Positions 1-64,000 of a DNA stretch of 64,000 nucleotides are shown piece by piece (positions within the stretch are counted from its first letter, which is position 1; the number at the start of each line of letters is the position of its first letter). Source of the DNA: Pseudomonas sp. S35 (lineage in GTDB: Bacteria > Pseudomonadota > Gammaproteobacteria > Pseudomonadales > Pseudomonadaceae). A program made the translations under genes and the position numbers. The DNA lies in the NCBI RefSeq assembly GCF_009866765.1, contig NZ_CP019431.1, positions 4,340,001-4,404,000 of the forward strand, given 5' to 3'. Under the pieces are notes generated by a model that did not search any database, had not been told where the DNA came from, and was given only the letters and a program-made list of their open reading frames with translations.

Positions 1-328
1 TGCGCTTGGCGGTGCACTCGCCCAGGTCCACGGTCAACCAGACCAGGGCGTGCGCCACGTTGATGTCCTGGCCATTGGCGACAGGCGAGTACAGCGCGTG
101 CCCGAAGTGCTGCAGCGGCTTTGGCAGCGTCCCAATGGCAGATTGCACAAGGCCGGCAGCGAGCATGTGCGCGCACCGGCCGTTGCTGTCACGCATCGAG
201 GGCATGGTTTCACCGATCACCCTGCCCCGCTTGCCCAGCTTGATACGCTCTTGGGCTGCTGCAAGCACCGAGTCGCGGCTCTCGTGAAGCGCCTCCCGCC
301 ATGCTTGCCGTGCGCTGATCAGTCTCAT
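1..328 (-). CDS. Prophage protein of unknown function, 3' end outside window
   Basis: An open frame starts at the ATG at 328 behind a GGGGGA ribosome site and stays open to base 1, giving at least 109 residues beginning MRLISARQAW. I recognise no enzyme motif. It is the most downstream visible gene of the leftward early operon, after rusA and the HNH gene. In lambdoid phages the late antiterminator or another late regulator often sits there, so a Q-like role is possible but is inferred from position only. The frame has uniform phage-like codon use and no stop, which supports it over the opposite-strand frames. Confidence 0.6.
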   Translation of the reverse strand, partial: MRLISARQAWREALHESRDSVLAAAQERIKLGKRGRVIGETMPSMRDSNGRCAHMLAAGLVQSAIGTLPKPLQHFGHALYSPVANGQDINVAHALVWLTVDLGECTAKR

Positions 329-368
329 AAATCCCCCTCATTGCGTATTTTCGCGTATTGCTGATCTT

Positions 369-1049
369 TCACAGGCACAGCGGTGGCTCATTTGGCGAAG
401 CGAACTCCCCGTGGTGAATCAGTGCTGCTGCGTCGTATGCCGCTGCGGCCTGCTCGCGGGTGTCGAAGTTGCCCAGGCGAATCTCCGCACGATCCACTGT
501 GATACGAGCACGCCACCGGCCTTCCGCCGTTTGCGAGACGCCTTTGAACCCGCTGGTGTTGTTCGTGGCAATGCGGGTGTTCCTAGCGTTCTGGGTCTGG
601 GTGGCAATGCGCAGATTTGCGCGGCGATTATTGGTTTTATCGCCGCTGATATGGTCAACACCGCCGCCCTTTGCTTCCCCGTAGATGATCCAGCGATGCA
701 TGGTGGTGGATGTTTTGAACCCCGGCGGTCTACCAGCAACGTACCCACGTGGGTCAAGCGTCCAGGCGATATCGCGAACTTCGTCCAGGTCCTGCAGGTC
801 GATCTGGGCATATCCGTAGAACACGCCTTTGCGGCCATGCAGCGGGATCAACGCATGATCTGGGTGCAGCTCAATCTCGCGCCGGTCGAAGACTGCGCCG
901 AACAGTTCTACCTCGGCGGCGAGCCTGGCCTGCTTGGCAGAGTCGAATTCCCGGTACCAGCCCAGATATTTGTTCTTGCCTTCGTAGCCGATGGCGGCAG
1001 TCCAGCCACCGGTTTTGTGTGGAAAAACACCCCTAAATTTCTGGTCCAT
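369..1049 (-). CDS. HNH endonuclease with AP2-type DNA-binding domains
   Basis: The 226-residue protein looks like AP2 - HNH - AP2. An N-terminal segment (about residues 4-55, beginning FRGVFPHKTGGW) resembles an AP2-like fold. The centre carries an HNH_3 core with MHRWII, then VDHISGDKTNNRRANLR. The C-terminus (NTSGFKGVSQ to YDAAALIHHG) is a clear AP2 domain. Such proteins are usually free-standing homing endonucleases that cut intronless or endonuclease-less alleles. I chose the ATG at 1049 because an AGGTG lies 6 nt upstream; a GTG at 1058 directly abuts the rusA stop. It sits between rusA and the next gene, a common insertion point for selfish HNH genes in phages. Confidence 0.85.
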   Translation of the reverse strand: MDQKFRGVFPHKTGGWTAAIGYEGKNKYLGWYREFDSAKQARLAAEVELFGAVFDRREIELHPDHALIPLHGRKGVFYGYAQIDLQDLDEVRDIAWTLDPRGYVAGRPPGFKTSTTMHRWIIYGEAKGGGVDHISGDKTNNRRANLRIATQTQNARNTRIATNNTSGFKGVSQTAEGRWRARITVDRAEIRLGNFDTREQAAAAYDAAALIHHGEFASPNEPPLCL

Positions 1050-1058
1050 GATCAGCAC

Positions 1059-1502
1059 CTACGCCGGAAGCATTGTGAGTGGAACGATTCGAACCCGAAC
1101 GCCTGGCGTTGCAGCAAAGCGCTTGCTCAACGACACGTTCACGACCTGAACGTCGTCTTTCCAGACGATGTTGTTGAGCGCATCGCAGACCGCTTTCAGG
1201 CAGTTGTCCGCGTCACACTTGATGGTAGGAGCGATTTCACCTGCTAAGGCGCCGGCCTTTTTCTTCTTCGACCAAGAGTCTCGTATGGGGTGGAGCATGT
1301 TCATTTCGAGCAACACCGGGCCGGTGATGAGCGCCCTGCCGTCCATTGCCTGCTGTGCAGCGAAGGCAATAACGCCCTCGTAGGCCAGGGTCTTGGCTGG
1401 GGTGAACATCCGCGCTTGCCCCGCGACAGAGCCAACGCGGGGCCGTCCCTTGCCTTGCGGCTCACCTGGCACGAAGAACGACACGGGGTTTAGGTCGGTC
1501 AC
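1059..1502 (-). CDS. rusA: RusA-family Holliday junction resolvase
   Basis: The 147-residue protein fits RusA, which resolves Holliday junctions as a dimer and often replaces RuvC in lambdoid phages. The N-terminus has GEPQGKGRPR. The acidic active site is CDADN (D97, D99) followed by CDALN and WKDD (D116, D117), matching the family DxDN/DDxxV pattern. A lysine run (residues 79-82) precedes it. The GTG start at 1502 overlaps the upstream stop by 4 nt (GTGA), indicating translational coupling; the frame is open further upstream, but that start would overlap deeply. It follows the O/P replication genes in the leftward operon. Confidence 0.9.
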   Translation of the reverse strand: MTDLNPVSFFVPGEPQGKGRPRVGSVAGQARMFTPAKTLAYEGVIAFAAQQAMDGRALITGPVLLEMNMLHPIRDSWSKKKKAGALAGEIAPTIKCDADNCLKAVCDALNNIVWKDDVQVVNVSLSKRFAATPGVRVRIVPLTMLPA

Positions 1503-1945
1503 GACTGCTCTCCCTTGCTCATTGCGTCGATAGCCTTGTCCACATCCTGAGCGCGAAAGCGCACTCCCTTGAACCACAGCGGCACGCTCAGGTAGAACTG
1601 ATGCACGGCTTCGCTTTTATCCCTGAGCCATTGGTAGCGGTCAGCATCCTTTCGGAGCCCGTCAGCCTCTTGCGTCCAGTCGAGCCAAGCGTCGAGGTCG
1701 TAGTCGCCCTTCATGCCGGCGCGCAGTCGCTTGTTCTCGGCGATCAGGGCCAGGACTGCGGCAGGGTTGGCGGCGGCAATGAACTTGGTGTTTTCTGGCT
1801 GGGCGCAATCGGCGACTGAGCGCCACGATTCAACGTAGGTCGTCCCATCCTCAACGCGGGCTGGGCAAACGTAAGACCCGTCATAGCTCCAAGGGCCTTG
1901 TGTTGCAGCTTCTGCCAGCCGTTCCAGTTCGCTGTAATCACGCAT
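1499..1945 (-). CDS. Ea22/Ead-like phage protein
   Basis: The 148-residue protein carries the usual Ead/Ea22-type signature: LERLAEAATQGPW near the N-terminus, then FIAAANPAAVLALIAEN around residues 55-71, followed by a polar region. The family is widespread in phages and cryptic prophages and its function is unknown. The start overlaps the P-like gene by 8 nt and the stop overlaps rusA by 4 nt, so it belongs to the leftward operon. Confidence 0.75.
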   Translation of the reverse strand: MRDYSELERLAEAATQGPWSYDGSYVCPARVEDGTTYVESWRSVADCAQPENTKFIAAANPAAVLALIAENKRLRAGMKGDYDLDAWLDWTQEADGLRKDADRYQWLRDKSEAVHQFYLSVPLWFKGVRFRAQDVDKAIDAMSKGEQS

Positions 1946-2657
1946 GTTCGTCTCTCCGAATGCCGAGTTTTGCCAGCAGCAGTGCGCGGCACGATTTGGG
2001 GTCTGTTGGGATTTCGAGGGTGGCGACCAGCTCGTCGGCGACCTTGCGGGAGTGTTCCAACTGAATCTGTTCCCGCGGCCGCATGCTTTCGTGGCTCAGG
2101 CCTTTGGAAATTCGCCCTTCCAGCGGCTGGCCGGTCTGTGCCCGGCGCATGACGATGGCGTAGTTGCGTTCGAAGCGTTGCTTGAGGGCCTTGTCGTCTG
2201 TCCTGGCTGAACGCAAGTCGAACGTGCTGGTGGCCTCTGCTGCGATTCGTACCGCTGGATGGCTGTACTTCCCCTGCAGGGCTTGAATCCATGCATCGGC
2301 CTCATGCGGAAGGCCCATGTCTTCGGCGGTTGGCTTGCACCAGGCAACGAACTGGCCGACGTTGGGCAAAAACGGGCTGGACGACTTACGGGCCTGCTGG
2401 AAACCGAAAGCCAATTGCGCGTCGGAGTTGATACCGCCCTGGATGAAACCTGCGATCCACTCGCGCTTGGCGTTGTACAGCGCTTTGTCGTCGGTCCAAG
2501 CCTGGCGCCATGCCGGGAAAATGCCCTGCAGCTTGTCGAACACGGTGTTCACGATGTCGGCGGTTTGCTGATCGACCTTGATCGGCTGTGCGAGCGGGAT
2601 CTGCGCCAGCGCCTGTTGTGGGTCGAGGCCCTTGGTGATATCGGAAACGCGTTTCAT
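1938..2657 (-). CDS. Phage replication protein P (helicase loader type)
   Basis: The 239-residue protein resembles lambda P: an N-terminal region with QTADIVNTVFDKLQGIFPAW, the conserved AKREWIAGFIQGGI and the FLPNVGQFVAWCKP motif. Lambda P recruits the host DnaB helicase to O-bound origin DNA. Its start overlaps the stop of the upstream O-like gene (ATGA), as in lambda. The C-terminal part (EQIQLEHSRKVADELVATLE) is helical and charged. Confidence 0.87.
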   Translation of the reverse strand: MKRVSDITKGLDPQQALAQIPLAQPIKVDQQTADIVNTVFDKLQGIFPAWRQAWTDDKALYNAKREWIAGFIQGGINSDAQLAFGFQQARKSSSPFLPNVGQFVAWCKPTAEDMGLPHEADAWIQALQGKYSHPAVRIAAEATSTFDLRSARTDDKALKQRFERNYAIVMRRAQTGQPLEGRISKGLSHESMRPREQIQLEHSRKVADELVATLEIPTDPKSCRALLLAKLGIRRDEHA

Positions 2658-3412
2658 AGAATCGGCTCCAGTGCCCAGTCAGTGCTGGCCATGTCCAGGG
2701 GTGGGTTGCCGGTGCGCTGCGGTCCGCTCATGCGGCGGTTGGCGTCGTCCTGGGCCTTGAGAAACCAGGTGCGCCAAGTGGCTGGCCAATCGGCCTTGGT
2801 CCCGCCGCTACCGCGCCAGTAGTTCACGAACTTCTCGGTTTCATTGACCAGGTTCACGGCCGGGGTGCGTTCGGCTGCCCACTTGCGCATGTCGCCGGTG
2901 AGGTTGAACGGTTCGGGCAAACGGGATTTGCGCTTGGGTTTCGGGTCAGTCGGCGGCTTCGGATCAGCGTCAGGCTTTTCGTTTTCAGCAGCAGGGGGAT
3001 TAAGGGGGTTCTTATTCTGTTCTGTATCTGTTCTGTTCTGTTCTGGGGCGTTACTGGAACGTTTCTGTAACGTTTCACCTTGTTGCGCTTGCTGTTTCTT
3101 CTTGTCTCGCCAGGCCTTAACCCTTGCTGTGCTTGAGTCTGACTCGTATTGGCGGGTGCTCCAGTTACGCAAGGTCCAGTCGTCATTGATGAAACCTTTG
3201 GCCAAAAACACGACTTTTGTCTCGGCCAAAACTTCATCTGAAACACGCAAAGCGAACGCGATTGATGTTGCACGTTCCGTTACATGAAACGTTTCAATAC
3301 CGTTACTGCATTCAAGGCAAAAGAGCATGACCAGGCGGCGCTGCATGGCCTCGCTCATCATCTGTACTTTCGGGTCAGTGGCGAACTCGCCATACATCCG
3401 GAACCAATCCAT
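2654..3412 (-). CDS. Phage replication initiator (O-like, winged-helix)
   Basis: The 252-residue protein begins MDWFRMYGEFATDPKVQ, the typical start of phage replisome organisers with an N-terminal winged-helix domain (about residues 1-110). A low-complexity linker rich in Q, N and P follows, and then a C-terminal domain with WAAERTPAVNL and WPATWRTWF. It should bind the phage origin and hand over to the P-like protein. The ATG at 3412 (or a GTG at 3415) overlaps the cII-like stop. The DNA encoding the linker contains short repeats that could be the origin, as lambda ori lies inside O. Confidence 0.82.
   Translation of the reverse strand: MDWFRMYGEFATDPKVQMMSEAMQRRLVMLFCLECSNGIETFHVTERATSIAFALRVSDEVLAETKVVFLAKGFINDDWTLRNWSTRQYESDSSTARVKAWRDKKKQQAQQGETLQKRSSNAPEQNRTDTEQNKNPLNPPAAENEKPDADPKPPTDPKPKRKSRLPEPFNLTGDMRKWAAERTPAVNLVNETEKFVNYWRGSGGTKADWPATWRTWFLKAQDDANRRMSGPQRTGNPPLDMASTDWALEPIL
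3010..3080. repeat. Iteron-like repeats inside the O-like gene, candidate phage origin
   Basis: The + strand shows five TTCTG units at 3015-3019, 3020-3024, 3031-3035, 3036-3040 and 3041-3045, in an A/T-richer stretch. Next come GAACGTTTC at 3057-3065 and TAACGTTTC at 3068-3076. A related perfect palindrome, GAAACGTTTC, lies at 3286-3295. Lambda-type origins are repeats plus an AT-rich block within the O gene. The assignment is inference; the repeats could simply reflect the Q/N/T-rich linker they encode. Confidence 0.35.
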
Positions 3413-3720
3413 CACTCACGCTCCAGCTGGTCAGTGTCCTGAATCAGCTCCATGTAGCGCTTGGCCTGGTGTAGCAGGGTCGCAATGTCCCGCTTGTCGA
3501 AGCACTGCATGGCCTTCGGCACCACTTTCAGATCGAGCACCGCCAGGATTTGGCAGAACTGCTCGAACTTCTCCGGTTTCATGCGGCTGATGGTTGCTTC
3601 ATCGACGCCGACTGCAAGCGCCACGGGCGCATTGCCGACAGATGCAAGCGCCTGCATGAGAACCACATAGTTCCTGCGGGCCCTTGCAGTCTGCTCGGGG
3701 CTTAATGGGCTCGTTGGCAT
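3412..3720 (-). CDS. CII-like transcriptional activator
   Basis: The 102-residue protein matches the CII family in size and layout: a helix-turn-helix (VALAVGVDEATISRM, about residues 34-48), then KFEQFCQILAVLDLKVVP, typical of CII and Cro-like activators, and a charged tail. It lies between cro and the O-like gene exactly as cII does in lambda. It would activate lysogeny promoters such as those for cI or int. The ATG is 2 nt after the cro stop (TAG CC ATG). Confidence 0.8.
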   Translation of the reverse strand: MPTSPLSPEQTARARRNYVVLMQALASVGNAPVALAVGVDEATISRMKPEKFEQFCQILAVLDLKVVPKAMQCFDKRDIATLLHQAKRYMELIQDTDQLERE

Positions 3721-3722
3721 GG

Positions 3723-3911
3723 CTATGCCACCGACTGAGACCGGCTTTCTTGGCCGGCCTTCAGTGCACCATCTGTGAGCTTTTCCAGTTGGTACTGGCG
3801 CAACTCGGGGACTTCATCCCCCCACTGCCGCACGGCCTCGTAGGTGATCTTGAGGGCCTGCGCAAGCTTGGGGATGGAGCCGTAATAATCAATCGCTGTC
3901 TGGCGTTTCAT
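3723..3911 (-). CDS. Cro-like repressor
   Basis: The 62-residue protein has the DNA-binding pattern YYGSIPKLAQALKITYEAVRQW, typical of the short Cro/YdaS-type regulators opposite cI. The ATG at 3911 has a strong GGAGG 5 nt upstream; longer in-frame starts would run through the operators. It is the first gene of the leftward operon, divergent from cI. Its recognition-helix residues YEAVRQW also occur in the cI protein (residues 35-41), so both should read the same operators. Confidence 0.83.
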   Translation of the reverse strand: MKRQTAIDYYGSIPKLAQALKITYEAVRQWGDEVPELRQYQLEKLTDGALKAGQESRSQSVA

Positions 3912-3940
3912 AGGCACCTCCAATGCTGTTACGCCAAATT

Positions 3941-3988
3941 CAAGCATGCTTGTATTTAATAAGCAAGCATGCTTGACAAGCCAACTTG
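3941..3988. promoter_or_regulatory. OR-like operator cluster between cro and cI
   Basis: Three 12-bp sites of the form CAAG-N4-CTTG lie in the 89-bp cI-cro gap. Perfect CAAGCATGCTTG occurs at 3941-3952 and 3964-3975, and CAAGCCAACTTG at 3977-3988. The spacings are 23 and 13 bp. Leftward, TTGGCT or TTGTCA with TATTAA or AATACA can form PR across the sites. The layout mirrors lambda OR1-3, and the same half-sites recur at 5095-5149. Confidence 0.85.
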
Positions 3989-4000
3989 TAGATTGGGCAG

Positions 4001-4717
4001 ATGAACATCACTGATCGAATGACGAAACTTGTATTGGCACGGAAGCCTGAAACCGGCGTACGTGGCGTAAAACGGCTCATCGCAACCACGTGCGATGTCA
4101 GTTACGAAGCCGTGCGCCAATGGTTCGCTGGGGATACCGGGAACATAAAGAACCACAACCTGCTGGCGCTGGCCCGTGGACTGGATACGACAGTCGACTG
4201 GCTACTGGATGGCGTCGGCGATCCACCGAGGCGGCGTGCCATGGACAACGTAGTGATAGGTGACTTCTCCCGACAGCAGCGGGACGACGAAATTGATATT
4301 CCTCAGTACGATGTTGTCGCCTCCATGGGGCCTGGCCAGGTCCTGCCAAAGGAATACATCGAGACGGTCCGGAACATCACCGTTCGAACCGAATACCTTC
4401 GTGAACAGGGCATTACCTATACCCACGGCGACAACCTGTCAGTGATTACGGGATTCGGCGAAAGCATGGGCGCCACCTTTTCCAGTGGCGATCCGCTGAT
4501 CGTTGACCAGGGCGTCAATGAGGTGGTGGTTGACGGTGTTTACGTCTTTACACTTGATGGCATGCTGTACATCAAGCGCCTGCAGCGCCTACCCAAGATG
4601 TTGCGCATGATCTCGGATAACGAGACCTTCCCGCCCTACGACATCAAGGGTGCCGAACTGGAAGGCATGATCATTCACGCCCGAGTGTTGCTGGCCTGGA
4701 ACGCAAGGAAGCTTTGA
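4001..4717 (+). CDS. CI-type repressor with S24 autoprotease domain
   Basis: The 238-residue protein has an N-terminal helix-turn-helix (CDVSYEAVRQWFAG, residues 31-44) and a C-terminal LexA/UmuD-like S24 domain. The likely catalytic pair is Ser155 (GFGESMGATF) and Lys192 (LYIKRLQR). The segment before the protease domain reads YDVVASMGPGQV, so cleavage would be near Ala107-Ser108 rather than at a textbook Ala-Gly. It should maintain lysogeny and be inactivated in the SOS response. The ATG at 4001 lies 13 bp past the third operator with only a weak ribosome site, consistent with a short leader from PRM. Confidence 0.9.
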   Translation: MNITDRMTKLVLARKPETGVRGVKRLIATTCDVSYEAVRQWFAGDTGNIKNHNLLALARGLDTTVDWLLDGVGDPPRRRAMDNVVIGDFSRQQRDDEIDIPQYDVVASMGPGQVLPKEYIETVRNITVRTEYLREQGITYTHGDNLSVITGFGESMGATFSSGDPLIVDQGVNEVVVDGVYVFTLDGMLYIKRLQRLPKMLRMISDNETFPPYDIKGAELEGMIIHARVLLAWNARKL

Positions 4718-4718
4718 A

Positions 4719-5033
4719 ATGGGTGTTCAAGACGAAAGCCCTGAGGATTACGCTGCGCGGGCCAGAGATGCAGATGAAATTACGGTGGCCAGGAAAGGCA
4801 GAAAGCCGGACTACAACGACGGCAATCAGGCCGTATTTGTCGGGTTTATCGCCGGGACATCCTCACTGATCGCCCTCGCAATTGCCGGCGATATCGGCGA
4901 GCGCGCTGACTGGGCCGTAGTCATAGTTTCGCTTGGCGCCGCAGCAGTGAACTACGTCTACCGTCAGTGGTACGCGAAAAAATGGCATGAGGCCTGGCGC
5001 AAGCGAATGCAGGAAACGCAGCCAAAAGGCTGA
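4719..5033 (+). CDS. Small prophage membrane protein co-transcribed with cI
   Basis: The 104-residue protein starts 1 nt after the cI stop. It has a charged N-terminus, two predicted membrane helices (about residues 38-58 and 66-82, AVFVGFIAGTSSLIALAIAG and WAVVIVSLGAAAVNYVY) and a basic tail. I do not recognise the family. Because it is expressed with the repressor it is likely a lysogenic-conversion gene; a superinfection-exclusion role is plausible but is inferred from position and topology only. Confidence 0.7.
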   Translation: MGVQDESPEDYAARARDADEITVARKGRKPDYNDGNQAVFVGFIAGTSSLIALAIAGDIGERADWAVVIVSLGAAAVNYVYRQWYAKKWHEAWRKRMQETQPKG

Positions 5034-5050
5034 AACGAACAGAAAACCCG

Positions 5051-5076
5051 AGCCCGCCACTGAGCGGGCTTTTTTT
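5051..5076 (+). terminator. Rho-independent terminator of the cI operon
   Basis: AGCCCGC (5051-5057) pairs with GCGGGCT (5064-5070) and is followed by a run of seven T. It lies 18 nt after the membrane-protein stop and just before the OL-like sites. Confidence 0.9.
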
Positions 5077-5094
5077 CGTCACGAGGAAAATACA

Positions 5095-5149
5095 CAAGTG
5101 AACTTGCATATCGGATACAAGCATGCTTTTATAAGTGCAAGTCCGCTTG
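5095..5149. promoter_or_regulatory. OL-like operator cluster and PL promoter region
   Basis: CAAGTGAACTTG (5095-5106), CAAGCATGCTTT (5118-5129) and CAAGTCCGCTTG (5138-5149) carry the CAAG-N4-CTTG half-sites of the OR-like cluster, spaced 23 and 20 bp. TTGCAT (5104-5109) with TTTATA or TATAAG near 5128-5135 is a candidate rightward promoter overlapped by the middle and last sites. This fits a CI/Cro-controlled PL driving the long operon toward int. Confidence 0.78.
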
Positions 5150-5527
5150 CATATGCAGCGAGACGGCGAAAGCCAACGCTCTTTAGTTCCACCGCAAAAC
5201 CAAAGGCAGCAATGGTCCGGCCTGAACAGACCAGATGGGGGGCCTCCACCCAAGGCGCGAAGCGTAAAGCGCCAAGAATGGAGAGGTTGCAGTCCTGCAT
5301 GGGCGTGGCGACCTGTTGAGCTCTCAGAGCTCCCGAACAAGTAATCGCCCAGTCCGCAGGTGGCGTGTAACAGCGGCCAGCAGCACCGGATACCAAACAG
5401 AAACACCGAGCGCCTGGTAAACCAGGCTGCATCGGTCTGCGTCTTGAGTCCGGGTAGGGCTTGCCTCCGGCGCCACCAGATGGTGAAGACGCAGAACCAA
5501 TGCAGGAAAACAACCGGAGCAAGACCA
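5150..5527 (+). other. Long structured leader of the PL operon, no confident gene
   Basis: I find no convincing coding frame with a ribosome site in this 378-bp stretch. It carries several strong inverted repeats: GGCGC/GCGCC (5254-5258 and 5269-5273), a perfect GAGCTCT-C-AGAGCTC (5318-5332), and GCCTGG-TAAA-CCAGGC (5412-5427). In lambdoid phages this position holds the N gene and nut sites, or put-type RNA elements in HK022. A short arginine-rich frame (AARRRKPT, near 5155) has no good start codon. Confidence 0.45.
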
Positions 5528-5659
5528 ATGCAAATCATGATCAAGAGCAAGTTCGCAGGCACCGTTTACGTTCAGTGCTGGACCGTCGCAACCGGGCAGG
5601 CGCAGGCATTTGTCTGCGAGGACGGTTATGACGGCCCTTGCTGCCTCGTTTCCTTTTGA
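5528..5659 (+). CDS. Small phage protein, 43 aa
   Basis: The ATG at 5528 follows a GGAG about 10 nt upstream and encodes MQIMIKSKFAGTVYVQCWTV and on to CCLVSF. It has three cysteines, one at residue 17 and a CC pair near the end, and an acidic patch. No family is recognised. It opens the chain of small ORFs that runs to 6716. Confidence 0.55.
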   Translation: MQIMIKSKFAGTVYVQCWTVATGQAQAFVCEDGYDGPCCLVSF

Positions 5660-5724
5660 CCGCATCACCTCTGCCCATTCCACCGAGTGGGCAGACGGAT
5701 GTAATCACCGCCCTGGAGGCGACC

Positions 5725-6012
5725 ATGGAACACGAAATAGTTGTTGAGGGGTTTGTCCTCCAGGTGGAGGTGACCCATTGCTTGAATGCTCCGCCCTGCC
5801 CTGGCAGCTGGAACAGCGACTGGGACGCCCAGGGCGAACGGGAGCTGGAATTCAGCCTGGTGTCGGGCATCTGCTACGACGAAGACGGCGTGCGGATGGA
5901 TGTTCCGGACTACCAACTGCCGGTGCTGGCTCACCAGTACGGGCCGCAGATCACGCTGGCGCTGTGGGTCGAGATTGACGCCCGCAATCGCCGGCAACGG
6001 TGGGCAGCATGA
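5725..6012 (+). CDS. Small phage protein, 95 aa, unknown function
   Basis: The ATG at 5725 has a GGAG 7 nt upstream. The acidic protein reads MEHEIVVEGFVLQVEVTHCL, then CYDEDGVRMDVPDYQLPVL, with a beta-rich look. Its stop overlaps the next start (ATGA), showing coupled translation in the PL operon. No function is recognised. Confidence 0.7.
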   Translation: MEHEIVVEGFVLQVEVTHCLNAPPCPGSWNSDWDAQGERELEFSLVSGICYDEDGVRMDVPDYQLPVLAHQYGPQITLALWVEIDARNRRQRWAA

Positions 6013-6263
6013 GCCGCGCCTCCTACCTGTCCGCTCGGGCACGCAACGTTGCCCTGGACATGATCGATTCTCGGTTTGTCCTGTTGAACGCCGGCGACTC
6101 GTCGGCCACGTTGCACGCAGAAACGAGCATGGCCATTGAAATGGCCCACTCGCTGGGTGCGATCGATATGGATGAACACACCCACTACGTTGGCCGGCTG
6201 CACCGGATCTACACAATCCAGTCTGAGGCCTTTCTCGCCGATATTCGGAGGTCAGCACCGTGA
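6009..6263 (+). CDS. Small phage protein, 84 aa, unknown function
   Basis: It starts in a 4-nt overlap with the preceding gene. The sequence (MSRASYLSARARNVALDMID, then AMEMAHSLGAIDMDEHTHY-like helices) is largely alpha-helical with several histidines. The family is not recognised. Its stop overlaps the GTG of the next ORF (GTGA). Confidence 0.7.
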   Translation: MSRASYLSARARNVALDMIDSRFVLLNAGDSSATLHAETSMAIEMAHSLGAIDMDEHTHYVGRLHRIYTIQSEAFLADIRRSAP

Positions 6264-6394
6264 CCATCATCTGCCGAACAGTGAAAGAACTCAGAGACGC
6301 CCTGCAATCGCAGGGCTTTTTTCTGGTCGCCGATCTACCCCGACCGCTGCGCATCGAGATTCGCCGCGGCATGTTGATTGCGAGGTTTTCATGA
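6260..6394 (+). CDS. Tiny phage ORF (44 aa) containing an intrinsic terminator
   Basis: The GTG at 6260 overlaps the preceding stop and the TGA overlaps the next ATG, which argues that it is translated (VTIICRTVKELRDALQSQGF, then LVADLPRPLRIEIRRGM). A canonical hairpin plus T-run lies inside the frame at 6299-6322. The helix VKELRDALQSQGFFLV suggests a small folded protein. Function unknown. Confidence 0.55.
   Translation: MTIICRTVKELRDALQSQGFFLVADLPRPLRIEIRRGMLIARFS
6299..6322 (+). terminator. Intrinsic-terminator-like hairpin within the PL operon
   Basis: GCCCTGC (6299-6305), loop AATC, GCAGGGC (6310-6316), then six T. It points along the operon and lies within a small coding frame, so it would stop PL transcripts unless read through by an antitermination system or a translating ribosome. 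Confidence 0.7.
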
Positions 6395-6600
6395 TCAGCG
6401 TATTCCTCTGCTCCCCCACCAACAGCACGATGTTCACGCGCTGCTGCCAGGTGGCGATTTGTGACGATCAGGCCAACTGCCCCCGCTGCGGAAAAGAGGT
6501 CTACCCCGGCGCCGATGCCACTCAGCACCAGCGCCACGTTTCGCGCTGGAACATGGCTTTCGGTCCTACGCGCCGCGCCCAGTCGCAACGGTCGCCATGA
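6391..6600 (+). CDS. Small putative zinc-ribbon phage protein, 69 aa
   Basis: The sequence MISVFLCSPTNSTMFTRCCQ is followed by ICDDQANCPRCGKEVYP. The CC, C and CPRC cysteines suggest a zinc ribbon. It overlaps both neighbours by 4 nt (ATGA). No specific function is recognised. Confidence 0.65.
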   Translation: MISVFLCSPTNSTMFTRCCQVAICDDQANCPRCGKEVYPGADATQHQRHVSRWNMAFGPTRRAQSQRSP

Positions 6601-6716
6601 CCGCCCGCCAGCGTGACCGGCGGCGCGCCATCCGCTGGACCTCGGCCATCGTTGGCCTGACCTTCCTCACCATCGTTCTCTTGGGCCCTGCCATCGGCGG
6701 CCTGATCACTCAATAG
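6597..6716 (+). CDS. Single-span membrane micro-protein, 39 aa
   Basis: The ATG overlaps the previous stop (ATGA). A basic N-terminus (MTARQRDRRRAIRW) is followed by one membrane helix (TSAIVGLTFLTIVLLGPAIG). The positive-inside pattern predicts an N-in orientation. Too small for a family call; strict gene chaining supports it. Confidence 0.6.
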   Translation: MTARQRDRRRAIRWTSAIVGLTFLTIVLLGPAIGGLITQ

Positions 6717-6725
6717 GTAAACCCC

Positions 6726-7010
6726 ATGTCCACCAAAGAAGCCGGCGGCCCGGCGTTTCCTCTGCCTGCCGAACAGTGCATTCACACTGAAAGCCAAGGA
6801 ATTATCGGAACAGAAGGTTATGGCCGTCATGCCGAATATGGCATGACCCTGCGCGATTACTTTGCGGCCAAGGCAATGGCAGCGCTCATCGCCAACTATC
6901 CGTCGCACAGCATGAAAATCCGCTCGCACGGAAAAGAGGCGTTTGTATCGGGCCAAGTGATCGACGCCTACATGATCGCCGACGCAATGTTGGCTGCTCG
7001 CTCCGCCTAA
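6726..7010 (+). CDS. Conserved phage protein of unknown function, 94 aa
   Basis: It contains the GMTLRDYFAAKAMAAL motif found in many small prophage proteins of proteobacteria, followed by a C-terminal helix (VIDAYMIADAMLAARSA). The function is not known. It lies between the small-ORF chain and recT. Confidence 0.7.
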   Translation: MSTKEAGGPAFPLPAEQCIHTESQGIIGTEGYGRHAEYGMTLRDYFAAKAMAALIANYPSHSMKIRSHGKEAFVSGQVIDAYMIADAMLAARSA

Positions 7011-7064
7011 ACCCTTCCCCCTTCACCCCCTCAATGCTGCGCACGTCGCGGCAAGGAAACTCTT

Positions 7065-7826
7065 GTGTCCGAATTAACCATCAAGCCCACGTTCAGCCTG
7101 GCGCCGCAAAACCTCGATGATGCGTTGAGGTTCGCCGACTTCCTCGCGGCATCCGACATTGTCCCGAAGGACTTTCAGAAAAAGCCCGCCAACATCCTGG
7201 TGGCCGTGCAGTGGGGCATGGAGCTGGGCCTGCAGCCCATGCAAGCCATGCAAAGCATCGCGGTCATCAACGGGCGCCCGTCGCTCTGGGGTGACGCGGT
7301 CATCGCCCTGGTCCGCAGCTCGCCGCTGTGTGAGTACGTGTACGAGACCGACGACGGCGAGACGGCTTCCTGCCGGGTGAAGCGTGTCGGCGAAGACGAA
7401 CAGACCCGCACGTTCAGCATGACCGACGCCCAGCAGGCCGGCCTCAAGGGCAAGCAAGGCCCATGGGCGCAGTACCCGAAGCGTATGCGCCAGATGCGCG
7501 CCCGCTCTTTCGCCCTTCGAGACGTGTTCCCCGACGTGCTGCGCGGCATGCCGATGGCCGAGGAAGTCCAGGACATCCCAACCGAGCGCGAGCTCAACCA
7601 GTCACTGCCCCGCAAGGCCGAAGAGCCGAAGGTGCTGCCGGCTTACCCCGACAGCAAGCTCGACGAGAACGCGGAGAAGTGGCGCGGGATGATCGCTGCC
7701 GGCCGCACCAGCCCAGAGCACCTGCTAACCAACCTGGTCAGCAAGTACACCGTCACCCCTGAGCAGATCGAGCGCATCAACGCTCTGACGCCAATCGAAG
7801 GAGAAGTCACCAATGAAAGTGCATAA
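7065..7826 (+). CDS. recT: RecT-family single-strand annealing protein
   Basis: The 253-residue protein matches phage RecT homologues: LAPQNLDDALRFADFLAASD, the NILVAVQWGMELGLQPMQAM motif, NGRPSLWGDAVIALV and YPKRMRQMRARSFALRDVFP. RecT anneals complementary single strands and partners with an exonuclease. The start is a GTG with AAGGAA 7 nt upstream. The stop overlaps the next gene, a YqaJ exonuclease, by 14 nt, so the annealase and exonuclease are translationally linked as in RecET or lambda Red. Confidence 0.9.
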   Translation: MSELTIKPTFSLAPQNLDDALRFADFLAASDIVPKDFQKKPANILVAVQWGMELGLQPMQAMQSIAVINGRPSLWGDAVIALVRSSPLCEYVYETDDGETASCRVKRVGEDEQTRTFSMTDAQQAGLKGKQGPWAQYPKRMRQMRARSFALRDVFPDVLRGMPMAEEVQDIPTERELNQSLPRKAEEPKVLPAYPDSKLDENAEKWRGMIAAGRTSPEHLLTNLVSKYTVTPEQIERINALTPIEGEVTNESA

Positions 7827-9468
7827 CGTCCAGCAGGGCACGCCGGAATGGCTGGCCCTTCGCGCAAGTCACTTCACCGCTTCGGAGGCGCCCGCGATGA
7901 TGGGCGCTTCGAAGTTCCAGACCCGCAACGATCTGCTGGCAATGAAAAAGACCGGCATTGTTCCGGACGTTACCCCGCAACAACAGGCCGCGTTCGACCG
8001 TGGCCATGCTACCGAGGAAATGGCGCGCCCCCTGGCCGAGGAAGACATCGGCGAAGAGCTGTACCCAATCGTCGGCACCAGCGGCAACCTGCTGGCCTCG
8101 ATGGATGGCGCCACGATGCTGGGTGACGTCCTGTTCGAACACAAACTGTGGAACGAGAAGGTCGCCACGCAGATCCGCGCCGGCGAGCTGGACCCGCACT
8201 ATTACTGGCAGCTTGAGCAGCAGCTGCTGGTCAGCGGTGCTGAACGCGTGCTGTTCGTCTGTTCAGATGGCACCCGCGACAAGTACGTGAGCATGGAATA
8301 CAGCCCGGTACCGGGGCGCCGTGAAGAACTGATCGCCGGTTGGGCCCAGTTCGAACAGGACCTGGGCGAATTCGTCCCGCAGGAAACCAAGGTCGAAGCA
8401 ATCGGCGCCGCCCCTGATCAGCTGCCCGCGCTGCGCATCGATGTTACGGGCATGGTCACTGCCAGCAACCTGGACGCCTTCAAGTCGCATGCCCTGACCG
8501 TTATCAGCAACATCAGCACCGAGCTGAAAACCGACCAGGACTTCGCCGACGCTGACGCCACGGTCAAGTGGTGTAGCGAGGTCGAGGACAAGCTCAAGGC
8601 CGCGAAAGAACACGCCCTGAGCCAAACCGAGAGCATCGACGTGCTGTTCAAGGCAATTGATGACATCACGGCCGAGACCCGGCGCAAGCGCCTGGAACTG
8701 GAAAAGCTGGTCAAGGCACGCAAGGAAATGATCCGCAGCGACATCGTCATGGATGCGGCCAAGGCTTTGCAGGACCACATCGACCAGATCAACGGAACGC
8801 TGGGTGGCCGCATTCGCATGCCGCGTGTGGCTTCCGACTTTGCAGGCGCCATCAAGGGCAAGAAGTCGGTATCCAGCCTCCAGGAAGCCGCCGACAGCGA
8901 ACTGGCACGGGCGAAGATCGAAGCCAGCCGGATCGCCGACGGAATCCGAGTCAACCAAGCCACCCTCAACGAACTGGCAGCTGACTACAAGTTCCTGTTC
9001 CACGACTTCCAGGAACTGGCGCTCAAGGCCAATGATGACCTGGTGGCGCTGATAAAGGTCCGGATCAACGAGCACGAAGAGCAACAGGCCCAGATCAAGC
9101 GCCAGGAAGAGGAAAAGGCGCAGCAGCTCGCAGCCCAACAGCTACAGCGGGTCGTTGAGCCGGTTGTTGATCCCGTGATTGAGCAGCCCGCGAAAGCCAC
9201 AGAACAGCCAGCGCAGGTTGCTGCCACGCCGATCAAGACGGCTGTAGCAGTTCAACAGCCCGTTGACGATGGCCGGCACTTCAAGCTGGGCGACCTTAGC
9301 GACCGCCTCGGCTTCGTCGTGTCGGCCAGCTTCATGAGTTCGCTGGGCTTCGAAGCTGCGGCCCGTGAGCGTGGTGCCACGCTGTACCGCGAATGCGACT
9401 TCCCGCGTATCTGTACCGCCCTGGTCAACCACATCCAGGCAGTACAGGCCCAACTGGCTGCAGCCTGA
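7813..9468 (+). CDS. YqaJ-type recombination exonuclease with coiled-coil extension
   Basis: Residues 1 to about 170 form a YqaJ/lambda-exonuclease nuclease core: GTPEWLALRASHFTASEAP, then Glu68/69 (HATEEM), Asp98 (ASMDGA) and Glu109/Lys111 (LFEHKLW), the PD-(D/E)XK residues. Residues about 200-430 are long helical, charged and coiled-coil-like. The tail (about 455-551) has another small domain (HFKLGDLSDRLGF) rich in helices. It would resect double-strand ends for the RecT protein encoded just upstream. At 551 residues it is much longer than lambda exonuclease (226). Confidence 0.88.
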   Translation: MKVHNVQQGTPEWLALRASHFTASEAPAMMGASKFQTRNDLLAMKKTGIVPDVTPQQQAAFDRGHATEEMARPLAEEDIGEELYPIVGTSGNLLASMDGATMLGDVLFEHKLWNEKVATQIRAGELDPHYYWQLEQQLLVSGAERVLFVCSDGTRDKYVSMEYSPVPGRREELIAGWAQFEQDLGEFVPQETKVEAIGAAPDQLPALRIDVTGMVTASNLDAFKSHALTVISNISTELKTDQDFADADATVKWCSEVEDKLKAAKEHALSQTESIDVLFKAIDDITAETRRKRLELEKLVKARKEMIRSDIVMDAAKALQDHIDQINGTLGGRIRMPRVASDFAGAIKGKKSVSSLQEAADSELARAKIEASRIADGIRVNQATLNELAADYKFLFHDFQELALKANDDLVALIKVRINEHEEQQAQIKRQEEEKAQQLAAQQLQRVVEPVVDPVIEQPAKATEQPAQVAATPIKTAVAVQQPVDDGRHFKLGDLSDRLGFVVSASFMSSLGFEAAARERGATLYRECDFPRICTALVNHIQAVQAQLAAA

Positions 9469-9470
9469 TC

Positions 9471-9671
9471 ATGGCGGCTCAATCCATCCTCGACATCTAC
9501 GACAGTGTCGAGGAGTTCGCCGGAATCCTGGCCTCCGCTGAGCTGCACGCCAGCGGGGAATGGGAACTGGAATTCGTCGAGAACATCCGCGCCAGCTTCA
9601 AGCGTTACGGCGCCCATACCAATCTGAGCCCCGCTCAACAATCGAAGCTTGAGCGGATCGCCAAGCACTGA
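9471..9671 (+). CDS. Small helical phage protein, 66 aa
   Basis: The protein (MAAQSILDIYDSVEEFAGIL, ending LSPAQQSKLERIAKH) starts 2 nt after the YqaJ stop. It is predicted helical, acidic in the first half and basic at the end. No function is recognised; tight packing in the recombination module supports its reality. Confidence 0.7.
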   Translation: MAAQSILDIYDSVEEFAGILASAELHASGEWELEFVENIRASFKRYGAHTNLSPAQQSKLERIAKH

Positions 9672-9680
9672 GGAATGCCC

Positions 9681-10748
9681 ATGAAGACTGAACACCGCGA
9701 CATCATCGAGCGCGCCAAGTTGGCGGGCGTTGAGCCGTCCTACCTGGCCCACGAACTGCTTGTGCATGACCTGGTCAACGCTGGGCTCTTCGAGCTGAAG
9801 AACCTGCACTCGCCCTACGGCAAGCTGAATGAAGGTCAGCAGCAGGAAGTCATTGACCGCATGACGAAGGCCGCAACCGAGGCCGCGTTCAACGCAATCG
9901 CCATCATCAGCTCGCGCAATGTCGAAACCATCGAAGTCGAAGTGGTAGACGCCAAGTTCAAGAAAAAGGCAATCACCATCACCGCCAGCATTGACGTCAA
10001 CGCGCCGGATGCTACGGCCCTGGCCAAGGTTCCCGGGAAGATGTGCCTACTTGTGCTGGCGCCTACCGACTATGAAGAAGGCCTCGACTTCATTCAGCCG
10101 GACCGTGACCAAAAGGATTTGGCGCTGCACGTCAGTGATCTGACTGGCAACCTGTTCCCCGCTGGCGGTACCGGCGCCGATGAACTCGCGAGCTATGACG
10201 ACACCGTTCCAGATGGTCAGGATCCGCTGTACAGCGATGCTGTGGTGTTCGTCATCGAGTCCCGCCGCCCGAGCATTTCGGCGATTCAGCGCAAATTGAA
10301 GATCGGATACAACCGTGCAGCGCGGATGCTTGAAGGCATGGAACAGACCGGCATTGTCTCTGCGATGAACTCCAACGGCGCACGCGAGGTGCTGCGCCCG
10401 GTCCTGACAACTCCAACCGGCGCTGACGAACCGGATGGCGAACACCCGCTGGGCACCGCCGAAGATCTGGCCGAGCGCACCGGCGGCGCTGGCGATACCG
10501 GCGCCGACCTGGGCAAAGAGTTCGGCGAATTCACCTACGACGATGCGGCCCAGCTGATCGTGCTCAAGTCCAACAACAAGGCGTTTAAGGCCCACTGGAT
10601 CCAGAGCCGCCTGGCCATCGACAGCGACAAGGCCGCATCCCTACTGATTCGCTTGCTCGACAACGGCGTGATCGAGCTGGAAGGCGAAGGCGAAACCGCC
10701 ATGGACCACAGCTACAAGGTAATCGCCACCCTGGCCGACGTGACCTAA
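9681..10748 (+). CDS. Phage protein with one clear and one possible FtsK-gamma winged helix
   Basis: The protein has 355 residues. Residues 182-239 (DPLYSDAVVFVIESRRPSIS, then QRKLKIGYNRAARMLEGME) are a near-canonical FtsK gamma domain, the winged helix that reads KOPS sequences on the host chromosome. Residues 285-345 (TYDDAAQLIVLKSNN, WIQSRLAIDSDKAASLLIRL) look like a second, diverged copy. The N-terminal ~150 residues are an unrelated domain I do not recognise. No FtsK motor is present. The ATG at 9681 is preferred over 9675 because AGGA sits too close to the latter. It lies in the recombination module. Confidence 0.8.
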   Translation: MKTEHRDIIERAKLAGVEPSYLAHELLVHDLVNAGLFELKNLHSPYGKLNEGQQQEVIDRMTKAATEAAFNAIAIISSRNVETIEVEVVDAKFKKKAITITASIDVNAPDATALAKVPGKMCLLVLAPTDYEEGLDFIQPDRDQKDLALHVSDLTGNLFPAGGTGADELASYDDTVPDGQDPLYSDAVVFVIESRRPSISAIQRKLKIGYNRAARMLEGMEQTGIVSAMNSNGAREVLRPVLTTPTGADEPDGEHPLGTAEDLAERTGGAGDTGADLGKEFGEFTYDDAAQLIVLKSNNKAFKAHWIQSRLAIDSDKAASLLIRLLDNGVIELEGEGETAMDHSYKVIATLADVT

Positions 10749-10769
10749 ACCCATTCCCGCAACACCACC

Positions 10770-10790
10770 AGGCGCCTACAGGCGCCTTTC
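10770..10790 (+). terminator. Terminator-like hairpin between recombination genes
   Basis: AGGCGCC, loop TAC, AGGCGCC then TTTC. The same type of GGCGCC hairpin recurs at 11846-11866. It lies just ahead of the DnaQ-like gene, in the sense orientation of the operon. The T-run is short, so it may be a processing or pausing element. Confidence 0.5.
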
Positions 10791-10809
10791 TTGTGCCTGG
10801 AGAAAACCT

Positions 10810-11421
10810 ATGTCCGAGTTGATTTGCTTCTTCGATACCGAAACCACTGGCCTGCCGCTGTTCAAATCGCCCAGCGATCACCCTGATCAGCCGCATATCG
10901 TCGACATCTGCGCGCTGCTGTACACCCCTGACGGTGTGCTGGTGGACTCGTTCGAAGCGATGGTGAAGCCCGATGGCTGGGTAATCCCGAACGAGGTGGC
11001 GGTGATACATGGCATCACCACCGAAATGGCCCTGGAACACGGCATTCCAGAGCGTGAAGCGGTTGCCGGCTTCATGAGCATCATGGCCCAAGCCGGTCTA
11101 CGGGTTGCGCACAACGTCTCGTTCGATGACCGCATCTTGCGCATCGGCTTGAAGCGTTTCATGGACGAAGCCACCGCCGACGAATTCAAGGCCGGGGCGA
11201 AGTACTGCACCTGCCAGTCCTCGACCAATATCGTCAAATGCCCGCCGACTGAACGCATGATCGCCGCCGGCCGTGGGCGTCAGTTCAAACAGCCTTCGGT
11301 GGCCGAGGCCCTGTTGCACTTCACCGGTGAAGAACTGGTCGGTGGCCACCGCGCGCGGCCCGATACCGAAGCCTGCGCCCGCATCTACTTCGCCATGAAC
11401 CCGCCTGCTCAGGTGGCGTAA
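10810..11421 (+). CDS. DnaQ-like 3'-5' exonuclease (DEDDh)
   Basis: The 203-residue protein shows ExoI FFDTETTGLP (Asp9, Glu11), ExoII HNVSFDDRIL and ExoIII HRARPDTEACARIY, which define a DEDDh exonuclease. It resembles the proofreading epsilon family and the exonucleases in phage recombination cassettes. An insert with YCTCQSS and a C-terminal LLHFTGEELVGGHRA are typical. It probably trims single strands in recombination or repair. The ATG has GGAGAAAACCT in front. Confidence 0.88.
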   Translation: MSELICFFDTETTGLPLFKSPSDHPDQPHIVDICALLYTPDGVLVDSFEAMVKPDGWVIPNEVAVIHGITTEMALEHGIPEREAVAGFMSIMAQAGLRVAHNVSFDDRILRIGLKRFMDEATADEFKAGAKYCTCQSSTNIVKCPPTERMIAAGRGRQFKQPSVAEALLHFTGEELVGGHRARPDTEACARIYFAMNPPAQVA

Positions 11422-11426
11422 AGGAA

Positions 11427-11446
11427 AGCGCCCCGGAAGGGGCGCT
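11427..11446. terminator. Hairpin between convergent prophage genes
   Basis: AGCGCCCC (11427-11434), loop GGAA, GGGGCGCT (11439-11446): a perfect 8-bp stem with a GNRA-type tetraloop between the exonuclease stop and the end of the minus-strand gene. The flanking T/A tracts are poor. Confidence 0.5.
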
Positions 11447-11449
11447 AGC

Positions 11450-11764
11450 TCAACGCTTAAAACCGTCCATCAGCTTGGACCTGGCGTATGCAGTCGCGCC
11501 CTGCTTCTGCATGTCCTCCCAGCTTTCAAACTCAGTGTTTGCGGCGAGGAACGCGTCGAACTTGTCGTCGGGCAAAGCAATGAACTCTTCTTTTGTAGTG
11601 ACGCCAATGTCAGCGAGCAGCTCGTCAAAGCCCGCGTATTTGCTGTGACTCGACACAAAATCATCAGTGAGGATTTCTGCCAGAGAAACCTCGTGAGAGC
11701 CTTGAAGCTTTTCCATATTTTCTTGCAGACGTTTCAGGCCTGACAGGTCAGACGTTACTTTCAT
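11450..11764 (-). CDS. Conserved prophage protein on the opposite strand, 104 aa
   Basis: The ATG at 11764 has GGAAG 6 nt upstream. The protein begins MKVTSDLSGLKRLQENMEKL, then has SLAEILTDDFVSSHSKYAGF and a WEDMQKQGATAYARSKL tail. The pattern (a short N-terminal helix, then an L-x-D-F-x-x-x-H-S/T-K block) is common in small phage and bacterial proteins of unknown function. It is transcribed against the PL operon and could be expressed in the lysogen. Confidence 0.7.
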   Translation of the reverse strand: MKVTSDLSGLKRLQENMEKLQGSHEVSLAEILTDDFVSSHSKYAGFDELLADIGVTTKEEFIALPDDKFDAFLAANTEFESWEDMQKQGATAYARSKLMDGFKR

Positions 11765-11845
11765 TTTCACTTCCTTCTGATGGTAGGCGAGGCGCCCAAG
11801 CCTCAACCCTAGCACCTAATTTCAATTCCACACCCACTCAAATCC

Positions 11846-11866
11846 AGGCGCCTTCGGGCGCCTTTC
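11846..11866 (+). terminator. Terminator-like hairpin before the C5-methylase gene
   Basis: AGGCGCC (11846-11852), loop TTCG, GGCGCCT (11857-11863), TTTC. UUCG is a highly stable tetraloop. It sits 24 nt before the methylase start, in the sense orientation. Confidence 0.55.
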
Positions 11867-11889
11867 TCTTGCCCAAAGGAAACCGCCGC

Positions 11890-13683
11890 ATGATGCTCAA
11901 GCGAATTTTCAAGCACTTCCATTTTTGCTGCGGCCTCGGCGGCGGCGCCAAAGGGTTCAACAAAGCCAAGCCCGTGGTGGGCAACATGCAGGCCGAGTGG
12001 CAGTGCATTGGCGGAATTGACGTTGACCCGGCCGGGTTGCGCGACTTCCAGCGCCTGTCGGGTGTGCCCGGTACCCTGATGGATCTGTTCACCCTACCGA
12101 TGTACACCGCCTTCCACGGCAAGCCGCCACCACCTGGTTGGGTTGAGGCTGGCCCTGACGATGTACGCCGCGCCGCTGGCTACGAACGCCCCGACGCAGT
12201 CTTCATCAGCAGCCCATGCAAAGGCGCCTCTGGCCTGCTGTCCGAGACAATGAGCCTGACCCCGAAGTACCAGGCCCTCAACGAACTGACGCTGCGCTGC
12301 GTGTGGCTGATGTGCGAAGCCTGGAAGGATGACCCCGTATCGTTGATCGTTTTCGAGAACGTGCCGCGCCTGGCCACCCGTGGTCGGCACCTGCTGGACC
12401 AGATCAACAAGCTGCTGAACCACTACGGTTATGCAGTTGCAGAAACCACCCACGACTGTGGCGTCATCGGCGGTCTGGCCCAGAGCCGCAAGCGCTTCTT
12501 GCTGGTGGCCAGGCACATCGAGAAGGTACCGCCCTTCCTGTACGAGCCGGAAAAGAAAACCCTCAAGTCGGTCGGTTCGATCCTGGGCCGCATGCCCATG
12601 GCCGGCGACGTGGAAGCCGCGGGCCCTATGCACAGGGTACCGGCGCTGCAATGGAAAACATGGGTGCGGCTCGCCCTGGTCGAAGCCGGCAAGGACTGGC
12701 GCTGCCTGAATGACCTGGTGATCGAGGACGGCTACCTGCGCGACCTGGTCATTGTTCCGCAATTCCGGGACGGTTTCCTGGGCGTGCACGACTGGAACGA
12801 AACCGCCGGTACCGTCGCTGCGCGCAGCGGGCCAACCAACGGCAAGTTCTCGGTAGCTGACCCACGGGCCAGAACTGGCGCCTTGCAATACCAGCAGTAC
12901 GGCGTCCGCCGCTGGGACGAAACCAGCGGCGCGGTGATCGGCGTCAAGTCGCCCGGACAAGGGACGTTCAGCGTTGCTGACCCTCGACCAGCGGGTGTTC
13001 GCCACAACAACGTGTACCGGGTGTGCAAGATGGATGGCCCGGCCGGGACGGTAACCGGTGGCCAGTCGCCAAGCGCCGGTGGCCAATGCATCGCTGATCC
13101 CCGCGACCCAGGTATTGGGCATGCCAAGTACAACGTGGCCCAATGGGATGGTGTATCACGCACGGTTATCTCAGGCAGCACCACGGGCCAGGGTGCTTTC
13201 GCTGTTCAGGATCCACGTCCAGGCATGAAGCGCGGCAAGGGCGATGCCTGGTTGACCGGTGGCCACTACGGCGTCACCAGCTGGAACGACCAGTGCGGTG
13301 CCGTTTCCGCCAGTGCTCGCCAGGACAACGGCCGGTGGTCTGTTGCAGATCCCCGCATGCCGGAAGCCAGCGAGCGCTTGACCTGCGTAATCGAAAGCCT
13401 CGACGGCACTTGGCACCGGCCATTCACCACCCTTGAGCTGGCCGCGCTGCAGAGCCTGGTTGAGCCAGAGGAATGGTTTGAGTTGGATGGCCTGAGCGAC
13501 CAGGCCTGGCGCGAGCGAATCGGGAACGCTGTTCCACCGGCAGCCGCCGAAGCAATCGCCCACGTGATGGGCACCACCCTGTTGCTGGCAGAGGCCGGCG
13601 AAACCTTCATGCTCAACAGCATGCCGATCTGGGTTCAGCCCGTAGCGGTGGCGTTGAGCGTATCCCAGCAGGTAACGCCATGA
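11890..13683 (+). CDS. DNA (cytosine-5) methyltransferase with five-fold repeat region
   Basis: The 597-residue protein has the C5-methylase motifs: motif I FCCGLGGGAKGF, motif IV SSPCKGASG (Cys110), motif VI FENVPR (Glu156), motif VIII AQSRKRFLLVA and motif X RIGNAVPPAAAEAI near the C-terminus. Between motifs VIII and X, about residues 300-490, are five degenerate ~38-residue repeats built around W-[DN]-x-x-x-G-x-V, then G-x-F-[AS]-V-x-DPR. That is where the target-recognition domain should be. The phage probably methylates its own DNA against host restriction. The ATG at 11890 has AAAGGAAA upstream. The gene overlaps the next ORF by 4 nt. Confidence 0.88.
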   Translation: MMLKRIFKHFHFCCGLGGGAKGFNKAKPVVGNMQAEWQCIGGIDVDPAGLRDFQRLSGVPGTLMDLFTLPMYTAFHGKPPPPGWVEAGPDDVRRAAGYERPDAVFISSPCKGASGLLSETMSLTPKYQALNELTLRCVWLMCEAWKDDPVSLIVFENVPRLATRGRHLLDQINKLLNHYGYAVAETTHDCGVIGGLAQSRKRFLLVARHIEKVPPFLYEPEKKTLKSVGSILGRMPMAGDVEAAGPMHRVPALQWKTWVRLALVEAGKDWRCLNDLVIEDGYLRDLVIVPQFRDGFLGVHDWNETAGTVAARSGPTNGKFSVADPRARTGALQYQQYGVRRWDETSGAVIGVKSPGQGTFSVADPRPAGVRHNNVYRVCKMDGPAGTVTGGQSPSAGGQCIADPRDPGIGHAKYNVAQWDGVSRTVISGSTTGQGAFAVQDPRPGMKRGKGDAWLTGGHYGVTSWNDQCGAVSASARQDNGRWSVADPRMPEASERLTCVIESLDGTWHRPFTTLELAALQSLVEPEEWFELDGLSDQAWRERIGNAVPPAAAEAIAHVMGTTLLLAEAGETFMLNSMPIWVQPVAVALSVSQQVTP

Positions 13684-14402
13684 TCCATTACCACGGCACA
13701 CCGATTGGCGGGAGCCGGCAGGATGCTGCTCGTTTTCTTGCCGGCCGGCATGCCCTGGTGCCATTTCCGCGACAGGACGACATGGGCATCGTTGCCGATG
13801 TCTGCCAGTCGTTCGTCTTCGACAACGGTGCATTTTCGGTCTGGAAGAAAGGCGGCAAGCTGGATGTTGATGGCTATACCGCCTGGGTCGAGCAATGGCA
13901 CCGGCACCCGGGCTTCGACTGGGCCTTGATACCTGATGTCATTGATGGGGACGAAGCGGCAAACGATGCGCTGCTTTCGGCTTGGCCCAGGGAGTTGCGC
14001 GGCGTACCGGTCTGGCACCTGCATGAATCCATTGAGCGACTGGAGCGTCTCGCCAATGAATGGCCGACGGTTGCCTTTGGCAGTTCCGGCCAATGGGCAA
14101 GCCCCGGCACAGATGCCTGGTGGAAACGAATGGGCACCGCCATGGCCGCTGTATGCGATGACCGGGGCCGGCCGGTGTGCCGCCTGCACGGCCTGCGCAT
14201 GCTCGACCCCTCGATATTCCAGCACCTGCCCTTCGCCTCTGCCGACTCCACGAATGCGGCAGTCAACGGCGGAAGCATCAGCCGCTTTGGAATGTACGCC
14301 CCGCCAACCGCCGGCCAGCGCGCCAACGTGATCGCCGACCGGATTGAAGCCAACAACAGCAGCGCCGTGTGGCTGCCACCTCAACTTGAACTGATCGTCT
14401 GA
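13680..14402 (+). CDS. Putative TGT/DpdA-like TIM-barrel protein
   Basis: The 240-residue protein has FDNGAFSVWKKGG, FDWALIPDVIDGDEAANDAL, VPVWHLHESIERLERLA, VAFGSSGQWA and CRLHGLRMLDPSIF followed by FASADSTNAA. This order (an Asp-rich early strand, a His-containing strand, a G-S/G strand, then HGLRML and a final ADST) resembles the diverged tRNA-guanine transglycosylase-like barrels that include DpdA, which inserts 7-deazaguanines into DNA. The similarity is remembered, not computed, so treat it as tentative. It overlaps the C5-methylase stop by 4 nt, which supports a nucleic-acid-modification role. No deazaguanine synthesis genes are seen nearby. Confidence 0.5.
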   Translation: MIHYHGTPIGGSRQDAARFLAGRHALVPFPRQDDMGIVADVCQSFVFDNGAFSVWKKGGKLDVDGYTAWVEQWHRHPGFDWALIPDVIDGDEAANDALLSAWPRELRGVPVWHLHESIERLERLANEWPTVAFGSSGQWASPGTDAWWKRMGTAMAAVCDDRGRPVCRLHGLRMLDPSIFQHLPFASADSTNAAVNGGSISRFGMYAPPTAGQRANVIADRIEANNSSAVWLPPQLELIV

Positions 14403-14412
14403 GGCATCCCCC

Positions 14413-14724
14413 ATGAACTCACTTGCACAGCAGGCGCTTGACCGCGCCCGCCAGGCGCCCGCGCGCGCCTCCAAACTTCTCGCGCCAGTCCTAGCCAACG
14501 AGCCACTGCCCGAACTGGTCATCACCGGCCCCATCAACCGCGTCATGGAACTGGAGGGCAAGCAGTTCGCAGTTGGCTTCGTCCAGGCGCTGGGGCCATC
14601 CATCCGGCGCGAGCCCGTGCGGACCAAGGCCATTGCCGACCTGACCCGGTACGCCGCGCAGCAACCCGCCAGCGTGGCCAGCGGCGTAAAGATCGTTATC
14701 GACTTGTTGAAGGGGGCGTCATGA
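14413..14724 (+). CDS. Phage protein of unknown function, 103 aa
   Basis: The protein (MNSLAQQALDRARQAPARAS, then INRVMELEGKQFAVGFVQAL) is helical and basic at the N-terminus. It has a GAGG ribosome site and overlaps the ASCH gene by 4 nt (ATGA). No family is recognised. Confidence 0.65.
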   Translation: MNSLAQQALDRARQAPARASKLLAPVLANEPLPELVITGPINRVMELEGKQFAVGFVQALGPSIRREPVRTKAIADLTRYAAQQPASVASGVKIVIDLLKGAS

Positions 14725-15341
14725 AAGAGCGTCCGATTCTATTCAAAGGCCCACTGGTGCGGGCGATCCTGGCCGGGCAGAAGACAGTCACGCGGCGGGT
14801 AGTAAAACCGCAGTTCCAGACGGCCCCGGTTGATGTAGTTGATGGCGTGCCAAGCTGGGACTCTCCGACCAACTACGCTGGCGAAGTCCAGATGAACACG
14901 CAGCACGGGGAACCGTGCCCCTACGGCAAGCCTGGCGACCGGCTTTGGGTGCGCGAGACCTGGGCCCGTGTCGGAAATTGCGATCCCGGCTATCTGACGT
15001 TCGCCGCAACCTATCCCGGATGCCTGACGCCGGAACTGGAAAACATCCCGGCCGCCAACGAAATCCGCTGGAAACCCAGCATCCATATGTTCCGCCGTGA
15101 CAGCCGCATCCTGCTGGAGATCACCGACGTGCGCGTTGAGCGATTGCAGGACATCAGCCGCGCCGGTATCCGGGCAGAAGGCCTGCAATGTCCGCCAGAG
15201 CTGGCAAGCGATGACGTTTCACCGAATTACCGAGACTGGTACCCGGCGGCCTGGCGGGAGTTGTGGGAGTCCACTGGCGGCGACTGGGAAGCCAACCCGT
15301 GGGTCTGGGTGGTCGAGTTCAAGCGGGTTACGCCGCCATGA
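14721..15341 (+). CDS. ASCH/PUA-like domain phage protein
   Basis: The 206-residue protein begins MKERPILFKGPLVRAILAGQ and continues KTVTRRVVKPQ, then GDRLWVRETWARVG and a C-terminal LLEITDVRVERLQDISRAG. This is the usual layout of phage ASCH-domain proteins, an RNA- or modified-base-binding PUA-like fold. Function in phages is not settled. It sits between a probable base-modification gene and a methyltransferase, so recognition of modified bases is a reasonable but unproven guess. Confidence 0.8.
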   Translation: MKERPILFKGPLVRAILAGQKTVTRRVVKPQFQTAPVDVVDGVPSWDSPTNYAGEVQMNTQHGEPCPYGKPGDRLWVRETWARVGNCDPGYLTFAATYPGCLTPELENIPAANEIRWKPSIHMFRRDSRILLEITDVRVERLQDISRAGIRAEGLQCPPELASDDVSPNYRDWYPAAWRELWESTGGDWEANPWVWVVEFKRVTPP

Positions 15342-15805
15342 TCCTTGACCCCTGCTGCGGCTCCCGGATGTTCTGGTTTGACAAGGACAGCCAGCACGCG
15401 CTGTTCGGAGACATCCGCGATGAGCAACACGTCCTCTGTGATGGTCGGGTTCTGAATGTTGAACCCAACGTAATCATGGACTTTCGGCAACTGCCCTTCC
15501 CCGACAACACGTTCAACATGGTGGTGTTTGATCCGCCACATCTTACCCGCGCCGGCCGTGACAGCTGGATGCGCCTGAAATACGGAATGCTCACCGCCGA
15601 CTGGCAAGAAGATATTCGCCAGGGCTTCGCCGAGTGCTTCCGGGTTTTGAAGCCCGGCCAGTTCCTGGTGTTCAAGTGGAACGAAACCCAGGTGCGCGTC
15701 AGCCAAATACTGGCCCTCACCAATGAAATCCCGCTGTTCGGGCACAAGTCCGGCAAGCGGGAGAAAACCCACTGGATCATGTTCATGAAGCGGGGTGCGC
15801 CATGA
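15338..15805 (+). CDS. SAM-dependent methyltransferase with DPPH motif
   Basis: The 155-residue protein starts MILDPCCGSRMFWFDK (motif I) and has LPFPDNTFNMVVFDPPHLTR; DPPH is a variant of the DPPY of N6-adenine and N4-cytosine amino-methylases. Further on are CFRVLKPGQFLVFKWNE and PLFGHKSGKREKTHWIMFMK. There is no obvious target-recognition domain. It overlaps both neighbours by 4 nt. It may methylate DNA or modify a base made by the neighbouring enzymes. Confidence 0.82.
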   Translation: MILDPCCGSRMFWFDKDSQHALFGDIRDEQHVLCDGRVLNVEPNVIMDFRQLPFPDNTFNMVVFDPPHLTRAGRDSWMRLKYGMLTADWQEDIRQGFAECFRVLKPGQFLVFKWNETQVRVSQILALTNEIPLFGHKSGKREKTHWIMFMKRGAP

Positions 15806-15951
15806 CCAGCACCGGCAAGCTGTCCTCCGGGGTGCATGAGTTCCTGGCCAAGTGCGACAAGTGCAACAGGCCCCGCAACAGCGGGAACCACGACAAATGC
15901 AGCAAGGCCCGGCAAGCGGAAAAGATGAGAGTTAAATGGGAGGATCCGTAA
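15802..15951 (+). CDS. Small Cys-rich phage protein, 49 aa
   Basis: The short protein (MTSTGKLSSGVHEFLAKCDK, then CNRPRNSGNHDKCSKARQ) has CDKC and HDKC, a possible zinc knuckle, in a basic context. It is coupled to the methyltransferase by an ATGA overlap. Its 3' end overlaps the tail of the convergent DUF3800 gene by 20 nt. Confidence 0.65.
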   Translation: MTSTGKLSSGVHEFLAKCDKCNRPRNSGNHDKCSKARQAEKMRVKWEDP

Positions 15952-16738
15952 CATATTCAGAACCAACCCGCCACTCAATCAAGTCGTATAACTGATTGAA
16001 ACGCTTCTGCGACGAGTCCGCATGGATCGCGTGACAACAAATATAGGCAAGAACATCTGCAACATCCAGAAGTTGCGGATAATCCCCACCACCAATTATA
16101 GGCTCAACACTATTAAAAACGTCAGAACCACCAAAATCCCTTATGAACCCTGATGCTAAAAAATGTGCCTGACTACGAGTTTCCCCTATAAACTTTATGA
16201 CTGTCGGATCGGGCGAGATAAAGATTTGGCAATCTGCTGGCGAAGGACCGTGACGAGGATCATTTCCGTTCATGAAACACCCAAGAGCCAGATGGCCGAG
16301 GATCCCCTTCGGATCAAGCCTTGCGGGCATGGCTATATCCGGCTCTCCTTTGATAGATTGGAAGACAATCTTATCTTCCGGAAACATGCCGTCTAATTTA
16401 CTCATAAACGCATACGTGAAACGTACAAGTCCTTGATAGCGATTTATAACCGTTATGACATTAACAAGAATCGAGTTGATATCAGTTTCAGTCAAATGAC
16501 TGAGGCCCTTCTTTTCTCGGAGTTGCCCACTCATGAGCTCCCTACAGTGTATTCCCACACCGACAGGAAACTTAAATCTCCTTTTAATATCCTCAACTTC
16601 ACGAACAATCGACTTAAGCTTTGTGCGCTTAAAGATTAAAAAGGCATAGACCAGTGCACCGTTGAATTGGCTGTCATCGCCATAAGCGATGTACTTAGAG
16701 TCGTCGTTTGAACCAACCACCGCCACGTCGCTCACCAT
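15932..16738 (-). CDS. DUF3800-like protein, AT-rich prophage cargo gene
   Basis: The 268-residue protein resembles DUF3800, an RNase H-like fold family of unknown role often found beside mobile elements. The N-terminus has YIAYGDDSQFNG in place of the usual Y-x-D-E-S/G, then HCRELMSG and a C-terminal LLDVADVLAYICCHAIHAD typical of the family. The DNA is clearly richer in A/T than its neighbours and the gene is on the opposite strand, so it looks like a recently acquired moron near the integration end. A defence role is possible but unproven. The ATG at 16738 has AAGGGAT upstream. Confidence 0.7.
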   Translation of the reverse strand: MVSDVAVVGSNDDSKYIAYGDDSQFNGALVYAFLIFKRTKLKSIVREVEDIKRRFKFPVGVGIHCRELMSGQLREKKGLSHLTETDINSILVNVITVINRYQGLVRFTYAFMSKLDGMFPEDKIVFQSIKGEPDIAMPARLDPKGILGHLALGCFMNGNDPRHGPSPADCQIFISPDPTVIKFIGETRSQAHFLASGFIRDFGGSDVFNSVEPIIGGGDYPQLLDVADVLAYICCHAIHADSSQKRFNQLYDLIEWRVGSEYVTDPPI

Positions 16739-16822
16739 CGCAATATCCCTTCGAAATAGAACCTCACTCTAATCCCTTCCAGACTGATCAACCACCCGGC
16801 AACGGCGTGGCGAGGCATTCCC

Positions 16823-17224
16823 ATGTCCAGAACAAACGCGGCACAGGCCGCAGCACCAGCGCCGCGCTTCATCCGGGCGTCGGCTGCACCCGCCTACCTC
16901 GGCATGTGCCGGGAAGAATTCAAGAACACCGTCCGCCCCCACGTCCGCGAATTCCCCATTGGAAAACAGGGCGTTGCCTTCGACCGTCTTGAGCTCGACC
17001 AGTGGGCAGACGCCTACATCGAGCGCATGGCAATTGAAAAGCAGACCGATCAGGACAACAATCCGCCCCGCAGTGGGCGCCAAGGAGCAAAACAATGGCG
17101 CGAAAAACAATGTCGGGCCTCTACCAGAGGAACGGGATTTGGCACATCGACAAAGTCGTCAGAGGTAGCCGACTTCAAGAAAGCACTGGAGCAAGCGAGA
17201 GGGAAGAAGCCGAGCAGTACTTGA
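16823..17224 (+). CDS. Putative excisionase / AlpA-type DNA-binding protein
   Basis: The 133-residue protein has a winged-helix-like core (FIRASAAPAYLGMCREEFKN, then VREFPIGKQGVAFDRLELDQ and WADAYIERM), the pattern of MerR/AlpA-like excisionases that read 'start from the correct cell, then specify a helix'. It is directly upstream of int. Its last 43 codons overlap the integrase start region in another frame. The C-terminal tail is low-complexity and may not be conserved. The ATG at 16823 has a GAGG ribosome site. Confidence 0.7.
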   Translation: MSRTNAAQAAAPAPRFIRASAAPAYLGMCREEFKNTVRPHVREFPIGKQGVAFDRLELDQWADAYIERMAIEKQTDQDNNPPRSGRQGAKQWREKQCRASTRGTGFGTSTKSSEVADFKKALEQARGKKPSST

Positions 17225-18291
17225 TTCATCGGCTGGAAAAGCTGCGGCAGGAAAAGATTTACGGCGTGCGCCAGGTGCGAACCTGGCGCGAGGCTGCCAC
17301 CCGGTTCCTGGTCGAGTTCAAAGACCAGGCATCAATCGGCCTTTCCGCTTCCCACATCGAACAACTCGACCCATACATCGGCGATCTGCCGATAACGCAC
17401 ATCGATGATGGGAGCCTGGCTACGTTCATTCGTGACCGGCAGCGGCCGAGCAAGACCGACAAAGGAAAGGTCAAGCCAGGCGTATCGAACAGGACGGTCA
17501 ATATCGCCCTACAGCGAGTGGTCAGGATCTTGAACCTGTGTCACCGCAAGTGGCGAGATGCTGAAAAGCGGCCGTGGCTGGAGAGCGTGCCGATGATATC
17601 GATGCTTGAGGAAAAGAAGTCGAGCCGCAAACCCTACCCGATGTCCTGGGAAGAGCAGGCCCTGTTATTCCCTGAGCTGCCCGACCACCTGTTGAGGATG
17701 GCCCTCTATAAGGTGAACACGGGTTGCCGGGAGCAGGAAGTGTGCAAGTTGCGGTGGGATTGGGAAATACGGGTGCCGGACCTGAACACCAGCGTGTTTC
17801 TGATACCTGCCGGATTCGGCGGGCGGAGTGAAAAAGCAGGGGTGAAGAACGGCGATGAACGCCTGGTGATCTTGAACAACGTGGCGATGTCCATCATCGA
17901 TGGCCAGCGCGGTCTACACCAAGGCCTGGTGTTCCCGTATGGGCAACCAGATCAGTTCGGGCCAACGGCGATGCATCGAATGAACGACTCGGCCTGGAAG
18001 AAAGCCAGGGTGCGCGCAGCGGACAAATGGGAGAAGGCCCACCAATCGCCGGCACACCCCGGATTCAGGTCGATCAGGATTCACGACTTGAAGCACACCT
18101 TTGGCAGAAGGCTACGTGCGGCGAGCGTGACAGAGGAAGATCGGAAAGCGTTGTTGGGGCATAAGAACGGCAGCATTACGAGCCACTATTCTACCCCGGA
18201 GTTGCAGCACTTGATTGAGGCTGCGAACAAAGTGTCGGCTACTGACTCTCGCGGGCCAGCGCTGACCATCTTGAGGAGGAAATTGGGATGA
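17095..18291 (+). CDS. int: Tyrosine integrase
   Basis: The 398-residue protein has an N-terminal arm-type domain, a core-binding domain (about 60-160) and a catalytic domain. The catalytic residues are Arg212 (NTGCREQEVCKLRW), His330 (HDLKHTFGRRLR), His356 (LLGHKNGS) and Tyr365 (HYSTPEL). The second arginine of the usual HxLR box is Lys333. The ATG at 17095 has AAGGAG 8 nt upstream. It lies next to tRNA-Pro(GGG) and presumably integrates into its 3' end. Confidence 0.92.
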   Translation: MARKTMSGLYQRNGIWHIDKVVRGSRLQESTGASEREEAEQYLIHRLEKLRQEKIYGVRQVRTWREAATRFLVEFKDQASIGLSASHIEQLDPYIGDLPITHIDDGSLATFIRDRQRPSKTDKGKVKPGVSNRTVNIALQRVVRILNLCHRKWRDAEKRPWLESVPMISMLEEKKSSRKPYPMSWEEQALLFPELPDHLLRMALYKVNTGCREQEVCKLRWDWEIRVPDLNTSVFLIPAGFGGRSEKAGVKNGDERLVILNNVAMSIIDGQRGLHQGLVFPYGQPDQFGPTAMHRMNDSAWKKARVRAADKWEKAHQSPAHPGFRSIRIHDLKHTFGRRLRAASVTEEDRKALLGHKNGSITSHYSTPELQHLIEAANKVSATDSRGPALTILRRKLG

Positions 18292-18316
18292 TCCCCCGCA
18301 AAAGTCCCTACGCGTA

Positions 18317-18345
18317 AAAAAGCCGAACTGGCTAGAGTTCGGCTA
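18317..18345 (-). terminator. Rho-independent terminator downstream of tRNA-Pro
   Basis: AGCCGAACT (18322-18330) pairs perfectly with AGTTCGGCT (18337-18345); on the minus strand a T-run follows at 18317-18322. It lies 15 nt beyond the tRNA 3' end. Because it is on the prophage side of the tRNA it may belong to the prophage end (attL/attR junction). Confidence 0.88.
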
Positions 18346-18360
18346 AGTCACTGAAAAATA

Positions 18361-18437
18361 TGGTCGGGACGGAGTGATTCGAACACTCGACCCCTAGCAC
18401 CCCATGCTAGTGCGCTACCGGACTGCGCTACGCCCCG
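18361..18437 (-). tRNA. tRNA-Pro (anticodon GGG)
   Basis: The 77-nt cloverleaf has acceptor CGGGGCG/CGTCCCG, a D-arm with GTAGCGC, an anticodon stem CTAGC/GCTAG with loop ATGGGGT (anticodon GGG), T-loop TTCGAAT and an encoded CCA. Its 3' end faces the integrase gene, the usual arrangement when a prophage uses a tRNA 3' end as att site. Confidence 0.97.
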
Positions 18438-18527
18438 ACTAGGCGTGTTACTGGGTTCGCTTCGTAACGAAGCGATCAGGAATATACCGCAAGCTTTTGA
18501 AATGTGGAAGTATTTTAAAAGCCTGTA

Positions 18528-18884
18528 TCACTTCTTCAAAACCACCAGTACATCTTCGAGTTCGGAGATCATCTGGCGGATCATTTGCTTGTATTGGGTG
18601 GTGTCGTCTTTGGCTTCATCACCGGACATACGCTGGCGTGCGCCGCTGATGGTGAACCCTTGGTCGTACAGCAGCGCGCGGATCTGTCGGATCATCAGCA
18701 CATCCTGGCGCTGATAATACCGACGGTTCCCGGTGCGTTTGACGGGGTTGAGTTGAGGAAACTCCTGCTCCCAATAGCGCAGCACATGCGGTTTTACCGC
18801 ACAGAGCTCGCTGACTTCACCGATGGTGAAGTAGCGTTTGCCTGGGATGACGGGTAGCTCGTCGTTATGACTTGGTTCCAGCAT
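18528..18884 (-). CDS. MerR-family regulator next to ihfA
   Basis: The 118-residue protein has an N-terminal MerR helix-turn-helix ([20 protein letters not shown], then [15 protein letters not shown], then [15 protein letters not shown]) and a C-terminal coiled coil. There is no metal-binding cysteine set, so the ligand is unknown. It is the conserved downstream partner of ihfA in pseudomonads and many gamma-proteobacteria. The ATG at 18884 has GAGG just upstream and overlaps the ihfA stop by 20 nt. Confidence 0.87.
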
Positions 18885-19167
18885 AAGCCTCAACTCGGGC
18901 CTTCAACTTCTGCCCTGGACGAAAGGTGACCACACGGCGAGCCGTGATCGGGATTTCTTCTCCCGTTTTTGGATTGCGGCCAGGCCGCTGGCGTTTGTCC
19001 CGCAGGTCAAAATTGCCGAAACCGGACAACTTGACCTGTTCGTTGTCTTCCAGAGCGTGTCTGATCTCTTCAAAGAACAGCTCGACCAATTCCTTGGCCT
19101 CGCGTTTGTTCAGACCCAACTCTTCGTACAGACGTTCCGCCATCTCAGCTTTCGTCAAAGCCCCCAT
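18865..19167 (-). CDS. ihfA: Integration host factor subunit alpha
   Basis: The 100-residue HU/IHF-fold protein [20 protein letters not shown] shows the DNA-bending arm [20 protein letters not shown] with the intercalating proline, and a [14 protein letters not shown] tail. It forms a heterodimer with IhfB that bends DNA by about 160 degrees. It starts 3 nt after the pheT stop, as is conserved in gamma-proteobacteria. IHF also supports sigma-54 promoters and tyrosine integrases such as that of the adjacent prophage. Confidence 0.97.
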
Positions 19168-19170
19168 ACG

Positions 19171-21549
19171 TCACTTCCTTAACGTGGCGTTCAACCTTTG
19201 TTCGAGCGAGGTGAGGATATTTTGTGTCGTGGTATTCACCTCATCGTCATTAAGAGTGCGCGATGGATGCTGCCAGGTCAAGCCAACTGCAAGGCTTTTT
19301 CTATGCGGATCAATGCCTTTACCTTGATAGACGTCAAATAGCCTGAGGTCCGTCAGCCATTCCCCTGCATTTTCACGGATTACATCCAGAACAGCAGTGG
19401 CGGCGACTTCACGGTCGGCGATCAGGGCCAGGTCGCGGCGCACTTCGGGGAAGCGCGACAGCTCGCTGAATTTAGGCATTTTGCCCGAAGCCACTTCAGC
19501 CAGGAGCAGCTCGAAAACGAAGACCGGACGGTCGAGACCGAGGGTTTTCGACAGTTCCGGGTGGATAGCGCCAACGAAGCCCACCAGTCGACCTTCACGT
19601 TCAATGCGTGCGGTTTGGCCCGGATGCAACGCTGGATGGCTGCCCGGAACGAAGGTGAACGCATCCAATGCACCGGCAAAACCCAGCACTGCTTCAACGT
19701 CAGCCTTGACGTCGAAGAAGTCCACGGCGTCGCGGCCTTGCGCCCAGCCTTCGGGCAGACGGCTGCCGCAGACCACGCCAGCCAACATTGGCTCTTGCTT
19801 CAGGCCGTCCAGTTGACCGACGAAACGCAGGCCACTCTCGAACATCCGCACGCGGTCTTGCTGGCGGTTCAGGTTGTGGGTCAGCGCCTTGACCAAGCCA
19901 GGCCACAGCGACGAGCGCATGGCGGCCATGTCGTTGGAGATCGGGTTGGCCAGCAGCAGCGGCTCGACGCCGGGGTTGAACAGTTCGAACTGCTTAGGAT
20001 CGATGAAGCTGTAGGTCACCGCTTCCTGGTAACCACGAGCTACCAGCAGGCGACGCAGCTCAGGCAGGTGCGCACGCGCCTCGGCCTTGGGTTGCGGCGC
20101 CAGGCGCGCTTGCGGATAACGAACCGGCAGGCGGTTGTAACCGTACAGGCGGGCCAGCTCTTCGATCAGGTCTACTTCGAGGCTGATATCGAAACGATGG
20201 CTTGGCACTTCAACGTGCCACTGCCCTGCCCCACCAGCGCAGATGCCGAGGCCGAGAGCTGACAACAATTGCTCGATTTCAGCAGGTTCAATCACCAGGC
20301 CAAGCATTTGCTCAACACTTTTGGCGCGCAGGGTGATCGGCGCCACGGACGGCAGGTACTGTTCGCTGACGGTTTCGGTAATTGGGCCGGCTTCGCCACC
20401 GGTGATTTCCAGCAGCAGGCCGGTGGCGCGCTCCATAGCTTCACGGGCCAGCTTCCAGTCCACGCCACGCTCGTAACGGTGCGACGCGTCGGTGTGCAGA
20501 CCGTACGAACGGGCCTTGCCAGCGATAGCGATTTGGTCGAAGAACGCGCTTTCAAGGAAGATATCGCGAGTGGTTGCGGACACACCGCTGTGCTCGCCAC
20601 CCATCACGCCGGCAATCGCCAGGGCACGGGAATGGTCGGCGATCACCAGGGTGTCGGCGCGCAAGGCCACTTCCTGGCCGTCGAGCAATACCAGCTTCTC
20701 GCCTTCTTCAGCCATGCGCACGCGGATGCCACCGTTGATTTCGGCGAGATCGAACGCGTGCAGCGGCTGGCCCAGCTCCAGCATTACGTAGTTGGTGATA
20801 TCGACGGCAGCGTCGATGCTACGCACGTCAGCACGGCGCAGACGCTCAACCATCCACAGCGGGGTTGGTTTGGACAGGTCGACGTTACGGATCACACGGC
20901 CCAGGTAACGTGGACAGGCATTGGGCGCCAGTACTTCGATCGGACGCACTTCGTCGTGCACCGCGGGCACGACGGCAACCGCCGGGCGGGTGACTGGGGC
21001 GTTATAGAGCGCGCCCACTTCGCGGGCCAGGCCGGCCAGGGACAGGCAGTCGCCACGGTTCGGGGTCAGGTCGACCTCGATGCTAGCGTCTTCCAGTTCT
21101 AGGTAGATACGAATGTCCTGACCCACTGGCGCGTCGGCCGGCAGTTCCATCAAGCCATCATTGCCCTCGCCAACTTGCAGCTCGGCTTGGGAGCACAGCA
21201 TGCCGTTGGATTCAACGCCACGCAGCTTGGCCTTCTTGATCTTGAAGTCACCCGGCAGTTCGGCACCGATCATGGCGAACGGGATCTTCAGGCCCGGGCG
21301 CACGTTGGGCGCTCCGCACACGACCTGGAAAGTCTCGTCGCCATTACTGACCTGGCACACGCGCAATTTGTCGGCGTCCGGGTGCTGCTCAGTGCTGAGC
21401 ACCTCACCCACGACCACACCACTGAAAACACCGGCGGCCGGCGTAACGCTATCGACCTCAAGACCGGCCATCGACAGACGAGCAACCAGCTCGTCGCGAT
21501 CTACCTGCGGGCTTACCCAGCCGCGCAGCCATTGTTCACTGAATTTCAT
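19171..21549 (-). CDS. pheT: Phenylalanyl-tRNA synthetase beta subunit
   Basis: The 792-residue protein has the standard bacterial PheT layout: an N-terminal tRNA-binding (EMAP-II-like) domain with VVGEVLSTEQHPDADKLRVC (about 45-64), a B3/B4 editing domain, a B5 domain, the inactive synthetase-like domain, and a C-terminal ferredoxin-fold anticodon-binding domain (SELSRFPEVRRDLAL). It acts with PheS as an alpha2beta2 enzyme. It begins 26 nt after pheS. Confidence 0.98.
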   Translation of the reverse strand: MKFSEQWLRGWVSPQVDRDELVARLSMAGLEVDSVTPAAGVFSGVVVGEVLSTEQHPDADKLRVCQVSNGDETFQVVCGAPNVRPGLKIPFAMIGAELPGDFKIKKAKLRGVESNGMLCSQAELQVGEGNDGLMELPADAPVGQDIRIYLELEDASIEVDLTPNRGDCLSLAGLAREVGALYNAPVTRPAVAVVPAVHDEVRPIEVLAPNACPRYLGRVIRNVDLSKPTPLWMVERLRRADVRSIDAAVDITNYVMLELGQPLHAFDLAEINGGIRVRMAEEGEKLVLLDGQEVALRADTLVIADHSRALAIAGVMGGEHSGVSATTRDIFLESAFFDQIAIAGKARSYGLHTDASHRYERGVDWKLAREAMERATGLLLEITGGEAGPITETVSEQYLPSVAPITLRAKSVEQMLGLVIEPAEIEQLLSALGLGICAGGAGQWHVEVPSHRFDISLEVDLIEELARLYGYNRLPVRYPQARLAPQPKAEARAHLPELRRLLVARGYQEAVTYSFIDPKQFELFNPGVEPLLLANPISNDMAAMRSSLWPGLVKALTHNLNRQQDRVRMFESGLRFVGQLDGLKQEPMLAGVVCGSRLPEGWAQGRDAVDFFDVKADVEAVLGFAGALDAFTFVPGSHPALHPGQTARIEREGRLVGFVGAIHPELSKTLGLDRPVFVFELLLAEVASGKMPKFSELSRFPEVRRDLALIADREVAATAVLDVIRENAGEWLTDLRLFDVYQGKGIDPHRKSLAVGLTWQHPSRTLNDDEVNTTTQNILTSLEQRLNATLRK

Positions 21550-21575
21550 CCTGCTCTCCTAAAGATTCGTTACGA

Positions 21576-22646
<1,071 letters not shown>

Positions 22647-22701
22647 ATGACGTTTACCACCTCAGGCCACAGGAGTAGCCCGGGGTGACTGTCGGGGGTA
22701 C

Positions 22702-23058
22702 TTAAGCCAAGGTGGCTTTAGCTTTCTCGACAATCGCAGCAAACACCGCTTTATCGTTCACGGCCAGTTCAGCCAGAACCTTACGGTCGATTTCGATGGA
22801 AGCTTTTTTCAGGCCAGCAATGAAACGGCTGTAGGACAGACCGTTAACACGAGCACCAGCGTTGATACGAGCGATCCACAGAGCGCGGAACTGACGTTTT
22901 TTCTGACGACGGTCACGGTAGGCGTATTGGCCTGCCTTGATTACCGCTTGCTTGGCAACACGGAATACGCGTGAACGCGCGCCGTAGTAGCCTTTAGCGA
23001 GTTTCAGAATTTTTTTGTGACGTTTACGGGCAATGACGCCACGCTTTACACGAGCCAT
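22702..23058 (-). CDS. rplT: 50S ribosomal protein L20
   Basis: The 118-residue protein [20 protein letters not shown] is typical L20, highly basic at the N-terminus and folding on 23S rRNA early in assembly. In enteric bacteria L20 also represses rpmI-rplT translation. It follows rpmI by 29 nt. Confidence 0.98.
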
Positions 23059-23087
23059 GAGTTACTTCCTCTATTCTTGATCCAAAA

Positions 23088-23282
23088 TTAACGAAGGCGC
23101 AGCATGCGCTCGACTTTTGCCACGTCAGACGGATGCAGCAAGCTGCTACCGCGCAGTTGACGCTTACGCTTGGTCGACATTTTGGTCAGGATGTGGCTCT
23201 TGAAAGCGTGCTTGTGCTTGATACCGTTAGCAGTTTTCAGAAACCGCTTAGCAGCACCACTTTTAGTCTTCATCTTTGGCAT
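23088..23282 (-). CDS. rpmI: 50S ribosomal protein L35
   Basis: The 64-residue protein [20 protein letters not shown] is typical L35. The gene lies 60 nt after infC in the conserved infC-rpmI-rplT order. Confidence 0.98.
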
Positions 23283-23342
23283 GTTCGGATACTCCGCATT
23301 CAGTTGATAAACATAATCAGAAGGCCTGCCGTGCCCTGTTGA

Positions 23343-23891
23343 TTACTTCTTCTTTTTCGGGGCGATGACCATGATCAGCTGGCGTCCTTCCATCTTAGGA
23401 TGCTGTTCGACCGAACCGTACTCGAGCAGGTCAGCTTCAACCCGCTTGAGGAGTTCCATCCCCAGCTCCTGGTGGGCCATCTCACGGCCGCGGAATCGCA
23501 AGGATACCTTGGCCCTGTCCCCATCACTCAGGAAACGTACCAGGTTGCGCAGTTTTACCTGGTAATCCCCTTCCTCCGTCCCTGGACGAAACTTGATTTC
23601 TTTTACTTGAATCTGCTTTTGGTTCTTCTTCGCCGCGGCAACCTGCTTCTTCTTTTCGAAGATCGACTTGCCGTAGTCCATCACCCGGCAAACGGGTGGG
23701 ATTGCATCGGCGGAGATTTCCACCAGGTCCAGTTTGGACTCTTCTGCAATACGAAGCGCTTCATCAATCGAGACGATGCCAATCTGCTCGCCGTCAGCGC
23801 CAATTAACCGAACCTCGCGTGCCGAGATATTCTCGTTGATCGGGGCTTTCGGTGCAGCTCGTTTATCTTGTCTCATTTCACGCTTAATAAT
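23343..23891 (-). CDS. infC: Translation initiation factor IF-3 with ATT start
   Basis: The IF-3 N-domain ([20 protein letters not shown]) and C-domain ([15 protein letters not shown], ending APKKKK) are complete. The first ATG (23876) lacks a ribosome site and sits inside the frame. Upstream are three ATT codons in a row (23894, 23891, 23888), then AAG CGT GAA ATG, with GGAG at 23897-23900. AUU initiation allows IF-3 to repress its own translation. I set the start at the middle ATT (5-nt spacing from GGAG), but the first or third is possible. The first overlaps the thrS stop by 1 nt. Confidence 0.9.
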
Positions 23892-23893
23892 AA

Positions 23894-25816
23894 TTACTCC
23901 GAATCTGGGCGACCACGCCGGGAAACCGCTTGCGCGAGGAACTCAGCGAACTGGGCGACGGGCATCGAGCCCAGGTCAGCACCTTCACGAGTACGCACAG
24001 CGACAGTCTGCATCTCGACTTCCCGATCTCCGATAACCAAAAGATAGGGAACCTTGAGCAAAGTATGCTCGCGGATTTTAAAGCCGATCTTTTCATTTCT
24101 CAAGTCGGACTTGGCACGAAATCCGCTTTCGTTGAGAGTTTTTTCAACTTCAGCGGCAAAATCTGCCTGTTTATCAGTGATATTCATGATCACTGCCTGG
24201 GTCGGCGCCAGCCACGCAGGGAATGCACCCTCGTAGTGCTCGATCAGGATCCCGACGAACCGTTCGAACGAGCCGAGGATCGCCCGGTGCAGCATAACCG
24301 GGTGTTTACGGCTGTTGTCTTCGGAGACGTATTCGGCTCCCAGACGGATCGGCAGGTTAAAATCGAGCTGCAAGGTACCACATTGCCAGACACGGCCAAG
24401 GCAATCTTTCAGCGAGAACTCGATCTTAGGACCGTAGAACGCGCCCTCGCCCGGCTGCAAATCGTACGCAAGGCCCGCACTGTCTAGCGCTGCGGCCAGA
24501 GCAGCTTCGGCGCGATCCCACAACTCGTCGGAGCCAACGCGTTTTTCCGGACGAGTGGACAGCTTCATTTCGACTTCGGTGAAGCCGAAATCGCGATAAA
24601 CGTCCATGGTCAGCTTGATGAACGCGGCGGATTCAGCCTGCATCTGCTCTTCGGTGCAGAAGATGTGGGCGTCGTCCTGAGTAAAGCCACGTACACGCAT
24701 GATGCCGTGCAGAGCGCCCGACGGCTCGTTACGGTGGCAAGCACCGAACTCGGCCAGACGCATCGGCAGCTCGCGGTAGCTCTTCAGGCCTTGGTTGAAC
24801 ACCTGCACGTGGCACGGGCAGTTCATTGGCTTGATGGCGTAGTCGCGATTTTCCGACTGGGTGGTGAACATGTTGTCGGCGTAGTTGGCCCAGTGCCCGG
24901 ATTTCTCCCACAGGCTACGGTCAACGACCTGCGGAGTCTTGATCTCCAGGTAGCCGTTATCGCGCTGAACCTTGCGCATGTACTGCTCGAGCACCTGGTA
25001 CAGGGTCCAGCCGTTCGGGTGCCAGAACACCATGCCCGGCGCTTCTTCCTGGAGATGGAACAGGTTCAGGCGCTTGCCGATCTTGCGATGGTCGCGTTTT
25101 TCGGCTTCTTCGATGCGCTGGATGTAGGCCGCCAGCTGCTTCTTGTCAGCCCAGGCGGTGCCGTAGATCCGTTGCAACTGTTCGTTCTTGGCATCGCCGC
25201 GCCAGTAGGCACCGGACAGCTTGGTCAACTTGAACGACTTGAGGAATCGTGTGTTCGGCACGTGCGGGCCACGGCACATGTCGACGTATTCTTCGTGGTA
25301 GTACAGGCCCATGGCCTGCTCGTCCGGCATGTCTTCCACCAGACGCAGCTTGTAGTCTTCGCCACGGGCGGTGAACACGTCGATCACTTCGGCGCGCGGG
25401 GTGACCTTTTTGATGACGTCGTAGTCTTTCTCGATCAGCGCGTGCATGCGCTGCTCGATGGCTGCCATGTCGTCCGGAGTGAAAGGACGCTCGTAGGCGA
25501 TATCGTAATAGAAGCCTTCTTCGATAACCGGACCGATCACCATCTTTGCGGTTGGGTACAGCTGCTTGACCGCGTGGCCAATCAAGTGAGCGCAAGAGTG
25601 ACGAATGATCTCCAGCCCCTCTTGATCCTTGGGCGTGATGATTTGCAGGCTGGCGTCGGAGGTGATCAGGTCACTGGCGTCGACTAGCTTGCCGTCGACT
25701 TTACCGGCGACGGTGGCCTTGGCCAGGCCGGCACCAATGGATGCGGCGACCTCGGCTACGGAAACCGCATGATCGAATGAACGTTGACTGCCATCGGGAA
25801 GAGTAATAGTTGGCAT
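23894..25816 (-). CDS. thrS: Threonyl-tRNA synthetase
   Basis: The 640-residue protein has the TGS domain ([20 protein letters not shown]), the editing domain with [16 protein letters not shown], the class II core with PMNCPCHV (zinc-site cysteine) and [15 protein letters not shown], and the anticodon domain ([15 protein letters not shown]). The ATG at 25816 has GGAGGCGCC ahead; longer frames lack one. It leads the operon thrS-infC-rpmI-rplT-pheS-pheT-ihfA-merR. Confidence 0.98.
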
Positions 25817-26181
25817 GGCGCCTCCTCTCCTAGTGGTGACCCCTACCAAAGGTCACGTGGGTTGGGATGAGCCAGTACAAGATCCAACACCAGGCCGTTC
25901 AGTGATGAACGCCTGCCTTACAGCGGCAGGAGCCTTTCGGCCAACCGATAATCGAACCAGAGTGACTGGAGTGAGCTAAAAAGAACGTGGCAAGACGGCA
26001 AATGGCGCGCCTGTAAAAGCCAGGCCGACGATGCTAGCACAGATGAACGGTCATCGCGCCGACGCCCTCTTATGTAAAGACAAATTCCCGGCTTTATAGC
26101 TGCAAAAATGAACTTGGACTGTACCCAAGCCCTCAAACCCCCTGAGAATCGCCGTTCGTCCTCGAATTAAAGGAGCACTTC
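25817..26181. other. Divergent intergenic region upstream of thrS
   Basis: About 365 bp without a supported gene. It must hold the thrS promoter and leader (minus) and the promoter of the exported protein at 26182 (plus, with a GGAG ribosome site). I see no classical T-box or other riboswitch by eye. An AT-richer patch at 26075-26110 could contain promoter elements. Confidence 0.5.
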
Positions 26182-26496
26182 ATGATGCGTTTTACCTCTA
26201 CCCTCGCGCTCGCCGCCTCCCTGACCCTCCTTTCCCTCGGCGCGCAGGCCGCAGCCCCATCGAACTGGCCAGCCGGCGCTCGTGACAGCTTCGTCAACGA
26301 TTGCAGCGCTGCCGCCAGCCAGAACGTGGACGCCAAAACCGCCAAAGCCCACTGCGAATGTGGCGCGGACAAGATCAATGCCGAGTTGACCACCGCTGAG
26401 ATCAAAGAACTCATGACCAACCCGAATGCCAGCGCACCACTCAAAAACAAGGCAGTCGCGGCAATTTCGTCCTGCAAAGTGGTGAAGAAAAAATAA
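26182..26496 (+). CDS. Exported small cysteine-containing protein, unknown function
   Basis: The 104-residue protein has a clear Sec signal peptide (MMRFTSTLALAASLTLLSLG, cleavage after AQA). The mature part has four cysteines (DCSAA, HCECG, SSC), likely oxidised in the periplasm, then basic KVVKKK at the end. I do not recognise the family; it is probably Pseudomonas-specific. The start is preceded by AAGGAG. Confidence 0.85.
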   Translation: MMRFTSTLALAASLTLLSLGAQAAAPSNWPAGARDSFVNDCSAAASQNVDAKTAKAHCECGADKINAELTTAEIKELMTNPNASAPLKNKAVAAISSCKVVKKK

Positions 26497-26607
26497 GATC
26501 GGCCTTCGATCTGACGGTCTTTTTGTTGAAAAAACCGCCTGAAAACTGCCATTTCTCACAAATCTCATCGCTTTTATGGCTTTTTTTACCAGCTGATATT
26601 TCGCGCA

Positions 26608-26630
26608 AAAGCCCCGTATTTCGGGGCTTT
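26608..26630. terminator. Terminator-like hairpin
   Basis: AAAGCCCCG-TATT-T-CGGGGCTTT is an A/T-flanked hairpin downstream of the exported-protein gene and upstream of the cold-shock gene. Confidence 0.6.
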
Positions 26631-26785
26631 CAGCCGAGTAAAGCACTAAACGCAACGCTATTGATTAGCAAACAATGCCTTGGGGGGGCTCCCAAGCCGA
26701 ACATTTCGACTATGATAGCCCGGTGTGCCCAGTTGGCCTGAGCAGCACAGCACTACTGAAAATATATGTTTCTTGGAGATACACC

Positions 26786-26998
26786 ATGTCTAATCGCCAA
26801 ACCGGCACCGTTAAATGGTTCAACGATGAAAAAGGCTTCGGCTTCATCACTCCTCAAGGTGGCGGTGACGACCTGTTCGTACACTTCAAAGCTATCGAAA
26901 GCGACGGTTTCAAAAGCCTGAAAGAAGGCCAAACCGTTTCCTTCGTGGCTGAGAAAGGCCAAAAGGGTATGCAAGCTGCACAGGTTCGCGGCGAGTAA
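26786..26998 (+). CDS. Cold-shock-domain protein (CspA/CapB type)
   Basis: The 70-residue protein [20 protein letters not shown] contains RNP1 KGFGFI and RNP2 LFVHF, binding single-stranded nucleic acid as an RNA chaperone. The start has TTGGAG 7 nt upstream. The AT-rich leader before it (26500-26785) is long, as in cold-shock mRNAs, though I cannot assign a thermosensor. Confidence 0.95.
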
Positions 26999-27012
26999 TT
27001 CTCCGCTGAGCT

Positions 27013-27044
27013 AAAAAAACCCCGTCCATGCGACGGGGTTTTTT
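27013..27044. terminator. Bidirectional Rho-independent terminator
   Basis: An A-run, then AACCCCGTC-CATG-CGACGGGGTT and a T-run lie between the cold-shock gene and the convergent I78 gene, serving both directions. Confidence 0.92.
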
Positions 27045-27071
27045 ATGGGTGCCGTAAAAGCCTGCAGAGGC

Positions 27072-27392
27072 TTAGCCGCAATTGACCCGAGTGATCACCA
27101 AGTTGTCGTCGGTGTTCAGGTTGAGGCGATCGGAACGGTATTCCAGGGTGATCATATCGCTGGGCTTGAGGATCCGCGCGTTCTGCGCGCCGGCACGGGT
27201 GCGGGCCTGTTCCAGCAACTGGGGCGAGGCTTTCTGGCCGATCGTGAATTCGGCGGCCTTTGACTCACAGCGACTATGCCCGGCATCGGCCACGGCGGTG
27301 TCTTTGGCTGGCTCAGAGGCACCTGGGGTGCTGCAACCCGCCAACGCGAGCGCGGCCAACAAAGTACCCAATGATGCGAGCTTCCAAGGCAT
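27072..27392 (-). CDS. Putative I78-family peptidase inhibitor lipoprotein
   Basis: The 106-residue protein begins MPWKLASLGTLLAALALAGC, a lipoprotein signal with lipobox LAGC. The C-terminal ~60 residues (ILKPSDMITLEYRSDRLNLN, then TDDNLVITRVNCG) fit the I78 inhibitor family, proposed to protect against secreted serine proteases. Two further cysteines could form a disulfide. The start is preceded by AGGAGG. Confidence 0.78.
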   Translation of the reverse strand: MPWKLASLGTLLAALALAGCSTPGASEPAKDTAVADAGHSRCESKAAEFTIGQKASPQLLEQARTRAGAQNARILKPSDMITLEYRSDRLNLNTDDNLVITRVNCG

Positions 27393-27538
27393 GAAGCCTC
27401 CTATTGATAAAAAATGAACAGAGAGCGTACGACAGCGTTCCGGCAAGATTGGTTTCAAGACGTAAACCGCCGACGGACAAGTCTGCCTGACTCTCAGCAG
27501 GCATTCGCGCGATCAATCGTGACCAGATATGAACGCAA

Positions 27539-27844
27539 TCAGTAGATATCGATGTAATCGAACAGTGGCTTGGGCCAGTTCTGCTTCAATGCATTAAAAA
27601 TCTGCATCACCCAGACCTCATCGCTCGCCGCCACGTTACCTACATAACCGGAGCCCTTGGCCCAGGTTTCAAGGCGAAACAGCAGGCCGTCTATATCACT
27701 GCCGCCCACTACACCCGACGAGATGTAAGCGATTCCGGCCTTCGTCACACGCAACTGGGTGTGCTCATCATCACTGGCACTGGCGAGCATTTGGCGCACG
27801 GCGTCCAGGCTCAGGCTGTCAGGTTCATTCAAATCGATCTGCAC
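27539..27844 (-). CDS. Conserved Pseudomonas protein of unknown function
   Basis: The GTG at 27844 has GGGGA 8 nt upstream and gives a 101-residue protein (VQIDLNEPDSLSLDAVRQML, then LRVTKAGIAYISSGVV and FRLETWAKGSGYVG). It resembles small cytosolic pseudomonad proteins I have seen with an MQIDLN start, with no known role. An ATG start upstream at 27970 lacks a ribosome site. Confidence 0.7.
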   Translation of the reverse strand: MQIDLNEPDSLSLDAVRQMLASASDDEHTQLRVTKAGIAYISSGVVGGSDIDGLLFRLETWAKGSGYVGNVAASDEVWVMQIFNALKQNWPKPLFDYIDIY

Positions 27845-28001
27845 GCGGTTGTTCCCCGGCAATAAAACAGGGGCACAGTGTGTCACAGCGCTTGGCTCAT
27901 GCCTAAGTAGCAGTGCCAAATGCCGTGCAAAATGCTTAACTGCGCCCGCTGGAACCGCGTTCCAGCGCATTGCCCAGGACCTTCAGCCCCGTGAGATATC
28001 C

Positions 28002-28214
28002 ATGACCACCGTAACGCTCCAAGCCGACATCAAAGCCAAGTGGCCCCAAGGACAGAGCTCCTACAGCCCCGGAAGCCCAGAGGAACTGGCAATCATCGGC
28101 ATCGACCTGCTGGTCAAGGAACTGGGGACCCAGGCGGCGCAAGCGTTCATCGGCCAGGTATTCGAGAAATACCCGGCCGACCACAGAGGGGCACACGACC
28201 CCGACCGCGAGTAA
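28002..28214 (+). CDS. Small conserved protein, 70 aa
   Basis: The acidic protein MTTVTLQADIKAKWPQGQSS contains LAIIGIDLLVKELGTQAA and ends PADHRGAHDPDRE. No family is recognised. GTGAG precedes the ATG. Convergent with the nucleoside hydrolase. Confidence 0.7.
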   Translation: MTTVTLQADIKAKWPQGQSSYSPGSPEELAIIGIDLLVKELGTQAAQAFIGQVFEKYPADHRGAHDPDRE

Positions 28215-28247
28215 GAACCGGCCAACGAATGTCGGCCGCTGCAGCGG

Positions 28248-29276
28248 TCACTTCAGGCGCGCAAGGCGCTCGGTCAGCAGGTCGAAAAAGCCCTGGGCGT
28301 CGCCGTTCTCAACCCAGAATGCATTCTTCGGCTGCTTCAGGCCGTCGTACCAGTCGACAATGGTCTGACCGAATGTCGGGCCTTCACGGCTGTCTACCAC
28401 CACGTTGACCTCACGCCCGCTGAACAACGAAGGCTTGAGCAGGTAGGCAACGACGGTGGCGTCGTGCACCGGGCCGCCGGGAATACCGTAGTGCTCCATA
28501 TCGCCCTTGACGTACTCGTTGAGAATGTCGCCGACCACCTTGCTCGCGTTGTTCTTGATATCGGCGATTTTCTTCAGGCGCGCGTCGCTGGTCAGCACTT
28601 TGTGTGTTACGTCCAACGGCAAGTAGGTCAGTTTCACGCCACTCTTGAGCACGACCTCAGCCGCGATCGGGTCGGCGAACAGGTTGAACTCGGCAACCGG
28701 TGTGATATTACCGCCGTTAAAGTGCGCACCGCCCATCACCACCACTTCCTTGATGCCCTGAGTGATTTGCGGGTCCTGAGTCAATGCCAGCGCCAGGTTG
28801 GTCTGTGGGCCGAGCATGGCAATTGTGATGCTGTGAGGCTTGGCAGCACGAAGGGTCTTGATCAGGTAATCAACGGCATTACCCTCGGCCAAGCCCTTTT
28901 TGGGTTCGTGCACGGCAACCCCGGAAATACCTTCCTTGCCGTGGATATTCTCGGCATAGATCGGCTTGCGCAGCAACGGCGCTGGTGCACCCGCGTACAC
29001 CGGGATGTCCTCGCGCCCTGCCCACTCGCGAGCCAGCCGCGCATTGCGGGAGGTTTTGTCCAGGCGCACGTTGCCGGCAACCGTCGTCAGCGCACGGATG
29101 CTCAACTCCTCAGGGGACGCCATGGCAAAGAGCAAGGCCACTACGTCATCGGCACCGGGGTCAGTGTCGATGATCAGGTCGATTTTCTCCGCCGCCTGGG
29201 CGCTTGCTGCAGTGAGTGCGGACAAAAGCAGGACACTCCGGAACAGGTTTTTCAGGGTTGGGATTCCACGGTGCAT
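28248..29276 (-). CDS. Exported nucleoside hydrolase (IU-NH family)
   Basis: The 342-residue protein has a signal peptide (LLLSALTAASAQA) and the family motifs: DTDPGADD (calcium site), the TNLA loop, NLFADPIAAEVV and PVHDATVVAYL with the catalytic histidine. It would split ribonucleosides in the periplasm to base plus ribose. It ends the rbs operon, next to rbsD, so the released ribose can be imported by RbsABC and phosphorylated by RbsK. The start is preceded by AAGGAG. Confidence 0.9.
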   Translation of the reverse strand: MHRGIPTLKNLFRSVLLLSALTAASAQAAEKIDLIIDTDPGADDVVALLFAMASPEELSIRALTTVAGNVRLDKTSRNARLAREWAGREDIPVYAGAPAPLLRKPIYAENIHGKEGISGVAVHEPKKGLAEGNAVDYLIKTLRAAKPHSITIAMLGPQTNLALALTQDPQITQGIKEVVVMGGAHFNGGNITPVAEFNLFADPIAAEVVLKSGVKLTYLPLDVTHKVLTSDARLKKIADIKNNASKVVGDILNEYVKGDMEHYGIPGGPVHDATVVAYLLKPSLFSGREVNVVVDSREGPTFGQTIVDWYDGLKQPKNAFWVENGDAQGFFDLLTERLARLK

Positions 29277-29303
29277 AAAACACTCCTTGTCGTTGGGGGA
29301 ACG

Positions 29304-29708
29304 CTAAAACGTCACGCCGGACACCAGCGCAATATTGCAGTACGGCTGGCACTCGCCCGTGCGCACGACGGCGCGCGCGGTGCGGCTGAGTTGCTTGAAC
29401 CCTTCATGGCTGAGCAGGCGCCGCTCACCTAGGGCGGCCTGTTCAGCAAGGGCATTCAACTCAGTCAGCGCAGGAGGCTGCTTGAGTAGGATTTCTTCAG
29501 CCAGCACGTGGCTTTCCACCTGCATTTCGCTGAGCACAGTGCGCAGGGTGCTGATGAAGTCGGGGATGCCCTGGGTCAGCGCCAGGTCGATCAGCTCAAC
29601 GCCTGGCGGCACCGGCAGGCCGGCATCGCCGATGACCAGGACGTCGCCATGGCCCAGGGATGCGATGACGCGCGACAGAGCAATATTGAGCAACGGGGTC
29701 TTTTTCAT
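29304..29708 (-). CDS. rbsD: D-ribose pyranase
   Basis: The 134-residue protein [20 protein letters not shown], with [18 protein letters not shown] and the C-terminal [20 protein letters not shown], is typical RbsD, interconverting pyranose and furanose ribose. Its start overlaps the rbsK stop by 4 nt. Confidence 0.95.
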
Positions 29709-30622
29709 TCGGGCACAAAACCTTGAACGTCATGCAGCGTGGGAATGGAGGGTTGCGCGCCGGCGCGAGTGACCGACAGCGCTGCGGCCACTTGGCCAAA
29801 ACGGATGGCCTCGGCCTCACCTTTGCCGCTGGCCAATGCAGCAGCAAAGCCGCCAACGAAGGTGTCGCCCGCGGCCGTGGTGTCCACCGCCTTGACCTTG
29901 GGTGCAGCGAGATGCTCAAAGCGCCGGCCGTCAGCAAACAGCGCGCCTTGAGCACCGAGCGTGATGATGACTTTGCCGGCCCCGGCGTTGATCAGTTGCG
30001 TCGCAGCCGCCTTGGCACTGTCGAGAGAGTCAACCGTCACACCGCTCAGCGCGGTGGCTTCGCTCTCATTGGGAATCAGGTAATCGACGCAGGCATACCA
30101 TTCTTTCGGCAAGGGACCGCTGGCCGGGGCCGGGTTGAGGATCACAGTCTTGCCCAATGCACGGCCACGCTGGAGGGCGTAGCCCACGGTCGCCATTGGC
30201 ACTTCCAGCTGGCAGATGATCACATCGCCAGCTTGCAGCACTGCATCAGCGGCCTGCAGTGATGCAGGCGTCAGCTCACCGTTGCTGCCCGCAACGATCA
30301 CAATGGCGTTCTGGCTGCTGTCGTCCACCACGATCAACGCCACCCCGCTGGAACCGTCCACGGCGTTGACGGCCTGGCAATCGATACCTTCCACCAGCAA
30401 CGCATCACGCAGCTCAGCGCCGTAGGCGTCCTTGCCCACACAGCCAATCATCGCCACATCCGCGCCCAGCCTTGCCACTGCCACGGCCTGGTTGGCACCC
30501 TTGCCTCCAGGAACGGTGGAGAACGTTTGACCGATCAGGGTTTCACCGGCGCGGGGCAGCCGACTGGCACGAGTGACCAGGTCCATGTTCAGGCTGCCTA
30601 CTACCACTACTTTTGCTGGCAT
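29705..30622 (-). CDS. rbsK: Ribokinase
   Basis: The 305-residue PfkB-family kinase has [16 protein letters not shown] near the N-terminus and the catalytic [17 protein letters not shown] box (Asp of the GAGD-like motif). It phosphorylates ribose to ribose-5-phosphate. It lies between rbsR and rbsD with close spacing. Confidence 0.95.
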
Positions 30623-30645
30623 ACATCAGTACTCATCAAGTCGGT

Positions 30646-31668
30646 TCAGCGGTACTGGGCGAACACGCCGGCGACGGGCGCCGTCGACTCGCGCAATACA
30701 ATGCTCGGCGTCACGATGCGTTGATCGATCGGCAGTTGGGGGGTTGCAATTCGTCGCAGTAAAAGCTCGGCCGCGGTCTCGCCCAGTTGCAGGATCGATT
30801 GCCCGACCGTGGTCAGTGCCGGGTACACGTAGCGGCCCATCTGAATGTCATCGAAGCCAATCACCGACAGCTCGCCGGGCACGCGAATGCCACGCTCGGC
30901 GGCTGCGCGTAACACGCCGAACCCGATCATGTCGTTGCTGGCAAAAATCGCGCTGGGTGGGTTTTGTGCTAGCAATTGCGCGGCGGCGGCGTAACCGCCG
31001 TTGCTGGTGAAGTCACTTTCCAGGGTGCGCGTGGCCGTCACCGCCACGCCCGCCTCAAGCAAGGCGCGGTGGTACCCCGCCAGGCGCATTTGCGCCACGC
31101 GGGTATGAGCGGGGCCGCCAATGCAGGCGATATCGCGATGCCCCAGCTCCAGCAAGTGCCGGGTCGCCAGGTAGGCGCCCTGCTCGTGATCAATGCGCAC
31201 CAGGTCGACATCAATGCCGTCCAGCGCGCGGTCGACAATCACCATGGGCGTGCGCACTGCGCTCAGGCCTGCGGCGAGGCCGCTGTCATCGCCACCGACC
31301 GAGGTCACGATCAAGCCATCGACGCGCTTCTCCAGCAGCACCCGCAGATAGCTGCGCTGTTTTTGCGCGTTGTCATCGGAATTACACAGGATTACGCAGT
31401 AGCCGTTACGCTCGCAGTAATCCTCGATGCCCCGCGCCAGCTCCGCAAAGTACGGGTTGAGGCTGTTAGGCACCAGCAAACCAATGGTGGCCGTGGTCTT
31501 GGCCTTGAGCGAGCGCGCGACCGCGCTGGGTACGTAGTCGAGGTGCTTGATCGCGGCTTCGACCTTTATGCGTACCGGCTCGCTCACTGGGCGCGTCTTG
31601 TTCACCACATGGGACACGGTGGTGTAGGAAATACCTGCAAGCGCGGCCACATCCTTGATCGTTGCCAT
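30646..31668 (-). CDS. rbsR: LacI-family ribose operon repressor
   Basis: The 340-residue protein has a LacI/PurR-type helix-turn-helix (MATIKDVAALAGISYTTVSH) with hinge and a periplasmic-binding-like effector domain (IGLLVPNSLNPYFAELARGI). It is embedded between rbsC and rbsK, so it is probably co-expressed and negatively autoregulated. The likely operator is the palindrome at 35338-35351. Confidence 0.93.
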   Translation of the reverse strand: MATIKDVAALAGISYTTVSHVVNKTRPVSEPVRIKVEAAIKHLDYVPSAVARSLKAKTTATIGLLVPNSLNPYFAELARGIEDYCERNGYCVILCNSDDNAQKQRSYLRVLLEKRVDGLIVTSVGGDDSGLAAGLSAVRTPMVIVDRALDGIDVDLVRIDHEQGAYLATRHLLELGHRDIACIGGPAHTRVAQMRLAGYHRALLEAGVAVTATRTLESDFTSNGGYAAAAQLLAQNPPSAIFASNDMIGFGVLRAAAERGIRVPGELSVIGFDDIQMGRYVYPALTTVGQSILQLGETAAELLLRRIATPQLPIDQRIVTPSIVLRESTAPVAGVFAQYR

Positions 31669-31671
31669 GGC

Positions 31672-32649
31672 TCAGCCCCGCCGACTGGCGCGTTGGCTGC
31701 GGTAGGTATCGAGCACCACGGCAATCACGATCACGGCACCGGTGATGATGCGCTTGGTGGGTTCCGTGGCGCCGATCTGCGCCAGGCCGGCAGCCAATAC
31801 CGAAATAATCAACACACCAAAGAAGGTACTGATCACCGAACCGCGCCCGCCCATCAGGCTGGTACCGCCGATCACCACCGCGGCGATCACTTGCAGCTCC
31901 AGGCCTGAGCCGGCGTTCGGGTCCGCCGCTTCCAGGCGCGAGATCTGGAACAGTGCCGCCACACCGGCCAACAGGCCCATCAGGCTGAACACCAGGATTT
32001 TATAGGGCTTGGGATTGATACCGGCCAGGCGCACCGCCTCTTCATTGGTGCCGATGCCGATCAGGTAACGGCCGAATACCGTGCGGGTCAATACCAACTG
32101 GGCAGCGACGATCACCAGCAGCGCGATGATGAACGAGGGAGAAATACCGAAGGCAATCGGGTTGGACAGCCAGGCAAACGAATCACCGATATAGGCGGTG
32201 CGTGAACCGGTCATCTGGTACGCCACGCCGCGAGCCATCTCCAGCACACCGAGGGACACGATAAATGACGGAATCCGCCAGGCCACGGTGATCGAACCGG
32301 TGATGGTGCCAGCCAACGCAGCGCAACCCATACCCAGCAAAGCGGCTGGCAACACGCTCCAACCCCAACCGAGAATCGCCACGCTCACCGCCGACGCCGC
32401 CAACGCCAATACCGAGCCCACCGACAGGTCAATGCCACCGATGATCAGGATGAAGGTCATGCCCACCGCCAGTACCATCAGGTCCGGGATCTGGTTGGCC
32501 AGGGTGCTGAAGGTGTCGTAGGACAGGAAGTGATCGCTCAGCACCGAGAACAGCGCAATCATCGCGAGCAAGGCACCCGCCAGCCCCAGGTAAGTGCCCA
32601 GGCCGAAGAAATTGCCACCGGTTTTACCGGCAGAGGATGTGGTTTTCAT
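31672..32649 (-). CDS. rbsC: Ribose ABC transporter permease
   Basis: The 325-residue protein has about nine to ten membrane helices and the family motif (GGIDLSVGSVLALAASAV; VIGGTSLMGGRGSV). It pairs with RbsA and RbsB. The N-terminus begins MKTTSSAGKTGGNFFGLG. It overlaps rbsA by 4 nt. Confidence 0.95.
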   Translation of the reverse strand: MKTTSSAGKTGGNFFGLGTYLGLAGALLAMIALFSVLSDHFLSYDTFSTLANQIPDLMVLAVGMTFILIIGGIDLSVGSVLALAASAVSVAILGWGWSVLPAALLGMGCAALAGTITGSITVAWRIPSFIVSLGVLEMARGVAYQMTGSRTAYIGDSFAWLSNPIAFGISPSFIIALLVIVAAQLVLTRTVFGRYLIGIGTNEEAVRLAGINPKPYKILVFSLMGLLAGVAALFQISRLEAADPNAGSGLELQVIAAVVIGGTSLMGGRGSVISTFFGVLIISVLAAGLAQIGATEPTKRIITGAVIVIAVVLDTYRSQRASRRG

Positions 32650-34199
32650 GGGGTATTCCTAGGCGCGGCGTCATTGAGCAGCGCGTCACGTTTCTGATAG
32701 CCGGCAAACGCGGCGGCGAGCAATTCGTCCTGGGTCCAACTGTCGCGCTCGAACGTCTCGATCAAGCGGCCGGCGGAGAGCACGCCGATGCGGTCACAGA
32801 TCAGCATGAGTTCACGCAAGTCACTGGACACCACCACCAACGCCTTGCCCTGGCGGGTCAACTCGCCAAGCAGGGTATAAATGTCGAACTTGGCGCCCAC
32901 GTCGATGCCGCGGGTGGGCTCATCGAACAACATCACCGAGCAGTCGCGCTCCAGCCAACGGCCAATCACCACCTTCTGCTGGTTGCCGCCGGACAGCTGC
33001 GACACCAATTGCGCCGGGCTGGAACTGCGGATGCGCATGGCGTCGATCTGGCGCTTGGCCAATGCGGTTTCGTCCCGGCGATTGACCACGCCACCACCGG
33101 AGATTTCCGGCATGTTGCCCAAGGCAATATTCGCGCTGATGGATTGGGTCAGCAGCAGGCCTTCGCCCTTGCGGTCCTCGGTAATCAAGGCGATGCCATG
33201 ACCGACCGCATCCACCGGCGAACGAATGCTCACCACCTGGGCCGGCGAGCCAAGGGCCACGGTGCCGCTGTCGGCCAGGTCGGCACCAAAGATCAGGCGC
33301 AGCAATTCGGTACGGCCAGCGCCGATCAGGCCGGAAATGCCGTAGATCTCGCCAGCACGCACTTCAAAGGACACGTCGCGGACTTTGTCCGAGCGGGTCA
33401 GGCCTTTCACGGTCAGCGCCGGACCGCCGATGCTGCGCGGGCCAAGATCGATGTGTTCACCCAGCTCGCGGCCGACCATCAAGGTCACCAGTTGCTCGCT
33501 GTTGTAATTGGCCATCGGCTCGACGCAGACCAGCTTGCCGTCGCGCAGTACCGCAATACGCTGGGCGACGCGGGCCAACTCTTCCAGCCGGTGCGAAATG
33601 TAAATGATCGCCACGCCCCGGGCCTGCAAGCGGGTGATTTGTTCAAACAGCATCTCGACTTCACGGGCGGTGAGCATGGCCGTGGGCTCATCGAGAATCA
33701 GTACATGACAGTCGCCGATCAGGTTGCGGGCGATCTCGACCATCTGCTGGTGGCCGATGCCCAGACTGCCAACCAGGGTGTCCGGGTCAATGGCATCCAG
33801 GCCGACCTGGGCCATGGCCTCGATCGCCGCTTTACGCAGGCGCTTGCGGCTGATCCAGCCACCGCAACTGGGCAGGTTATCCAGGAACAGGTTTTCGGCA
33901 ACGGTCAGCGTCGGCAGCAGGTTGAGCTCTTGCATGACCATGCGCACGCCCAGCGCTTCGGCCTGGGTACGACTGGCCGGGCAGTAATCCTGACCGTTGA
34001 ATTGCATGTGCCCGGTGGTCGGTGTGACCAACCCACCGATAATCTTCGACAAGGTACTTTTGCCTGCGCCGTTCTCACCGGTCAGCGCCAGCACTTCCCC
34101 GCGGTTAAGCGTGAGCGTGATGTCGGACAGAACCGGTTGGGCATAGGTCTTACCGATACCGCTGACCGAGAGGACAGCGTTCGGGGCAGAAGATGACAT
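32646..34199 (-). CDS. rbsA: Ribose ABC transporter ATPase
   Basis: The 517-residue protein is a tandem ATPase: first Walker A TGENGAGKST (about residue 40), signature LGIGHQQMVEIAR, second cassette with degenerate GLIGAGRTEL and signature LSGGNQQKVVIGRW. Only the first site is likely fully active, as in sugar importers of this class. It lies between rbsB and rbsC. Confidence 0.95.
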   Translation of the reverse strand: MSSSAPNAVLSVSGIGKTYAQPVLSDITLTLNRGEVLALTGENGAGKSTLSKIIGGLVTPTTGHMQFNGQDYCPASRTQAEALGVRMVMQELNLLPTLTVAENLFLDNLPSCGGWISRKRLRKAAIEAMAQVGLDAIDPDTLVGSLGIGHQQMVEIARNLIGDCHVLILDEPTAMLTAREVEMLFEQITRLQARGVAIIYISHRLEELARVAQRIAVLRDGKLVCVEPMANYNSEQLVTLMVGRELGEHIDLGPRSIGGPALTVKGLTRSDKVRDVSFEVRAGEIYGISGLIGAGRTELLRLIFGADLADSGTVALGSPAQVVSIRSPVDAVGHGIALITEDRKGEGLLLTQSISANIALGNMPEISGGGVVNRRDETALAKRQIDAMRIRSSSPAQLVSQLSGGNQQKVVIGRWLERDCSVMLFDEPTRGIDVGAKFDIYTLLGELTRQGKALVVVSSDLRELMLICDRIGVLSAGRLIETFERDSWTQDELLAAAFAGYQKRDALLNDAAPRNTP

Positions 34200-34256
34200 A
34201 GGAAAATCTCCAGGCGTCCGCCCAGGGCGAGCGGACGCTGTTGGGTGCTACCGCCA

Positions 34257-35213
34257 TTACTTCTTGAGGACGAGTTCGACCGGGGTTTCGATCACGCCAT
34301 CGTTGGCATCGACTTTCTCACCCTTGACCAACTTGAGCGCGTTCTGGATACCGAACACCGCTTGCTGGGCAGCCGCCTGGTCGGCGGTCGCCAGGATGCG
34401 ACCGTCCTGCAACATCGGCTTGATGGCTTCGATATTGTCGTAGCCCACTACCAGCACCTTGCCGGACTTGCCCGCTGCGCGCACGGCGGAGACGGCGCCC
34501 AAGGCCATATTGTCGTTACCCGCCAGCAATGCCTTGAGGTCCGGGTATTCACTCAGCATGGCCGAGGCCACTTTCTGGCCCTGGTCGATTTCCCAGTTAC
34601 CCGATTGAGTGGAAACGATCTTCATGCCAGCTGCGTCCATCGCGTCCTTGTAGCCTGCGGTGCGCTGCTGGGCGTTAGTGGTGGTCGGTACGCCTTCGAT
34701 GATGCCGACTTTGTCGCCCGCAGCCAGTTGCTTGGCCAGGTAGTCGCCCACCAGCTTGGAGCCTTTGCGGTTGTCGGGGCCGACGAAGGGAATCTCGAGG
34801 TTTTTGCTTTTCAGTACACCCGGGTCCAGGCGGTTGTCGATGTTGACCACCTTGATACCCGCGTCGGAGGCTTTCTTGAGTACGGTGACCAGGGCCTTGG
34901 AGTCGGCAGGCGCGATGACGATGGCGTTGACCTTGGCGAGGATCATTTGGTTGACGATGTCGATCTGCGCACTGGTATCGGTTTCGTTCTTGATACCGTT
35001 GGTAATCATGTCGAAATCGGCGGCGTGATCTTTCTGGTACGCCTTGGCACCGTCCTGCATGGTGACGAAGAATTCATTGGCGAGGGATTTCATCACCAGG
35101 CCGACCTTGGGTTTGACGGCGTCGTCAGCGAATGCAGAGGAAAGAGGTAAAGCGGCGGATGCGGCAGCAAGCACAGCGACAGCAAGAAGACGTCCAGCGA
35201 ATGGCAGCTTCAT
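34257..35213 (-). CDS. rbsB: Ribose-binding periplasmic protein
   Basis: The 318-residue protein has a signal peptide (LLAVAVLAAASAALPLSSAFA) and a type I binding fold (VGLVMKSLANEFFVTMQDGA; AGNDNMALGAVSAVRAAGKS). It is the first gene of the operon and precedes rbsA by 57 nt. Confidence 0.94.
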   Translation of the reverse strand: MKLPFAGRLLAVAVLAAASAALPLSSAFADDAVKPKVGLVMKSLANEFFVTMQDGAKAYQKDHAADFDMITNGIKNETDTSAQIDIVNQMILAKVNAIVIAPADSKALVTVLKKASDAGIKVVNIDNRLDPGVLKSKNLEIPFVGPDNRKGSKLVGDYLAKQLAAGDKVGIIEGVPTTTNAQQRTAGYKDAMDAAGMKIVSTQSGNWEIDQGQKVASAMLSEYPDLKALLAGNDNMALGAVSAVRAAGKSGKVLVVGYDNIEAIKPMLQDGRILATADQAAAQQAVFGIQNALKLVKGEKVDANDGVIETPVELVLKK

Positions 35214-35337
35214 GGGTTCACTCCGATCTTATGATTATTGTAAGCAACGCTTGCACCGAAAACCGTTTCGGCAGCCCCCCAACCGGGCGGCTGATACGAG
35301 CTTTCACGGAGCTCCCTGAGCACCTCGCGAAATATCT

Positions 35338-35351
35338 CGCAAACGTTTGCG
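35338..35351. promoter_or_regulatory. RbsR-type operator palindrome
   Basis: CGCAAACGTTTGCG is a perfect 14-bp palindrome with the central CG typical of LacI/PurR-family sites, 125 bp upstream of rbsB. A second inverted repeat, CCGAAA-ACCG-TTTCGG, lies nearby around 35256-35271. Assignment to RbsR is inferred from position and family. Confidence 0.75.
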
Positions 35352-35520
35352 TTACCCGGACTATGAGAACCTTGCCGGGATTTGTCAACGGTAGACAACG
35401 ACGTTTCATACAAGCCCCGTCGCCTAACTGCGATTGAAGCGCATGAATAGACATCCTTTACCCAACCACGCGATGAAATCACGGGCTTTGGCCTGATAAC
35501 CGGAATTTTCGGATATTTCT

Positions 35521-35565
35521 GTCGGACAACCGAACGCAAAGGCCCGGCTTATTCGGAAAGCCGGA
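35521..35565. promoter_or_regulatory. Two AauR-like boxes upstream of ansB
   Basis: GTCGGACAACCGAA (35521-35534) and TTCGGAAAGCCGGA (35552-35565) each match TTCGG-N4-CCGAA with one mismatch, 31 bp apart. From memory this is the AauR enhancer motif controlling acidic-amino-acid genes in P. putida. They lie about 90-130 bp upstream of the sigma-54-like element, the right place for an enhancer. Confidence 0.6.
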
Positions 35566-35650
35566 CGCCTGCCTGGTACATTTCTTTCGAATAAAAATTA
35601 ATAGCCTTACAAATCAATCACTTATTTTAAAAATGCCGACACATTCAGTC

Positions 35651-35666
35651 TGGTACAGATCCTGCT
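35651..35666 (+). promoter_or_regulatory. Sigma-54-like promoter of ansB
   Basis: TGGTACAGATCCTGCT resembles TGGCAC-N5-TTGCA with the invariant GG and GC dinucleotides in correct spacing. It lies about 90 bp before the ansB start. It is consistent with the AauR-like boxes upstream. The rest of 35214-35754 holds the rbs promoter and otherwise looks non-coding. Confidence 0.65.
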
Positions 35667-35715
35667 CTTACACAGCACCTCGAGGCATTCAGCACCGCCC
35701 GAGTGTTCTAGATGA

Positions 35716-36843
<1,128 letters not shown>

Positions 36844-36864
36844 TTCCTGACGGCACCCTGTATG

Positions 36865-36890
36865 TGGCGAGGGAGCTTGCTCCCTCGCCA
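36865..36890. repeat. Pseudomonas REP-like palindrome
   Basis: TGGCGAGGGAGCT/AGCTCCCTCGCCA-type perfect inverted repeat centred on GCTTGC-like bases, 21 bp after ansB. It may also act as a terminator. A cousin lies at 56773-56800. Confidence 0.8.
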
Positions 36891-36993
36891 TAACAAACTC
36901 CCTCCCCCTCCCGCCCTACACCTCTTCCCTTAATTTGCTGTCGGACTAACTCCTCGAAATTTAAGCAGTTGCGAAATTGCCTACAGTTAAATA

Positions 36994-37009
36994 CTGTATG
37001 CACGTACAG
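36994..37009. promoter_or_regulatory. LexA (SOS) box
   Basis: CTGTATGCACGTACAG fits CTG-N10-CAG and is largely palindromic, 18 bp before the DUF1654 start. It predicts DNA-damage induction of DUF1654 and endA. Confidence 0.8.
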
Positions 37010-37027
37010 CTTAATAAGGAATCCTCC

Positions 37028-37279
37028 GTGGCAAAGTCTTCTTCCGTAGCGCCTACTCCGCCCAATGCCTACGAACGCTTGGCTATTCGTGTGCAAAAAA
37101 TCATCAACTCCACCAACGCCCAGAAAGCCAAGGCCGCCTTGATCTTCCGTTTACCGGACGAACCCGAGGATGAGTGGCAACGCTTGCTGGAGGAAATCGC
37201 GGAGAACGACAACGTCACCCTCGCTTACCGCGACGACGGCGGCGTGCAGATTTTCTGGGTTGTGCCGAAGGAAGACTGA
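37028..37279 (+). CDS. DUF1654 protein, SOS-controlled
   Basis: The 83-residue protein fits DUF1654, a Pseudomonas family, with AYERLAIRVQKIINSTNAQK and LAYRDDGGVQIFWVVP. The GTG at 37028 has AAGGA upstream. Function is unknown. With a LexA box in front and endA 4 nt downstream it is probably an SOS gene, perhaps guarding or regulating the nuclease. Confidence 0.85.
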   Translation: MAKSSSVAPTPPNAYERLAIRVQKIINSTNAQKAKAALIFRLPDEPEDEWQRLLEEIAENDNVTLAYRDDGGVQIFWVVPKED

Positions 37280-37283
37280 TTCA

Positions 37284-37973
37284 ATGAGTGCCCGTTTTAT
37301 TGCTGTTTGTTGCCTGTTTTTTGCCGTCACCGCCCACGCCCAGGCGCCCCGCACCTTTAGCGAAGCCAAGAAAATCGCCTGGACACTGTATGCACCGCAA
37401 TCCACCGAGTTCTATTGCGGCTGTAAATACACCGGTAACCGCGTTGACCTCAAAGCCTGCGGTTACATACCACGCAAAAATGCCAACCGCGCGGCGCGCA
37501 TCGAGTGGGAACACATTGTCCCGGCCTGGCAGATTGGTCATCAACGCCAGTGCTGGCAAGACGGAGGGCGCAAGAACTGCACGCGCCATGATGATGTGTT
37601 CAAGCGTGCCGAAGCAGACCTGCACAACCTGGTGCCAAGTATCGGTGAGGTTAACGGTGACCGCAGCAACTTCAGTTTTGGCTGGTTGCCAGTGCAAAGC
37701 GGGCAATACGGCTCATGCTTGACCCAGGTGGACTTCAAAGCCAAGAAGGTCATGCCGCGCCCGTCCATTCGCGGGATGATCGCACGTACGTACTTCTACA
37801 TGAGCAAGCAGTACGGCTTGCGCCTGTCGAAACAGGATCGCCAGTTGTATGAAGCGTGGAACAAGACCTACCCGGTGCAGGCCTGGGAGCGCCAGCGAAA
37901 CCAGACCGTGGCGTGTGTGATGGGGCGCGGCAATGAGTTTGTCGGCCCGGTGAACCTCAAAGCCTGCGGTTGA
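37284..37973 (+). CDS. endA: Endonuclease I (periplasmic)
   Basis: The 229-residue protein has a signal peptide (MSARFIAVCCLFFAVTAHAQ), the beta-beta-alpha-metal motif EWEHIVPAWQIG (general-base His), eight or so conserved cysteines for disulfides, and SFGWLPVQ with RPSIRGMIARTYFYMS. It degrades DNA non-specifically in the periplasm. The ATG at 37284 follows DUF1654 by 4 nt. Confidence 0.93.
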   Translation: MSARFIAVCCLFFAVTAHAQAPRTFSEAKKIAWTLYAPQSTEFYCGCKYTGNRVDLKACGYIPRKNANRAARIEWEHIVPAWQIGHQRQCWQDGGRKNCTRHDDVFKRAEADLHNLVPSIGEVNGDRSNFSFGWLPVQSGQYGSCLTQVDFKAKKVMPRPSIRGMIARTYFYMSKQYGLRLSKQDRQLYEAWNKTYPVQAWERQRNQTVACVMGRGNEFVGPVNLKACG

Positions 37974-38004
37974 AAATGGGCGGGACTCCCGCCCAGACTT
38001 CACG

Positions 38005-38385
38005 TTACGGTGCAGCGTTGTGCTCGATGATCTCGGACACCGTGTCGGTTTTCTTGGCCCTGGCCATTTTTTCGTTGAGCAGCGTCTGCTTGGCTTCGGC
38101 CTCAGCCTTGGTTGCGAATGGCCCCAGTAGCACTTCGTCCTTGCCGTCGACTTTCACGATATAAAAATTGAAACCATGCTCAAGCAGCCAGGCGGTCAGG
38201 TCGGTGATGGCCTGCAGCTTGTGGTCCGGGGGACCTACTCGCAGGTCCCATTCCTGGGCGGCAATCGCGCCGATCTGTGGCTGGCTCTCAGTCACGGCTG
38301 GCTTGGCCTTGGGCGCATCGACACGGTTGCCTTCACCGCAACCGGCCAATGCCAACACCGCAATTGCCATCGCTACTTTACGCAC
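38005..38385 (-). CDS. SPOR-domain lipoprotein
   Basis: The GTG at 38385 has GGAG upstream. The 126-residue protein has a lipobox (LALAGC), a proline-rich linker and a C-terminal SPOR-like fold (LEHGFNFYIVKVDGKDEVLL, then GPFATKAEAEA) that binds denuded peptidoglycan. Convergent with endA. Confidence 0.85.
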   Translation of the reverse strand: MRKVAMAIAVLALAGCGEGNRVDAPKAKPAVTESQPQIGAIAAQEWDLRVGPPDHKLQAITDLTAWLLEHGFNFYIVKVDGKDEVLLGPFATKAEAEAKQTLLNEKMARAKKTDTVSEIIEHNAAP

Positions 38386-38632
38386 TGCCCTGCTCCTTTA
38401 AAGGATAAAGAGGCGACTTTATCATTCACTGTCTATTCTGGCCGTCATAAACGTTGGCTTAAACAATGCGAATGATGTATCGCAGACCTGTATGATGCCG
38501 CCATGGGAATTAATGTCGCCTCTATGCGTCCTAAAAGAGGCAGTCACAGGGAAGCGCTTAGCAGTAAGCTACACACATCCGACACCTGCCCTGTCTGAAA
38601 CATGTGTCCTAAAAGCAATCAAGGAGAAGTCC

Positions 38633-38827
38633 ATGCTTATACTCACCCGCAAAGTCGGTGAAAGCATAAACATCGGTGATGACATCACGATCACCATCCT
38701 GGGCGTAAGCGGCCAGCAAGTACGAATCGGCATCAACGCACCCAAGGACGTTGCCGTGCATCGCGAGGAGATCTACCAGCGCATCCAGGCTGGCCTGACC
38801 GCTCCGGACAAAAACCAGACGCCTTGA
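38633..38827 (+). CDS. rsmE: CsrA/RsmA-family RNA-binding regulator, RsmE type
   Basis: The 64-residue protein [20 protein letters not shown] with [20 protein letters not shown] and an [11 protein letters not shown] tail matches RsmE rather than RsmA of fluorescent pseudomonads, as I remember them. It binds GGA motifs around ribosome sites and is titrated by Gac-controlled small RNAs. Its own leader contains CAAGGAGAAG next to the ATG, a potential self-binding site. Confidence 0.92.
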
Positions 38828-39036
38828 AGCGCACTCAGTAGCCAGCCCTTTCGTTCATGTAACGGCTGGCGAAAGCCTTATTCGGATTGTTCGTGGTTGA
38901 ATGCGTGATCAGCGTCGCCCGTACGCCCAAGTGCCCCAAAGATGAAATTATCCTAACGCTTGGAACTTGTTCCACTGCCCACAGCCGAAACTCCTGACTG
39001 ACATCCTTCCGTCCGTGTGCACTCAGGAGCACGTCG

Positions 39037-39288
39037 ATGAGGCCCACTACCGCGTCGCCATTTTTTTCCAGATCCTGGATGCTCGCTTTGTTGATAGGGC
39101 TGGTCTTCATGGGCTTGGAATATGGCCTGTGGCTGGAAATCGAAGGCCCGGGGCCGACCACCTCGCATTCCTCGCTGGATTTGGTACTACTGCTGTGTGC
39201 GTACCTGTTCATGTTCTGCCTCAAGCCCATCCAGCAGGCCTTGCAGCGCCAGCTGTGCCGGCGGGCCGCCGATAAAACGGGCGCCTGA
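39037..39288 (+). CDS. Small two-span membrane protein
   Basis: The ATG at 39037 has AGGAG 8 nt upstream. The 83-residue protein has helix 1 (WMLALLIGLVFMGLEYGLWL) and helix 2 (LDLVLLLCAYLFMFCL), with a basic C-terminus. No family is recognised. An overlapping minus-strand frame (38835-39110) was rejected for lack of a ribosome site. Confidence 0.65.
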   Translation: MRPTTASPFFSRSWMLALLIGLVFMGLEYGLWLEIEGPGPTTSHSSLDLVLLLCAYLFMFCLKPIQQALQRQLCRRAADKTGA

Positions 39289-39343
39289 CGGCACATGCTC
39301 AATGCGAAACAGGCCAAGAACGGACACGAACTCGGCGAGTGTG

Positions 39344-40021
39344 TCAGCCCACCGCGCTCTGCAAATACAACAAGCCATCAGCGCAGCGTCGTACCTGCAA
39401 CTGTTCATACCCCTCAATCGACGGATGTTCCGTGAGCATGGGCTCGAGGTGCGTCGACGTCACCACCAGCACATCCGCCCCAGCCGCCTCCCCCGCACGA
39501 ATCCCCACCGTCGCGTCCTCGAACACCAGGCAGTCCTGCACCGGCACCCCCAAGCGCTGGGCGCCCAACTCATAACAAGCGGGGTTCGGTTTGCCGATGG
39601 CCACGTCTTCGGCAGTCACCAGCAACGCTGGCGGCGCAATGCCTGCGGCCTGCAACCGGCGCAATGCCAACGCTTTCGGCGCAGAGGTGACCAGCGCCCA
39701 CTGATCACCGGGCACACTGTTGAGAAACGCGACAGCGCCGGGAATCGCCACGACGCCTTGCACATCGTTGATTTCAGCCTCGGTAATCCACTTTGCCTCT
39801 ACCTGCGGATCGACACCAGGCAATGCCTGGCGCGTGATGGTGTCGATCGCCCGCGCCCCATGAATAGTGGTCAAAAAGGCCGCGACATCCAGCCCGTGGC
39901 GCGCAGCCCAGATGCCCCACACGCGCTCGGCGGCGGCAATGGAATTGAGCAGGGTTCCGTCCATATCGAACAGGAAGGCGCGGTAAGGGCGGGCAAGTAC
40001 GGCTGAACCTCGGATAGACAC
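39344..40021 (-). CDS. HAD-superfamily sugar-phosphate phosphatase-like protein
   Basis: The 225-residue protein has HAD motif I LFDMDGTLLNS, motif II LVTSAPKAL, motif III Lys in VAIGKPNPACYELG and motif IV LVFEDATVGIRAG. It resembles the GPP1/YfbT/YqaB-type sugar-phosphate phosphatases. Substrate unknown. Confidence 0.88.
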   Translation of the reverse strand: MSIRGSAVLARPYRAFLFDMDGTLLNSIAAAERVWGIWAARHGLDVAAFLTTIHGARAIDTITRQALPGVDPQVEAKWITEAEINDVQGVVAIPGAVAFLNSVPGDQWALVTSAPKALALRRLQAAGIAPPALLVTAEDVAIGKPNPACYELGAQRLGVPVQDCLVFEDATVGIRAGEAAGADVLVVTSTHLEPMLTEHPSIEGYEQLQVRRCADGLLYLQSAVG

Positions 40022-40121
40022 TGCGGGGTTTCCTCGTGAGCTGAAACGAATAATCGGCCCGATGCAATCTACGGATCACTCCTTGGGTTGTAAACGCCGA
40101 CGCCCGCGCAACCCGTCAATC

Positions 40122-40137
40122 ATTACAAACTTGTCAT
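40122..40137. promoter_or_regulatory. Cop-box-like inverted repeat
   Basis: ATTACAA-AC-TTGTCAT matches the CopR/CusR-type repeat (AAAATGACAA-N2-TTGTCATTTT) in both half-sites with one mismatch. It lies 120 bp upstream of the response-regulator gene, suggesting autoregulation by that protein. Confidence 0.65.
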
Positions 40138-40257
40138 CATCCTGTTGCCGCGCTGTTCGAGGCGCCTGGTTACCATGAACGCACTGGCACGACTCAATGC
40201 GCCAGTAGCAATTGATCCGGCTACACTGGCGCCACGTATTGAATCAGGGCATTTCAA

Positions 40258-40929
40258 ATGAACATCCTCGTTGTCGAAGACGAACCCAAGGCCGGCAATT
40301 ACCTGCTCAACGGCCTGCAGGAACAGGGCTACTGCGTAAGCCTCGCCCGCGATGGCGTGGATGGCTTGCACCAAGCGCTGGAAACGCCATTCGACGTAAT
40401 CGTGCTGGATGTGATGATGCCAAAAATGGACGGTTGGGAAGTGCTGCGTCGCCTGCGCAAAGATTCCGACACCCCAGTGCTTTTTCTGACGGCTCGCGAC
40501 GACATTGCCGACCGTATCAAAGGCCTGGAACTGGGTGCCGATGATTACCTGATCAAGCCCTTCTCTTTCGCCGAACTGGTTGCACGCCTGCGCACCCTGA
40601 CCCGTCGCGGCCCAAGCCGTGAAGAAGAACAGTTGCACATCGCCGACCTGCAGATCGACGTGCTCAAACGCCGCGTTACCCGTGCTGGCACGCGCATCAC
40701 CCTGACCAATAAGGAATTCGCCCTGTTGCACCTGTTCGCCACCCACCAGGACCAGGTGCTGTCGCGCTCGCTGATCGCCTCGCGGGTCTGGGACATGAAC
40801 TTCGACAGCGACACCAACGTGGTAGACGTGGCCGTACGGCGCCTACGCCTGAAAATAGACGACCCGTTCCCGCTCAAGCTGATCCACAGCGTGCGGGGCA
40901 TTGGCTACCGTTTCGATACCCAGCCATGA
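40258..40929 (+). CDS. OmpR-family heavy-metal response regulator
   Basis: The 223-residue protein has a receiver domain with Asp51 ([15 protein letters not shown]) and Lys ([14 protein letters not shown]), and a winged-helix DNA-binding domain ([40 protein letters not shown]). It is closest to CopR/CusR/PcoR. It overlaps the kinase gene by 4 nt. Confidence 0.92.
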
Positions 40930-42326
40930 CCCACCGCCGTCATTATTCCCTGACCCTGCGCCTGGCCCTGATCTTCGCCCTGCTCGCCTTTGCCCTGCTC
41001 GCCACCCTTGGCGTGGCACTGTACCGCGAGCTGGAGCGCGAGCTGATCCTGCGCGACGATGTGCAATTGATTTCCCGGGTGGATCAACTGCGTAACCTGC
41101 TCAACGACAGCAACACACTGGACCTGATCAGGACCAAACCGGAACTGTTCCAGAACATGCTGGGCAACCGTGAATCCGTGCTGAGCATCGCCGCCCCCGG
41201 CCAAGCGCCGCTGCTGCTGGTAAACCCGGGCAACATCGACCTGCCCGCGATCAAGCCGGTGCCCAAGGATCACGTCCTCGCGCTGAGCGACGTGCAGCAC
41301 CTGCCCGGCATAAACGGCGTGCCCTTCTCCACCCTGGCCGCGTCCATCGATTCCGGCGACCTGGGCAGCCTGCAAGTCACCAGCGGACGCCTGATGACCG
41401 AGCGCACGGCCATGCTCGCCAGCTACCGGTTGAGCGTGTATATCCTGGCCAGCATCGCCGCGATCCTCCTCGCACTGGTGGGCTACCTGCTGGTGCATCG
41501 CGGCCTGCTGCCCTTGCGGCGCTTGGCGCAGCATGCCCAGGGGATCGGCGTGGGCAACCTGGCCGAACGCCTGGACAGCCACGGCGCGCCGAAAGAGCTG
41601 CTGGCGATGATCGACGCGTTCAACACCATGCTTGAGCGCTTGGCCAAGGGCTTTGTGCAACTGGGCCAGGTGTCCACCGACATGGCCCACGAACTGCGCA
41701 CGCCGATCAACAACTTGCTGGGGGAAACCCAGGTCGCCCTGCAACAGCAACGCAGCAGCGAGAGCTACCAGCAACTCCTGGCCTCCAATATCGAAGAGCT
41801 GGAGCGGCTGGCGAGGATGCTCGACAACATGCTGTTTTTGGCACGCACCGACCCGGTCAGCGCCCTGCGCCAACGCCAAGCGTTGGCGGCGGCGGATGAA
41901 ATAGCGCGCATCGCGGATTATTTCGAAGGGTTGGCGGGCGATGTGGGTATCAGCATTCGGACCGAGGGCGACGGTGTGATCTGGGCGGAACCGATGCTGC
42001 TGCGTCGCGCCCTGGCAAACCTGTGCGCCAACGCCATCAAATATGGCGCGCCGAATGGCGAGCTGCTGATCCAGGCGATTCCAACTGCTGCGGGCATCAG
42101 GCTATGCGTGAGCAACAAGGGCCAGACCATTCCCGCCGAGCATTTGTCGCGGCTGTTCGAACGGTTTTACCGGGTGGATGAATCACGGGAGCGTTCGGCC
42201 CACTCCAATGGGTTGGGCCTGTCTATCGTGGCGACCATCATGCAATTGCATAACGGGCACTACAGCGTTACCAGCGAAGATGAGGTGACCTGTTTTGAGC
42301 TGTTTTTCCCACGCCGCGAGGCATGA
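40926..42326 (+). CDS. Heavy-metal sensor histidine kinase (CopS/CusS type)
   Basis: The 466-residue protein has a first helix ([20 protein letters not shown]), a periplasmic loop to about residue 165, a second helix ([20 protein letters not shown]), HAMP, the H-box [17 protein letters not shown], the N-box [13 protein letters not shown] and the G-box [11 protein letters not shown]. The system should sense copper or another metal at the periplasm. No metal efflux genes sit in this window, so its regulon is elsewhere. Confidence 0.9.
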
Positions 42327-42337
42327 ACGACGGCCGC

Positions 42338-42784
42338 TCAATCAAAGGCGCCATTGAGGATTTCATAGACGAGGCCCGTCGCGATAGCCACCAATATCAG
42401 GTCGGTGCCCACTTGCCGCCACTCATACCCATCGTAACGGGGCAAGTGGCCGAGTAAACGGCCATCAAGCTTTTTGGCAATGCCTGGCGGCAAGGGCTTG
42501 CCGCGCGCCAGGTTCTTCTGGATACCCGGCGGCAACGCCGGTCCGGGGCTCCAGTAATCGCGGTAGCCCCCCAGCACACCGAGCACACTGCCACGGTCGA
42601 CGCTGGGGCCGCGACTGTTCGGCGCCCCCTTGCCTTTAGGCTTGTCATGCCCTTGCCCAGCCGGGTTGTTGCCCTTGTTGTTACCCTGCCCCTTGCCATT
42701 GCCCGGATCCGCCAGGGCCATCCCGCTACCGGCAAACAGTACAAGCGACAGTGCAACAGACACGAACTTCAGCGGCTTGATCAT
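42338..42784 (-). CDS. CigR-like exported protein (RcnB superfamily)
   Basis: The 148-residue protein has a signal peptide (ending GMALA), a low-complexity G/N/K linker and the C-terminal RcnB/CigR-like domain (PPGIQKNLARGKPLPPGIAK; RYDGYEWRQVGTDLILVAIA) with a final membrane-like helix. In Salmonella CigR is an anti-virulence regulator. Here it is convergent with the sensor kinase. Confidence 0.8.
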   Translation of the reverse strand: MIKPLKFVSVALSLVLFAGSGMALADPGNGKGQGNNKGNNPAGQGHDKPKGKGAPNSRGPSVDRGSVLGVLGGYRDYWSPGPALPPGIQKNLARGKPLPPGIAKKLDGRLLGHLPRYDGYEWRQVGTDLILVAIATGLVYEILNGAFD

Positions 42785-42847
42785 GGCGACTATCCAAGGC
42801 AGAAACGTAGCTCAACTGTAGCCGAAGTTAGCGCGCCGCGCGTTGAG

Positions 42848-43462
42848 TCAGCTCACCTGACCGCCCACTTCCCGTACATCCACAGGCGTGTTCCACGCCA
42901 CCGACACGGCGACGCGCAACCCATCGACCAGGCTCGACAACGCCATCAACGATTGATCGGGGACATGGATAAAACCACTGCGTACCTGCGAGCCTGCCAG
43001 CAGGTGCTGCAAACGATAGAACACCTGGTTGCAGACAAAGGTGCCCGCCGTCTGCGACACCGAGGCAGCAACCCCCGACTCACGCACTGCCTTGACCATC
43101 GCCTTGATCGGCAGCGTCGAGAAATAAGCCGCCGGCCCATCCGCGACAACTAACGTGTCTATGGGCTGATACCCCAGGTTATCGGGGATACGCGCGTCGT
43201 TGATATTGATCGCCACCCGCTCCAAGGAAATCTCGCTGCGCCCGGGCGCCAGGCCAGTGGCGATGACCATCGCCGGCCGCAGTTCGCTGATCAGTTGCAC
43301 CAGGCACTCGGGGGCGGTGGCAAACGCACAGGGCAGCCGACGCGCAACAATCTGTACATCCTCAGCGAACTGCACACCGTCCAGTTGGCGCACTGCCTCC
43401 CAGGAAGGATTCACCGGATCTTGATCAAAGGGCTCAAACCCCGTCAGCAGTACGGTTTGCAT
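42848..43462 (-). CDS. pcp: Pyroglutamyl peptidase I
   Basis: The 204-residue cysteine peptidase MQTVLLTGFEPFDQDPVNPS has Glu81 (SLERVAIN), Cys144 (AGTFVCNQVFY) and His166 (FIHVP). It removes N-terminal pyroglutamate. It follows a paired DUF969/DUF979 transporter that the family literature links to 5-oxoproline, so these genes form a pyroglutamate salvage unit. Confidence 0.93.
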   Translation of the reverse strand: MQTVLLTGFEPFDQDPVNPSWEAVRQLDGVQFAEDVQIVARRLPCAFATAPECLVQLISELRPAMVIATGLAPGRSEISLERVAININDARIPDNLGYQPIDTLVVADGPAAYFSTLPIKAMVKAVRESGVAASVSQTAGTFVCNQVFYRLQHLLAGSQVRSGFIHVPDQSLMALSSLVDGLRVAVSVAWNTPVDVREVGGQVS

Positions 43463-43469
43463 AAAGGCC

Positions 43470-44420
43470 TCACATCAACAGGTAAAGCAGCACGATATTG
43501 ACCAGTAGCATCATCAGCGCAGTTGGCAACTGGGCCTTGATCACCGCATTCTTGTCCGGCAGCTCCAACAACGCCGCCGGTACGATATTGAAGTTGGCGG
43601 CCATGGGGGTCATCAGGGTACCGCAGTAGCCGGAGAACATACCGATGGCCGCCATCACCGCCGGGTTCCCGCCGTAGATACCCACCAGCACTGGCACGCC
43701 GACCCCGCCCGTCATCACCGGGAACGCTGCAAAGCCGTTACCCATGATCACCGTGAACAGCGCCATGCCCAAGACATAGACCATCACCGCCACCAACTTG
43801 AAATCCAGGTTGATATAAGTGGTGGTGACGTGCGCGACAGCTGTGCCGACCCCCGCTTCATTGAACAGCAGGCCAAGCATCGCCAGCATCTGCGGCAGCA
43901 CCATGGCCCAACCCAGGGCCTCGGTGAGGCGGCGCGACTCGCGCAAGGCTTGCACCGGCGTATCGCGGGTCAACCAGCAGGCCAGCCCAAGGGCGATCAG
44001 ACAGCCAAGGCCGAGCGACACGAAGGTGGTGTTTTTCGGATCCAGCAACGGCACCCCGCCGATTTCGGTGTGCTTGAGCAATACCGAGCCGATCACCGTG
44101 GTCAACGGAATGGCCAGCGCCGGGATAAACAGTTTGTGTCCCAGACGCCCGGCACTGGCACGGGAGGCCTTGTCATGCAACTCGACATGGGTGCCACGAC
44201 CAACGCCGCCAAAGCCTGCGATCAGGGCCATGACCACCACGCCCGCGCCGATCACCACCGAAGGCAGGCGCTCGCCCACCAGGAACGGAATCGCGAACAG
44301 CAGCCAGAACAGGGCGCTGGACCAACGCTTGGGATGGGCACGGTCCATCAGGATCATGCCGGCGGTAATCAGCAGCAGCACCCCGGCCAGCCAGTACAGG
44401 TATTGAATGGAGATGATCAT
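43470..44420 (-). CDS. DUF979 subunit of a 5-oxoproline-type transporter
   Basis: The 316-residue polytopic protein has about ten membrane helices, with GFGGVGRGTHVELHDKASRA and NGFAAFPVMTGGVGVPVLVG. DUF979 proteins always pair with DUF969. It overlaps the DUF969 gene by 4 nt and precedes pcp by 7 nt. Confidence 0.85.
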   Translation of the reverse strand: MIISIQYLYWLAGVLLLITAGMILMDRAHPKRWSSALFWLLFAIPFLVGERLPSVVIGAGVVVMALIAGFGGVGRGTHVELHDKASRASAGRLGHKLFIPALAIPLTTVIGSVLLKHTEIGGVPLLDPKNTTFVSLGLGCLIALGLACWLTRDTPVQALRESRRLTEALGWAMVLPQMLAMLGLLFNEAGVGTAVAHVTTTYINLDFKLVAVMVYVLGMALFTVIMGNGFAAFPVMTGGVGVPVLVGIYGGNPAVMAAIGMFSGYCGTLMTPMAANFNIVPAALLELPDKNAVIKAQLPTALMMLLVNIVLLYLLM

Positions 44421-45133
44421 TGTGCAGCCTCCACTGGGACGACGACGGGCGTCAGCTCACGGGTAAGGCGGCGGTCAAAACGATGCAATCGGATCGCGTG
44501 GATGATGAAGGCGCAAATCGCCGTGGGGATGCCCCACACAGCAATGTGCAGTGGCTCTACATCAATTCCCGAGCCCAGCAGGAAGGTGTGCATCAACGCG
44601 ATAGCACCAAAGGCGACAAAGATATCCTCACCAAAAAACAGCCCGACATTGTCCGTCGCCGCGCACATGGCCAATACCTTGTGGCGCACCTTGTCCGGCA
44701 GTTTGCCGTAACGTTTTTCTGCCGCGCCTTCTGCCATCGGTGCCAATAGCGGACGCACCATCTGCGGGTGCCCGCCCAGGCTGGTCAAGCCCATGGCGGC
44801 GGTGGATTCGCGCACAAACAGGTAGATAATCAGCAAGCGCCCGACCGTGGCGCGCTCAAACCGCGCAATCCAGTTCTGCGCATGCAGGCGCAACCCATGG
44901 CGCTCCAGCAAGCCTATGACCGCCAGGGGCAACAGCAGGATCAATTGCAGGGCACGGGTTTGAAGGAAACCATCGCCCATGGTGGCGAGGATTTTTTCCA
45001 GCGGGAAGTGGGCAGCGAGCCCGGTGGCCAACGCGGCGGCGGTGACCACCAACAACGGATTGAAGCGCAAAACAAAGCCAACCACGATCACAAGTACGCC
45101 GATCAACGGCCACAGATTCACAACGGTTTGCAT
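44417..45133 (-). CDS. DUF969 subunit of a 5-oxoproline-type transporter
   Basis: The 238-residue membrane protein MQTVVNLWPLIGVLVIVVGF has GLTSLGGHPQMVRPLLAPMA and MCAATDNVGLFFGEDIFVAF. I chose the ATG at 45133 rather than 45169 because the former begins at the conserved N-terminus. It leads the three-gene operon with pcp. Confidence 0.85.
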   Translation of the reverse strand: MQTVVNLWPLIGVLVIVVGFVLRFNPLLVVTAAALATGLAAHFPLEKILATMGDGFLQTRALQLILLLPLAVIGLLERHGLRLHAQNWIARFERATVGRLLIIYLFVRESTAAMGLTSLGGHPQMVRPLLAPMAEGAAEKRYGKLPDKVRHKVLAMCAATDNVGLFFGEDIFVAFGAIALMHTFLLGSGIDVEPLHIAVWGIPTAICAFIIHAIRLHRFDRRLTRELTPVVVPVEAAQ

Positions 45134-45179
45134 GGCGAAGAGGTCCTTAAGTGCGCGCTGCGGCGCCATTACAGCAGGA

Positions 45180-45198
45180 TGTGAACAAAGTGTTCACA
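45180..45198. promoter_or_regulatory. Perfect inverted repeat before the DUF969-DUF979-pcp operon
   Basis: TGTGAACA-AAG-TGTTCACA is an 8-bp perfect inverted repeat 47 bp before the operon start. It looks like an operator for a GntR-type dimer, but no regulator gene is nearby. The rest of 45134-45454 has no gene; it also holds the promoter for the lipoprotein at 45455. Confidence 0.55.
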
Positions 45199-45454
45199 GC
45201 AGGAAGTGGCGTGCAGTCGGCTCGGTTTTTTATTGTTGGCCCGTCAGGGCGAGCGTCAGTGGCGGCAACTGTGCTGCCTGGAGGCGGGAGGTGTCCAACA
45301 AGAAAAATTGTTGCTGCGAACCAATAAATTTTGTCGGCGGCTGAAGGCAGTACGTGTAACAAAATGTAGACAGGTCGCGAGGGATTCGCGCATCTTAGCC
45401 CCGCGCCGGAGCCCGGCACATGCCTCTTATCACTGCTGTGGATATGGAAATTCA

Positions 45455-46000
45455 ATGAAAACCCAAAAAATCCTGATCGCCCTCTCCTGCGCCGTTGCCT
45501 TGTCGATGCTCGGCGGGTGTGCCGCCAAGGTCAAAAGTGGTGGCAGCGCTGAATTGGCGATCCCGCAAGCCGCCAAACAGAACCTGGTGGTGAGCATCAA
45601 AGGTGAAAACCAACTGGAGCAGAACCCGGACTGGAACCTGCTCAAGCGTGACTGGAATAACGCACTCCAGGTCGAAGCACGCCAGGCCGGCTTCAATGTC
45701 ACAGAAACCGCCTCGGTGACCCCAAGCGGCGAAACCGGCGTCGGCATCGCCATCAACGTAAGCAAGTTCCGCTACATCGAACCCGGCTCACGGTATGTCG
45801 CCGGCGCGCTGGTAGGTAATGCCTGGGTGTTCTCCCGCGCCGATTACTCTGACCTGAAATCCGGCGCGCCAATTGGCTCGCGCACCTACGACACGTCATC
45901 GTCCGCCTGGGAAGGCATCGCTTCGGCCATGACGCAGAAGCAGGTTCAGGCGATTGCCAAGCAGATGATCAGTGACATCAAGAACGCCAAGACCCAGTAA
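45455..46000 (+). CDS. Lipoprotein of unknown function
   Basis: The 181-residue protein has a lipobox (LSMLGGCAAK) and a globular domain with WNNALQVEARQAGFNVTETA and FRYIEPGSRYVAGALVGNAW, like the DUF4410/YajG-type outer-membrane lipoproteins. The exact family is uncertain. The ATG at 45455 follows a GGAAATTCA stretch. Confidence 0.75.
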   Translation: MKTQKILIALSCAVALSMLGGCAAKVKSGGSAELAIPQAAKQNLVVSIKGENQLEQNPDWNLLKRDWNNALQVEARQAGFNVTETASVTPSGETGVGIAINVSKFRYIEPGSRYVAGALVGNAWVFSRADYSDLKSGAPIGSRTYDTSSSAWEGIASAMTQKQVQAIAKQMISDIKNAKTQ

Positions 46001-46012
46001 GACAGCAACGGG

Positions 46013-46198
46013 ATGAGCGTGCTTCTGGACTTCATCTGGAACCTGATCGACCTGGCGCTAAAGGTGCTGGAGCTCAGCTGTGACTACACACCACCACGGC
46101 GCAAACGCGTGTTCTCACTTGGGTTCGTGTTGTTCTTGGTGTTGGTGGCGGTGGTTGAACTGATCCTGCTCAACGTCTGGTTTGGACGTGGCAGCTGA
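46013..46198 (+). CDS. Small membrane protein, 61 aa
   Basis: The protein MSVLLDFIWNLIDLALKVLE has an amphipathic N-terminal helix, a basic stretch (PPRRKRVF) and one membrane helix (LGFVLFLVLVAVVELILLNV). It starts 12 nt after the lipoprotein stop. Confidence 0.7.
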   Translation: MSVLLDFIWNLIDLALKVLELSCDYTPPRRKRVFSLGFVLFLVLVAVVELILLNVWFGRGS

Positions 46199-46244
46199 GA
46201 CGGTTGCCGGGGCTCCAACCTTCACACATCAAGAGGCAGCACCG

Positions 46245-47666
46245 GTGAACGCTCCCACGCCAGACACCACGAACCTCAACCTGCAAACCCGCCTGATCGC
46301 CCTGGTGGTCGCCGTCACCTTCTTCATGGAGAACCTCGACGCCACCGTGATCGCCACCGCCCTGCCGACCATGGCCACAGCTTTCGGCGTGACGCCGGTG
46401 GACATGAACATCGGTATCACCGCCTACATTCTCGCCGTGGCGATCTTCATACCGCTGTCCAGTTGGATCGCCGACCGCTTCGGCGCCCGTCGCGTTTTTG
46501 CCGGGGCGATCATCGTATTCACCCTCGCCTCGCTGCTCTGCGGGCTGAGCCAAAGCCTCGACATGTTTGTGTTCGCCCGCGTCCTGCAGGGTATTGGTGG
46601 TGCGCTGATGGTGCCCGTGGGGCGCCTGGCAGTGCTGCGCAACACAGACAAGAAAGACCTGGTGAAGATGATCGCGGTGATCACCTGGCCCGGCCTCGTC
46701 GCCCCCATTCTCGGGCCATTGGCCGGCGGTTTGATCGTGACCCACGCGTCCTGGCCGTGGATCTTCTACGTCAACGTGCCCCTCGGCGCCTTGGCCTTGA
46801 TCGCCGCCCTGTGGCTGGTGCCGGCAGGTCGCGAGCCGAGCGTGCGCAGGTTCGATGCGAAGGGATTTATCTTGCTGGCAGGCGCCTGCGTAGCGCTGCT
46901 CGGCGGGTTGGAATGGCTGGGTAGCCAATCAGGCGAAAAGCTCATCCCGGGCGCTGCACTGGTTGCAGCGGGCCTGCTGCTGGCGGTATGGGCCGTGCAT
47001 CATTGCCGGCACGCCAGCGCCCCTCTGTTGCCGCTGGACACCCTGTCCATCACGACCTTTCGCGTGAGCATCTATGGCGGGTCGCTCTTTCGCCTGGCCA
47101 TCAGCGCCCTGCCCTTCTTGTTGCCCCTGTTATTTCAAGTGGCATTTGGCTTGTCGCCCGTGGACGCAGGCCTGCTGGTGCTGGCGGTATTCGCGGGCAA
47201 CCTGGCGATGAAGCCCTTTACCACGGCCATCATGCAGCGCTACGGCTTTCGCAACGTGTTAAGGGTCAATGGGATTATCGGCGTAGTGTCGATTGTGGCC
47301 TGCGCATTTTTTACCGCACAGACACCGTTTGCACTGATTGCCGGCGTACTGTTCGTAGGCGGGCTGTCACGCTCGATGCAGTTCACCTGCTACAACTCGA
47401 TTGGCTTTGCCGACGTACCCAAGGCGTGCATGAGCGAGGCGTCGGCGCTGTTCAGCCTGTCGTTCCAGTTGGCGATGGGCATGGGCGTGACCGTGGCGGC
47501 ACTGCTATTGCGCGCATCCATGACCGTGCAAGGGCATGAAGTTCAGGCGCAGACCGGGGATTTTCGCGTGGCGTTCGTCGGAGTGGCGTTGTTGGGGATG
47601 TTGGCGCTGGTGGATGTGTATCGGCTACCGATGGGCGCAGGGGAAAGTGTGCTGAACCGCGCATAA
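46245..47666 (+). CDS. MFS drug transporter, DHA2 (EmrB/QacA) type
   Basis: The 473-residue protein has about 13-14 membrane helices, the motif D1 FMENLDATVIATALPTMATA and the A-motif ADRFGARRVFAGAIIVFTLA. It exports drugs or other organic molecules with a proton gradient. The GTG at 46245 has AAGAGG upstream; a longer ATG frame starts inside the previous gene. Substrate unknown. Confidence 0.88.
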   Translation: MNAPTPDTTNLNLQTRLIALVVAVTFFMENLDATVIATALPTMATAFGVTPVDMNIGITAYILAVAIFIPLSSWIADRFGARRVFAGAIIVFTLASLLCGLSQSLDMFVFARVLQGIGGALMVPVGRLAVLRNTDKKDLVKMIAVITWPGLVAPILGPLAGGLIVTHASWPWIFYVNVPLGALALIAALWLVPAGREPSVRRFDAKGFILLAGACVALLGGLEWLGSQSGEKLIPGAALVAAGLLLAVWAVHHCRHASAPLLPLDTLSITTFRVSIYGGSLFRLAISALPFLLPLLFQVAFGLSPVDAGLLVLAVFAGNLAMKPFTTAIMQRYGFRNVLRVNGIIGVVSIVACAFFTAQTPFALIAGVLFVGGLSRSMQFTCYNSIGFADVPKACMSEASALFSLSFQLAMGMGVTVAALLLRASMTVQGHEVQAQTGDFRVAFVGVALLGMLALVDVYRLPMGAGESVLNRA

Positions 47667-47695
47667 ACATGGCGGTTCAACACAGGTTCGCGCAA

Positions 47696-48133
47696 TCAGG
47701 CGGTGGTGCTGACCATCGAACCCGACGTGCTGCCACCCTCGGCGGTGACGGCCTGCAACAGCGCCGAAGTCACCGTCTGCAACGCGGCAGCCGTGCCGGC
47801 AATTTGCGTTTGAGCCGCGGCGACGGCGGCAGCCTTGGCGTCGGCGCTCTGGTTGCTGGACTGCGCCTTCTGAAGAGCCTGCTGCTGCTGTTGAAGCTGC
47901 TTCTGCAACTGCTCGATCTGCTTTTTCAACTCTTTGACCGTATCGGACTGTTTCGAGACCGAAGCAACCTGGGCACCACCACCGGCTCCCGCAGCACCTT
48001 TAGTGTCAGCGCTCGCGCCGGCAGTTGAGCTGCTGGCGGCGCTGTTGGTGCTGTCGGTGGTGGCCGTGTCCGTCGAGCTGACGGTGCTTGGAGTGCTGGC
48101 TACGGAAGCGGTGGTGCTAATGTTGATAAGCAT
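47696..48133 (-). CDS. FlxA-like coiled-coil protein
   Basis: The 145-residue protein has a Ser/Thr/Ala-rich start and a strong central coiled coil (SDTVKELKKQIEQLQKQLQQ), with an Ala-rich tail. FlxA-like proteins are small, coiled and of unclear role. Its upstream region ends at the group II intron. Confidence 0.7.
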   Translation of the reverse strand: MLINISTTASVASTPSTVSSTDTATTDSTNSAASSSTAGASADTKGAAGAGGGAQVASVSKQSDTVKELKKQIEQLQKQLQQQQQALQKAQSSNQSADAKAAAVAAAQTQIAGTAAALQTVTSALLQAVTAEGGSTSGSMVSTTA

Positions 48134-48303
48134 GCCAAATGTCCGAATGTTGGAGGTTTGCGCTCCTTATCGGCCTGGCATTCAAATACTTTAGACAGCC
48201 CTTGATGTTTAGTCGCAACAGCTGAAAAAAAACCAACATGGAGGTGGGCGAAGAATTGGCGTTCTGAGGTGGGAGTTTTTGCAAAAGGTTTGCAAATCGC
48301 ACG

Positions 48304-50222
48304 ATCGAGTAGGAGGCGGATTTACATCCGCCGTCCTCTCACACCACCGTACGTACGGGTCCGTATACGGCGGTTCAGGTTATGCGGTTAAGCCGTTTTA
48401 TCGTATCCAGTATTGAGACCAGCCCCAGGCTGTCCCACAGCTTCTTCGGCAGCGCGTGATTCATATGTGACGCTCCCGAGTTCCACCATGGCCCGCGCCC
48501 GTTGAACGCTGATTTGCAGGCGCGTGCTTCGCTGATCCCCAGACGTATCAAGTTGCGCGCCCTCGTTGGGCGCTGCTTCCATTGACGCCAAATGACACAG
48601 CGAAGTTTACGGCGCATCCACCCATCCAACTCCTCAAGGGGGCGGTTGCTCTGGCTGAGCTTGAAGTAACCCGCCCAACCACGTAGCACCGGGTTAATCC
48701 GCTCAATGACGCTTGCCATCTTGTGGCCCCGCGCTCCGCGCAGCAGTTCTCTGAGCCGATCGCGCAAGCGATTCAGGCTCATCGTCGCTACTTTCAGCCT
48801 CGGCTGTTTATGCAGGCTCATCCCGTAACCCAAGTAATCACACGCCCACGGCCGTGCTACTCGGCTCTTTTCCTGATTCAACGCCAGTTTCAGGCGTTGA
48901 TTCAGGAAGCGCTCAACCCTGACCAGCACTCGCTCGCCAGCACGACGACTGCGCACATAAATGTTGGCGTCGTCGGCATAGCGTACAAAGCGATGGCCCC
49001 GCCGTTCCAGCTCGCGGTCGAGTTCATTGAGCAGGATGTTCGACAGCAACGGTGAGAACGGGCCGCCTTGCGGCGTGCCTTCCTGCCGTCGGCTGACGAT
49101 CCCGCCCGACATCATTCCCGCTTCAAGATACCGGCGGATCAGTCTGAGCACACGTTTGTCTTCGATTTGACGCTCGATGTAGGCCATCAATACATCGTGG
49201 TTGACCCGATCAAAGAACTTCTCCAGATCGAGTTCCACGCACCAGCGGTGTCCCGCCGCCACATGGGCGCGGGCGGTTCCGATAGCTTGATAAGCGCTTC
49301 GGCCCGGACGAAAGCCGTAGCTGTGGTCCGAAAACAGAGGGTCGAAGATTGGCGTGAGCTGTTGCAGCAGCGCCTGCTGGATCAGGCGATCCACGACACT
49401 GGGGATACCCAGCTGCCTTGTGCCGCCTTTGGGTTTGGGGATGTCGACGGCGCGTACACCTTGCGGGTGATACTCGCCGGCCAGCAGCCGAGACTTGAGG
49501 ATCGGCCAATACTGTTTCACGTAGCCCGCCAACTGGTCGACCGCCATGCCATCGGTACCCGGTGCGCCCTTGTTGCTGACCACGCGTTGATACGCACGCT
49601 TGAGGTTGGCGGGTGCAAGCACCCGCGCCATCAGCGTGCCCGGCTCCGCGTTCGTCCACGCCACAGACGCCGTCGATGTTTGCGCCCTGTCAGCCTTCAT
49701 CCTCGGATACCGTCCAGGACCTGGGGTAACAGTTTTCTCTTGGAGAATATTCTGCGTTTCAACATTCGACGAGACTCTGACGCCTACTGGCGGCATAACC
49801 TGTTCGGCCCTTGGTGACGCGGTAATCCGCCACTTACTACGGCCTCAGCTGACTTCTGTGAGCTCATCCCGTCGCCTCTCGACGCTCGGTAGCACAATGG
49901 CAAACCTACAGATCTCCCAGGGTAATTCGCGCGACCTTCCTGCTTATGCCTGTCGGATCTACGTCACAGCGCTCCGTGCAAGTATTGGGCTTTGAAGATA
50001 TTGGCCTTCTTACCCCGCTGCGCCGCCTCTATCCGCTTCCTGTTCGTCAGGCCAGCATTTTGCCTCGGGCTTCCTTCAGATTCGCAGTCGCCCGCGACAC
50101 CCTTGCCTCTGGCTAACACTTCCCCTTGCCGGGTGTGTAGAGGACTTTCACCTCCAAGTCACCAGCGTGGCCACCACAGCCAAGCTGGTTGCGCTTCGCG
50201 CAACGCGCCATGCCTGGCGCAC
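48304..50222 (-). mobile_element. Class C group II intron with reverse transcriptase
   Basis: The 1919-nt element begins with GUGCG (GTGCGCC, from 50222) and ends in TCGAT (48304). Near the 3' end the sequence forms a domain V-like hairpin around CCGTATACGG and CGTACGTACGG, then a domain VI-like hairpin GGCGGAT/ATCCGCC. It is inserted directly after the terminator of tRNA-Val(GAC), the classic site of class C introns. Confidence 0.9.
48375..49796 (-). CDS. ltrA: Group II intron reverse transcriptase/maturase
   Basis: The 473-residue protein has RT blocks from APANLKRAYQRVVSNKGAPG through LGIPSVVDRLIQQALLQQL, GFRPGRSAYQAI, the YADD active site in FVRYADDANIYVRS, and the maturase X domain (FKLSQSNRPLEELDGWMRRK). 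It lacks a C-terminal HNH endonuclease, as is usual in class C. It promotes splicing and retrohoming of the surrounding intron. The ATG at 49796 is the longest start; one at 49703 (MKADRAQ) is also possible. Confidence 0.93.
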   Translation of the reverse strand: MPPVGVRVSSNVETQNILQEKTVTPGPGRYPRMKADRAQTSTASVAWTNAEPGTLMARVLAPANLKRAYQRVVSNKGAPGTDGMAVDQLAGYVKQYWPILKSRLLAGEYHPQGVRAVDIPKPKGGTRQLGIPSVVDRLIQQALLQQLTPIFDPLFSDHSYGFRPGRSAYQAIGTARAHVAAGHRWCVELDLEKFFDRVNHDVLMAYIERQIEDKRVLRLIRRYLEAGMMSGGIVSRRQEGTPQGGPFSPLLSNILLNELDRELERRGHRFVRYADDANIYVRSRRAGERVLVRVERFLNQRLKLALNQEKSRVARPWACDYLGYGMSLHKQPRLKVATMSLNRLRDRLRELLRGARGHKMASVIERINPVLRGWAGYFKLSQSNRPLEELDGWMRRKLRCVIWRQWKQRPTRARNLIRLGISEARACKSAFNGRGPWWNSGASHMNHALPKKLWDSLGLVSILDTIKRLNRIT

Positions 50223-50225
50223 CAA

Positions 50226-50256
50226 CAAAAAAGGGCTCACCTTTCGGTGAGCCCTT
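50226..50256 (-). terminator. Rho-independent terminator of tRNA-Val(GAC)
   Basis: AAGGGCTCACC (50231-50241) and GGTGAGCCCTT (50246-50256) form an 11-bp stem with loop TTTC, then a T-run on the minus strand. The group II intron begins 4 nt after it. Confidence 0.93.
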
Positions 50257-50285
50257 CTAGACCGCCCAGCAGAGCGGATTTTGTT

Positions 50286-50362
50286 TGGTAGGCGCGATTG
50301 GACTCGAACCAACGACCCCCACCATGTCAAGGTGGTGCTCTAACCAACTGAGCTACGTGCCT
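50286..50362 (-). tRNA. tRNA-Val (anticodon GAC)
   Basis: A 77-nt cloverleaf with anticodon stem CCACC/GGTGG, loop TTGACAT (GAC), T-loop TTCGAGT and encoded CCA. The acceptor stem AGGCACG/CGCGCCT has an A-C mismatch at the fifth pair. The gene is otherwise complete. Confidence 0.95.
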
Positions 50363-50546
50363 GCTGTGAGGCGGCATTCTACGGAATTGCGGAGGGGTGT
50401 CAACATCTTTTTTGCAGCTAACCCTATGAATATGCGAATTTTTTATTTGCGGCCGTCATACGCGTATTTTTCGGGTGGCTGGCAGGCAATTTTCAACTGA
50501 GGTAGGATCGAGTCACTCGTAAAAAATATAAAACAGAGGTTCCAGG

Positions 50547-51830
50547 ATGGCGAACACCCCCTACCCCCAGTCCTATTACGCCGCGTCCGCGAATGCCGTT
50601 CCGCCGCGCCCGACGCTGCAAGGTGAGGTCGAAACCGATGTGTGCGTGATTGGTGCCGGCTACACCGGACTTTCCAGCGCGCTGTTCCTGCTGGAGAACG
50701 GTTTTCGCGTGACCGTGCTGGAAGCCGCCAAGGTGGGCTTTGGTGCGTCGGGCCGCAATGGCGGGCAGATCGTCAACAGCTACAGCCGTGATATCGATGT
50801 GATCGAACGCAGCGTCGGCCCTCAGCAGGCGCAACTGTTGGGGCAGATGGCGTTCGAGGGCGGCAGGATCATTCGCGAGCGGGTGGCCAAGTACCAGATC
50901 CAGTGCGACCTGAAGGACGGCGGCGTGTTCGCCGCACTCAACAGCAAGCACATGGGTCACCTGGAGTCGCAGAAGCGCCTGTGGGAGCGCTACGGCCATA
51001 CTCAGCTGGAGTTGCTGGACGAGCGTCGCATCCGTGAGGTGGTGGCGTGTGACAACTACGCAGGCGGCCTGCTGGACATGAGTGGCGGCCACATCCACCC
51101 GCTCAACCTGGCACTCGGCGAAGCTGCGGCCGTGGAGTCCCTGGGTGGCACGATCTACGAGCAATCGGCGGCAGTGCGCATCGAGCGCGGCGCCAACCCC
51201 GTGGTGCACACCGCCCAGGGCAAGGTCAGGGCCAAGTTCATCATCGTCGCGGGCAATGCCTACCTGGGCAACCTGGTACCGGAGCTGGCTGCCAAATCGA
51301 TGCCCTGCGGCACGCAAGTCATCACCACGGCGCCGCTGGGGGATGAGCTGGCCAAGACCCTTCTGCCACAGGATTACTGTGTGGAAGACTGCAACTACCT
51401 GCTCGACTACTACCGCCTCACCAGTGACAAGCGCCTGATCTTCGGCGGCGGCGTGGTATATGGCGCGCGTGACCCGGCGAATATCGAAGCGATCATTCGC
51501 CCGAAGATGCTCAAGGCCTTCCCGCAACTCAAGGATGTGAAGATCGACTACGCTTGGACCGGTAATTTCCTGCTGACCCTGTCGCGCTTGCCGCAGGTGG
51601 GGCGCCTGGGCGACAACATCTACTACTCACAGGGCTGTAGCGGCCATGGCGTGACGTACACCCACTTGGCGGGCAAGGTACTGGCTGAGGCGTTGAGAGG
51701 CCAGGCAGAGCGCTTTGATGCGTTTGCCGACCTGCCGCACTACCCGTTCCCGGGCGGGCAACTGTTGCGTACGCCGTTCGCGGCGCTGGGGGCGTGGTAC
51801 TACGGCTTGCGGGACAAGCTCGGGTTTTGA
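50547..51830 (+). CDS. puuB: FAD-dependent amine oxidoreductase, PuuB-like
   Basis: The 427-residue protein has an N-terminal dinucleotide fold (VCVIGAGYTGLSSALFLLEN), the DAO substrate region (FGASGRNGGQIVNSYSRDID) and the C-terminal YYSQGCSGHGVTYTHLAGKV. It fits gamma-glutamylputrescine oxidase (PuuB/OrdL). In pseudomonads several paralogues act on polyamines, so the exact substrate is not certain. CCAGG precedes the ATG. Confidence 0.85.
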   Translation: MANTPYPQSYYAASANAVPPRPTLQGEVETDVCVIGAGYTGLSSALFLLENGFRVTVLEAAKVGFGASGRNGGQIVNSYSRDIDVIERSVGPQQAQLLGQMAFEGGRIIRERVAKYQIQCDLKDGGVFAALNSKHMGHLESQKRLWERYGHTQLELLDERRIREVVACDNYAGGLLDMSGGHIHPLNLALGEAAAVESLGGTIYEQSAAVRIERGANPVVHTAQGKVRAKFIIVAGNAYLGNLVPELAAKSMPCGTQVITTAPLGDELAKTLLPQDYCVEDCNYLLDYYRLTSDKRLIFGGGVVYGARDPANIEAIIRPKMLKAFPQLKDVKIDYAWTGNFLLTLSRLPQVGRLGDNIYYSQGCSGHGVTYTHLAGKVLAEALRGQAERFDAFADLPHYPFPGGQLLRTPFAALGAWYYGLRDKLGF

Positions 51831-51987
51831 CGACACCACGGGAGCCGGCTCGCCGGCTCTTGCGCTGCACCGCCAAATCGCAGACACAAAAAACCCCGGT
51901 CTTTCGACCAGGGTCTTTGCTATCGGATCAAAGTAGCCAAAGGCTTGCTTTGTGCTTCAAGGCGTTCAGTGGGCCTTGAGGCAGATA

Positions 51988-52064
51988 TGGCGCAGCGGAC
52001 GGGACTCGAACCCGCGACCCCCGGCGTGACAGGCCGGTATTCTAACCGACTGAACTACCGCTGC
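51988..52064 (-). tRNA. tRNA-Asp (anticodon GTC), copy 1
   Basis: A 77-nt cloverleaf with acceptor GCAGCGG/CCGCTGC, anticodon stem CCGGC/GCCGG, loop CTGTCAC (GTC), T-loop TTCGAGT and CCA. Identical in sequence to the copy at 52170-52246. Confidence 0.97.
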
Positions 52065-52169
52065 GTATCGCTTGACCAGTTGAGCGTAAACCCTCAACCG
52101 TCTTTAAACATCTGATCGATCAGCCTGGGCTGTTCAATCTCAAGCCCGACAAGTCAGACCTGGAAAATA

Positions 52170-52246
52170 TGGCGCAGCGGACGGGACTCGAACCCGCGAC
52201 CCCCGGCGTGACAGGCCGGTATTCTAACCGACTGAACTACCGCTGC
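52170..52246 (-). tRNA. tRNA-Asp (anticodon GTC), copy 2
   Basis: It is identical to the neighbouring copy over its full length, with the same flanking ATATGG at its 3' side, suggesting tandem duplication of the cassette. Confidence 0.97.
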
Positions 52247-52301
52247 GCGTCGGTGCAACCTTTAACGTTGCGTCTCACCCGAAGGTAAGACTCTCAAGAA
52301 G

Positions 52302-52377
52302 TGGTGGGTGATGACGGGATCGAACCGCCGACCCTCTGCTTGTAAGGCAGATGCTCTCCCAGCTGAGCTAATCACCC
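52302..52377 (-). tRNA. tRNA-Val (anticodon TAC)
   Basis: A 76-nt cloverleaf with acceptor GGGTGAT/ATCACCC, anticodon loop CTTACAA (TAC), T-loop TTCGATC and encoded CCA. It leads the Val-Asp-Asp tRNA cluster. Confidence 0.97.
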
Positions 52378-52477
52378 TTTGCTTCGTTGAGGCCGCGAAA
52401 TTTACGCAGGTAGCGGACCTAAGTCAATAGCCTGCTTGAAGTTTTTCTGAAAAAGACAAAATTGCTTCAAGACCGCA

Positions 52478-53257
52478 CTACTCGCTGTAGATCATCTTCT
52501 TGCTCATGCCACCGTCCACCACGAACTCCTGGCCGGTCACAAACCCAGCCTGGCGCGACAGCAGCCACGCCACCATCGCCGCCACGTCCTCGACCGTACC
52601 CACCCTGCCCGCCGGGTGCTGGGCATGATCGGCGTCAGTCAATGGCTCGGCACGCCGCGCAGCGGGATCACGCGCATCGATCCAGCCAGGGCTGACCGCA
52701 TTCACCCGCACTTGCGGCCCGAGGCTCATCGCCAAGGCATGCGTCAACGCCAGCAAGCCGCCCTTGCTCGCCGCGTAAGCCTCGGTATCGGGCTCCGATT
52801 GACGCGCCCGGGTCGACGCCAGGTTGACGATCGCGCCGCCGTGAGCACGCAGGTACGGCGCGCAGTGCTTGGCCAGCAACATCGGCCCGCTGAGGTTTAC
52901 CGCCAGCACACGGTTCCAATAAGCCAGGTCGAGGCTTTCCAGCGTGATATTGCGCGGGTCGGCCACTGCTGCATTGCACACCAACGCATCCAGACGCCCG
53001 AACTGCCCCAGCACTTCGGCGACGCCCTGGGCGACTTGCTTCTCGTCAGCGACGTCCATGGTGATGAACCAAGCGTTCTCGCCCAGCACCTTGGACACCT
53101 TGGAGCCGCGCTCGCGGTCCAGGTCAGTCAACACCACTTGCCAGCCTTCACTGATCAGCCACGCGGCAATACCGAGGCCAATGCCCCGCGCCGCGCCCGT
53201 CACCAGCGCGACGCGGCCGTTAGTGGCCGCTGCCGCCTCCATGGACCACTCGATCAC
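52478..53257 (-). CDS. Short-chain dehydrogenase/reductase
   Basis: The 259-residue protein has the SDR cofactor motif [20 protein letters not shown], the catalytic Tyr-Lys YAASKGG and a C-terminal VDGGMSKKM. The catalytic serine is in [11 protein letters not shown]. It overlaps metZ by 4 nt and is conserved beside it in fluorescent pseudomonads; its substrate is unknown. Confidence 0.9.
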
Positions 53258-54465
53258 AAGGCCGCCAGCCCGCGAGCCAGGTCTGCCTGCAAGTCGGCCA
53301 CGTCTTCCAGACCCACCGCGATGCGGATCAGGCTGTCACGGATACCGGCGGCTTCACGCTCCTGTGGCGCCAAACGGCCATGGGACGTGGTGCTCGGGTG
53401 GGTAATGGTGGTTTTGCTGTCACCCAGGTTGGCGGTGATGGAGATCAAGCGCGTCGCGTCGATAAAGCGCCAGGCGCCCTCTTTGCCACCCTTTACCTCG
53501 AAGCTCACCACGGCACCGAAACCACGCTGCTGGCGCTGGGCCAATTCATGTTGTGGGTGGCTCTTGAGGCCGGCGTAGTGCACTTTCTCGATACCGTCCT
53601 GCTGCTCCAGCCACTCGGCCAGGGCCTGGGCGTTGGCGCAATGGGCCTTCATGCGCAGGCTGAGGGTTTCCAGGCCCTTGAGGAAGATCCAGGCGTTGAA
53701 CGGGCTCAGGGTCGGGCCAGCGGTGCGCAAGAAGCCCACCACTTCCTTCATCTGCTCGCCGCGCCCGGCAACCACGCCACCCATGCAACGACCCTGGCCG
53801 TCGATGAACTTGGTGGCCGAGTGCACAACGATATCCGCGCCCAGCTTCAGTGGCTGCTGCAAGGCAGGCGTGCAGAAGCAGTTGTCGACGACCAGCATCG
53901 CGCCTTTGGCGTGGGCCACTTCGGACAGCGCGGCGATATCCACAAGCTCAGCCAGCGGATTGGACGGCGACTCGACGAACAGCAACTTGGTGTTGGCCTT
54001 GATCGCCGCATCCCAGCCGGACAGATCTGCCAGGGGTACGTAGTCCACTTCGATCCCGAAGCGCTTGAAGTACTTCTCGAACAGGCTGATGGTCGAACCA
54101 AACACGCTACGCGACACCAGCACATGATCGCCAGCGCTGCACAGGCTCATCACCACCGCCAGGATCGCCGCCATGCCGGTGGCCGTAGCCACGGCTTGCT
54201 CAGCGCCTTCCAGGGCTGCGATACGCTCTTCGAACGCACGCACAGTCGGGTTGGTGTAGCGCGAGTACACGTTGCCCGGCACTTCGCCGGCAAAGCGTGC
54301 AGCCGCATCGGCGGCGGTGCGGAATACGTAGCTGGAGGTGAAGAACATCGGGTCGCCGTGCTCACCTTCCGGGGTGCGGTGCTGGCCGGCGCGCACAGCC
54401 AGGGTGTCGAAAGCCACGCCATCGAGGTCGCTGTCCAACCGACCGGCATCCCATTCCTGACTCAT
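53254..54465 (-). CDS. metZ: O-succinylhomoserine sulfhydrylase
   Basis: The 403-residue Cys/Met-metabolism PLP enzyme has the internal lysine in [18 protein letters not shown] and [20 protein letters not shown]. It makes homocysteine from O-succinylhomoserine and sulfide, the normal route in Pseudomonas. It lies downstream of purF after a terminator. Confidence 0.95.
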
Positions 54466-54504
54466 GCTGCCACTCCTTACTCAATTCTTTATTTAAGATA
54501 CAAA

Positions 54505-54524
54505 ACCGGCCCCTCAGGGCCGGT
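54505..54524 (-). terminator. Rho-independent terminator after purF
   Basis: ACCGGCCC (54505-54512), loop CTCA, GGGCCGGT (54517-54524) with a T-run on the minus strand, between purF and metZ. Confidence 0.9.
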
Positions 54525-54530
54525 GTCTAC

Positions 54531-56036
54531 TCAGTTGTTGTACAGATCGATGATCGCGCTGACCGCCTGGGTCTTGATCTTCGACGAGTCATTACGCGCC
54601 TGCTCGATCTTGTTCAGGTAGGCCTCGTCGACGTCACCGGTCACGTACTTGCCGTCGAACACGGCGCAGTCGAACTGGTCGATCTTGATCTTGCCACCGC
54701 CAACCGCTTCGATCAGGTCCGGCAGGTCCTGATAGATCAGCCAGTCAGCACCGATCAGGTCGGCCACGTCCTGGGTGGTGCGGTTGTGGGCGATCAGTTC
54801 GTGGGCGCTCGGCATGTCGATACCGTACACGTTCGGGTAACGCACGGCAGGCGCTGCGGAACAGAAGTACACGTTCTTCGCACCCGCTTCGCGAGCCATC
54901 TGGATGATCTGCTTGCAGGTGGTGCCGCGTACGATGGAGTCATCCACCAGCATCACGTTCTTGCCGCGGAACTCCAGCTCGATGGCGTTGAGCTTCTGGC
55001 GCACCGATTTCTTGCGCGCAGCCTGGCCCGGCATGATGAAGGTACGGCCAATGTAGCGGTTCTTCACAAAGCCTTCGCGGAACTTGACGCCCAAGTGGTT
55101 GGCCAGTTCCAGCGCAGCGGTACGGCTGGTGTCCGGGATCGGGATCACCACGTCGATATCGTGCTCAGGACGCTCGCGCAGGATCTTGTCGGCCAGCTTC
55201 TCGCCCATGCGCAGGCGCGCCTTATAGACCGAAACGCCGTCAATGATCGAATCCGGACGCGCCAGGTAGACGTGTTCGAAGATGCACGGGGTGAGTTTTG
55301 GCGCTACAGCGCACTGGCGGGTGTGCAGCTTGCCATCTTCGGTGATGTACACCGCTTCGCCCGGCGCAAGGTCGCGGATCAGGGTGAAGCCCAGCACGTC
55401 CAGGGACACGCTTTCGGACGCGATCATGTACTCGACGCCTTCGTCGGTATGACGCTGGCCGAACACAATCGGGCGGATGCCGTGCGGGTCACGGAAACCC
55501 ACGATGCCGTAGCCGGTGATCATCGCCACGACGGCATAACCACCGACGCAACGGTTGTGCACGTCGATCACGGCCGCGAACACGTCTTCTTCGGTCGGCT
55601 GCAGCTTGCCGCGCTGGGCCAGTTCGTGGGCGAACACGTTGAGCAGCACTTCCGAATCGGAACTGGTGTTGACGTGGCGCAAGTCAGATTCGTAAATCTC
55701 CTTGGCCAATTGTTCAACGTTGGTCAGGTTGCCGTTATGCGCCAGAGTGATGCCGTAAGGCGAGTTGACGTAAAACGGTTGAGCTTCGGCCGAGGTCGAG
55801 CTACCAGCCGTCGGGTAACGCACATGACCAATGCCCATGTGCCCGACCAGGCGCTGCATGTGACGCTGATGAAACACGTCACGTACCAGGCCATTGTCCT
55901 TGCGCAGGAATAACCGGCCGTCGTGGCTGGTCACAATACCGGCAGCGTCCTGGCCGCGGTGCTGGAGGACGGTTAGCGCGTCATACAGCGCCTGATTGAC
56001 GTTCGACTTACCGACGATACCGACGATGCCACACAT
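54531..56036 (-). CDS. purF: Amidophosphoribosyltransferase
   Basis: The 501-residue protein starts [20 protein letters not shown]; Cys2 is the glutaminase nucleophile after Met removal. The C-terminal half has the PRPP motif [14 protein letters not shown] longer start at 56045 would bury the nucleophile, so 56036 is chosen. It catalyses the first step of purine synthesis, downstream of cvpA. Confidence 0.97.
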
Positions 56037-56080
56037 GCGACGCAACCCCTACTTAATGAATCTTGACTGAACACTCTTAC

Positions 56081-56638
56081 TTACTGAGGCGTTTTGGCCG
56101 GTAAGAGGTGTTCCTTGAACGGAAGATCAGCGGGTACGCTGATTCCGCTGGCCAGCCACTGACTGCTCCACCCCAATATGAGGTTCTTGGACCAATCTGC
56201 AACCAATAGAAATTTTGGCACGAGTACCGACTCTTGCCACCATGAATCCTGCTGTACCGGCCCCAGGCTCAACAGCCCGACCGCCACGACCACCAGCAAC
56301 GCGCCACGCGCGGCACCGAAGGCCATGCCGAGAAATCGATCGGTCCCGGAAAGGCCGGTGACACGTATCAACTCGCCAATAAGATAATTGACCATTGCTC
56401 CCACCAGCAGCGTGGCGATGAACATGATGGCGCAGCCCGCGATGACGCGAGCCGAGGGTGTTTCGATGTATCCGGCCAGGTAGACCGACAAAGAACCGCC
56501 GAACATCCAGGCCACGACGCCTGCGATGATCCAGGTCAGCAACGACAATGCTTCTTTTACGAAGCCGCGGCTCAGACTGATCAAAGCGGAGATGGCGACG
56601 ATTGCAACAATCGCCCAATCAACCCAGGTAAATGGCAC
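56081..56638 (-). CDS. cvpA: CvpA-family membrane protein
   Basis: The 185-residue protein MPFTWVDWAIVAIVAISALI has four membrane helices and the RGFVKEALSLLTWI signature. It is required for colicin V production in E. coli, with a broader envelope role likely. It sits just upstream of purF, as in most gamma-proteobacteria. Confidence 0.95.
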   Translation of the reverse strand: MPFTWVDWAIVAIVAISALISLSRGFVKEALSLLTWIIAGVVAWMFGGSLSVYLAGYIETPSARVIAGCAIMFIATLLVGAMVNYLIGELIRVTGLSGTDRFLGMAFGAARGALLVVVAVGLLSLGPVQQDSWWQESVLVPKFLLVADWSKNLILGWSSQWLASGISVPADLPFKEHLLPAKTPQ

Positions 56639-56772
56639 GTTCGAGCCTACGGACAGATAAGGCGGCGCATTTTAGCAGAGCGCCGGGCTATCGGTAAGCG
56701 GTGATTGCGGCTGCTTTGCAAATCAATAGTTTGTGGCTGGCCAACCCTATTTCAACCCCTATGAAAAACTAA

Positions 56773-56800
56773 TGTGGGAGGGGGCAAGCCCCCTCCCACA
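56773..56800. repeat. Pseudomonas REP palindrome
   Basis: TGTGGGAGGGGGC-AA-GCCCCCTCCCACA perfect repeat between the dedD-like gene and cvpA. This is the common REP element of the P. fluorescens group, related to 36865-36890. Confidence 0.88.
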
Positions 56801-56834
56801 TTTGACTGCATTTCAAGCTCGAATCGATACGAAC

Positions 56835-57485
56835 TCAGCCGCGCTCAGGCTGGAACCGGGTCACGAAGCCCTTCAGGTTCTGCTGGCGATCCAGCAGATC
56901 CCGCAAGCGATCCGCCTCGGCACGCTCGATCAACGGCCCGATGAATACGCGGTTCTTGCCATCGGCGCTACGGATATAGGCGTTATAGCCCTGGGCACGC
57001 AGCTTCTTCTGCAAGGCATCGGCGCCTTCGCGATTGCCCAGGCTGGCCACCTGGATCGACCAACTGATCGGCAAGCCATTTGGGTCGATACGGCTCTGAC
57101 CCACGTCCGGCTTGCCTGGCGCAGCAGGTTGCGGCGCAACTGGCTTGGGCGCAGGCACCGGAGCGGCAGGCTTGGCGGCTACGGCAGGCGCCGGAGCGGG
57201 CTTGACCACCGGCACGCTCGGCTGCACCGGCGCGGAAGGAGCAGCCATTTCCTCATCGGCCGGCACAGGCTCTTCCTCAGGCAACGCCTGGGGCTCAGGC
57301 ACCACCACCGGCTCGACCTGCACTTGCGGCAGCGCCGGGGCCTGGGGTGCAGCCGGAGCCTCGACAACGACCTGGCGCTCTTCGTCCTGGCGAGAAAACA
57401 GCATCGGCAGGAAAATCACCGCCAATGCCACCAGCACCAGAGCCCCAACCATTCGCTGCTTGTACGCGCTATCCAGTAATGCCAT
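56835..57485 (-). CDS. dedD: SPOR-domain cell-division protein, DedD-like
   Basis: The 216-residue protein has one membrane helix near the start (MVGALVLVALAVIFLPMLFS), a long Pro/Ala/Glu linker and a C-terminal SPOR domain (WSIQVASLGNREGADALQKK; VFIGPLIERAEADRLRDLLD). It binds septal peptidoglycan. The ATG at 57485 overlaps the folC 3' end. Confidence 0.9.
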   Translation of the reverse strand: MALLDSAYKQRMVGALVLVALAVIFLPMLFSRQDEERQVVVEAPAAPQAPALPQVQVEPVVVPEPQALPEEEPVPADEEMAAPSAPVQPSVPVVKPAPAPAVAAKPAAPVPAPKPVAPQPAAPGKPDVGQSRIDPNGLPISWSIQVASLGNREGADALQKKLRAQGYNAYIRSADGKNRVFIGPLIERAEADRLRDLLDRQQNLKGFVTRFQPERG

Positions 57486-58776
57486 GTGCAGCTTCCTCCG
57501 TGGAGCGCCGGGCCAACCACTCAAGCGCCTCGGCAACACAATAAAATGATCCGAACAACAGAATCTCGTCCTCGGCCGTCGCGACCGCGCACTGCGCCTC
57601 CAGGGCTGCGGTCACGCTTGCATAAGACGCCACCGGCGCACCAAGGTTCTGCAGTGCGACTTCAAGCTCAACAGCCGGACGGCTGCGCGGCGAATCCAGC
57701 GGCGCCACCGCCCACGCCTGGACATTGCCCAGCAACGGCGCAACCACACCGTCCAGATCCTTGTCGGCGAGCAAACCAAAGACGGCAAGTCGACGCCCTA
57801 CCGGCGGCGTGCGCGACAGGCGACGCGCCAGGTACCCGGCCGCATGAGGGTTATGCCCCACATCCAGCAGCAGGCTCAAACGCTTGCCCTGCCAGGTGAA
57901 CGACCGACGATCCAGACGCCCCACCACGCGAGTCGCCTGCAGGGTCGCCGCAATCTGCTCGGCATCCCACGGCAGATCCAGCAGCAAATAGGCTTGCAGC
58001 GCAAGCGCGGCGTTTTCCATCGGCAGGTTCAGCAACGGCAGATCGTGCAGCGCCACCGCCTGGCCACGCGCATCACGCCCGCGCCACTGCCAATAGCGTT
58101 CACCGACTTCAAGCGTGAATTCACGCCCACGCAGGAAGAACGGGCAATCGAGCTCACGCACCTTGTCCAGCAAGGGTTGCGGCGGATCCAGGTCGCCACA
58201 CAGCGCAGGCTTGCCCTGACGGAAGATCCCCGCCTTTTCATAGGCAACGGAATCGCGGGTATCGCCCAGGTAATCGGCATGATCCACCCCAATGCTGGTG
58301 ACCAGCGCCAGGTCGGCATCCACCACGTTGACCGTGTCCAGACGCCCACCCAGGCCAACTTCCAGCACCACCACATCCAGTTGCGCACGCTCGAACAGCC
58401 AGAACGCCGCCAGGGTGCCCATCTCGAAATACGTCAGGGAAGTCTCGCCCCGGCCCGCATCCAGTGCGGCGAAGGCTTCGCAGAGCTGCTCATCAGTGGC
58501 TTCGACGCCATTGAGTTGCACCCGCTCGTTGTAGCGCAGCAGATGGGGCGAGCTATAAACCCCCACGTTCAGCCCTTGGGCTTGCAGCAGCGCAGCGACA
58601 AAGGCACAGGTAGAGCCCTTGCCGTTAGTGCCGGTCACCGTGATCACACGCGGTGCCGGCCGGCCCAACCCGAGGCGGGCCGCTACCTGTTGCGAGCGCT
58701 CCAGGCCCATGTCGATGGCGGACGGATGCAACTGCTCAAGGTAGGCGAGCCATTCGCCCAGGGTTCGTTGGGTCAT
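57469..58776 (-). CDS. folC: Folylpolyglutamate/dihydrofolate synthase
   Basis: The 435-residue Mur-ligase-like protein has the P-loop [20 protein letters not shown] and the catalytic [13 protein letters not shown] and [13 protein letters not shown] motifs. It overlaps accD by 4 nt and dedD by 17 nt, as in Pseudomonas. Confidence 0.96.
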
Positions 58777-59693
58777 AGGTTCGCAGGCACCGGCGGTACC
58801 ACGATTGGCTCGACTTTGGGCGCAACGTACACAGGCGTCGGCAGCCCCATCATTTGTGCCAGCAGGTTACCCAGGCGTGGACGCAGTTCGCCGCGCGCAA
58901 CGATCAAGTCGATGGCGCCGTGCTCCAGCAGGAACTCGCTGCGCTGGAAGCCTTCCGGCAGTTTTTCGCGAACGGTCTGCTCGATCACGCGCGGGCCGGC
59001 AAAGCCGATCAGGGCTTTTGGCTCGCCGACAATCACATCGCCCAGCATCGCCAGGCTGGCGGAAACACCACCGTAGACCGGGTCGGTCAGCACGGAGATG
59101 AACGGGATGCCTTCTTCACGCAGACGCGCCAGCACCGCGGAGGTCTTGGCCATTTGCATCAGGGAGATCAGGGCTTCCTGCATCCGCGCACCGCCGGAGG
59201 CGGCAAAGCAGATCATCGGGCAGCGATTTTCCAGGGCGTAGTTGGCGGCGCGAACAAAACGCTCACCGACGATGGCACCCATTGAGCCGCCCATGAAGGA
59301 GAACTCGAACGCCGAAACGACGACCGGCATGCCCAGCAGCTTGCCGCTGACGGAAATCAACGCGTCCTTCTCACCGGTCTGCTTCTGCGCACCGACGAGA
59401 CGATCCTTGTACTTCTTGCTGTCACGGAACTTGAGACGGTCCACCGGCTCCAGGTCTGCGCCCAGTTCGTTACGGCCGTCGGCATCCAGGAAGATGTCGA
59501 TGCGGGCGCGAGCGCCGATGCGCATGTGGTGATTGCACTTAGGGCAAACGTCCAGGGTCTTTTCCAGCTCCGGACGGTACAACACCGCGTCGCAGGAAGG
59601 GCATTTGTGCCACAGACCTTCAGGAACCGAGCTTTTTTTCACCTCGGAACGCATGATCGAAGGGATCAGTTTGTCTACTAACCAGTTGCTCAT
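58773..59693 (-). CDS. accD: Acetyl-CoA carboxylase carboxyltransferase beta subunit
   Basis: The 306-residue protein has the N-terminal zinc ribbon ([24 protein letters not shown]) and the crotonase-like carboxyltransferase body ([20 protein letters not shown]). The ATG at 59693 begins at the conserved [11 protein letters not shown]. It works with AccA. Confidence 0.97.
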
Positions 59694-59935
59694 GCTTTCT
59701 TTCTCCAGTACCGGTGGCTTGAACACAGCCCCGCGTATGCCCTTGAGCTAAATTCATATGTGGCGATGACGCGGACTGGACGGGGTCAGACGTTCGACCT
59801 GCCATTTCCAGCCTGCATCCCTCAGCCTTCCAGACAACCTGCCAGCGCAAGGTTGCCACTTCTATTTCCGGGCCACCCTCAGGCGACGCCGGTTTTACAC
59901 AGTGGTAGTTATGGACGGCGGCAGACTGCCAGCCG

Positions 59936-60568
59936 TCACATCCCGACACTACCGTTACGCACCGCCTGCATGAATGCGCGAATCTTGCCGTGATCCTTAA
60001 TGCCCTTGCCCTGCTCCACGCCACCGCTGACATCCACGGCATACGGGCGGACCTGTTCGATGGCCGCGACCACATTCGCCGGGGTCAGCCCACCTGCCAG
60101 GATGATCGGCTGGCTCAACCCCTGCGGAATCAGCGACCAATCGAACGCCTCGCCGGTACCGCCCGGCACGCCTTCGACATAGGTGTCCAGCAATATCCCG
60201 CGTGCGCTAGCATAGGCAGCACACGCACTGGCGATGTCGTCGCCGGCCTTGACGCGCAGCGCCTTGATGTACGGGCGCTGATAGCTTTCACATTCGTCCG
60301 GGGTTTCGTCGCCATGAAACTGCAGCATATCCAGTTGCACGGCATCCAGGGTTTCGTTGAGTTCACAGCGGCTGGCGTTGACGAACAACCCCACGCTGGT
60401 CACGAACGGCGGCAAGGCGGCGATGATCGCCCGCGCCTGCAGCACATTCACCGCCCGCGGGCTCTTGGCATAAAACACCAAGCCAATCGCATCCGCACCC
60501 GCCTCGACTGCCGCCAGCGCGTCTTCTATGCGGGTAATCCCGCAAATCTTGCTGCGAACGGCTGACAT
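59936..60568 (-). CDS. trpF: Phosphoribosylanthranilate isomerase
   Basis: The 210-residue TIM barrel has the catalytic Cys in [12 protein letters not shown] and Asp in [17 protein letters not shown]. It catalyses the third step of tryptophan synthesis. About 240 bp without a recognised gene separates it from accD. Confidence 0.96.
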
Positions 60569-60631
60569 GTCGTGGAAACCTCAGGGTTGTGCCGAGAAAG
60601 TCCCGGATGGTAACAAAAGCTTTTCCAGGCG

Positions 60632-61456
60632 TCAGCCGCCAAGTTCACTGAACCCAGTGAGGAAGTGTGGCCCGATAAAACGCTCCGGCAACTCGAATTC
60701 GTCGCGGTACTCGACATCCACCAGGTACAGGCCAAACGGGTGGGCCGTCACTCCGCCAGTGCGGCGAACGCGGCTTTCGAGCACTTCCCTGGCCCATTCC
60801 ACCGGGCGCTCGCCAGTGCCGATGGTCATCAGTACCCCAGCAATGTTGCGCACCATATGGTGCAGGAACGCACCGGCACGAATGTCGAGCACGATCATCT
60901 TGCCGTGACGGGTCACTCGCAGGTGATGGACTTCCTTGATCGGCGACTTCGCCTGGCACTGGCCGGCACGGAAGGCGCTGAAGTCGTGCACACCAACCAA
61001 GTGCTGCGCGGCCTCGGCCATGCGCTCGGCATCCAGTGGGCGGTGGTTCCAGGTGATTTCTTCGTTAAGGTGCGCCGGACGGATCTGGTCGTTGTAGATC
61101 ACGTAGCGGTAGCGCCGAGCGATGGCCTTGAAGCGCGCATGAAAATGCGCCGGCATGACCTTGGCCCAACTGACGCTGACGTCGTGGGGCAAATTGATAT
61201 TGGCGCCCATCACCCACGCTTTCATCGTGCGTTCGGCCTGGGTGTCGAAGTGCACCACCTGGCCGCAGGCATGCACACCCGCATCGGTACGCCCGGCGCA
61301 CATCAGCGACACCGGCGAATCGGCGACCTTGGACAAGGCCTTTTCCAGGGTTTCCTGCACCGTCAGCACACCCGACGCCTGGCGCTGCCAGCCACGATAG
61401 CGCGAGCCTTTATATTCCACGCCCAGGGCGATGCGGTAAAAGCCTGCGGCCGCCAT
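60632..61456 (-). CDS. truA: tRNA pseudouridine(38-40) synthase
   Basis: The 274-residue protein has the catalytic Asp in CAGRTDAGVHACGQVVHF and MVRNIAGVLMTIGTGER. The start is uncertain: the ATG at 61456 lacks a clear ribosome site, and a TTG at 61513 adds 19 residues. Known Pseudomonas TruA proteins have a short variable N-terminal extension. Confidence 0.93.
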   Translation of the reverse strand: MAAAGFYRIALGVEYKGSRYRGWQRQASGVLTVQETLEKALSKVADSPVSLMCAGRTDAGVHACGQVVHFDTQAERTMKAWVMGANINLPHDVSVSWAKVMPAHFHARFKAIARRYRYVIYNDQIRPAHLNEEITWNHRPLDAERMAEAAQHLVGVHDFSAFRAGQCQAKSPIKEVHHLRVTRHGKMIVLDIRAGAFLHHMVRNIAGVLMTIGTGERPVEWAREVLESRVRRTGGVTAHPFGLYLVDVEYRDEFELPERFIGPHFLTGFSELGG

Positions 61457-61614
61457 TTCGGCGGCCGCGTTATCTATATTTGCCAAGAACTGAGAGCCCG
61501 ATGAGTTGCGCAAAGGCCGCCATTATAAGGCGGCGCGCCCGAGACGCCATGTGTTTGGTGGCCCAGAAAGCAAAACGGCGACCCGAAGGTCGCCGTCACG
61601 TCAACCGCCAGCGA

Positions 61615-64000
61615 TCAAGCCAACCGGTCGAGCATCTCCTTGGCTTCACCGCGCTGGGCTTCATCGCCCTCGGTCAAGACTTCAGAAAGAATATCCCGCG
61701 CGCCGTCGGCATCACCCATTTCGATGTAGGCCTGGGCCAGGTCCAGCTTGGTGGCGACTTCATTGGTACCGGCGAGGAAATCGAACTCCGACTCGTCTTC
61801 ACCCAACGCCGCGTCTTCTGCCGTGAAAGACGGCTCGATCGGCGGATGCTCCAGGCTCTGGGACAGACGGTCCAGCTCCGCATTGACATCATCCAGCTCA
61901 GACGCGAACGCGTCAGGCGTAGCAGCAGGCGCCTGCAACTCGTCGGCCAGGGACAGATCAAAGTCGTCCGGCAGGTCGAAGTCACCCGGCGCAGGAGGCG
62001 TCAAGGTCGGCGGATCGATCGCTGCCCCGCTGGCTGTCGGCGCCTCAAGCCCGGAGAGAAAATCATCATCTGACTGAGAAGACGGTGGGGATAATTCCAG
62101 ATCCAGATCCAGGTCGAAATCAGACAGGTCATCCGTGCTGGCCTTGGCGTCAGTCTGCTGCTGCAGTACGGACTCAAAACTCAGATCATCGTTCTGGGCA
62201 ACCACTTCCGGCGAAACGGCTTCCAGATCGTCCAAGCTCAGGTCGAAATCCGTGTCGAACGTTTCTGCCTGCGGGGTGGCGACTGTGGGTTTGTCTTCCA
62301 GCAAATCCTTCACGTACTGGGCATCCAGGGCCGCTGCCGCAACGGCGGCACTGACACCGGCCGCCAACACGGCCATAGCCGGGAAGCGCGACTTGAGTTG
62401 CTCGACCTGGGCATGATTCTCACCCGTGGCCACCAGTTGACGCTCCTGGGTGACGAAACCGTTCTTGTCGCTCTGCAGGCCGCAGACCTCCATCAGCTTC
62501 AAACGCAAGTCGCTGCGCTTGGGCTCGTGCTTGATCGCTTGTTCCAGCACATCCGCAGCCTGGTTCAGATGACCACGGTCGATGTGGGATTGAGCTTGCG
62601 CCAGTGCATCGTTGGCGTTTTGCGGCGCCACGGCAGCGGCGAGGGGCGAGAGCACGGAAGCCACCGTAGGCACCACCACTGCAGGCTCGACGACGGGAGC
62701 AGGCGCTGGAGCGGCTGCCAGCTTGACGTTTGGCGCCGCCACTTCGAGGCCTTCAAAGCTGTCCGGTGGCAGGTCATCGTCGATGCTGGAGGTAAACACC
62801 GGCTCTTCAGCCAGTGCCCGCGCCATACGCAGGTGTTTTTCCTCTTCGCGGCGGGCATTGCGATGACGCAACCACAGCAGCAAGAGCAGCAACACCAGCA
62901 GGCCAGCCGCACCGCCTACGACACCGAGGACAACCGGATTGGTCAGCAGGTCGTTGAATTTGCCTTCGGTGGCCTCAGCGGGAGCGACGGGCTTAACCGG
63001 CTCAGGCGCTGGCGCGGCAGGTGCTGGCGTGGCTGCCTCGGCCACAGGGGCTGCCGGAGTGGCAGCCGGGTCGCTCGCCAACTGCGCGGGCATCGCTGGC
63101 GTCGCCTGAGCTGCCGGGGCGCCTTTTTCCGCCTGCAGCCTGGCCAGTTGATCGTTTTTCAGTTGAATGAGTTTTTGCAGCTTGTCCAACTGGCTCTGCA
63201 AGTCTGCCGCACGGCTTTTGAGCTCGTCGTTGTCACGGCGGGTGGTGTCCAGTTGCTCCTGGGTCATCGCCAGCTTATCGCTCAGCGCCTGACTGTCACC
63301 GGCGCCGCCTTTGCCGCCCTTCTTGGCCGCTGCGGCCGAGACCAGGCTTAGATTGTCCTTGGCACTGGTAGTGGCAGGTGCACTACCAGCCTGGCTGCGC
63401 TTGGTGGCGTCCAGTTGCTGCTTGCCCGCCGCCTGATTGGCCGCCGTGCGCCGCCCCTGGCGCCAGGCGATGGTTTGCGCATTCACTTCGGCAATCGCCT
63501 GGGGCTGCGGCAGCGCGGTACTTTGTACGACGTCTGGAAGGCGCAGGACCTGGCCGGTTTTAAGACGGTTGATATTGCCGTCGACAAAGGCGCCTGGGTT
63601 CAACGCCTGGATGGCCAGCATGGTCTGCTGCACCGAGCCGCCATTGCGATTCTTTTCGGCGATTTCCCACAGGGTGTCATGGGCCGTGGTCGTATGCTGC
63701 GCGGCCTTGCTAACTGCTGGCGTACTGCGGGTTGGCGCACTCAGGCGGGGAGCCGGCGCAGCCGGGGTCGGTGCCGACTGGTCGAACTTGGCCGGGTCGA
63801 GCAGCACGCTGTAGTCGCGCATCAGGCGGCCGCTGGGCCATTGCACCTGCAACAGGAAACGTATGTAGGAGTCAGGCAACGGCTTGCTTGAAGTGACACG
63901 CACCACGCTGCGGCCGCTGGGGTTGATCACCGGGGTGAACGTCAGGTCATTGAGAAACGCCTGGCGGTCCACGCCCGCATCCACAAACGCCTGGGACGAA
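61615..64000 (-). CDS. fimV: FimV-family motility/assembly protein, N-terminus outside window
   Basis: The frame stays open to the right edge. The visible part has the N-terminal periplasmic region, a LysM domain (HTTTAHDTLWEIAEKNRNGG to LKTGQVLRLPD), a coiled coil, a membrane helix (VVLGVVGGAAGLLVLLLLLL), an acidic D/E-rich cytoplasmic region and the C-terminal FimV helix (LDLAQAYIEMGDADGARDIL). FimV supports type IV pilus assembly and cell polarity. It is followed by truA in pseudomonads. Confidence 0.93.
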   Translation of the reverse strand, partial: SSQAFVDAGVDRQAFLNDLTFTPVINPSGRSVVRVTSSKPLPDSYIRFLLQVQWPSGRLMRDYSVLLDPAKFDQSAPTPAAPAPRLSAPTRSTPAVSKAAQHTTTAHDTLWEIAEKNRNGGSVQQTMLAIQALNPGAFVDGNINRLKTGQVLRLPDVVQSTALPQPQAIAEVNAQTIAWRQGRRTAANQAAGKQQLDATKRSQAGSAPATTSAKDNLSLVSAAAAKKGGKGGAGDSQALSDKLAMTQEQLDTTRRDNDELKSRAADLQSQLDKLQKLIQLKNDQLARLQAEKGAPAAQATPAMPAQLASDPAATPAAPVAEAATPAPAAPAPEPVKPVAPAEATEGKFNDLLTNPVVLGVVGGAAGLLVLLLLLLWLRHRNARREEEKHLRMARALAEEPVFTSSIDDDLPPDSFEGLEVAAPNVKLAAAPAPAPVVEPAVVVPTVASVLSPLAAAVAPQNANDALAQAQSHIDRGHLNQAADVLEQAIKHEPKRSDLRLKLMEVCGLQSDKNGFVTQERQLVATGENHAQVEQLKSRFPAMAVLAAGVSAAVAAAALDAQYVKDLLEDKPTVATPQAETFDTDFDLSLDDLEAVSPEVVAQNDDLSFESVLQQQTDAKASTDDLSDFDLDLDLELSPPSSQSDDDFLSGLEAPTASGAAIDPPTLTPPAPGDFDLPDDFDLSLADELQAPAATPDAFASELDDVNAELDRLSQSLEHPPIEPSFTAEDAALGEDESEFDFLAGTNEVATKLDLAQAYIEMGDADGARDILSEVLTEGDEAQRGEAKEMLDRLA

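Follow-up and report, generated by a model that had tools for sequence, protein, structure and literature searches.

A singleton DpdA and a cassette-built C5-methylase in the integrase-side gene run of a Pseudomonas prophage

The window (the whole 64,000-nt stretch of the Pseudomonas sp. S35 genome analysed here) carries on its + strand a run of six ORFs, identified by ORF calling at 11890-15951. Four of the five gene junctions are ATGA overlaps of 4 nt and the fifth, between the second and third genes, is a 10-nt gap; the tight packing described in an earlier note on this DNA is thus confirmed. The four overlaps imply that the genes are co-translated, and their expression would probably fall early in lytic growth. 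The prophage context includes a CI-like repressor, RecT-like and RecE-like genes and an integrase (17095..18291, +; PHROG 1, E 2e-39). The right attachment core, 51 bp at 18358..18408 (unstranded), overlaps a tRNA-Pro gene (18361-18437) and has an identical copy in the genome, the two cores lying at genome positions 4316486 and 4358358 and giving a prophage interval of 4316486-4358408; a repeat search confined to 18250-18520 of the window returned none. The six-gene run may be described, provisionally, as an accessory island, of anti-restriction type, on the integrase side of a temperate Pseudomonas phage genome.

The first gene (11890..13683, +) encodes a C5-cytosine DNA methyltransferase of 597 aa, as had been proposed from the sequence, matching PF00145 (E 1.2e-12) and PHROG 116 (E 9e-54; family 116/32684) and containing all of motifs I, IV (PC), VI (ENV), VIII (QxRxR) and X (GN), at FHFCCGLGG 10, SSPCKG 107, FENV 155, QSRKR 198 and RIGNAV 543. 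Motifs IV, VI, VIII and X are kept in 201 to 202 of the 202 family members collected, a set in which the prophage's own copies are counted along with nearly identical relatives. Motif IV of C5-methylases usually reads PCQ; here it is PCK, in 201 of the 202. We considered CmoX-type chemistry because of this PCK, and ruled it out, since the window protein has SSPC and an intact GNAV in motif X, the motif to which N374 of M.MpeI belongs. CmoX, a carboxymethyltransferase, has an SPPC motif and an active-site arginine, R350, that its authors liken to M.MpeI N374K (PMC12783734).

Between QSRKR 198 (motif VIII) and RIGNAV 543 (motif X), aa 287-489, in the target-recognition region, form an array of five tandem modules of 38-46 aa, in the order A-B-F-D-C. 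Module A (aa 287-326; 12748..12867, +) and module B (aa 327-366; 12868..12987, +) hold the first and second positions in 183/183 parsed relatives, module C (aa 444-489; 13219..13356, +) is final in the 180 cleanly parsed ones, and modules F (aa 367-405; 12988..13104, +) and D (aa 406-443; 13105..13218, +) are exchangeable cassettes. The 180 remain from the 202 methylases after setting aside 19 without parsing anchors and 3 incompletely parsed (ABF twice, AB once). Among them are 15 arrangements, in which modules are gained, lost and reordered (including swaps between E-F and F-E) within a constant A-B...C frame enclosing one to three cassettes. Nine of the ten module pairs scored above all 1000 shuffles; for the remaining pair, F-C, 9 of the 1000 shuffles equalled or passed its score. 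The structure model of the methylase, built from 22 close relatives, failed (pLDDT 40.7) and was not used, so the assignment of the modules as recognition units draws on their position, size and shuffling; sequence and profile searches returned no related solved structure. Because the recognition region is an array of ∼40-aa modules, we propose that the enzyme methylates cytosines within several different short sequences.

Multispecific C5-methylases are familiar from Bacillus phages, where SPR, phi3T and H2 types are distinguished. The resemblance is one of architecture: a single catalytic core, between whose conserved motifs several recognition modules stand in tandem, a principle cited in PMC8936443 and PMC12707154, whereas the window family is that of the Pseudomonas phage PHROG 116/32684 proteins, with a PCK motif IV and the A-B...C frame. 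Among the matches listed in a search of open-licence literature (titles and abstract starts), no paper described C5-methylases of Pseudomonas phages with an array of cassettes. Since its ∼40-aa modules occur naturally in known rearrangements, the family would let methylome sequencing work out which module goes with which sequence.

The second gene (13680..14402, +) encodes a 240-aa protein that the earlier note had tentatively called DpdA-like, a call that now stands on firmer ground. The protein matches PHROG 887 (‘queuine tRNA-ribosyltransferase’, E 7e-73), the family shared by the DpdAs of phages 9g and 7-11, and aligns with 7-11 DpdA at 38% identity over 181 aa (E 1e-32) and with 9g DpdA at 24% over 161 aa (E 1e-8). 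It gave no Pfam match above cut-off and no NCBIfam match at E ≤ 0.1. Residues D48, D86, H113, S135, H170 and D189 are invariant in 42/42 rows of an alignment of the window protein with 41 of 80 loci; D48 and D189 remain invariant in a 12-row alignment that includes 9g, while the D86 position varies in the 9g protein. By motif order, we take D48 and D189 to correspond to the TGT catalytic aspartates D102 and D280. His170 aligns with His196 of 9g, a residue that DpdA2 lacks according to Hutinet et al. 2019 (PMC6884629); the DpdAs of 7-11 and 9g have both been studied by mass spectrometry. A structure model built from the 41 loci (pLDDT 90.9) matches the TGT fold in the structural check suggested earlier: the 50 VIA-align matches listed are 49 TGTs and the TGT-family protein Cap10. 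Foldseek alone ranked generic TIM barrels first, with no match at E ≤ 0.001; hhalign of the DpdA profile against 24 TGTs was not significant (E 0.16 over 38 columns), and profile search found no credible solved relative (best E 0.63, integrases). We classify the protein as a singleton DpdA, a TGT-fold base-exchange enzyme by which guanine is probably replaced with a base that the host is able to make.

The 103-aa protein (14413..14724, +) matches PHROG 34757 (E 7e-6) and the 49-aa micro-protein with three cysteines (15802..15951, +) PHROG 17140 (E 7e-10), both of unknown function; the 103-aa gene occurs in 17/80 methylase loci and 1/80 DpdA loci. Similarly, the 206-aa protein (14721..15341, +) belongs to PHROG 874 (E 1.6e-69), again of unknown function, and its ASCH similarity is weak (E 0.026, 15.6 bits as against a Pfam cut-off of 21.2 bits), and it is on this sub-threshold match that the PUA-like reader suggested earlier would depend. 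The 155-aa protein (15338..15805, +) is, as had been read from its motif, a DPPH methyltransferase, matching PHROG 954 (‘DNA methyltransferase’, E 4e-78) and PADLOC MTase_II/oMTase; it would add an amino-methyl mark. Neither it nor the PHROG 874 protein has a PDB match at E ≤ 0.1.

The host could supply the precursor for the DpdA. A genome search found QueD, QueE, two copies of QueC, QueF, Tgt and YhhQ in the host, and no QueC, QueD, QueE, QueF or Tgt match within the prophage interval, all matches lying outside it. Both the reported lack of deazaguanine pathway genes in the prophage and the assumption that a host precursor is used are supported for the genes searched. QueC passed its cut-off in 41/43 DpdA-carrying genomes, the 43 examined among 79 genome loci, compared to 58/75 class-level genomes that include the window's own (Fisher p 0.010), the two groups being unmatched in taxon and genome size. 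When 9g DpdA was expressed on its own in E. coli, a low level of preQ0 drawn from the host's precursor appeared in the DNA (PMC6884629).

Among the closest known systems is the DpdA that phages carry as a singleton, placed in group 3 by Hutinet et al. 2019 and exemplified by Salmonella phage 7-11, which shares with the window, besides PHROG 887 and 38% identity, a DpdA without the searched phage preQ0 genes and a host with queuosine-pathway genes. In contrast, the window DpdA is in a temperate setting, near an integrase and beside DNA methylases, and has an N-terminal MIHYHG that is missing from the annotated 7-11 protein. The dG+ pathway of Enterobacteria phage 9g has a homologous DpdA with the His196 equivalent and the D48/D189 positions, but 9g itself encodes GTP cyclohydrolase, QueD-type, QueE-type and QueC-type genes, whereas the window prophage has no QueC, QueD, QueE or QueF matches. 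No group in the 2019 survey was larger than that of the DpdA-only phages, whose modification status was called hard to predict (Hutinet et al. 2019).

We favor, with moderate confidence, a reading in which the island stacks mutually independent anti-restriction modifications, with the DpdA acting on a host precursor. Three genes (methylase, DpdA and DPPH methyltransferase) would each modify phage DNA independently of the others. The DpdA would replace guanines of the phage DNA with preQ0, or with a derivative of it made by the host, the preQ0 coming from the host queuosine pathway; the phage brings none of the searched pathway genes. The marks would protect the DNA from restriction. The window would then illustrate that unrelated ways of disguising DNA can be combined by a phage within one small, changeable island.

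A rather improbable alternative is that the 240-aa enzyme acts on tRNA, altering queuosine during infection in favor of phage translation. The TGT fold, the PHROG label and the presence in the host of the queuosine genes searched for fit this proposal, but the protein falls outside bacterial Tgt as defined by family model and Zn-binding Cys cluster: it has no NCBIfam match, its only cysteines are at 42, 159 and 167, and it lacks the cluster present in host Tgt. Moreover, its homologue 9g DpdA failed to complement a tgt mutant and inserted preQ0 in DNA, as reported in PMC6884629.

It is less probable still that the six genes form one concerted pathway, in which, for example, the same sites would be both methylated and subject to base exchange, with an ASCH reader. 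The four ATGA overlaps would suit such a pathway, as would two methylase-centred loci with five of the six genes each, one (L143) without the DPPH gene and in the same order (methylase, DpdA, 103-aa, ASCH, Cys-rich), the other (L100) without the DpdA. The neighborhoods of Epa33, where four consecutive genes encode a DpdA, a C5-methylase from a different subfamily, a hypothetical protein and an ASCH-annotated protein, and of BTP1, where an ASCH-annotated gene lies two genes past the DpdA (Pfam finding no ASCH in that protein at E ≤ 0.01), point the same way. Yet all six genes occur together in only 1/80 DpdA loci (L010) and 1/80 methylase loci (L094), both the prophage's own contig; two loci with a 98%-identical methylase (L095, L096) lack the DpdA; and same-family methylase and DpdA co-occur in 4/80 methylase loci, one being the prophage itself. 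These counts are minima, since many loci end at contig ends and neighbors were sought by tblastn at 1e-4. With every protein in an already existing PHROG family and the full set seen only in the prophage's own copy, the claim of one novel cluster is not supported, and the six genes resemble a loosely assembled set of mobile genes more than one new pathway.

Equally doubtful is the view that this lineage carries its DpdA as a passenger, decayed or inactive. In the singleton phages tested, modification was indeed very low or absent (dADG made up ∼0.02% of G in 7-11, and Orion had none; PMC6884629), a result that also weighs against the favored reading and after which the authors left functional divergence open, and 2/80 viral DpdA loci (L043, L057) look frame-shifted, possibly by sequencing error. 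The window dpdA, however, has an intact frame with an ATGA overlap, the six active-site positions do not vary in the 42 rows, and sister DpdAs are recurrently paired with transporters. Least probable, and very much so, is attachment or removal of deazaguanine on protein in the manner of Cap10 (type IV CBASS), possibly as counter-defence: Cap10 likewise has a TGT fold using deazapurine, but it is likened by fold, not sequence, and acts on protein, whereas the 240-aa protein is a sequence homologue of the DNA-acting 9g DpdA, and no CD-NTase or CBASS label was found among 16 window proteins scanned (six by Pfam, PHROGs, NCBIfam and PADLOC, ten by PHROGs only).

The transporters in question are short YhhQ/VUT-like proteins, PHROG 4899, listed as ‘unknown’ in PHROGs; none was found adjoining the DpdA in the window island. 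A DpdA of the window family lies within a few kb on the same strand in 81/92 phage VUT loci compared to 4/80 methylase control loci, a linkage that supports base salvage, though the count is favored by the choice of VUT queries for lying beside DpdAs. At 95% nucleotide identity, the linkage holds in 15/15 clusters of one set and 36/43 of the other. The transporter is carried by only 4/79 genome loci and 13/87 phage or viral DpdA loci. All eight phage or prophage VUT proteins scanned with Pfam pass the Vut_1 cut-off (PF02592), like the YhhQ/VUT preQ0 transporter, but they are shorter (about 150-215 aa), fall below the TIGR00697 cut-off, and occur on viral contigs and in the 4/79 genome loci, mostly beside TGT-like genes. 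PHROG 4899 thus gains a likely role from its DpdA linkage, and the strength of that link turns deazapurine salvage into a testable statement. No paper on a DpdA-VUT operon appeared among the matches listed in the same literature search.

The idea that VUT is carried solely in hosts unable to synthesize preQ0 is contradicted in 4/4 VUT-bearing genomes (one a MAG), all with QueC. We put forward, as a speculative and on balance unlikely joint reading, that temperate phages use salvage-based DNA hypermodification, with a minimal stand-alone DpdA, an optional dedicated PHROG 4899 deazapurine transporter and no biosynthesis genes; that the transporter, given the QueC already present in those 4/4 genomes, may import another 7-deazapurine, leading to a base undescribed in DNA; that a C5-methylase re-coded by cassette swaps forms a second layer; and that PHROG 15826 is a further TGT-like family of this sort. 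The VUT scan found no relatives of the VUT protein of one locus (L005). Eleven of the 92 VUT loci lack a PHROG 887-type DpdA: two have a PHROG 1279 ‘queuine tRNA-ribosyltransferase’, one (L273) a Mom-like protein, one (L276) no TGT-like gene that we could see, three have <340 nt upstream, and four have a PHROG 15826 protein whose likeness to TGT is confined to motifs. In these four loci the PHROG 15826 gene lies upstream of the transporter.

The six genes at 11890-15951 (+ strand) follow one another with ATGA overlaps at four junctions and a 10-nt gap at the fifth. They occupy the integrase end of a prophage that carries CI-like repressor, RecT-like, RecE-like and integrase genes. The prophage is inserted at tRNA-Pro, with an identical 51-bp core at genome positions 4316486 and 4358358 of the host's single 6.61-Mb contig; this is an ordinary setting, that of a phage accessory island. 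Between the island and the integrase, on the opposite strand, sits a gene (15932-16738) for a 268-aa protein that matched nothing in PHROGs at E ≤ 0.001 or in Pfam at E ≤ 0.01.

An earlier note proposed a novel joint pathway, which our comparisons do not support: all six proteins have matches in known PHROGs, and the genes occur together in one of 80 DpdA loci (L010) and one of 80 methylase loci (L094), both of which are the prophage's own contig. The six are probably not one system. Evidence against treating the genes as separate comes from two related loci, L143, which holds five in the same order without the DPPH methyltransferase gene, and L100, which holds five of the six without dpdA. 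The neighbors of the methylase gene in the 80 loci count on that side too, and include the genes for the Cys-rich micro-protein (22), the 103-aa protein (17), the ASCH-like protein (10), DpdA (4), and the DPPH methyltransferase (3), counts that are minima because the search used tblastn at 1e-4 and a contig boundary truncates many of the loci. The 103-aa gene keeps company with the methylase rather than with DpdA, being present in 1 of 80 DpdA loci. Both in the window and in L143, dpdA stands between the methylase and 103-aa genes. Methylases 98% identical to that of the window come from Pseudomonas veronii among others; two relatives with methylases at this identity lack dpdA at that place and have instead ∼1.0 and 0.8 kb.

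The C5-methylase itself is of unusual, modular build. Five repeats, 38-46 aa long, are found between motif VIII (QSRKR, 198-202) and motif X (RIGNAV, 543-548); every one has (W/M)(D/N) ... (T/A)V as its core and finishes in DPR. For nine of the ten repeat pairs, none of 1000 shuffles aligned with as high a score; nine did so for the F-C pair. Relatives of 558, 597, and 639 aa differ by whole modules. In the 180 of 202 methylases that parsed cleanly, modules A and B come first and C last, with one to three of D, E, F, G, H, and I between B and C, giving 15 arrangements that include both E-F and F-E orders. The catalytic motif IV contains a lysine, as PCK, in 201 of the 202 family members. The available text on Bacillus phage methylases (PMC8936443; PMC12707154) describes several recognition domains within one chain, a model with which the position, unit size, and shuffling of the modules in the window methylase agree; by this analogy the modules may be recognition units.

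The suspicion that the 240-aa protein is a DpdA holds up, a singleton DpdA being well supported, and the accompanying assumption of host precursor use likewise agrees with the host genome. Outside the prophage, the host encodes QueD, QueF, Tgt, QueE adjoining QueC (5193175-5194438), and, apart from that pair, a second QueC, the stronger match of the two (276 bits), adjoining a YhhQ-type transporter gene (C1:5508733-5510072). In the available text of PMC6884629, DpdA of phage 9g, acting alone in Escherichia coli, brings a little preQ0 into DNA, dADG makes up only ∼0.02% of G in the singleton phage 7-11, and no G is modified to dADG in Orion, a singleton-DpdA phage. The host queuosine-pathway genes and these published results therefore make supply of precursor by the host plausible.

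Some of the viral loci around DpdAs of the window type have a small gene whose sequence overlaps the dpdA end. Its product belongs to PHROG 4899 (‘unknown function’); the cut-off of Pfam Vut_1, the YhhQ-like transporter family (PF02592), was passed by seven of seven PHROG 4899 examples in one test and also by L004, while seven tested PHROG 4899 proteins all matched TIGR00697 (‘queuosine precursor transporter’) below cut-off. A profile search placed the transporter in 13 of 87 DpdA loci from phages and viruses, and in 4 of 79 from genomes. A survey starting from the transporter, in three scans (29 + 45 + 18, total 92 loci; 3-kb flanks fetched in 90), recovered a PHROG 887-type DpdA in 81, on the same strand in every case. 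The first scan found DpdA in 29 of 29 loci, with aligned ends overlapping or ≤33 nt apart in 28; in six loci of the second, DpdA lay downstream of the transporter. The methylase loci, as control, had DpdA in 4 of 80 and the transporter in none of 80. Hutinet et al. report YhhQ homologues in phages without correlation to any group, according to the available text (PMC6884629). The idea of a transporter serving hosts without preQ0 synthesis is contradicted by QueC matches over cut-off in all four genomes with the DpdA–transporter pair. QueC exceeded cut-off in 41 of 43 tested DpdA-locus genomes versus 58 of 75 class-level genomes (p = 0.010; sets unmatched for taxon or genome size).

Among the 11 transporter loci without a PHROG 887-type DpdA, two have a PHROG 1279 ‘queuine tRNA-ribosyltransferase’ and four have, upstream of the phage transporter, a PHROG 15826 protein of unknown function with DNG(G/C)(Y/F) and PD(I/V)VG motifs (L236:2381-2995, L237:2355-2990, L247:2354-2953, and L250:1937-2566); these TGT/DpdA-like motifs make PHROG 15826 a candidate new TGT-like family. 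A partial match to the phage transporter in L273 has as its neighbor, in place of a DpdA, a DNA modification protein of Mom-like type (PHROG 1384; L273:56-874). Nineteen loci, among them L011 (at 4759-5004), hold an 81-aa protein of PHROG 37496, a family of unknown function; it is encoded directly upstream of DpdA in 18 of these 19 loci, mostly with a 4-nt overlap with the DpdA start, and is a possible partner of DpdA. In Pseudomonas phage Epa33 (L001:4902-8830), a PHROG 56 DNA methyltransferase, the 81-aa PHROG 37496 protein, a DpdA 79% identical to that of the window, and a 696-aa C5-methylase are encoded in a row.
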